A stretch of 35,231 nt of DNA, from the NCBI GenBank assembly GCA_028691765.1, contig JAQUYS010000006.1, forward strand, positions 1 through 35,231. The letters are read 5' to 3'. A program made the translations under genes and the position numbers. The stretch is from Candidatus Nanoarchaeia archaeon (lineage in GTDB: Archaea > Nanobdellota > Nanobdellia > Woesearchaeales > SKGA01). Numbering within the stretch: the stretch's first letter is position 1; every line of letters starts with the position of its first letter. This document shows positions 1 through 35,231 of this stretch, piece by piece. Below the pieces are notes generated by a model, which was not told the origin of the DNA, did not search any database, and saw only the letters and a list, made by a program, of their open reading frames with translations.

Positions 1-202
1 CTTCACTTGCAACCCTTTGAATACAACTTTCCACATACCTATTTATAGAACGGGATTGAATAAACTCTCCCAGAGTTGTAGAAGCTTGATTTTGCAACTG
101 TTTTTCATAAGCAGTTCTTGCTGAAGAGATAATTAAAGCAGTACTAAATAATAGAATCACACCTAAAATAACAAAAACAGTAACTTGTGCTTTACTCTGC
201 AT
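1..202 (-). CDS. Partial CDS (cut by window start): protein with a pilin-like N-terminal hydrophobic segment, MQSKAQVTVFVILGVILLFSTALIISSARTAYEKQL...
   Basis: Read on the minus strand from ATG at 202-200; open to the window edge; short polar start then a hydrophobic helix (QVTVFVILGVILL). Not in the ORF track. Confidence 0.75.
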   Translation of the reverse strand, partial: MQSKAQVTVFVILGVILLFSTALIISSARTAYEKQLQNQASTTLGEFIQSRSINRYVESCIQRVASE

Positions 203-241
203 GCTACAAATATAGAGTAAATCCTATTTAAAAATAACTAT

Positions 242-1120
242 TTAACGAATTACAAAAGAGGCATATGAAACGCAGTTTTTGTAATCTCCGTTAACATCTC
301 CAGACAAATAATTTTGTTCTAGGGAAATCTTTTTAGGATTTAACAAAGTAAAATAAAGCTTCATTGCAAAATAACCCGACACCGGAACCATAGATTTATC
401 CACCGCTTCAAAGAAATTATTTTCTTTATGGGATTTTATTGCATCAATCAAAGATTTGTCTATTTTGGCAATGTTTTGCGTAATTTCTTCTGTGAAAGGC
501 ACAAAATGGAAATTTCGACCGTACGAAGTTAAATTCGTTACAAAAATAAACAAAACTTGTTTGTTTTGTTCTAAAAGAACTTCTTTAATATCTGCAGATA
601 ATTCTTTGTAATCAACATCATCACCAATAAGTAAAGGAACGATTTTTATTTTTTCTAAACGATTTTTATTTAAATGTTGTAAAAAGGGTAATTGAACTTC
701 AATAACCGATTCTTCTTTATGTATTTGTTCATCAACTTTAATATGTCCTTTAGAGACTAAATCTCTAACGAACTGTTGATCAACTCGAATTTCACCGTGA
801 GGCATTTGAAACGTTTCTAAAGTAGTTCCTGATTTCAAAGATTTTTGTGGTTGTGCTATAATAATATATGTTGTAATACCATCTCCTTGTTCAGCAAGAT
901 CTTTGTATGCCCAAGAAGCACATGGACCTGCCAAATCAATAGGTGCATGAGGTACGATTATTGCTTTCACAGGAAGGTTCGCTTCAGGTGTAGCTAACTT
1001 TTCCATTTTAACTGGAATTGTGCCTGGACCACGTTCATTTTCATAAGATTCTGTTATTTGTTTGTCTAAAGTAAGCACTCCGTTTGAGTAATGTGTTTTA
1101 TTTGCAATAGGTTCTCTCAT
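242..1120 (-). CDS. MEMO1 / AmmeMemoRadiSam system protein B-like, degenerate metal site
   Basis: AIIVPHAP...GP, IEVQLPFLQ, KIVPLLIGD and a C-terminal SGDVNGDY..SYASF tail match the Memo family layout. Confidence 0.8.
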   Translation of the reverse strand: MREPIANKTHYSNGVLTLDKQITESYENERGPGTIPVKMEKLATPEANLPVKAIIVPHAPIDLAGPCASWAYKDLAEQGDGITTYIIIAQPQKSLKSGTTLETFQMPHGEIRVDQQFVRDLVSKGHIKVDEQIHKEESVIEVQLPFLQHLNKNRLEKIKIVPLLIGDDVDYKELSADIKEVLLEQNKQVLFIFVTNLTSYGRNFHFVPFTEEITQNIAKIDKSLIDAIKSHKENNFFEAVDKSMVPVSGYFAMKLYFTLLNPKKISLEQNYLSGDVNGDYKNCVSYASFVIR

Positions 1121-1187
1121 TTTTAATCACTCTAGAATTAGTTGTTTTGTGTTAATAAATGTTTTTAATTTGAAAAGTGGAAATAAT

Positions 1188-1622
1188 TTAATTTTCTTCT
1201 TTAATGTTAGACTCAGAAATACTTAATAATTTAACGATTATTGCATTGATTTGAACTTCATTATTTTTTAAATAATTTTCATCCATAAATTTACCCCTGT
1301 AATTAACATCATTTCTAAAAATTCTTAATTGATTGATTTTATTCGCTTCAAAATTCAGATTAGGATAAAATTCTTCTAAGAAAGCAATTAAACAAATGTG
1401 ATTTAAACAGTTTAGACCTTTTTGATAAATTAAAGATAAAAGTAGTTCTTTTATTACTTCGTAATATCCTTCCACTTTCAAGAAATCGGGCGCTTGAGTA
1501 TTTTTCCAGAAAGCAAATCTCAATTTAGATATGTTTAATAGGCTTTGCGATCTTTCTAAATCTTTGCCTTGTTCAACAACTATTTTTTGATGGATACAAT
1601 CTTCCCAAGATAATCTATTCAA
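1188..1622 (-). CDS. HEPN-like protein (putative toxin partner of the adjacent nucleotidyltransferase)
   Basis: All-helical 144 aa; HEPN-like RIFRNDVNYRGKF motif; immediately downstream of the MNT gene. Confidence 0.65.
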   Translation of the reverse strand: MNRLSWEDCIHQKIVVEQGKDLERSQSLLNISKLRFAFWKNTQAPDFLKVEGYYEVIKELLLSLIYQKGLNCLNHICLIAFLEEFYPNLNFEANKINQLRIFRNDVNYRGKFMDENYLKNNEVQINAIIVKLLSISESNIKEEN

Positions 1623-2132
1623 TTAAAACACCTTAATGTAACCATATAAAATGATCCCATTAATAATGTTATTGGCCAATTCTCCGGAAAGTTTCCGGAT
1701 GTTTGGTTCAAAAAGTAAATTTATTTTATGATTTAACTTTTTTTCAAAAGAAGCTAAATTAATTTCTTTATTTGATGATTGAACAAAGATGTCTATGTCG
1801 CTATTTTCAGTATAATTACCTTTAGCACAAGAACCAAATAAAATTATGCAATCAGGGTTACATGTTGAAATTAATTGTTGTAATAGGTTTGAATCTAAAA
1901 TTTGTTTTTGAATATGTTGTTTTTTTTCAAACATATATTTGTTTGAGGATGTGTTCGCACAATAGACTGGATACAGTGTTGTTATTTTTGTTTTGATAAG
2001 ATTTTCTTTTTTTAAAATGTTTAAATATTTTAAGATAGTTACGTGATTTATATTTAGCTTTCTAGAAAGACCTCTTGCGGAAAAATCTTCTTGAGGATAG
2101 TTCAAAAATTGTTCTAAAATTATTTGTTTCAT
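1623..2132 (-). CDS. MNT-type nucleotidyltransferase with N-terminal winged HTH (antitoxin-like)
   Basis: FGSCAKGNYTENSDIDIFV is the GSxxxG...SDxD motif; N-terminus DFSARGLSRKLNINHVTILKYLNILKKENLI is HTH-like; abuts the HEPN gene. Confidence 0.8.
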   Translation of the reverse strand: MKQIILEQFLNYPQEDFSARGLSRKLNINHVTILKYLNILKKENLIKTKITTLYPVYCANTSSNKYMFEKKQHIQKQILDSNLLQQLISTCNPDCIILFGSCAKGNYTENSDIDIFVQSSNKEINLASFEKKLNHKINLLFEPNIRKLSGELANNIINGIILYGYIKVF

Positions 2133-2208
2133 TGTTAATTTATTTTACCAGTTGGTTATAAAAATTAACACCAGTTAATAAATGTTTTTAATTTTGAGAA
2201 ACACAAAA

Positions 2209-2595
2209 TTAATTAAATATAAATATAGACCACAACACATTATCACTACTACTTTGACGTTGAATTTGTCTGAAATAACGAGTGTATTTGGATGTATCTG
2301 TTTCACGATATAAATAAATTTTATCATCACCTATTGAAAATTCAATAGTGTATTCAGATTTACAATCAAAATCCCATTTATCTGTGTAACCATCTCCATC
2401 GTTATCTATATTATCGGAACAATTTGTTTCATATTCATCATAATTCACAGTGCCACCACAACCATCTTCGCTCATACAAGGATCAATATATCCTCCCTCG
2501 CCACGACGATCATCAATACTATGAACTAGAAAGGAAAATAAGCTAATCAAGATCACCACATAAACAATCAAATATTTAACTTTCATCATTTTCAC
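2209..2595 (-). CDS. Secreted/anchored small protein with a Cys-bracketed Asp-rich (DxDxDG-like) motif
   Basis: N-terminal hydrophobic segment VKYLIVYVVILISLFSFLV; ETNCSDNIDNDGDGYTDKWDFDC; overlaps the 3' end of the upstream giant gene by 4 nt. Confidence 0.6.
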   Translation of the reverse strand: MKMMKVKYLIVYVVILISLFSFLVHSIDDRRGEGGYIDPCMSEDGCGGTVNYDEYETNCSDNIDNDGDGYTDKWDFDCKSEYTIEFSIGDDKIYLYRETDTSKYTRYFRQIQRQSSSDNVLWSIFIFN

Positions 2596-5500
2596 CCTTC
2601 ACAATCAGGATCTTCATTTTCACAATTAATATTGAAAAAATCCTCTAGACAAATACCATCTTCATCAACACAATATAAAACAATATCTTTAAATGAACCA
2701 TTAGTTAAAGTTGCATTTTTAAAATAAATGTATTTAGAGTCAACATCATAGCAATAACCTTCTTGACATGAGCTTTCACCAATAATACAATCAACATTAT
2801 CTTCACAAGTAATTCTAGGAATACACGTAGTATAATTTAATACTCCTGATGTGCACGAAATATTTCCAGCCACATATCTTGAATAAATGTTACAATTATA
2901 ATTTGCTTCGGGAATTAAAGAACCATTCTCACAAGTATCGCATTCTTCGCCTAAATCAATTTGACAATTTCCTGATAAACTTGTTGCGCTCCAACCTAAA
3001 TCAACATCAGGATTAACCATTAAACCAGATGTCAATCTCTTCCAATCGAAGTTATTTTGATAACTATATTTTTTCAGATTATTTTCTTTTAGAACTAAAG
3101 AAATTAATTGAGTTCCATCTGAACCATATGCGTAATCCATTGCATAGTCATTATTGTTGTAATAATTTTCTGCGAGTTTTTGAACTTGAGTTCCAAATCC
3201 TTGATATTCCACAGAGACAAAATACATGTCAGGTTTAATTATTGACTCAGATGAGAAATCTTCTCGAGTTTCCATTAAAGCTTTAATGTGTTTTTCATGA
3301 GTTGCATTACTGAACTTAGCTAAATACACTTTATCAAATTGAACAAAATCTTCCTGGAATGTTGGCATATATGCAGCGTAATCTAAAATACCATCACCTG
3401 CAGAATCTCCACCACCAAACCAATCTGTGAATAAACCTAAGAATGAATCCCATAATTCTCTAATGAATTCTCCAAAGCCTCGTGTAGACATTAAATCTTG
3501 CAAGTTCGTACCTGAAGGTAAACCTAATTCTTCTGTATCCACTATAAATATAATGTTTAATGAAGGATTGTAAGCAAATCTGTAACTAGTTTCGTCATGA
3601 CTACAAGTTTGGAAGAATTTTGTTGGATTTATTGAAAATGCGCTTATTTTTTCATCACTTAAATTATAATCGCATGCAGTTTTTAGAGAGTCTCTTTGTT
3701 CTCCTGTAAATTCTTTTGAATATTCTAAATCAGGAATTAATTTTTCCATGAAATATTCTGCATCTGTTTTTGTTGAATCTTTATTTCCTTCAGCGTTGAA
3801 ATTCAGACCTGTGACTGTGTAAATCTCGTCATCTACTTTTAATCTTAAAACACACATTGAATTAATAATTGTATTCACATCTGAGTCTGATTTGAATGTT
3901 GCTATGTCTCCAGTTTCATCACACATTATTTCAAAATCGTATTGAATTTCATCATCTTTACTAAAAGTCAAATCATACATTTTAGCTAAAAGTATTTTAG
4001 AAACTTCAACTTTATTTTTATTAATCCAGTTTTGTTCAAAACAAATGTAATCTCCAATAACATCGAACTCGTCTTTAGATGTTGTTACTAAGGGTTGTGT
4101 TCCTGGTTGCCCATCATATGAAATTTTGTAAGTATATGTTGCAGGACTTAATTGACAACCATAAAATTCACCATTGTAAAAAATTATGTTATTTAGAGAC
4201 TCATTGTTAAATGAATATGAAACTGGTTTTCCACTTGGAATAGGAACTCCATGGAAACATCCTTGTTTGATGTCTGCATAATATTCTCCACCTGCTTGAT
4301 TTCCTAGTTTGAATTGTGTTACAGTATCGTCACCACAACATTTTCTTCCAGTCCAATCGAAAGCAGCTTGAGCTTCACACGCATACCAATATTTACCATA
4401 ACCTTCAACATTTCCAACGTCGTTAAATTTAGAATTATTAGAGAAACTTTCACTTCCAGAAGGACCATCTAAATCAGTTACCCAAGAACCGAAATTTCCA
4501 GTACAATAATAATTTGGAGAATTATCTCCCCCACTTAATACGAATGCATCAAATAAAGCTTTGTATTCAACATCATTATCTGAACCTTCAGGAGTTATAG
4601 TTTTTATTTTTAAAGCATCCACATTTGTTTTGTCAAACCCACTACATGCATTCAATAAATCTAAATTGATTACTGCATGATGCCATCTTAATGAAGACGT
4701 TCCTGTAACAAGTTTATTTTGTAAAGAGATTTTACAAATGTTAGAAGGTTCACTCATATCTGAAAATTCTAAATAGATGTTTGGTTCATTTATTGCTAAA
4801 GCCACATCAAATTCTAAATATTGGAATGAACTTATATCTTTTTGCGGCCGCATACTTGAAGAAAATGTAACTATTGAAGTTCCATCGTCAGATACTTCTG
4901 CTTTAGAAATGTAATCTAAAAGAAATTCATTATCCGTAGTTTCATCTTTTTTAAATTTATCATAATTTTCGATTGTGTGCACAGCTCCACCTAAACCATA
5001 ATAATAATAATCATCGGGTGAAATGTGGTTTGAATAATAATTATTGCAAGGTGCAAAATCACTACAGCACTCACTAATTAATCTTAAATCATTGTGTTTG
5101 TAACAAACAAAAGATTCGGGTTTGCTTAAAGAAATTAAATCACCAATATCCATCCAATCAAGGCCCCAGTCTCCACCTACACAACAATGACCAAATTCAT
5201 TTGAATAGTCGATTCCACCTACACAATTAGAAACAGGAACATTTTGATAATCAACTGCTGAAATCCAAGAACCACCAATTAAATAACACGTATTTTCAGA
5301 CAAATCTTGATTTGAAATATATCCACAAATATCATCCCCATACTCATTCAATTCATCTTCTTCAACCATACAACACATGGAATTTTTAGTTGTTGATAAA
5401 ACAGAACCAAAATTACAATATGTTGCAAAATCTGTTTTGTCTGAACACTCCGTACCATTATATGTGATGCCATCAATATTCAAATGTATATCATTACAAT

Positions 5501-7718
5501 TCTGGGGTAAAACTGCATTATTTATATCTAAACAATCATTAGTTGTTAAACCCTGACCAGTACAATTTTTCTTTAGCAATAAACTTAATTCAGACCCAAA
5601 TGAAGGATCATCTATATCTGGACAATATAACGATATGAATGGAAATTTTTCACAAAATTGAGTTAAAGCTAAATCTTGATATTCATCTAAATCTTCTTCG
5701 ATTGCAGATAAATAGCAAGATGGACCACAAACAGCTATAAAATCCTCAAAAGAAGGATTGCTGAAACTTAACGGAATGATAGCACCATTAGCTAACTCTG
5801 CTTTAGGTTCACAAACATTTTCTTCATCAGATTGTAAACACTCATAATCTCCCGTAATATTATTAAACGTAAAATTAATACATGTTTTCCAATTAGTAGC
5901 TTCATTAAACGCAACAGCATTAAGAAATTCCACACAAGTATATCCTTCATTCGATTGTGGAAGAGAAAATGTTTCTCCTTCAGAGATTGGTTTTGCATTT
6001 GTTTTTCCCTGTAAAATTGGTCTTGGATCTTGAGTATTGTTTGCTGCACAATAATACCATTCAGCACCATTAGAAATAAAATCAATACCGTTTGAATTGT
6101 GAATTTTATATGCATTTTCATAATTCGCGGCATCCCACCAATGAAAAGAATTTAAATCTGAAAAAAACATAATTTCTTGATTAAAATAATCTTTATTACA
6201 GAAATATCTTCCACCTTGAGAAATATAACCTAAATCATTTTCAAAATCTTCAATCCCTTGCCATTCACAAAAACCATTACACGTTTCTGTTGTTCTATAT
6301 GCACATTCAGAATAAGTAGGCATATCTATACAATTAAATGAATCAGGTTTACAACCTAAATATTCTGCTTGTCTTAAATCTGTAACTTCACTACACGTAC
6401 CTTCACGAGGTAAAGGAAATTCAATTTTTCTAAACGGTTCTCTTGCTTCATCATAACAAGTTTCTAAAGAATCCCACAAAAAACTTGGTTTAATATAAAA
6501 TCTGTGAATAACATTTATACACGCATATTTAAAAACATCACCAAGCCAATCATAATTTTCCTTAAACTCCGCATTCAAAATCGAATTGCAAAATGATTGA
6601 GCGTCAGCTTTAGTTAAATGAGAAAGATTTAAAACATTTTTTTGAACATATCTGGAGTTAGTTTGATCCACAGCACAAAAATTTTTAAAATAAGGAATTT
6701 CATCTATGGCTGAATGATAAGGATATTGGTAAGATCGCGCATTAAATTTTATATCATTACATGCATACGCCACAGAATCATCACATACTTTTGAAGAATA
6801 GCAATGTTCTAAATCAGTTGGATTTAAATTACAATAATAATTTGAAGGAGTTCCTGAAAAACTAACGTCATTTGGAGTACATCCTAAGTCCATACATTGG
6901 TATATGTTTGTTTGATCTTCACAAGTAATTGAATTATTAAAAACACAAATTCCTGTGTGATCATCATCACCACAAACACCATCAGAACCATTGTGTGAAA
7001 AAGAAATCCAATAATCTTTAAATCCTGATTCATCAGAAGTAGTTCCATAAACCTCGCCCATATTAAAACTAACAGGACCATTTATATCAAATAAATCAAT
7101 TTGTTTATAACAATCTTTATCAGCCATATCTTTAAAGCCGTCATTGTCATCATCACGATCATTATTACAATTGGTTTCTTCAGGAAATCGGGATTTCAAT
7201 TTACATGTATTTGAATCACAATAAGTACATTTTCCATCTACAAATTCAGTACATTGTAATGGATCGGAAATAAACAACGTTCCTTCAACATTTTCGCATT
7301 CCTCACATGGTTTTGTCAACTGACAGTTTTGAGAATTACAATAATCTTTCGTTTGAGGGTAAGGTATTGCTGCACAAGATGCAATAAGATCTAGAATTTG
7401 TTGACTATCCGTACAATAATCTACCCCATCTATATCACGAATTACACAATTAGGATGAGTACCATCACACATGGCTTGACCATTAGGACTAGCCAGTGTA
7501 TATGTACCGCATATTGATGGAAAATAACACAATCCTTTTATTTCGCCATCTCCACAATCTCCTTGATACGTTATAATAGTTCCGGTCTCAGCTTCATATG
7601 GTCCATCACAAGTAATTGTTGTTGCAATAACACTTCCACTCATCAAAGAAACTAACAACAAGAACAGAAAAACAATTGAAAATAATTTACCTCTCACAAA
7701 TACACCCTCAAAACACAT
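2592..7718 (-). CDS. Giant Cys-rich secreted/surface protein (~1700 aa)
   Basis: Single long ORF; signal peptide-like RGKLFSIVFLFLLLVSLMSGSVIATT; many Cys and NxS/T sequons. True start may be GTG at 7697 (GAGGGTG Shine-Dalgarno just upstream). Confidence 0.75.
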   Translation of the reverse strand: MCFEGVFVRGKLFSIVFLFLLLVSLMSGSVIATTITCDGPYEAETGTIITYQGDCGDGEIKGLCYFPSICGTYTLASPNGQAMCDGTHPNCVIRDIDGVDYCTDSQQILDLIASCAAIPYPQTKDYCNSQNCQLTKPCEECENVEGTLFISDPLQCTEFVDGKCTYCDSNTCKLKSRFPEETNCNNDRDDDNDGFKDMADKDCYKQIDLFDINGPVSFNMGEVYGTTSDESGFKDYWISFSHNGSDGVCGDDDHTGICVFNNSITCEDQTNIYQCMDLGCTPNDVSFSGTPSNYYCNLNPTDLEHCYSSKVCDDSVAYACNDIKFNARSYQYPYHSAIDEIPYFKNFCAVDQTNSRYVQKNVLNLSHLTKADAQSFCNSILNAEFKENYDWLGDVFKYACINVIHRFYIKPSFLWDSLETCYDEAREPFRKIEFPLPREGTCSEVTDLRQAEYLGCKPDSFNCIDMPTYSECAYRTTETCNGFCEWQGIEDFENDLGYISQGGRYFCNKDYFNQEIMFFSDLNSFHWWDAANYENAYKIHNSNGIDFISNGAEWYYCAANNTQDPRPILQGKTNAKPISEGETFSLPQSNEGYTCVEFLNAVAFNEATNWKTCINFTFNNITGDYECLQSDEENVCEPKAELANGAIIPLSFSNPSFEDFIAVCGPSCYLSAIEEDLDEYQDLALTQFCEKFPFISLYCPDIDDPSFGSELSLLLKKNCTGQGLTTNDCLDINNAVLPQNCNDIHLNIDGITYNGTECSDKTDFATYCNFGSVLSTTKNSMCCMVEEDELNEYGDDICGYISNQDLSENTCYLIGGSWISAVDYQNVPVSNCVGGIDYSNEFGHCCVGGDWGLDWMDIGDLISLSKPESFVCYKHNDLRLISECCSDFAPCNNYYSNHISPDDYYYYGLGGAVHTIENYDKFKKDETTDNEFLLDYISKAEVSDDGTSIVTFSSSMRPQKDISSFQYLEFDVALAINEPNIYLEFSDMSEPSNICKISLQNKLVTGTSSLRWHHAVINLDLLNACSGFDKTNVDALKIKTITPEGSDNDVEYKALFDAFVLSGGDNSPNYYCTGNFGSWVTDLDGPSGSESFSNNSKFNDVGNVEGYGKYWYACEAQAAFDWTGRKCCGDDTVTQFKLGNQAGGEYYADIKQGCFHGVPIPSGKPVSYSFNNESLNNIIFYNGEFYGCQLSPATYTYKISYDGQPGTQPLVTTSKDEFDVIGDYICFEQNWINKNKVEVSKILLAKMYDLTFSKDDEIQYDFEIMCDETGDIATFKSDSDVNTIINSMCVLRLKVDDEIYTVTGLNFNAEGNKDSTKTDAEYFMEKLIPDLEYSKEFTGEQRDSLKTACDYNLSDEKISAFSINPTKFFQTCSHDETSYRFAYNPSLNIIFIVDTEELGLPSGTNLQDLMSTRGFGEFIRELWDSFLGLFTDWFGGGDSAGDGILDYAAYMPTFQEDFVQFDKVYLAKFSNATHEKHIKALMETREDFSSESIIKPDMYFVSVEYQGFGTQVQKLAENYYNNNDYAMDYAYGSDGTQLISLVLKENNLKKYSYQNNFDWKRLTSGLMVNPDVDLGWSATSLSGNCQIDLGEECDTCENGSLIPEANYNCNIYSRYVAGNISCTSGVLNYTTCIPRITCEDNVDCIIGESSCQEGYCYDVDSKYIYFKNATLTNGSFKDIVLYCVDEDGICLEDFFNINCENEDPDCEG

Positions 7719-7789
7719 TTATAAAATAGTTAATTTATAAACCTTACTATTAAACATTAAATTATAACACTCGTAATAAATTTATCACA

Positions 7790-8314
7790 CTAAAGATTTT
7801 TTCTTTCCAAAATCCTAGAAAAAGCTTTCACATCACCAACAGACCGCATCTGAGAAACCGAAGAAGCCAAACTAACAACTGAAAACTCAGTCAAACAAGA
7901 ATTCTGCATCATCCGCCCAACAACAGACGCCCTGAAACCGTGTTCCGCATTCTGCAAACCTGAAAAACTGAATAATATTTTCCCTTTAAACTCGTTCAAA
8001 AACACATGATTTAAACCACTTCTTCTTTGATGAATAAAATCCTTCTCCCCTTCAAATTCATTACCGACAACATGCGTAACACCTTTAGGCAACCTAGTAA
8101 ATTTAGTGCCTAATGCAACAACAATGGGAACTCCAGAAAAATCATTCGAAACCTCAGAATCCAAAAACCAACCAGTCTCCACACCTTCAATCTTAGGCAA
8201 AACCTCTTTTTTTGCATATTTATAAAGCAAAACAACGCCTTCCCAACCTAATTCCTTAGATCTAGCAATAAATTTCTCTTCCAAACCTTTCTGAACAAGC
8301 ACAAAATCTTTCAT
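7790..8314 (-). CDS. rnp3: Ribonuclease P protein component 3 (Rpp30-like)
   Basis: RRSGLNHVFLNEFKGKILFSFS and the C-terminal MRSVGDVKAFSRIL layout resemble archaeal Rpp30. Confidence 0.65.
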   Translation of the reverse strand: MKDFVLVQKGLEEKFIARSKELGWEGVVLLYKYAKKEVLPKIEGVETGWFLDSEVSNDFSGVPIVVALGTKFTRLPKGVTHVVGNEFEGEKDFIHQRRSGLNHVFLNEFKGKILFSFSGLQNAEHGFRASVVGRMMQNSCLTEFSVVSLASSVSQMRSVGDVKAFSRILERKNL

Positions 8315-8423
8315 AATAAAACAAATTCTTTTTTATTTATAAATCCAGCATATTAAAAAAATAACATAATAACATCAAAAACGATATGAAAACATTTAAA
8401 TATTAATATAACTACCTAAAACC

Positions 8424-9101
8424 ATGAATATAAAGGTACTGAATTATGTAAATTCGAAAATAATAGTGACTAAAGCAGACATTAAAAAAATAGTCAATAC
8501 CAATAATGCTTATGCTTATTTAGTTTTACAAAGACTGAAAAATAAAAAAATTTTAAAACAGATAATAAAAGGAAAATACACCAATAAATCAAATCCTTAC
8601 GAAATTGCAACAAATATTAATCCACCTGCATATATTTCTTTATTAACGGCATCTGAATTAAAAGGATATACTGAACAAATAATAAATAACATTCAAACAA
8701 TAACGAATAAAAACAAAACATTTTTGTTTGAAAATTATAAATTCACATTGATAAAAAGTAAATTTTTATTTGGTTTTGAAAAGGTTGACAATTATTTTAT
8801 TGCGGATGATGAAAAATTATTAATTGATTGTTTTTTATTTCGGAAAAATTCCGGAAATTTCAACGAAATATTTAATATAGCCAACCATTCCAAAATAAAC
8901 AAAGATAAAATTATAACTTATTTAAAAAAGATAAATGATCAAAATTTAATTAAAAGAATTGGATTCATGCTAGAGAAAATAAAACATATCGACATTTCAA
9001 AAGAATTTAAATTAGATAAGAATTATATATTTTTAGATACAATAACAAAACAATACAAAAATATAAATACAAAATGGAGGATTAAATATGATTTCGATTG
9101 A
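8424..9101 (+). CDS. AbiEi-like antitoxin / HTH regulator
   Basis: N-terminal wHTH (YVNSKIIVTKADIKKIVNTNNAYAYLVLQRLKNKKILKQIIKGKYT); overlaps the AbiEii-like gene by 14 nt. Confidence 0.65.
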   Translation: MNIKVLNYVNSKIIVTKADIKKIVNTNNAYAYLVLQRLKNKKILKQIIKGKYTNKSNPYEIATNINPPAYISLLTASELKGYTEQIINNIQTITNKNKTFLFENYKFTLIKSKFLFGFEKVDNYFIADDEKLLIDCFLFRKNSGNFNEIFNIANHSKINKDKIITYLKKINDQNLIKRIGFMLEKIKHIDISKEFKLDKNYIFLDTITKQYKNINTKWRIKYDFD

Positions 9102-9840
9102 AGATTTAAAAAAATATAAAGAATTCACTAATTTCAATTTAGGACAAAGTGAAAAATACCTTTATCAAAATATACTGCTTTTCATAATTTACAAAGAATT
9201 TGGCAATGAATTAATTTTTAAAGGTGGAACTGCATTAACAAAATGTTATGGTTTAAATAGATTTTCGGAAGATTTAGATTTTACCCAAATAAAGGAAATA
9301 AAAAATATAACTAACTTAATTTCAAATCAATTAAAGAAATTAAATATACTTTTTGAAATAAAAGAAATAAAAAATAATGAACAAGCTCAAAAATTAAAAA
9401 TATTAATTCAAGGTCCAACATATACTGGTTCAAGACAATCATTATGTTCAATAAGTATAGATATAAGTAAGAGAGAGAAAATTTTATTTGAGCCCAATAT
9501 AATAAATATAAAAACGTTATTTTTACCAATCCCTGGATTTGATGTTGTTGTTATGAATTTAAAAGAAATATTCGCAGAAAAAATAAGGGCAATAATGACT
9601 AGAAATCAGGCAAGAGATGTTTATGATTTGTACAATATATTAGAACATCAAACGAATATGGCATTCATAAATGAAAAACTAACCCTTTACCAAAAGTCTT
9701 TTTCTCTAAATGAATTTGAAACTTGTCTTGAAGAAAAAAAAGCTATTTGGGATGTTGAATTAAAAAATTTAATGATTAATTATCCTTTATTTGACGAAGT
9801 AAAATCTAAAATCCTAACATCAATTAAGACCATAAAATAA
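9088..9840 (+). CDS. AbiEii-like nucleotidyltransferase toxin
   Basis: IFKGGTALTKCYGLNRFSEDLDFT is the AbiEii nucleotidyltransferase signature. Confidence 0.85.
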   Translation: MISIEDLKKYKEFTNFNLGQSEKYLYQNILLFIIYKEFGNELIFKGGTALTKCYGLNRFSEDLDFTQIKEIKNITNLISNQLKKLNILFEIKEIKNNEQAQKLKILIQGPTYTGSRQSLCSISIDISKREKILFEPNIINIKTLFLPIPGFDVVVMNLKEIFAEKIRAIMTRNQARDVYDLYNILEHQTNMAFINEKLTLYQKSFSLNEFETCLEEKKAIWDVELKNLMINYPLFDEVKSKILTSIKTIK

Positions 9841-9860
9841 AAGATTTATATATTATAACT

Positions 9861-9876
9861 ACTATAGCAACTATAG
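9861..9876. promoter_or_regulatory. Putative antitoxin operator: ACTATAG CA ACTATAG, two CTATAG palindromes
   Basis: actatagcaactatag directly before ATG 9878 and downstream of a TATA-like run. Confidence 0.4.
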
Positions 9877-9877
9877 A

Positions 9878-10075
9878 ATGAACACCACAATACAAATAAG
9901 TAAAGAAACCAAAGAACTAATCTCTAGTTTTGGAAGTAAAGGAGATACTTATGAAGATATAATTAAACACCTTTACAAATTAGCGTGTGAAAGACAACTA
10001 AGTAAATTCATGGAACCTTCTGAAGAATATATTAGTTTAGATGAAGCAAGAAAAATAATTAATGATGATGATTAA
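9878..10075 (+). CDS. Small antitoxin (VapB/RelB-like)
   Basis: MNTTIQISKETKELISSFGSKGDTYEDIIKHL N-terminus typical of archaeal antitoxins; overlaps the toxin gene. Confidence 0.65.
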   Translation: MNTTIQISKETKELISSFGSKGDTYEDIIKHLYKLACERQLSKFMEPSEEYISLDEARKIINDDD

Positions 10076-10367
10076 AATAGAACTTATTGATTCTCTTATC
10101 AAAGAAATCAAGAAAAATTTTAGTAAAGCTGAAGCCAATAAGCTATTGGATTTATTTGAAACTTTAAAGGAATCTCCTCATAAAGGAAAACCACTTTACA
10201 ATAGAGGAGCTCTAATTCTTAAAGAATTAAAATACAAATCATTTAGATTTTACTTCATAACAGATGGATTTAAATTAAGATTTCTAGATCAAAAACAATT
10301 AAAAGATTTATTAATTAAATTCGTTGCTATGTCTGACAAGAATCAACAGCAAACCGTAAGAAGTTAA
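10062..10367 (+). CDS. RelE/ParE-family-like toxin
   Basis: L.ESPHKGKPL....LKELKYKSFRFYFI.DG pattern; overlaps the antitoxin. Confidence 0.7.
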   Translation: MMMIKIELIDSLIKEIKKNFSKAEANKLLDLFETLKESPHKGKPLYNRGALILKELKYKSFRFYFITDGFKLRFLDQKQLKDLLIKFVAMSDKNQQQTVRS

Positions 10368-10371
10368 AAAA

Positions 10372-10515
10372 TTATTTCTTTAGTTTCAAATAATCTTTTA
10401 AAGATATTTTTGTATTCATTGAATTTAAAAGAACATTCTGTTGTTTAGACCAGTCTTTATCTGAATGCTCTCGAACATATTTTGCCCAAAATTCAACAAA
10501 CTCAAGTCTATTCAT
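10372..10515 (-). CDS. Micro-ORF (47 aa) overlapping the nucleotidyltransferase stop: MNRLEFVEFWAKYVREHSDKDWSKQQNVLLNSMNTKISLKDYLKLKK
   Basis: Read by eye on the minus strand; ATG at 10515 overlaps the upstream stop (10508-10510); too short for the ORF track. Confidence 0.6.
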   Translation of the reverse strand: MNRLEFVEFWAKYVREHSDKDWSKQQNVLLNSMNTKISLKDYLKLKK

Positions 10516-11095
10516 TTAAGATCCTCTTATAATCTTCAATCAAATTAAAATCAATATTTTTTTCGGCCACAATTCTTAAATGTAATGCGTCCTCTAAATC
10601 TTTTGGAGACTTTAAAACAACTTCCTTATAGGCTATTTGTAATTCTAAAGGAGAAATATGTAGTTTCTCTTTACCTAAATAAACGTCAATTTTTTTTTCT
10701 AAAACTAAAAAATCAATTTGTGTTTTAGCAAATTTCAACTCCATATTAGGGATAACTTGATTTAAAAAAGCAAATCTTATTGCAACTCCTGAAGAAAGAT
10801 AATTAAACATTTCTTCTTTGGAATCTGTATTTAAACAATAAAATTCAGAAGATAGATCATCAACGAATTTAGAAAAATCATTAAATTTCAAAGGAGGAAT
10901 TATAATATCTACATCTTCACTCATTCGAGATCTTCCTAACAATATTGAAACATAACCACTAATTAAAACATAATTTGTAAAATTACTTAAATACTTGACA
11001 AATTTTAAAGTGAAATCATCCAATAAAGATATGTGTTTATCTAATTTTATAGTTTTATCGTTAACAAATTGCATACTTATGTGGTTAGTTCCCAT
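10508..11095 (-). CDS. Nucleotidyltransferase-fold protein (putative TA component)
   Basis: YVLISGYVSILLGRSRMSEDVDIIIPPL. Confidence 0.65.
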   Translation of the reverse strand: MGTNHISMQFVNDKTIKLDKHISLLDDFTLKFVKYLSNFTNYVLISGYVSILLGRSRMSEDVDIIIPPLKFNDFSKFVDDLSSEFYCLNTDSKEEMFNYLSSGVAIRFAFLNQVIPNMELKFAKTQIDFLVLEKKIDVYLGKEKLHISPLELQIAYKEVVLKSPKDLEDALHLRIVAEKNIDFNLIEDYKRILNE

Positions 11096-11150
11096 ATATA
11101 AAAAACTAACTATTAGAAATATAAACTTTACAGAGGAAAATCCGGAAATT

Positions 11151-11912
11151 TTACGACAATTTCTCTAAAACACCTTTCATCAAAATTAAATCATTGAGAA
11201 AATCAGAACTCTCACACACAATTGTAACATCCTTTTCATATTTATTTAAAGCTTCAACTAATTTACCAAAAGCCTTAACATCTATAGGTAAATGCCTGAT
11301 TTCACCTTTATCCCCATACTCAATTCCCGAAAAATGTGCATGAAATTTTTTAGGCAATTTAGAAACAACCTCATCATAATCAACAAACCCATAACGAGCC
11401 AAGTAATGTGCAAAATCAACTGTTAAAGAAATTCCTTTAATCTCCTTAACCAATTTCAACAATTCTTCAAGCGAACCAAACTGACTTTTTTTACCCATCA
11501 ATTCTGGAGCTAAAACTACATTCAATCCTAAATAATCAATTTCTTTCTTAATTTCAATTAAACTTTTTTTTACAATTTCATAAACTTCTTCAGGATCTCG
11601 TTTCAAATAAAAACCTGGATGAAAACAAATATACTTCGCACCTAATTTATCGCCCACTTTACAACATTCAATTATTATTTGTTTACTCCTTTCCAACACA
11701 GATAAATCAACCGCAGCTAAATTGATAAAATATGGTGCATGTATGGATAGAGTAACGCCTAATTTAGCACTAATTTTTCGAACCTCTGAAATCTTCTCTT
11801 CTTTCTTCAAATAAATCGAACGAACAAATTCAATTTCTGCAGCTTTAAATTTATGTTCCTGAATAAACTTAACAAAATCAGAAGAAAATCCAGGTGTAGC
11901 AAGCGTAATCAT
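11151..11912 (-). CDS. Endonuclease IV / xylose isomerase-like TIM barrel
   Basis: LSIHAPYFINLA, ICFHPGFY, LAPELMG, LTVDFAHYLA, FHAHFSG motifs. Confidence 0.75.
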   Translation of the reverse strand: MITLATPGFSSDFVKFIQEHKFKAAEIEFVRSIYLKKEEKISEVRKISAKLGVTLSIHAPYFINLAAVDLSVLERSKQIIIECCKVGDKLGAKYICFHPGFYLKRDPEEVYEIVKKSLIEIKKEIDYLGLNVVLAPELMGKKSQFGSLEELLKLVKEIKGISLTVDFAHYLARYGFVDYDEVVSKLPKKFHAHFSGIEYGDKGEIRHLPIDVKAFGKLVEALNKYEKDVTIVCESSDFLNDLILMKGVLEKLS

Positions 11913-11947
11913 ATTAAAACTAAAACTAACTTATTTATATTTTTAAC

Positions 11948-12038
11948 TAGTGGTTAACTAAAAATAAATTTAAAAAATAATATCAAAAAATGCCTATAAA
12001 AAAGGAAATATTTATAAATTAATAGTGGTTAACTAAAA
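11948..12038 (+). repeat. Direct repeat TAGTGGTTAACTAAAA (16 bp, 2 copies: 11948-11963 and 12023-12038)
   Basis: Exact copies read in the sequence; the second overlaps the expected TSS of the Fic gene. Confidence 0.85.
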
Positions 12039-12040
12039 GC

Positions 12041-12970
12041 ATGACTTATGTAGTTATCAAAAAAATAAAAAATCGCGAATATTTATATTTAGTAGAAAGT
12101 AAAATAATAAATAATAAAACAATTCAAAAAACACTAAAATATATCGGTCCGAAGAGAGATTTAACTGAAGATGAAGTTAATTGTATAAAAGAATCTCAAG
12201 AAAGAAAAGATTGGATTTTACTTAATTTCGAAGAACAATTATCTTATCAAAAACACAATGAATTACAAAAAATTTCTGTTATGCAAACAAAATACTTAAA
12301 AAAACTGGATATTGCAACCTTAGAAAAAGAAAAAGAAAAATTTTTAAGCGATTTTATTTCAAATAGCAATTCCATAGAAGGTTCAACAATGACTCAAAAT
12401 GAAACTTCTAATTATTTATTTAATAACATAGTCCCCACAAACACAACTAAAAAAGAAATACATATGGCCGAAAATCTTTTTGAAGCTTGGAAATATGTTC
12501 AAAAAAATAAAGATAAATTTCCTAATGAAAAAGATTTGTGCGAACTACACAAATTAGTTAATAAAAATATAGAGACTGAAGAAACTTTGGGAAAATTTAA
12601 AAAATATCAAAATTATATTGATGAAATACATACTTCCGCACCAATTTATGTAAAAGAAAGACTAAAAGAATTATTAATTTGGATTAAAAAAGCATATAAA
12701 GAAATGAATGATTTTGAAGTGGCATTTCAATCACATATTCAATTTGAAATAATACATCCTTTTGTAGATGGTAATGGTCGAGTTGGAAGATTGTTACTTA
12801 ATTGGTTGTTAATGTATAAAAATAAAGAACCTTTCTCAATAAAAAATAAAAATCGAGGACAGTATATTTCTGCTTTAAATAATTCTAGAAGAGGTAAAAT
12901 AGAAGCAATATGTATTTTTTGTTATGAAGAATACTGTAATCAATACAAATTTCATAATTTTGAAAACTAA
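12041..12970 (+). CDS. Fic-domain protein with intramolecular inhibitory helix
   Basis: HPFVDGNGRVGR (HPFxxGNGRxxR) and SNSIEG, matching the (S/T)xxxE(G/N) inhibitory motif. Confidence 0.92.
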   Translation: MTYVVIKKIKNREYLYLVESKIINNKTIQKTLKYIGPKRDLTEDEVNCIKESQERKDWILLNFEEQLSYQKHNELQKISVMQTKYLKKLDIATLEKEKEKFLSDFISNSNSIEGSTMTQNETSNYLFNNIVPTNTTKKEIHMAENLFEAWKYVQKNKDKFPNEKDLCELHKLVNKNIETEETLGKFKKYQNYIDEIHTSAPIYVKERLKELLIWIKKAYKEMNDFEVAFQSHIQFEIIHPFVDGNGRVGRLLLNWLLMYKNKEPFSIKNKNRGQYISALNNSRRGKIEAICIFCYEEYCNQYKFHNFEN

Positions 12971-13003
12971 CTTATTTATATAATTTGACATCATTCCAAG
13001 TTT

Positions 13004-13693
13004 ATGGAAGAAAGAGTACAAAAAATAATTGCAGAATCTGGATTATGTTCTAGAAGAAAGGCTGAAGCATTAATTGAACAAGGAAGAGTTTTTGTTAATG
13101 ATAAACAAATCTCATTAGGAGACAAAGCTGATGGTGAAAAAGACATAATTAAAGTTAACAATAAACAAATAAAAAAAGAAAAGAAAGTTTATTACATGTT
13201 AAACAAACCTAAAAACTATATCACTACTTCGGATGATTTGTATGAAAGAAAAAAAGTTACTGATTTAGTACCTGACCAACCCAGAGTTTTTGCAGTTGGT
13301 AGATTAGATCGAGATTCTACAGGAATTTTGCTTTTGACGAATGATGGGGAATTTGCAAATAAAGTTATGCATCCAAGATATGAAATAAAAAAAACCTACG
13401 TTGCAACATTAAAAACGAAATTCAATAAAGAAGACCTTAAAAAATTCAAAGATGGAATTTATATTGAAGGACAATCAATTAAATCAGACGCAAAAATAAT
13501 TAATGACAACACTCTTGAAATTACATTACATGTAGGTCTACACAAAATAGTAAAGCGACTTTTAAAAGAAATAGGATATTATGTTGATTCATTACAAAGA
13601 ACCAAAATCAATAATCTAGAATTAGATGTTCCTCTTGGGACTTATAGGCCTTTAACTAAAGCAGATATGGATTTGATTTTTAAAAAAATATAG
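13004..13693 (+). CDS. RsuA/RluB/RluE-family pseudouridine synthase with S4 domain
   Basis: ERVQKIIAESGLCSRRKAEALIEQGRVFVND and GRLDRDSTGILLLTNDGEFANKVMHPRYEIKKTY. Confidence 0.92.
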   Translation: MEERVQKIIAESGLCSRRKAEALIEQGRVFVNDKQISLGDKADGEKDIIKVNNKQIKKEKKVYYMLNKPKNYITTSDDLYERKKVTDLVPDQPRVFAVGRLDRDSTGILLLTNDGEFANKVMHPRYEIKKTYVATLKTKFNKEDLKKFKDGIYIEGQSIKSDAKIINDNTLEITLHVGLHKIVKRLLKEIGYYVDSLQRTKINNLELDVPLGTYRPLTKADMDLIFKKI

Positions 13694-14543
13694 GTGTGAC
13701 CCAAATTTCCAATATTCCTGCAATAAATAATATTGCAATACTTAAAAGAATTAAATCTGCTGAATCTAAAACAATGTGTTCAAATTTTTTTCCACCAAAA
13801 TCATGTTTTATTACAGCAATAGAAATTATTCCTCCTGCTAAACCTGCTGTAAAATAAGCCAATATTTCAGGAATTCCATGAATTGCATATTTCATTAAAC
13901 CTATGGAAATTACATTAAAATATTGTACAAATTTATCTAAACCAACTAAACCACTTAACAAAGCCAACTCTCCTCTAATAAAATTCCCTATTGCAGTTCC
14001 TATAACGGATGCATTCCAAGTCAATATGAAAATTGCACCTGCACCATAAAGAAAGGAGAACAATAAACAAAACATTAAAACTTTAACATTGTTTAAAAAA
14101 ATATTAGAAAATCTATCAAATCCTGCAATAAATTTTCCAGTAACATCTGAGCTAACTGCATGACTCATACCAGAGATTGTTTTTATTTGAGCGTCAAACA
14201 TTGTTGAAGTAGTTTCACCAGGTAAAATAGTATAAAGTAGTGCCATTCCTAATGTCACCCCTATGAATAAACACATAAAAGCCAATAAAGCTTTGCCATG
14301 TTCTTTTAATAAAATAATTTCATGAAATTCACTTACATCTTTTTTCTCTTCATCTTTTATTACTGAAATCATTAAAGGGATTGACGCCATCACTATTAAA
14401 AAAACCATTATTAAACTAGCTTGGTCGGGAAATATCCACATACTTAAAGCGGCTGCAATTAAAGAATATAAAAATCCAATCAATATCAAAAAATAGGGTC
14501 TTTTCTCAGCATTAAATGAATTGATTATTGATTCTATGACCAT
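13680..14543 (-). CDS. Stage II sporulation protein M (SpoIIM)-like integral membrane protein
   Basis: Multiple TM segments; FSNIFLNNVKVLMFCLLFSFLYGAGAIFILTWNASVIG and HGIPEILAYFTAGLAGG. Confidence 0.8.
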   Translation of the reverse strand: MVIESIINSFNAEKRPYFLILIGFLYSLIAAALSMWIFPDQASLIMVFLIVMASIPLMISVIKDEEKKDVSEFHEIILLKEHGKALLAFMCLFIGVTLGMALLYTILPGETTSTMFDAQIKTISGMSHAVSSDVTGKFIAGFDRFSNIFLNNVKVLMFCLLFSFLYGAGAIFILTWNASVIGTAIGNFIRGELALLSGLVGLDKFVQYFNVISIGLMKYAIHGIPEILAYFTAGLAGGIISIAVIKHDFGGKKFEHIVLDSADLILLSIAILFIAGILEIWVTPIFF

Positions 14544-14650
14544 GAGTGAAAACTAGAATAAACCATTTATAAGTCTTTCGTAGACAAAGTTTATAAATTT
14601 GGAGTGCCTTCTAAAATAAACATTCCACAAATATATTGTGAGGTAATAAT

Positions 14651-17600
14651 TTGGCTGATTTTGAAGTAGTTTGTTCTAAAGAAATGGAGAAGTATTTTAC
14701 TGAATTAGATTCAAATACTAAAAAATGCTACGATATTGCAACTATCGCTAGAAAGAAGGGTTTTGATCCTGAAGATTATGTTGAAATTAAACTTGCAAAA
14801 AATATGGCTGAAAGAGTAGTAGGAATTATTGCCGTTGTTGCTCCACAAATTATCAACTCAGGTGTTGTAGAAAGAATTGTTGAACTTGAAAAAAAATATG
14901 AATCTTTGGATTGGAGAATTGCATTTATAATTGCACATGAAATTGCACAACAAAAATTTTGTTCTTTCAAAGATGAAAAAGAAGCAATTGAAGTCGGCAT
15001 AAGAACGGGTTTCTGTTATGTTACTGTGGGCGTTGTATCTTCACCATTAGAAGGTTTAACATCAATAGATATTTTACCAAGAAGGGATGGAACTGGAAAT
15101 TATTTTAGATTAAATTATTCTGGACCGATTAGAAATGCTGGTGGAACTGGCGCATCAGTTAGCGTTTTGATTGCAGATTATGTAAGAAAAAAAATGGGTT
15201 ATGCAAAATATGATCCTGATGAAAATGAAATTAAAAGATGTTCTGCTGAATTAGAAGATTATCATCAATATGTTGCAAATTTACAATATTATCCATATAA
15301 AGAAGAAGTTGATTTTTTAATGAGACATATACCTGTTGAAATAGGTGGAGAGCCTTCAGAAAAAAGAGAAATTTCAAATGCAAGTTTAAAAGATTTACCA
15401 AGAATTGAAACAAATTTATTGAGAAGTGGTTATTGTTTAATTCATTCTTCATGCATTCCTTTAAAATCTCCCAAACTTTGGAAAAATTTAAGCAAATGGG
15501 GACATGAATTTGACATGCACGATTGGGATTTTCTAGAAAAACACATTAAATTACAAAAAGAATTGAAATCAACAAAAACTGAAACAAAAACTGAAACAAA
15601 AGATGTTGAAGAAAGAATTCCGACGATACCTGGTTTATTGATTTCTAAAAAAATTAAAACAGATTCTGTCTTTATAACTGATCTTGTGGGTGGACGGCCT
15701 GTTCTTGGTCATCCTATGAGGAGTGGTTCTTTTAGATTAAGATATGGACGAAGTAGAACAAGTGGGTATTCTGGTCAAAGCACTCATCCTGCAACATTGG
15801 GTGTAATGAACGATATGATTGCAATTGGAACACAATTAAAGGTTGAACGTCCTGGTAAAGCTGCATTATTCACATCTTGTGATAATTTAATGGGACCAAC
15901 AGTCAAATTAAAAGATGGTAGTGTTGTTTATATTGATTCTTTTGAAGAAGCAAAAAAACTTTCTCCCGAAGTTGAAGAAATTATTTATAATGGTGACGCT
16001 TTAATCGCTTACGGAGATTTTTTCGACAGAGCACATATTTTAATACCTCCTGGATATGTTGAAGAATATTGGATTTTGGAAGTTAAAGAAGCTTTAAAAA
16101 TACACGTTGGAGAATTTGATTTAGAATTATACTCCAAATATTTAGAAATACCAAAAGAGTTTTTAGAAAAATTATTTTTTAATCCTATAACAACAAAAGT
16201 TTCATTTGATACAGCCGAGAACATAAGTCAAAAATTAAATGTGCCTCTTCATCCTGCACACATTTATTTTTATAAAGAAATTGATTTAGAACAATTCCGT
16301 TCCTTAATACAATGGTTTATACATGCACAATTCCAGTTAGAGATTCCTAGAATTACCTTACCTTATGGGGAAGAATATGTTAATGCAAAAAGAGCGTTAG
16401 AATTATTAGGAGTTCCCCACAAACTTGAAAACGGATATGTACACATTCTATCAGATCACGCATTAGCACTTACAAAAACGTTAAACATTTTTTCATCTTT
16501 AGAAGCTAAAGATTATCTAGAATTGATTGAAGAAAATAAAGAATTGTATCCTTTAGAAATAATAAATAAATTTTCTAATTTTAAAATAAAGGACAAATCA
16601 GGAATTTTCATTGGAGCAAGAATGGGGAGACCTGAAAAATGTAAAATGCGAAAAATGAAAGGTAATCCTCACGGTCTATTTCCTGTTGGAGAAGATGGTG
16701 GAAGATTGCGAAGTTTTCAATCTGCGTTTGATACAGAAAAAATAACATCTTCCTTTCCTGTTTACATTTGCCCTAAATGTAAAAATAAAACTCCTTTAAG
16801 AATTTGTGAAATGTGTGAAACAAAAACAATTCGACAAAAAATAGAACGAGCTACTGGAGAAGAAATTTCACCTGCACTTGCAGAACAAATGACGGATAAA
16901 GTTTTTGTGGATTACAAAGAATGGAGTGTTCCTATAAATTCAATCTTTGAATATTGTTTAAAAAAAATAAATACCAAAATTTACCCTGATTTAATTAAAG
17001 GTGTAAGAGGTATGGTTGGTAAAGACAAAAGTGTTGAACATCCAATTAAAGCCTTATTAAGAGCAAAAAATGGAATTTGTGTTAATAAAGATGGAACCAT
17101 TCGTTATGATTCTAGTGAAGTTACTTTAACTCATTTCAAACCTAAAGAAATAGGCGTATCCATAGAAAAATTAAAAAAATTAGGATATTTAAAAGACATT
17201 TATAATAAACCTTTAGAAAATAATAATCAAATTTTAGAATTAAAAGTTCAAGACGTAGTTATGCCTATTGGTGTAGGTTCTCCAGAAGAAGGAAGTGATC
17301 AAATATTTCTGCGAACATCTCAATTCATAGATGATCTTTTAGTTTATGTTTATGGTTTAGAACCATTTTACAAAGCAAAAACTGCAGATGATTTAATAGG
17401 ACAATTAATCGTAGGACTTGCACCACATACTTCTGCAGGAAGTGTTGGTAGATTAATAGGATGGACTAAATCTCAAGGAATGATGGCTCATCCAATGTAT
17501 CACGCAGCCATGAGGAGAGACTGTTTTTCATATGATTCCAGAATCCCTGTAAAAATAAATGGTCGGTGGGAAATAATAAAAATTGGAGAATTAGTTGAAA

Positions 17601-19684
17601 ATCTTAATCCTTCAAAAATTGTAGATGCTTTTAGCACTAAAGAGATAAAAGTAAAAAACTACATCACTTTAGGATTGAAAAATAATAAAATTGTAGAAGT
17701 GAATATTAATAATTTTACTAAACATACTCCCCAGAAAATGATAGAATTTAAAACGAAATTAGGAAGAACAATTAAAACAACATTTAATCACAAGCATTTA
17801 GTTTTTGAAAATAATAAAACTCAAATAAAACAAGCATATGAATTAAAGAAAGGATGTATATTAAAAATCCCATATAATTACAATATATCTCAAAAAAATG
17901 TAACTAAATTAAATTTATTAGAATTATTCAAAACTAAACCTTATGTTATGGTTAGAGGATTAAAACAACAAATTAAAGATTTGAGAAAACAATTAAAATT
18001 ATTTAAATTAAATAAAATGGATGTAAATAACTTTTTCACCAGAGATTGTATACCTATCAATGTAGCCTATAAATTAATAAACAGTAATAAAAATATAGAT
18101 AAAAAAGAATTATTTCTAAGTGTTAAAAGAGATTCAGTAAAATTGCCTCTTGAAATAAAAGTGGATGAAACATTTTTAAAAATTATTGGTTTATATATTG
18201 CTGAAGGTTATTGTAGGAAAAAAATAGAGGGTAAGGGATATTATCAAATATATATTGCAGCACAAAAAGAAGAAATTAGAACCTATATTAAAAAATATTT
18301 TAAATTAAATTTAAATTTGACTCCTACAGAAAATAAAGACGACCGATTAACATTTTCAAGTAGAATTTTATATGAGTTATTTGCAGATGTTCTCAAATTA
18401 GGCTCAACAGCATATGAAAAAAGAATTCCATCCCAATTTCTAGCACTACCAGAACAAAAATTAGGACACTTATTATCAGGATATTTTGAAGGGGATGGTT
18501 CTGTATCTAAAACTGATTTGAGAATTTCATTTGATACAGTTTCCACAGGTTTGATGAGGGATATTGAATTTGTATTGGGAAGAATGCATACTTTCGTCAA
18601 ATATAAAGAATATGTGAGTAAACCAGGTAAACAAGTTGCTGATTTTTATATTCGTAAAAATGTACCTGTGCCATCATTTAAAGTAATTAAAGGCACCATA
18701 CAAAGCAAATTCATACATCAAATATCCAAATATATTAAATTTATATCAAAAATTAAAGAAGAAAAATTTCAATACATTTTAAAAAATAAAAAACATAGGA
18801 ATTTGTTTGTTGATTTTGATGATGATTATTTTTATGATGAAATAATTGAAGTTAAAGAAGGAATTCCTGAAACAAGTTACTGCCTAAATGTGGAAAACAA
18901 CACAGTCATAGTGGATGGAATCTTAACAAAACAATGTGATGGTGATGAAAGTTGTGCGTTTTTAGTACTTGATGCATTTTTAAATTTCTCACAAAAATTT
19001 TTAGGAACTTCAAGAGGTTCAACAATGGATGCGCCTTTAGTTCTAACCTCTATTTTAAATCCTTCTGAAGTTGATGATATGGCTTTCAAAATGGATATAG
19101 CAGACCATTATCCTCTTGAATTTTATAGAGCGTGTGAAGAATTCAAATATCCTTGGGATGTAAAAATAAAACAAATAAGTTCTATTTTAGGAACTCCTGA
19201 ACAATTTGAAGGAATGATGTTCACACATGATTTAGATGATATGAATGAAGGGGTTCTTTGCTCATCCTACAAAACACTTCCCTCAATGGCCGAGAAAATA
19301 GAATGTCAAATGGATTTAGCAAAAAAAATAAGAGCCGTAGATACAAGTGATGTTGCTAGGTTAGTTATAGAAAAACATTTTATAAGGGATACGAGAGGTA
19401 ATTTAAGAAAGTTTTCATTACAACAATTTCGTTGCGGAAAATGCAATACTAAATATAGGCGTCCACCTTTAATTGGAAAATGTACTAATTGTGGTGGAAA
19501 AATAATCTTCACCATCTCCGAAGGTTCAATAATTAAATACTTAGACATGAGTTTAGATTTAGCATATACTTACAATGTTTCGGATTATTTAAAAGAATCT
19601 TTAGAATTAATTAAAAAACGAATATTGCATGTTTTTGGTAAAGAAAAAGAAAAACAAACGGATTTAGATAGTTTCTATACTTAA
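14651..19684 (+). CDS. polC: DNA polymerase II (PolD) large subunit DP2, interrupted by an intein; TTG start
   Basis: GPIRNAGGTGASVSVLIADYVRKKMGY, GGRPVLGHPMRSGSFRLRYGRSRTSG, GARMGRPEKCKMRKMKGNPHGLFPVGEDGG, PHTSAGSVGRLIGW, CDGDES. Confidence 0.97.
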   Translation: MADFEVVCSKEMEKYFTELDSNTKKCYDIATIARKKGFDPEDYVEIKLAKNMAERVVGIIAVVAPQIINSGVVERIVELEKKYESLDWRIAFIIAHEIAQQKFCSFKDEKEAIEVGIRTGFCYVTVGVVSSPLEGLTSIDILPRRDGTGNYFRLNYSGPIRNAGGTGASVSVLIADYVRKKMGYAKYDPDENEIKRCSAELEDYHQYVANLQYYPYKEEVDFLMRHIPVEIGGEPSEKREISNASLKDLPRIETNLLRSGYCLIHSSCIPLKSPKLWKNLSKWGHEFDMHDWDFLEKHIKLQKELKSTKTETKTETKDVEERIPTIPGLLISKKIKTDSVFITDLVGGRPVLGHPMRSGSFRLRYGRSRTSGYSGQSTHPATLGVMNDMIAIGTQLKVERPGKAALFTSCDNLMGPTVKLKDGSVVYIDSFEEAKKLSPEVEEIIYNGDALIAYGDFFDRAHILIPPGYVEEYWILEVKEALKIHVGEFDLELYSKYLEIPKEFLEKLFFNPITTKVSFDTAENISQKLNVPLHPAHIYFYKEIDLEQFRSLIQWFIHAQFQLEIPRITLPYGEEYVNAKRALELLGVPHKLENGYVHILSDHALALTKTLNIFSSLEAKDYLELIEENKELYPLEIINKFSNFKIKDKSGIFIGARMGRPEKCKMRKMKGNPHGLFPVGEDGGRLRSFQSAFDTEKITSSFPVYICPKCKNKTPLRICEMCETKTIRQKIERATGEEISPALAEQMTDKVFVDYKEWSVPINSIFEYCLKKINTKIYPDLIKGVRGMVGKDKSVEHPIKALLRAKNGICVNKDGTIRYDSSEVTLTHFKPKEIGVSIEKLKKLGYLKDIYNKPLENNNQILELKVQDVVMPIGVGSPEEGSDQIFLRTSQFIDDLLVYVYGLEPFYKAKTADDLIGQLIVGLAPHTSAGSVGRLIGWTKSQGMMAHPMYHAAMRRDCFSYDSRIPVKINGRWEIIKIGELVENLNPSKIVDAFSTKEIKVKNYITLGLKNNKIVEVNINNFTKHTPQKMIEFKTKLGRTIKTTFNHKHLVFENNKTQIKQAYELKKGCILKIPYNYNISQKNVTKLNLLELFKTKPYVMVRGLKQQIKDLRKQLKLFKLNKMDVNNFFTRDCIPINVAYKLINSNKNIDKKELFLSVKRDSVKLPLEIKVDETFLKIIGLYIAEGYCRKKIEGKGYYQIYIAAQKEEIRTYIKKYFKLNLNLTPTENKDDRLTFSSRILYELFADVLKLGSTAYEKRIPSQFLALPEQKLGHLLSGYFEGDGSVSKTDLRISFDTVSTGLMRDIEFVLGRMHTFVKYKEYVSKPGKQVADFYIRKNVPVPSFKVIKGTIQSKFIHQISKYIKFISKIKEEKFQYILKNKKHRNLFVDFDDDYFYDEIIEVKEGIPETSYCLNVENNTVIVDGILTKQCDGDESCAFLVLDAFLNFSQKFLGTSRGSTMDAPLVLTSILNPSEVDDMAFKMDIADHYPLEFYRACEEFKYPWDVKIKQISSILGTPEQFEGMMFTHDLDDMNEGVLCSSYKTLPSMAEKIECQMDLAKKIRAVDTSDVARLVIEKHFIRDTRGNLRKFSLQQFRCGKCNTKYRRPPLIGKCTNCGGKIIFTISEGSIIKYLDMSLDLAYTYNVSDYLKESLELIKKRILHVFGKEKEKQTDLDSFYT
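17522..18934 (+). mobile_element. Intein (471 aa) with LAGLIDADG endonuclease in DP2 at the RRD|CDGDE site
   Basis: Starts CFSYDSRIPVKINGRWEIIKIGELVE; block B TFNHKHLVF; LAGLIDADG-like IIGLYIAEG and LLSGYFEGDGS; ends SYCLNVENNTVIVDGILTKQ|C. Confidence 0.95.
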
Positions 19685-19725
19685 GTAAATTTATAAATAA
19701 ACTAAAACTCCTTCAAGATGAAAAA

Positions 19726-20133
19726 ATGAATTATGAAGAAATGTTAAAACTTGGAAGAGAAAAATTACCCGAAGAAACAACTGGTGGAGATAGATTTACA
19801 ATTCCGAAAGTAAAAGGACATTTGCAAGGAAATAAAACAGTAATAAGTAATATAACTCAAATAGTGTCAATTTTAAGAAGACCAATTGAATTAGTTGCAA
19901 AATATATTGAAAAATTTTTGGCTACAAAATCAGTCATAGAAGGAAATTTTATAATTTTTAACACAAAACTAAGTTCTGAAAAAATAAACGAACGAATTCA
20001 AATGTTTGCAGATGAATTCGTTATTTGCAAAGAGTGCGGAAAACCAGATACACAATTGGGTAAAAATGCAGGAGTGTATGTTTTAACTTGTTCTGCTTGT
20101 GGAGCTAAATATTCTGTAAAAACTAAATTGTAA
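19726..20133 (+). CDS. Translation initiation factor aIF2 subunit beta
   Basis: C-terminal zinc ribbon CKECGKPDTQL...LTCSACGAKY and core VSILRRPIELVAKYIEKFLATK. Confidence 0.93.
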   Translation: MNYEEMLKLGREKLPEETTGGDRFTIPKVKGHLQGNKTVISNITQIVSILRRPIELVAKYIEKFLATKSVIEGNFIIFNTKLSSEKINERIQMFADEFVICKECGKPDTQLGKNAGVYVLTCSACGAKYSVKTKL

Positions 20134-20172
20134 AAACTAAATGTTTTTAAATAACGTAATCTAAAATAATGT

Positions 20173-20937
20173 ATGCAAATACTAGATAGTGCCATTGGAA
20201 ATTGGACACCTAGAAGAATATCTAGACATTTTAAATATGATTCTGAAGAAATAAAAGAATTAAACAAGAGTTCAATTTTAATTTCATTAATCTTTTTTTT
20301 CTTTGTTTGGGCAAGAAAAGATTTAACCATCCTCACAGGAATAATAACATATCTTTTCTGTTTTATAGCTAGTGGCCTAAGCTTATTCATTTTCACAGCA
20401 ATACCTAAATTAATTGCAATAAAACGTGGTACTCAAGCAGAATATAAATCATTTACAATGGGATTACTTTTTTCTTTTGTGATAAGTTATCTTTCTTATG
20501 GTTTTGTAGCAATACCTTTTCCAGGAATAATTGAAATTAGTGCAATAAAAAGATTGAAACATGGAGAAGTTTTTCATTATGAAACTAAAAAAGATATATT
20601 TGCAGTTCTTGTATCTGCACCATTGAGTTTATTGGTGTTGTCTTTAATAATTGGTTTAATTAATTCAACGTCAAATATTTTTTTATTGAGAGAAACACAA
20701 ATTATTTTAAGTATATTAGCTTTTGTTACCACATTACCATTACCTAAAAATATAGGATTGCATTTACTTTATGTTAGAAAAAACATGTATTTTCAATTAT
20801 TCGCCTTATTTCTTCTTTTTTTAATAACTACATTAATTAATTCAATCTACATAATCTTGCCTGGAATTTTAGGTGGATTAATTTTAGGATATATGTTTTC
20901 TAAATGGGAAAAAAATCCTTTAAAAGATAAAAATTAA
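20173..20937 (+). CDS. Site-2-protease (M50)-like membrane protein lacking the HExxH motif
   Basis: AIPKLIAIKRGTQAEYKSFTMGLLFSFVISYLSYGFVAIPFPGIIEI aligns by eye with archaeal M50 (HExxHkxvAxxxGxxAEf..GfvfaaPG). Confidence 0.6.
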   Translation: MQILDSAIGNWTPRRISRHFKYDSEEIKELNKSSILISLIFFFFVWARKDLTILTGIITYLFCFIASGLSLFIFTAIPKLIAIKRGTQAEYKSFTMGLLFSFVISYLSYGFVAIPFPGIIEISAIKRLKHGEVFHYETKKDIFAVLVSAPLSLLVLSLIIGLINSTSNIFLLRETQIILSILAFVTTLPLPKNIGLHLLYVRKNMYFQLFALFLLFLITTLINSIYIILPGILGGLILGYMFSKWEKNPLKDKN

Positions 20938-21200
20938 GCAAACATAGACAGTCCGCCTTTAATAAATAAAAACGCACCTGCAGAAATATTTAAAAAATTT
21001 AAAGGCAAAAATAATGCAAAAATACAATATATTCCAATCGCAAAGTCTATTGCACTAAAAAAATCACCTTTAAACAATTTTCCTTTAATCATCAAATATA
21101 GACCGTGGCCGAACAATAATCTTAGAGGCACTAAAGGAGCTAAAAACAATAAAACTCCGGCGAATATATCGAAAAATGCTAAAAAACGTATTAAAAACAT
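20934..21200 (-). CDS. Small integral membrane protein, unknown
   Basis: Two to three hydrophobic segments over 88 aa; convergent with the S2P-like gene. Confidence 0.55.
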   Translation of the reverse strand: MFLIRFLAFFDIFAGVLLFLAPLVPLRLLFGHGLYLMIKGKLFKGDFFSAIDFAIGIYCIFALFLPLNFLNISAGAFLFIKGGLSMFA

Positions 21201-21229
21201 AAAAGTGAAAATCTTCTTGGTTTTTTAAA

Positions 21230-21733
21230 TCATTCGTCTGCATTAATTTTTTTATATAATTGTATAAAAACTTCTTTAGATATGTTTATTCCTGCATCAC
21301 TAAATAATTGAGCTAAGGTTTTTCCTCGTTCAATCTCATCATCGGAATCTTTATGATAGAAATTTTGAATATTTAAAAGAATTTTATCATATAAATACCT
21401 TCCATTAATAAATAAAACAACACTTACGCCATTTTGAGTTATTTTTCCTGTTGAAAGATTTATTTGTAAATCATTTTTAATTAAACACCAAGTTTTTCGA
21501 ATAAACCCCCTACAAATAAATTCATTGGAAATAATTTCTCGAAATAATAATTTTAAAGGGAGGTTCCAATCATACTCTTCAACATTTTTAAAATTTAACA
21601 AATACTCGTCATCCATAAAAACAATCTTGCCTAAATATTTTTTAACTTTTTGCGAAACTTTTTTCCCTTTCCAACTATTTTGAACAAGATAAGCATATTT
21701 AGAGTCTTTTATTTTCTTAGCACGAACAAACAT
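21230..21733 (-). CDS. Uncharacterised protein; N-terminus resembles that of the Fic protein
   Basis: MFVRAKKIKDSKYAYLVQNSWKGKKVSQKVKKYLGKI versus MTYVVIKKIKNREYLYLVESKIINNKTIQKTLKYIGPK. Confidence 0.55.
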   Translation of the reverse strand: MFVRAKKIKDSKYAYLVQNSWKGKKVSQKVKKYLGKIVFMDDEYLLNFKNVEEYDWNLPLKLLFREIISNEFICRGFIRKTWCLIKNDLQINLSTGKITQNGVSVVLFINGRYLYDKILLNIQNFYHKDSDDEIERGKTLAQLFSDAGINISKEVFIQLYKKINADE

Positions 21734-21763
21734 ACTATTAATTAATACATCTTAAATAAAAAC

Positions 21764-23275
21764 TTATTGTTTAAGACGTTTAAGTTCAGCCACAGAAGTA
21801 ACATCTTTTTGAGTATTAAAATTCATTATTTTGACATCTCTTGTTTTTAATGACATTAATATTGCTCTCGCTGGTTGTGGAGCCAAACCTCTTTTTTCTT
21901 GATCTTCAGTTATAGCAGTCCAGCAAGAAGTGTTCAAACAGGAAACATTCCTATATGTTGTTGAAACAACACGGTGAATATGTCCAGTTACGAAAATATC
22001 TGGAACGGGATCTATAACTAAGGCATCTTCATAAACATCTGGAACATATAATGTTGAACCATGTGATGGAGCAAGATGTCTTCTTTTTAATAAAAATTTC
22101 ATAATTTCATCAACTGCTTTTTGTCCGCCTGCTGCTCTGATTCGGGGAACAACATCAGAGTAATAAATTAACGAACCCCCGTGATAAATCAAAACATCTA
22201 ATCCTGAAAAAATATCTGAAACGTCTAAAGAAACATATGCTGGATTAGAAACCATAATTACATTTGGTAAATCCCACAATGAAGAAGCATAATCCTTTTC
22301 AATAGGTAATTGGGGTTCGGCAAGTCTACCTGTATCATGGTTGCCTGGTGAAATAATTATTTTAATATTTGAAGGAATTTTTTTTAAATATTGAGCTAAC
22401 AACTCATATTGCCCTTTCATATTATCTACCAACAAATCATTTTGTTGTCCTGGATAAATGCCAACTCCTTCAACAATATCTCCTGTTAAAATTAAATATT
22501 TAACTTTTTTTGCAATCTCTCTTTGAGCAGGAGTTCCCATCTTACCATTTAACCACAATAGAAATTTTTTAAATTCATTATCTAAAAATTCTTTTGAACC
22601 CACATGAAAATCCCCTAAAAAAACAGCATAATGATCAAAAGGAGATTTCTTCAATTCTTTACTCAAAGGAATATCTGGATGTAAAATTTTTTTTGCAAAA
22701 AGAAGATCTCCACCACTAGTTCCAACTAATCCAATAACCTCATCAAGTACTAAATCTTTGACAATCGGAATCAATTCTTCGTTATCTTTATTTACTAAAA
22801 CTTTTGTAACTCCACTTAAATCTTCCAACTCTAAAATAAAATGTCCATTTTTAGTTTCAGAAATATTTAAAATCATTCCAATAACTGAAACTGTGTCTCG
22901 ATCTTTCTTTCCACTGATTCGATTTATGGATGTTAAACCCGTTAATTCCGTTCTCTCCCTCAACATTCGCTCTATAGCTTTAAACCTTATATTGAAATAT
23001 CTAACAAAATCATCTACACTTCGTTTACAAGGTTCTTTTTCAAAAGATTTTAAAATTGAAACTCTACCCAAATCATCTGACTTTTTAGAAAAAAATGTTT
23101 TAAAAAAAAGATTAGAATCAAAATCTGGAAAAAAGCTTTTGAAGAAAACTTTTAATTCTTTTTCAATTTGAATTTTATCATCTAATTTTAAAATTGATTT
23201 TAGTTTTAAAGCTGATTCATTATCAACAAATTCATCTCGTTCAACAAGAAAATCAATTATTGTTTGCGAATCCAT
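21764..23275 (-). CDS. polB: DNA polymerase II (PolD) small subunit DP1; start revised to ATG 23275 (MDSQTIIDFLVERDEF)
   Basis: Calcineurin-like phosphatase motifs LGDFHVGSKEF, LTGDIVEGVGIYPGQ, SPGNHDTGRLAEPQ, VTGHIHRV. The track start (23326) would overlap cdc6 by 50 bp. Confidence 0.96.
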   Translation of the reverse strand: MDSQTIIDFLVERDEFVDNESALKLKSILKLDDKIQIEKELKVFFKSFFPDFDSNLFFKTFFSKKSDDLGRVSILKSFEKEPCKRSVDDFVRYFNIRFKAIERMLRERTELTGLTSINRISGKKDRDTVSVIGMILNISETKNGHFILELEDLSGVTKVLVNKDNEELIPIVKDLVLDEVIGLVGTSGGDLLFAKKILHPDIPLSKELKKSPFDHYAVFLGDFHVGSKEFLDNEFKKFLLWLNGKMGTPAQREIAKKVKYLILTGDIVEGVGIYPGQQNDLLVDNMKGQYELLAQYLKKIPSNIKIIISPGNHDTGRLAEPQLPIEKDYASSLWDLPNVIMVSNPAYVSLDVSDIFSGLDVLIYHGGSLIYYSDVVPRIRAAGGQKAVDEIMKFLLKRRHLAPSHGSTLYVPDVYEDALVIDPVPDIFVTGHIHRVVSTTYRNVSCLNTSCWTAITEDQEKRGLAPQPARAILMSLKTRDVKIMNFNTQKDVTSVAELKRLKQ

Positions 23276-23276
23276 T

Positions 23277-24509
23277 TTAATTTTTTTTGTCGTTAAATTC
23301 CAATTCTTTTGCAAGAAGTGTTTCAACTTTATTTAATAGATGTGACGGAATACCTAAATTTATTTCTCTAGTTCTTCCAAATCTTCCTTTTGAAATAACT
23401 TTTGCAGTTATTAATCCCAACATATCTAACTCAGCAACAATATCTGATAAACGTCTTTGAGTTATGGGTCTTAAACCTGCTTTAGGACACAAATCTTTGT
23501 AAATATCATAAAGATCACCTGTAAATATTTGTTTCTTTTTATTTTGTTCATCGTTTCTAATTAAAAAAATAGAATATAATACTAATTGAAATTGTTTTGG
23601 TTGGGTGTGTACAACATCAATTATTCTATCTTTTTCAATTTTTTCTTCAGCTTCATCTATATGTTTGATTTGTACAATTTTACTTTCTGAACGTTCAGCC
23701 AATTCTCCTGCAACTCTCAACAACTCTAAAGCTCTTCTTGCATCACCATGTTCTCTAGCTGCAAAAGCAGCACATTTAGGAATTACTCCTTCATCAACAG
23801 CATCTTTTTTAAACGCTAAAGAGGCTCTTTTTCTCAAAATATCTTGAATTTGTAAAGCATTGTATGGTGGAAATATAATTTCTTCTTCACTTAATGAACT
23901 TTTAACTCGAGGATCAATATAATTACTAAACATTAAATCGTTACTTATACCAATTATTGAAATTTGAGAATTTTTTAATTCAGAATTAATACGAGTTAGA
24001 TTATAAATCACTTCATCTCCTGTTCGTTTTATAAGTTGATCAATTTCATCCAATATTAAAATCAAAATTTGTTCTTTAAAATCTAAAGCTTTGAAAAAAA
24101 TATTGTAAACTTCATCAGTTGGGAGTCCTGTTGGAGGTATTTCTTTTCCTAAAGCTCTTGCAATTTCAGCAATTAATCGATATTCAGTGTCTGCTATTTT
24201 TTTTAACTTACAATTTATGTAAATCACATTAACAGGAATATTATTTTCTTTTGCAACTTTATGTATTTGTTCAGTAGTATATCTAACTGACGCTGTTTTA
24301 CCTGTACCAGTTTTACCATATATAAATAAATTTGAAGGTTTATCTACTTTTAAAGCAGGAGCTAAAATATTGGCAATTTGATTTATTTGTTCATCCCTGT
24401 GCTCCATTTCATTTGGAACATATACTGATTGTAACACTTTTTTATTTGCAAATAAAGAATCTGTTTGAAGAAACTTTTCAAAAAAACCATTTAATTTCTT
24501 GGATACCAT
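23277..24509 (-). CDS. cdc6: Orc1/Cdc6 family replication initiator
   Basis: Walker A YGKTGTGKTASVRYTTEQI, Walker B LILILDEIDQL, AREHGDARRALELLRVAGELAE, C-terminal wHTH. Confidence 0.97.
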   Translation of the reverse strand: MVSKKLNGFFEKFLQTDSLFANKKVLQSVYVPNEMEHRDEQINQIANILAPALKVDKPSNLFIYGKTGTGKTASVRYTTEQIHKVAKENNIPVNVIYINCKLKKIADTEYRLIAEIARALGKEIPPTGLPTDEVYNIFFKALDFKEQILILILDEIDQLIKRTGDEVIYNLTRINSELKNSQISIIGISNDLMFSNYIDPRVKSSLSEEEIIFPPYNALQIQDILRKRASLAFKKDAVDEGVIPKCAAFAAREHGDARRALELLRVAGELAERSESKIVQIKHIDEAEEKIEKDRIIDVVHTQPKQFQLVLYSIFLIRNDEQNKKKQIFTGDLYDIYKDLCPKAGLRPITQRRLSDIVAELDMLGLITAKVISKGRFGRTREINLGIPSHLLNKVETLLAKELEFNDKKN

Positions 24510-24636
24510 GATTAAAACGATAAATAATACTATTTAAAAACATATCTTAAATTTAAAAACACATTATTAAAAATACATATTATAACATATATTTAATTAT
24601 AAATATTTTAAAAACATCATATTTAAGACACCCACA

Positions 24637-24658
24637 CACACCACCATTTCATATGGAA
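24637..24658 (-). repeat. ORB-like element 1 (CACACCACCATTTCATATGGAA; minus strand TTCCATATGAAATGGTGGTGTG)
   Basis: Inverted copy of 25010-25031 with one mismatch. Confidence 0.75.
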
Positions 24659-25009
24659 ATTTAATTTTATAAAATTCAACCCTTAAAATCAATATTAAAT
24701 TGTTCAATTTAAATTAAACAACAATTATTAAGATCATATCACATATATCTGTACAAGTAAATTATTTTTATTAATTGTTTAAAACACATTAATTGCAATC
24801 ATTATCTATATTATAAAGACAATTATCAATCATTATATTTTTATTATTAAATTATGTTTATTATTATTGTTATTATTAAATTAGATTTATATTATTATAT
24901 TATATTCTTTTTATTTATATATATATTTTCAATATTGAAATAAATTATTTTAAAACAATTTTTATTTTTAAAAAACGCTTTCAGCCCTCTTTAAAACATT
25001 ATTTACATC

Positions 25010-25031
25010 TTCCATATGAAATGATGGTGTG
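25010..25031 (+). repeat. ORB-like element 2 (TTCCATATGAAATGATGGTGTG)
   Basis: Inverted copy of 24637-24658 with one mismatch; TTCCA..GAAA core plus G-rich tail. Confidence 0.75.
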
Positions 25032-25168
25032 ACTCTCCACCTTTAACAAAAACACATTAAATACTTAAATACACTATTACTCAGTAAATACATTTAGATA
25101 ACTTTATAAACTCTGCATTGCGTGAGCTGGGCTTTGTGTCGCCAACATTCTAGGGTTTTGCCTTTGCC

Positions 25169-25576
25169 ATGGAGGTGGCAGTCGTGAAACAAGAAGTAAG
25201 TCAGAAAAACTATTTAGAAAAGCTACACTCTTTCAAGAAATCGCTTTTTAGCGAATTTTCTTGGTTAGAGAGTCGTGATGTGTGTTTGTTGATGGGAAAA
25301 TTAGCACATTATCACTACAACAAAAATAAATTTATTCTTCTTGGAAAAGAAAAAGAAATTTATGATTTTCTAATAAAACATAGTTACAATCCTTACACAA
25401 TTTATCGTTGGCTTTTACTTGAAAGAATTCCTGATGATATTAAGCATCAGCTTAAGAATAAAGAAATGTCGCAAAAAAAAGCCGTTTCTGAGGCTTTCAA
25501 GCGAAGAAAAGAAACAACTGAATCTATTTGTTTGAGTGTTAAAGAGCTAGGTTTAGCTTTAATAAGGAGGATGTGA
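25169..25576 (+). CDS. Small HTH/ParB-like protein coupled to a recombinase; GTG start at 25184 is plausible
   Basis: SYNPYTIYRWLLLERIPDDIKHQLKNKEMSQKKAVSEAFKRR is ParB-HTH-like; GGAGGTG 6 nt before GTG 25184; stop overlaps the next gene. Confidence 0.5.
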   Translation: MEVAVVKQEVSQKNYLEKLHSFKKSLFSEFSWLESRDVCLLMGKLAHYHYNKNKFILLGKEKEIYDFLIKHSYNPYTIYRWLLLERIPDDIKHQLKNKEMSQKKAVSEAFKRRKETTESICLSVKELGLALIRRM

Positions 25577-26310
25577 ATATGGGAATAAAACATGCAAGAC
25601 CAAATGCTACAAAAAGAACATTGCCTAATGTTCTAAATAAAAAGCAATTAATTGCTTTGTTTGAGAATATTGAAGAAGGCTCAGTATTCATGGGCTGTTT
25701 GATTGCTTTATTTTGTGGTTTAAGAATTTCTGAAGTTTGTAATTTGAAAAAACAAGATATCGATTTAGAAACTGAAAAAGTTTTAATTAAAGAAGGAAAA
25801 GGTTCGAAAGATAGAATTGTAATGCTTCCTTCAACATTAAAACCAATTATTGAAAAATGGTTTAGATACAATAAAGATAATGAATATTTTATTTCTAATG
25901 ATTGGGGAAATAAATATGCTCCAGCAATTTTGGCTGGAAAATTTAGGAAAGGTTTAGAAAAAGCATAATTATCTATTGAAACTTTTAAATCAACTACTGG
26001 ACAACAAAGATATGCTTATAGTTTTCATACTTTAAGACATACATATGCAACTTATCTTTTAGAGCAAGGTGTGGATTTGTATTATGTTCAAAGAAGTTTA
26101 GGACATACTGATATCCATACAACACAAATTTATGCTTATATTAGTAATAAAGATTTGCAAGGAAAAATAAACATGGCTTTTGGAAAGAGAATTTCTGAGA
26201 AGAATTATTCAACAGAGGATCCTTTAAAAGTGTTGAAGTTGAAGTTTGCTAATGGTGAGTTAAGTAGAGAAGAATTTGAAGAAAAGTATATGTTGTTAAG
26301 TGAAATTTAA
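25573..26310 (+). pseudogene. Tyrosine recombinase catalytic domain with SHOCT-like tail, interrupted by in-frame TAA (25966-25968)
   Basis: CGLRISEV (R), KEGKGSKDRIVML (K), then after the stop in the same frame HTLRHTYAT (HxxR), LGHTDIHTTQIYAY (H,Y); tail DPLKVLKLKFANGELSREEFEEKYMLL. Confidence 0.85.
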
Positions 26311-26348
26311 TTAGATAGTTATTTATATAACTCTTTATTTGAAAAAAT

Positions 26349-27026
26349 ATGGAACTGATTGTTTTTTCAGATTTACATGGATATTTTGATAATTTAAACG
26401 ATCTCAAAAATAAATCTAATTTATTTTTTCTTGGAGATATATGTACAAACAAAAATTTTGTTAATATTATTGGCATTGATTTCATGAATTTTTACAAAGG
26501 TAAAATTAATGCAGAAGAATTAAATTTTAAATTTCAAAAAATAAAGGATAAATTAAACAACACACAGATGAATTTTCCTTTACCTAATTTTTTTATAGAG
26601 AACAACATTTTTGTTCTTCCAGGAAATCATGAGACTCAAGATTATTATGAAAAATTAACAAATTTAGAAAATATTTTCAATCTTCACCTGAAAAAAATTA
26701 AATTAGAAAATTTAGAAATAATTGGTCATGGTGGAATGATATCTCCTCATGATGAAATACAAAATGCAAATTTTTTTATTTATTCGGACAAAAAAGTATC
26801 ACAAAATCTAGAAAAATTAAATGCATCAACTAATTGTGTTATTCTAATGCACGAACTTCCAATAGCTCCTTATTGTATAGAAACTCGAAAAGTTATTGAA
26901 AGAATAAAACCTAAATTGGTAATTGGAGGACACAATCATAGGATTGCAAATCAAGAATTTGAAATTAATGGAATCAAATATTTGGCAACAAGTATGAAAG
27001 GAAATTATAGTAAATACGAGTTATAA
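26349..27026 (+). CDS. Calcineurin-like metallophosphoesterase
   Basis: FSDLHGYFDN, FLGDI, LPGNHE, MHELPIAPY, VIGGHNHR. Confidence 0.88.
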   Translation: MELIVFSDLHGYFDNLNDLKNKSNLFFLGDICTNKNFVNIIGIDFMNFYKGKINAEELNFKFQKIKDKLNNTQMNFPLPNFFIENNIFVLPGNHETQDYYEKLTNLENIFNLHLKKIKLENLEIIGHGGMISPHDEIQNANFFIYSDKKVSQNLEKLNASTNCVILMHELPIAPYCIETRKVIERIKPKLVIGGHNHRIANQEFEINGIKYLATSMKGNYSKYEL

Positions 27027-27183
27027 ATAGTTGAGCATCGACCCAAAATTCTCCAATTCTTTTATAAAAGAACTAAGCATCGGTTTTTCACTCGAATTCT
27101 GCAAACACAAAAAGACATTCAGCGAAATTCTGCAGAATGCATCTAGTGGCATTATATATAATAATCTAACCCTTAGGGTGTGC

Positions 27184-28467
27184 TTAAGAGGGGTTAAGGA
27201 TGCTTTGAATAAATTCAACTCCTTCTTTCAAAGTATGACAATAAGATTTCTTTCCATCTACAAATTTTTTGTATTTAGTTTTTTCTTTTCTTGGACAAAT
27301 TATAATCCAATAATCAAAGTGTTTATTCAACCAATCAACTTTTCTTTGGATTTGAATATCTTTGTTAGTTCCAGTTTCAATTTCAACTGCAATTTTCAAA
27401 CCAATAACGCTAAACATAACATCTGCTCTTTGATTATTAATTTCATATTCAATTTTAGACATGGAATTATCAATTGAAGCAATTAAATGTTTTTTACAGA
27501 AATGATTATCACTTTCTGAAGGGTTATCATTTTTAATTAAAACTTTATTTCCTGATCTGCCATCTAAAAACATAAATGATTTATGTCGATAACCACATTT
27601 TGTAGTAAGTAAATCTCTATCTTTAATTGAAAGTTCATTATAGAAATAAAATTTCTTTTCAAGAAGTTCTTTATTGATTTCTCCATAAACATCTTCTTCT
27701 TGAATTTTTAGTTTTCCTTGTTTCTTTAATTCCATTGCTTTATAGTATAACTCTTGTTCATCTTCATCTTTGTCTTGAAAATCATGAGGAAATCCATCAG
27801 TACTTAAAACGAATTTAGAAATTTCATTCCACTGAGTCTTTTTATTTTTCTCTTCTTGTTTAAATATTCTGTATTCTTTTCTAGCATCTTCAATAACATC
27901 TTTATCAAATTCTAAAGCCCATTCAGGTATTGATTCATTACTACCCTTTTCTATAAAATGATTAAGTAATCTCGAAACTTGTTCTTCATAAATTTTCTCT
28001 AGTTGTTTTTCTTCTAATATTTCTTTTCTTCGTTGTTCTGCCCAATATATTTCTCTTTTTTTATCTTGCTTTATTTTTTCTTTAATTTCTTTAATTCTAA
28101 TGTCGACATTGGATTTAGTTTTATTTACTTCAATAGGAAATGTTTCTTTGTATTCTTCTAATTTTTGAAGTTTTTTTGCACATTCTTCAAGAGTAGAAGG
28201 TGAATATTTAACAACATCATGAAATTCTCTTGTAATCTTTTCAAATTCTTCTTTCTTTTGCTTTTTGTGGCGATAAATTGAGATGATTGCAATGATGATG
28301 CCAATAAGTAAAATAACGCTTAAAAGAAAAACTATGCCGACATGTGCGATTGCCCACCAATCAATAGGATTCTCTTCAAAATGTTTATATCCCCAAAGTC
28401 CAAATAAAACTATTACTGCAATAATAAGATCTCTATTCGCATTTGGATTTTCTTTTAGTTCTCCCAT
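27184..28467 (-). CDS. Membrane protein with two TM segments, coiled coil and C-terminal PD-(D/E)XK-like nuclease domain
   Basis: Hydrophobic LIIAVIVLFGLWGY and IVFLLSVILLIGIIIAIISIY; C-terminal RADVMFSVIGLKIAVEIETGTN. Confidence 0.6.
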   Translation of the reverse strand: MGELKENPNANRDLIIAVIVLFGLWGYKHFEENPIDWWAIAHVGIVFLLSVILLIGIIIAIISIYRHKKQKKEEFEKITREFHDVVKYSPSTLEECAKKLQKLEEYKETFPIEVNKTKSNVDIRIKEIKEKIKQDKKREIYWAEQRRKEILEEKQLEKIYEEQVSRLLNHFIEKGSNESIPEWALEFDKDVIEDARKEYRIFKQEEKNKKTQWNEISKFVLSTDGFPHDFQDKDEDEQELYYKAMELKKQGKLKIQEEDVYGEINKELLEKKFYFYNELSIKDRDLLTTKCGYRHKSFMFLDGRSGNKVLIKNDNPSESDNHFCKKHLIASIDNSMSKIEYEINNQRADVMFSVIGLKIAVEIETGTNKDIQIQRKVDWLNKHFDYWIIICPRKEKTKYKKFVDGKKSYCHTLKEGVEFIQSILNPS

Positions 28468-28964
28468 ATTCTTTGGAAATCATCAATTACTCTTTGTCCA
28501 GAATAATTTAGATAAATATCTGTTGTTAAAATTGAAGAGTGTCCTAGAATTCCTTGCAAAGCTCTCAAGTTTCCACCTTTATGCAAATATGTAACTGCAA
28601 AAGTATGTCTTAAAACGTGTGGGCTTACTGGCTTTCTAATTCTTGCTTTTTCTGCGACGATCTTTACATATTTTTGAATAGTTCTCATAGCCATAGGAAA
28701 AGATTTAGTTTTTGCAAATAATTGTGTTACATAAAATTTGGCTAGATTGCTTAAAGGAATAACTCTTCGCTTTTTTCCTTTTCCAATTAAAGTTATACAA
28801 TTTCTCTGCCAAGAAATATTTTCTTCCTTTAAATTGGCTAATTCTGAAACTCTCATGCCTGTATCTAAAAGAAGGTTAATAATTACTTCTTCTTCAAAAC
28901 TTTGGCATGATTTTCTCAACAGAAGAACTTCGTCTTCTTCTAAAGGCTCTCGTTTGTAATCCAT
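28455..28964 (-). CDS. Minimal tyrosine recombinase (169 aa, catalytic domain only)
   Basis: GMRVSEL (R), GKGKKRRVIPL (K), PHVLRHTFA (HxxR), LGHSSILTTDIYLNY (H,Y); no N-terminal core-binding domain. Confidence 0.9.
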   Translation of the reverse strand: MDYKREPLEEDEVLLLRKSCQSFEEEVIINLLLDTGMRVSELANLKEENISWQRNCITLIGKGKKRRVIPLSNLAKFYVTQLFAKTKSFPMAMRTIQKYVKIVAEKARIRKPVSPHVLRHTFAVTYLHKGGNLRALQGILGHSSILTTDIYLNYSGQRVIDDFQRIWEN

Positions 28965-29011
28965 TTTTTATCACCACCAAGCCTATGGGCTTCTTTACTT
29001 TATATACAACA

Positions 29012-29229
29012 TTCCGAATATGTCCTACATTCTATATTAAGCTCTTTTTCTTAATATAACTTCTTCCGAAAATGCAATGCGTTTTCCGAATTTGTCCTAT
29101 ATCTTTCATTAAAGCTTCTTTTTTATAAATAATTTCCTCGGAATATGTATTACATTTTCTAATTTTTTTCATTTCTAAACACCTTAGGTTCGCCATCATA
29201 TAAATATGAAGCTCGGAATATGTATTACA
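29012..29229 (+). repeat. Iteron-like degenerate repeats, five copies (29012, 29064, 29084, 29137, 29212), approximate consensus YTCSGAATATGTMYTACATT
   Basis: TTCCGAATATGTCCTACATT / TTCCGAAAATGCAATGCGTT / TTCCGAATTTGTCCTATATC / CTCGGAATATGTATTACATT / CTCGGAATATGTATTACAAA. Confidence 0.7.
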
Positions 29230-29435
29230 AATTAGAAAAGTTTGTTATTATTTATTATAGAAACTGATAAAAAGGCACCAAAAATTGATTCGTAGTTAAA
29301 TTTATATGTTTAATTTTAGAGATATAAACGATAAAAGATATTTATATTTTGTTAAAAATTTTCTTAAAACCCTATAAAACCTTGTTTAAAACAGAAATAT
29401 TTATATATTACTTATATATCTCTTATATTCTGACA

Positions 29436-30428
29436 ATGACAAACACAATATATTTTCCTCAAAAAAACTGGAATTTTTACGATACCTTACTTAAAAAATT
29501 AGGCAAATTAGATTCAAATTCATCCAATGAAAAATTCAATAAAGAAAATAAAGAAGCATATTTGTTTTTAGCAGACATAAATTTAATTAATATTAATTCA
29601 AATGGTTCTGAAATTTTATCCATTGAACTTTCCGAACTCGGACGAAAATATTATTTAAATAAATTTTGTACTAATGAAATTAATGAAGCAAATGATTTGA
29701 TAAAAACCACTCTTCTCAATTATTCGTTAGTTCAATTAATAATTCGACTTTTTTGGGGTAAATCGAATATTAATTCAGATAATGTTTTTAATTTGTTGAT
29801 TCATCATAAAATTAATTGTAAAAAACAATATATTGGAACTTTTTTATCATTATTGAATAAGTTTGAAATAATTACATATAGTAAAAAACATAATACTGTC
29901 AAAATTAATACGGAATCAATAGATATTTCAGAATCAAAAGATTATATTGTTTCTCCACAAACACCATATTCTAATTTGATGAAAATCAAACAAATGATTT
30001 CAGAAGGTAATGAAGAAATTTGTTGGTTTGAAAAACATTTTAGTCCAAAAATGTATGAATTATTGGCATCTTATTCCAATTGTAGCAGAATTAACAAAAT
30101 AAATTTATTAACAGGATATAATCAAATTACTGATGTGACTAGAAATGAATTTAAACGATTAAAACAAGAATTAAGTCATAAAGAAATTTCAATTGACCAT
30201 AAAATTTTGCTTGATAAAACTACAATTAATACCATTCATGGAAGATGGTTCATTTCAAAAGATAAAGTATTTAACATTCCTCCAATCAATACAGTTCTTC
30301 AAGGACAAGTAGATGAAATAATTTTAAGAAAATCTAAACCCGATTTTGAATCATGGTGGAAACAATCAAAAAATATAATTGATGATTGGAATGAAATTAA
30401 ATTAAAACTAGGTGAAAATAATGAATGA
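29436..30428 (+). CDS. Uncharacterised protein with PLD-like C-terminus (HGRW...N.PP...G..DEI); ATG 29436 preferred over track start 29349
   Basis: ISIDHKILLDKTTINTIHGRWFISKDKVFNIPPINTVLQGQVDEI; TATA-like AT run just upstream of ATG 29436. Confidence 0.6.
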   Translation: MTNTIYFPQKNWNFYDTLLKKLGKLDSNSSNEKFNKENKEAYLFLADINLININSNGSEILSIELSELGRKYYLNKFCTNEINEANDLIKTTLLNYSLVQLIIRLFWGKSNINSDNVFNLLIHHKINCKKQYIGTFLSLLNKFEIITYSKKHNTVKINTESIDISESKDYIVSPQTPYSNLMKIKQMISEGNEEICWFEKHFSPKMYELLASYSNCSRINKINLLTGYNQITDVTRNEFKRLKQELSHKEISIDHKILLDKTTINTIHGRWFISKDKVFNIPPINTVLQGQVDEIILRKSKPDFESWWKQSKNIIDDWNEIKLKLGENNE

Positions 30429-31245
30429 ATTTAATAATGAAGAAAATAAAACTAATGAATTAGAAACTGACAAAGATAATGATTCAACAAAAAGTACAAG
30501 AAGACGAATAAGTTTGGATAAAGTCTTACCTGATTATAGATTGACTAAATTAAAAGATCATCTAGACACAATTAAAGCATATGCCGTTGCGAGTAGTAAT
30601 GGGAATAAACCTCTCAAATATTTAGATTTTAAAGGTTTAGTGTCATTTCATGAACAAAAAGTTAGTGGTCTTAATAAATTTTTGGAATATTTAGGATTAA
30701 TAATGTCTGTGAAAGGAAAATCTGGACAATATCTGCCTACTAAAAATTTATTAGACTATCAGAAACAAATGGATTGGGAACAAGAAGAAGATGCTAAAAA
30801 AATACTGCAAAAAATACTTGTTGATACATGGTTTTACGAATCGGTTAAGAATGTTTTACTTATGAAACAGAAAGCCTCTTTAGGAGAATTAATACAAAAA
30901 CTAGGTCTAGAATCAGGAGCAGATCCTAAAACACACAATTCATCTTTGAAAATTTTAGTAGATTATTTAAAATTTGCAGATTTAATAAATGAAGAATCAG
31001 GAGAATTTTATTTGGTGAAAAAAACTGAAGTTAATGATGAAGTTAAAGTCACCATGCCTCTTCCAGAAGAAGAGTCTAAAAAGAATATAGACCCCACTTT
31101 AACTAAGTCTCAAAATAAATCTATTGATGAACAAAAAAAGCTTACACAATCATTACCAGTTAACTTGAACATTCATATCGATTCAAATATATCTGAAGAG
31201 AAATTAGATTTAATTATGAAAAAAATTAAAGAATATTGTAATTAA
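30421..31245 (+). CDS. Uncharacterised wHTH-like protein, translationally coupled to the upstream gene
   Basis: ASLGELIQKLGLESGADPKTHNSSLKILVDYLKFADLI is HTH-like; C-terminal LPVNLNIHIDSNISEEKLDLIMKKIKEY; ATG 30421 overlaps the upstream stop (30426-30428). Confidence 0.6.
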   Translation: MNEFNNEENKTNELETDKDNDSTKSTRRRISLDKVLPDYRLTKLKDHLDTIKAYAVASSNGNKPLKYLDFKGLVSFHEQKVSGLNKFLEYLGLIMSVKGKSGQYLPTKNLLDYQKQMDWEQEEDAKKILQKILVDTWFYESVKNVLLMKQKASLGELIQKLGLESGADPKTHNSSLKILVDYLKFADLINEESGEFYLVKKTEVNDEVKVTMPLPEEESKKNIDPTLTKSQNKSIDEQKKLTQSLPVNLNIHIDSNISEEKLDLIMKKIKEYCN

Positions 31246-31349
31246 TTATATTAAATTAATTATCACTGGACATTCTCGGACAATATTTATAAATCCCTCT
31301 AAACACCGTAAGATTACCGGATTTTCAAGGATCGATTATATTAAAGGGT

Positions 31350-32141
31350 GTGATTAAAATAAGGATTGTGAAAAATTTTAACGAATCTAAACCAATTCAA
31401 TTAATTCATGGAGATTGCATTAAAGTAATGCAACAACTACCTGAAAATTCAGTCGATATGATATTTGCAGACCCACCATATTTCCTTTCAAATGGAGGAA
31501 TTTCTTGTCAAAATGGACAAATGGTTTCAGTAAATAAAGCAGAATGGGATAAATCCAAAGGGCTTAAAGCAGATTTTCAATTTACAAATGAGTGGATTAA
31601 AGAAGCAAAACGAATTTTAAAAGAAAATGGCACAATTTGGATTTCTGGCACAATGCATAATATTTATCAAGTTGGTTTTGCATTACAATTAAACAATTTC
31701 AAATTATTAAACGAAATAAGTTGGTTTAAACCAAATGCTCCTCCAAATCTTTCATGCAAATACTTTGCTCATGCACACGAAACAATAATTTGGGCGAGAA
31801 AAAACGCCAAAATTCCACATTTTTTCAATTATGAAGTAATGAAGCAATGGAATGACAAAATCGCCTCAGAAGGCAAACAAATGCGAAGTGTTTGGAGCAT
31901 ACCTTTTACTCCAAAAGAAGAGAAAATTCAGGGTAGACATCCAACTCAAAAACCAATGGAGCTTTTAAAAAGAATAATTTCAGCTTCAACTGAAGAAGGA
32001 GCAGTTATTTTAGACCCTTTTAATGGTTCAGGAACGACAGGAGTTGTGGCTAAAATGCTAAATAGACAATATATTGGCATAGATCAAGAAAAAGAATTCC
32101 TTCAATTAACTGAAAGAAGGCTAAAAAATCAAAGTATTTAA
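31350..32141 (+). CDS. dpnA: DNA N6-adenine methyltransferase, DpnA-like (second DpnII methylase)
   Basis: ADPPYFLSNGG motif IV, DPFNGSGTTGVVAKML motif I; directly upstream of Dam-like and DpnII genes. Confidence 0.88.
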   Translation: MIKIRIVKNFNESKPIQLIHGDCIKVMQQLPENSVDMIFADPPYFLSNGGISCQNGQMVSVNKAEWDKSKGLKADFQFTNEWIKEAKRILKENGTIWISGTMHNIYQVGFALQLNNFKLLNEISWFKPNAPPNLSCKYFAHAHETIIWARKNAKIPHFFNYEVMKQWNDKIASEGKQMRSVWSIPFTPKEEKIQGRHPTQKPMELLKRIISASTEEGAVILDPFNGSGTTGVVAKMLNRQYIGIDQEKEFLQLTERRLKNQSI

Positions 32142-32153
32142 ATAATCTTCAAA

Positions 32154-32999
32154 ATGACAAATAATATGGGTGTGGAAATTCCAAAGTTTGTGAAATGGGC
32201 AGGTGGTAAAGGACAACTTATTGAACAATTTATTCCTTTATTTCCTACAAAATTTAATACATACATAGAACCATTTGTAGGAGGAGGAGCAGTTTTCTTT
32301 CACATAATACAAAATTACAAACCCAAAAAAATAATTCTTTCAGATATTAATGAAGAATTAATTAATACTTACAAAATTGTTAAAACAGATGTTGAAAGAT
32401 TAATTGTAGAATTAAAACAACATAAAGAATATCATTTAGCAGAAGGTAAAAAATATTATTTAACAATTAGAGCAACAAATCCTAATTCTCTTCCTCCATT
32501 AGAAAGAGCGGCGAGATTTATTTATTTAAACAAAACTTGTTTTAATGGATTATATCGAGTAAATTCTAAAGGAGAATTTAATGTTCCAATGGGAGCATAC
32601 AAAAATCCAGATATTGTTCAAGAAGATAGATTAAGAAAAGTTAACAAATTATTAAAAAATGTAACTTTGAAAATTATGTCTTTTGAAAAAGTTTTAACAT
32701 TAGCAAAAAAAGGAGATTTCATTTATTTTGATCCTCCTTATTATCCTTTGAAAAATAAAAATAGTTTCACAACATATACAAAAGATTCATTTATGGAACC
32801 TGAACAAGAATTACTTGCAGAGGTTTTCAAAAAGTTAGATAAAAAAGGATGCTTTGTAATGTTAAGTAATAGTAATACAAAATTTATTAAAGATTTATAC
32901 AAAAAATTTAAAATTAAAATAGTTAAAGCAACAAGAATGATTAATTGCGATGGAAAAAATCGTGGAAAAATTAATGAAGTTGTTGTAATGAATTATTAG
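32154..32999 (+). CDS. dpnM: Dam/DpnM-family DNA adenine methyltransferase (GATC)
   Basis: KWAGGKGQLIEQFIPLFP, YIEPFVGGGAVFF, LSDINEELINTY, FIYFDPPYYPL. Confidence 0.93.
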   Translation: MTNNMGVEIPKFVKWAGGKGQLIEQFIPLFPTKFNTYIEPFVGGGAVFFHIIQNYKPKKIILSDINEELINTYKIVKTDVERLIVELKQHKEYHLAEGKKYYLTIRATNPNSLPPLERAARFIYLNKTCFNGLYRVNSKGEFNVPMGAYKNPDIVQEDRLRKVNKLLKNVTLKIMSFEKVLTLAKKGDFIYFDPPYYPLKNKNSFTTYTKDSFMEPEQELLAEVFKKLDKKGCFVMLSNSNTKFIKDLYKKFKIKIVKATRMINCDGKNRGKINEVVVMNY

Positions 33000-33007
33000 G
33001 TGTTAAA

Positions 33008-33937
33008 ATGAAATATTTACAAACATATAAAAAATTAAATCTTAAAGATGAAAAAGAAGTATTTGATTATTTAATCAAAAACTTAAAAGAATCTATTTTT
33101 ACATGGGATTACTTTGTTGATTTCAAAAAAGCAAAAACAAATATTTCTTTAATTGAAAAAGAATTAAATTTACTTAATTTTTTAATAGGAAAATCAAACT
33201 TAGATAAAGAACTAATAGATTTAGTTACTGAATATCCTAAAATTAGAAAAGTTTTACCAATTCTTATCGCTATAAGACAAAGTAAAATGAAAGATTTACA
33301 AATAATAGATGACTTTGAAGAATTAGTTTCAGAAAATAAAATTGAATTATTTAATCCAAACAAACAATTAAGCAAAGAACTAAAAGAAGATTTAATTAAA
33401 TTCTTTGATGAATCTGGATTAAAACAAATTTTCCTAGATAAAAATATTAAGAATGTTGTTGATTATTGTTTTGGTGTTGAAGTTGGTATGGATACTAACG
33501 CTAGAAAAAACAGAACTGGAACTTCAATGGAAAGTATTGTTGAAGCAATATTAGAAAAATTCTGCAAAAGTAATAAATTAGAATTTATTTCACAAGCAAC
33601 ACAATCAAAAATAAAAGCAAAATGGAACTTCGATATTTCCTTAGATAAAACAGATAGAAGATTTGATTTTGCAGTATTTAATAAAGTAAAAAATAAATTA
33701 TTTTTATTAGAAACTAATTTTTATGGTGGAGGAGGTTCAAAACTAAAATCTACTGCAGGCGAATATCAATATTTATTTGATTTCTTAAAAAAACAAAACA
33801 TTGATTTAATTTGGGTAACTGATGGTGTTGGTTGGAAAACAACAACTAAATCTTTGTTTGAAACATTCTTGCATAACGAATATTTATTTAATATTGAATT
33901 AGTTAAACAAGGAGTTTTGAAAGAAATTATACTATGA
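33008..33937 (+). CDS. dpnB: Type II restriction endonuclease, DpnII family (GATC)
   Basis: FTWDYFVDFKKAKTNISLI...LNFLIGKSN, YPKIRKVLPILIAIR, GVEVGMDTNARKNRTGTSMESIVE, RFDFAVFNK..LFLLETNFYGGGGSKL. Confidence 0.93.
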   Translation: MKYLQTYKKLNLKDEKEVFDYLIKNLKESIFTWDYFVDFKKAKTNISLIEKELNLLNFLIGKSNLDKELIDLVTEYPKIRKVLPILIAIRQSKMKDLQIIDDFEELVSENKIELFNPNKQLSKELKEDLIKFFDESGLKQIFLDKNIKNVVDYCFGVEVGMDTNARKNRTGTSMESIVEAILEKFCKSNKLEFISQATQSKIKAKWNFDISLDKTDRRFDFAVFNKVKNKLFLLETNFYGGGGSKLKSTAGEYQYLFDFLKKQNIDLIWVTDGVGWKTTTKSLFETFLHNEYLFNIELVKQGVLKEIIL

Positions 33938-33949
33938 TGATTAAATAAA

Positions 33950-34795
33950 ATGGTAAACGAAAGTATAGAAGAACAAATACGAAAAGATTTATTGAAATCA
34001 GGTTTTCCTTTAGAATTAAATGTGGCTTCAATTTTAGAAGACAAAGGATGGAATGTTTTGCAAAATGAATATATTTCAGAAGGAGATCACGAATATGAAA
34101 TAGACATAATTGCTTTTAAAATATTCGAGGCAGAATATGAGAATATAACATTTAAATTGAGAACTAGATTTATTATAGAATGTAAAAAATCAGAAAAACA
34201 TCCTTGGGTGTTTTTTATGAGAGAAAAACAAGAATTTGATACGAGTTATAAATTATTAAAAAGGATATCTAATTTTGGAATTAATAGACCTTTTAGATTA
34301 AAAAGTAATGGTTCAAGCGAAGATATTAATTTTCTAAAAAATGAAATTGGTTATGATGATTTAAATGTGTTTAAATGGAATAATAAATCTACTAGTTATT
34401 GTCAAGCATTTAGAGATCCTAATAAAGAAAATCAAATATATTTTGCAATTAAATCGTTATTACGTAATTTAAAAATTATCCAAAATAAATTGAATAAATC
34501 CTTATATGATGGGCAATGGACAGAAATTTTTTTAAACATTGATTTTCCTGTTATTGTTTTAGATGGAAATTTATTCGAATGTTTTTTGAAGAAGGGTGAT
34601 TTGAAAATAAACTCTTCTTCCGAAATACCTTTCATTACAAATTATGGTGAAACTAATCAAGAAAAAATATTAATTAATATTCTGAAAATTAATCAATTGG
34701 AAAATTTTATTGAAAAAGTAGAGCAAGATTCACAAAAATTGTTCGACAAGTACTTGAAAGTAAAGTATGTGGATTCACACAAATTAAGAATGTAA
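33950..34795 (+). CDS. PD-(D/E)XK-like restriction endonuclease-fold protein appended to the DpnII operon
   Basis: GFPLELNVASILEDKGWNV...YEIDIIAFK...RTRFIIECKKSEKHPWVFF. Confidence 0.7.
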   Translation: MVNESIEEQIRKDLLKSGFPLELNVASILEDKGWNVLQNEYISEGDHEYEIDIIAFKIFEAEYENITFKLRTRFIIECKKSEKHPWVFFMREKQEFDTSYKLLKRISNFGINRPFRLKSNGSSEDINFLKNEIGYDDLNVFKWNNKSTSYCQAFRDPNKENQIYFAIKSLLRNLKIIQNKLNKSLYDGQWTEIFLNIDFPVIVLDGNLFECFLKKGDLKINSSSEIPFITNYGETNQEKILINILKINQLENFIEKVEQDSQKLFDKYLKVKYVDSHKLRM

Positions 34796-34857
34796 TATTT
34801 CTTTGAATCACAGTTTTTATAAATGATTTAGATGTGTCTCATGCTTGGTGATTTAAT

Positions 34858-35118
34858 ATGGGATTTACTGACAAAGATTGGCAAATGGTTGAAGATCTAA
34901 AGCAAGATATGTTAAAAAAATACAATTGTTCTACTATGGATGAATGCATTGCGAAATTGGAGAAAATGTTGAAAAATAAACAAGAAAATCCAAAAATCGA
35001 GAACTCACCACCCGTTGAAAACAATGACAACTTTTATAAAATCCAGCCCACTGAAATGTCTATAACAATCGAATTCAAAGGATTGAGACCGTGGAAAGGT
35101 ACATTGAGCCAAAAATAA
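34858..35118 (+). CDS. Hypothetical small acidic/helical protein
   Basis: 86-aa ORF with TATA-like TTTTTATAAATG and GGTGATTTAATATG start context. Confidence 0.5.
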   Translation: MGFTDKDWQMVEDLKQDMLKKYNCSTMDECIAKLEKMLKNKQENPKIENSPPVENNDNFYKIQPTEMSITIEFKGLRPWKGTLSQK

Positions 35119-35231
35119 ATTTTTTTGGTCGTCTTTCATTTTTACTCAGAATGACGACAGAACGCCACAAAATACAGAATTAAACCATATAAACCAGTAA
35201 CCACTTATAAGTAACAAACAAATAGAAACCT

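Follow-up and report, generated by a model that had tools for sequence, protein, structure and literature searches.

A cdc6-adjacent replication origin predicted in a Woesearchaeota-type DPANN archaeon, with a conserved dyad between its origin recognition boxes

The locus beside the orc1/cdc6 gene in the window, the whole 35,231-nucleotide stretch of DNA analysed here, is well supported by its sequence as the replication origin (oriC) of a Woesearchaeota-type DPANN archaeon. The best explanation of the whole, to which we assign a probability of about 0.92, is an oriC at ~24637–25031 where Cdc6 would occupy both flanking origin recognition boxes (ORBs), MCM would be loaded and a central dyad would serve as a third site. 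An oriC beside cdc6 had been proposed in an earlier note on this DNA, and the proposal is supported by the inverted ORB pair, the AT-rich core, their conservation in relatives and the GC skew of a closed relative genome. The boxes, the AT-rich candidate duplex unwinding element (DUE) and the adjacency of cdc6 support the assignment because they match published archaeal origins, in which inverted ORBs with G-strings enclose an AT-rich DUE next to orc1/cdc6 (PMC12141716, PMC3528665, PMC4164010). The central dyad, an element that the earlier note overlooked, appears to be undescribed; the oriC itself is of a known type.

The host genome comprises 1.09 Mb in 99 contigs, and the window is a single 35-kb contig that carries a cdc6-PolD replication cluster (Table 1). 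The Cdc6 protein scores above the cut-offs of both NCBIfam NF001625 (ORC1-type DNA replication protein) and TIGR02928, and the solved structures nearest to it, 2qby_A and 2v1u_A, are both archaeal Orc1. Its Walker A (GKTGTGKT) and Walker B (LDEID) motifs are invariant in 14 relatives. By its sequence, the orc1/cdc6 gene adjoining the boxes is a bona fide, functional-looking gene. The top NCBIfam match of DP1 is the PolD small subunit, at a score slightly under the cut-off, and the DP2 gene is split by an intein (Intein_splicing) bearing a LAGLIDADG domain (LAGLIDADG_3). To the right of the origin, a 135-aa protein without a Pfam match (25169–25576) precedes two tyrosine-recombinase genes (Phage_integrase; 25573–26310 and 28455–28964), the first of which is broken by an in-frame TAA. 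A DpnII-type restriction-modification cluster, composed of an N6/N4 methylase, a D12 adenine methylase and a DpnII endonuclease, occupies 31350–33937. Searches of the origin locus with Rfam and ARAGORN returned no match to an RNA element or tRNA.

Table 1 Features of the candidate origin and the adjoining replication genes in the window.
Feature	Coordinates	Strand	Description
PolD large subunit DP2	14651..19684	+	Pfam PolC_DP2 domains
PolD small subunit DP1	21764..23326	-	Directly downstream of cdc6; Pfam DNA_pol_E_B + Metallophos
orc1/cdc6 initiator gene	23277..24509	-	410 aa; NF001625, Pfam Cdc6_lid + Cdc6_C
ORB-L, origin recognition box TTTCCATATGAAATGGTGGTGTG	24637..24659	-	G-rich end leftward (outward); PWM score 28.6
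AT-rich region, candidate duplex unwinding element (DUE)	24659..25009	.	13.4% G+C
Central dyad ATATATTTTCAATATTGAAATAAAT, candidate dimeric accessory-factor site	24921..24945	.	Leave-one-out PWM score 17.1
ORB-R, origin recognition box CTTCCATATGAAATGATGGTGTG	25009..25031	+	G-rich end rightward (outward); PWM score 27.8

The 22-bp inverted repeats first noticed at this locus are CACACCACCATTTCATATGGAA at 24637–24658 and TTCCATATGAAATGATGGTGTG at 25010–25031, and the coordinates given for them proved exact. The two 22-nt arms are 95% complementary (1 mismatch) and are separated by 351 nt; none of 40 dinucleotide shuffles of the region gave a 22-bp inverted pair with ≤1 mismatch. A search for further ORB copies, allowing ≤3 mismatches, found only two places in the 1.09-Mb genome and 0 with a reversed control. 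The G-rich tails point outward at both boxes, as had been described, and the claimed fit to the archaeal ORB also holds, because the common motif of Ori-Finder 2 / DoriC, TCCA[CG]T[TG]GAAA[TC][GA]AAGGGGT (PMC4164010), is matched in register at 16/20 positions by the right box and 15/20 by the left. The window boxes depart from this motif in the spacer triplet, which is TAT and not [CG]T[TG], and in the tail, which is GGTGT and not GGGGT; the consensus of the relatives matches it more closely. Apart from ORB-L and ORB-R, the best ORB-like PWM score in the window is 13.5. A third box considered within cdc6 (24404–24418) was rejected; it scores 13.5, compared with 28 for the real boxes, and overlies codons of a conserved Cdc6 stretch.

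A box model was trained on the regions upstream of cdc6 in 49 relatives, almost all of different families, and was then run on additional genomes from the class as well as on 80 named loci from GTDB genomes, with duplicates dropped before counts were made. The 115 box sites in the 49 upstream regions converge on the ORB consensus TTTCCATAAGAAATAAAGGGGTG, which contains the TTCCA, GAAA and G-run of the published common motif (PMC4164010). The recurrence of the boxes at the cdc6 loci of related genomes, on which the earlier note had made its proposal depend, is extensive: they are present in nearly all relatives, which span more than 50 families, and are again inverted and directed outward; a left and a right box point apart at 110 loci in total. 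Most genomes also carry a divergent cdc6-like second gene. Neither boxes nor dyad were found in the stretches examined around each of 8 inspected copies, and this gene was accordingly rejected as marking a second origin.

The DNA between the boxes, described earlier as ~350 bp of nearly pure A/T, indeed measures 351 bp at 13.4% G+C, and only 0.03% of the 351-bp stretches across the window are as low in G+C. Two smaller features reported within it, a 22-bp near-palindrome at 24700–24721 and a 14-bp direct repeat at 24841 and 24870, are present, but a functional role was rejected for both. Equally good features arise in 14% and 6% of dinucleotide shuffles, respectively, and no recurrence was seen in relatives either, so that both are treated as chance.

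The element that does recur inside the AT-rich region is a dyad with the consensus TATTATTTTCWATATWGAAAATAAA, in which a C and a G are fixed 7 bp apart and the remainder is pure A/T. The window copy contains a perfect 14-bp palindrome, TTTCAATATTGAAA, at 24927–24940 within the conserved 25-bp motif. Its leave-one-out PWM score (Table 1) compares with a shuffle mean of 0.1 and a shuffle maximum of 11.5; when the entire window is scanned, the dyad scores 18.4 on the + strand and, shifted by one base, 20.0 on the - strand, and the next place scores 8.3. With leave-one-out scoring, 31 of the 34 complete DUEs beat all 100 of their dinucleotide shuffles and 34/34 reach p ≤ 0.05, the top of the 3400 shuffle scores being 12.8. 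The pattern was repeated in independently fetched loci. Among the 110 two-box loci, the dyad is found in 67, is weak in 7 and is absent from 36. Its relative position between the boxes is 0.49 ± 0.16 (66 loci; KS versus uniform, p = 0.001), and the window dyad is off-centre at 0.78. On the Cdc6 tree (a fast tree whose root was not inferred), presence and absence of the dyad correspond to only 6 changes, with the dyad-less rows mainly in one 18-row clade and one 13-row Pacearchaeota-like clade. Since these two clades keep the boxes, the dyad is not required throughout the class. In genomes G070 and G081 (L171 and L163), whose Cdc6 proteins are only ~42% identical, a related palindrome, ATTATTCTATATAGAATAAT, follows ORB-L ~258 bp upstream of cdc6. 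From such sequences, the CTATATAG-centred dyad may extend beyond the strict motif.

The GC skew was evaluated as the detrended cumulative skew over the whole sequence of a closed relative (G013; 1,301,350 bp in one contig). The minimum lies at 760,921 and the maximum at 167,976; cdc6 occupies 764,191–765,396, which places the minimum 4 kb from the cdc6 locus. The skew range was reached by 0 of 2000 block permutations (p = 0.0005). The inflection that the earlier note had anticipated is thus present at the cdc6 locus of G013, whereas another closed genome (G114; 919,375 bp) shows a weak skew (p = 0.09) with a minimum 68 kb from cdc6. The G013 minimum also bears on the reading that the boxes are operators for cdc6 transcription, bound by Cdc6 or by another regulator, at a locus that is not an origin. 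Just before the cdc6 start codon, 33 of 47 relatives (e.g. L018, L011 and L014) have an extra ORB with a TATA-like sequence on its far side, which in 28 of the 33 directly adjoins the box. Autorepression by Cdc6 would predict this arrangement, which suggests that Cdc6 may repress its own promoter in relatives via the extra box. ORB-type boxes probably act at the promoter too, but autoregulation leaves unexplained both the skew minimum at the locus and a second inverted box hundreds of bp off, across an AT-rich desert. A PWM scan of the window found no promoter-type extra box, yet the divergent pair is kept. The operator reading is consequently very improbable. That the inverted repeat is part of a mobile element, as the two Phage_integrase matches just right of the boxes might indicate, has a practically negligible probability, as the boxes fit the ORB consensus and lie beside cdc6 in relatives whose right-hand neighbours differ, being mostly a TrmB-type gene.

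For the preferred reading as an origin, Cdc6 binding, MCM loading and melting are carried over from established archaeal work and would proceed as follows. Orc1/Cdc6 expressed from the adjacent gene would bind ORB-L and ORB-R, with its polarity fixed at each. At oriC1 of Sulfolobus, Orc1/Cdc6 on the ORBs, with ATP, brings MCM to the intervening DNA; here too, the bound protein with ATP would recruit MCM helicases to the AT-rich DNA between the boxes, and the duplex would open within that DNA. The central dyad may constitute a third site, for a putative dimeric protein helping at a later step. Such a protein might space or release the MCM rings, or bend or open the DNA, and the site would then be comparable in role with the ucm motif of Sulfolobus.

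The locus resembles oriC1 of Sulfolobus (S. islandicus / Saccharolobus solfataricus), in which an inverted ORB pair (ORB2 and ORB3) surrounds an AT-rich DUE beside orc1-1 and one extra conserved motif, ucm, lies about midway between the ORBs (PMC12141716). The protein UBP, bound midway in that DUE, is required afterwards for origin activity, and ucm/UBP has been reported only from Sulfolobales and Desulfurococcales (PMC12141716). UBP contacts MCM at its N-terminal domain. In Sulfolobus, ucm is 11 bp long and non-palindromic (ATTATACAAAC, from the paper's oligonucleotides) and is bound by monomeric UBP, whereas the element described here is a 16–25 bp dyad of unrelated sequence; ORB3-DUE-ORB2 spans 130 bp there (PMC12141716), whereas the window DUE alone spans 351 bp. 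Comparison of the dyad consensus with the oligonucleotides of that study revealed no ucm-like sequence. Because its sequence differs and it is palindromic, the dyad falls outside the ucm family; its ucm-like position is the reason for which an analogous accessory factor is proposed. The orc/cdc6 origins of haloarchaea likewise have an AT-rich element between inverted ORBs with a terminal G-string, beside cdc6, but haloarchaeal genomes hold several origins and cdc6 genes (PMC3528665), whereas in the present case a single locus has the boxes and they are absent from the second cdc6-like gene. The third origin motif of the Thermococcaceae listed in Table 1 of Ori-Finder 2, AATG[ACT]ACA[AT]A[AGT]ATG[TA][TG]CATT, is assigned no function there. 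As we read that table, it resembles the dyad in being a near-palindrome in origins without ORB resemblance, but it differs in sequence.

What the dyad does is less firmly indicated than the origin itself, and its distribution bears on this. Across 59 genomes the 18-bp form was counted at 55 places, compared with 6 for the reversed control, and 10 of the 55 are, by position, in a cdc6 DUE. Most of the other copies inspected are intergenic, beside genes of unrelated function. The window genome has two TTWCWATATWGWAA places only, the dyad and one short-form copy on contig C61. G013 contains about ten strong dyads, of which three share a 3-kb stretch at the origin (C1 760949, 762362 and 763691) and some seven further ones spread across the chromosome, and the clustering is reminiscent of segregation or nucleoid-protein sites. 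Such copies favour a dyad that serves as an operator or as a site for a nucleoid protein, without a replication-specific role, a reading that we consider somewhat unlikely. Per kilobase, the dyad is about a thousand-fold denser in the DUE (10 places in ~10 kb versus 45 in ~74 Mb), and there, unlike other DUE sequence, it has been retained in more than 50 families. Moreover, copies away from origins are compatible with an origin role because ucm is essential at Sulfolobus oriC1 though UBP has >300 genomic sites (PMC12141716). Action through DNA structure, with the dyad forming a cruciform or the easiest melting point and not being recognized by a protein, is improbable. A perfect palindrome in an AT-rich region would suit it, and the pair at positions 9/18 is symmetric in 58 cases versus 49.0 expected (Fisher p = 0.013). 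However, this is the sole pair with an excess; covariation is absent from the other variable pairs (11/16 is symmetric in 34/80 versus 38.7 expected), the ATAT core and the C and G bases hardly vary, and a reversed palindrome of equal composition is 9 times rarer. Arms that vary mostly independently make recognition by a symmetric protein more likely than a stem, and the dyad sequence would fit the site of a dimeric protein better than a hairpin. We infer only that the dyad may be protein-bound and may act in initiation. The proposal that it is the site of a dimeric origin-activation protein, analogous to UBP but of separate evolutionary descent, which two sister clades have lost or replaced, is tentative and is held at rather less than even odds.

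A TrmB-type regulator was considered as a candidate binder of the dyad. Its gene is the immediate right-hand neighbour at 32 of 57 dyad loci (e.g. L024:286–1098) versus 1 of 29 loci without the dyad. The family is near-universal in the class, in genomes with or without the dyad, and because it is found in almost all of them regardless, the co-occurrence gives no support to the regulator as the binder, which is kept only as a lead. The dif site of the Xer system is one recombination site per chromosome, with two 11-bp arms around a 6-bp centre. The dyad was rejected as a dif or integrase attachment site, for which a single site per chromosome is expected, yet about ten strong dyads occur in G013.

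A search for work on origins of DPANN archaea, Woesearchaeota or Nanoarchaeota found nothing relevant in openly licensed full text; work in subscription journals is possible. The explicit ORB model for the group can serve to place the origin in fragmented metagenome assemblies. If the dyad is indeed a protein site of the proposed kind, archaeal origins would repeatedly have acquired a lineage-specific third component between their ORBs. The UBP paper closes with the question of whether analogous proteins exist at the origins of more divergent archaea (PMC12141716), and the dyad conserved mid-DUE in so distant a group of archaea opens this question to a direct test.

A minor observation concerns the assemblies themselves. 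Nine of the first 49 loci are cut off by a contig end that falls within the AT-rich region just past ORB-L (G001, G002, G003, G004, G009, G023, G032, G047 and G057). Contigs of the same-family genomes G001–G003 stop inside the DUE, and the breaks in G057 and G032 coincide with the centre of the dyad. Assemblies in this group seem to break systematically at their origins.
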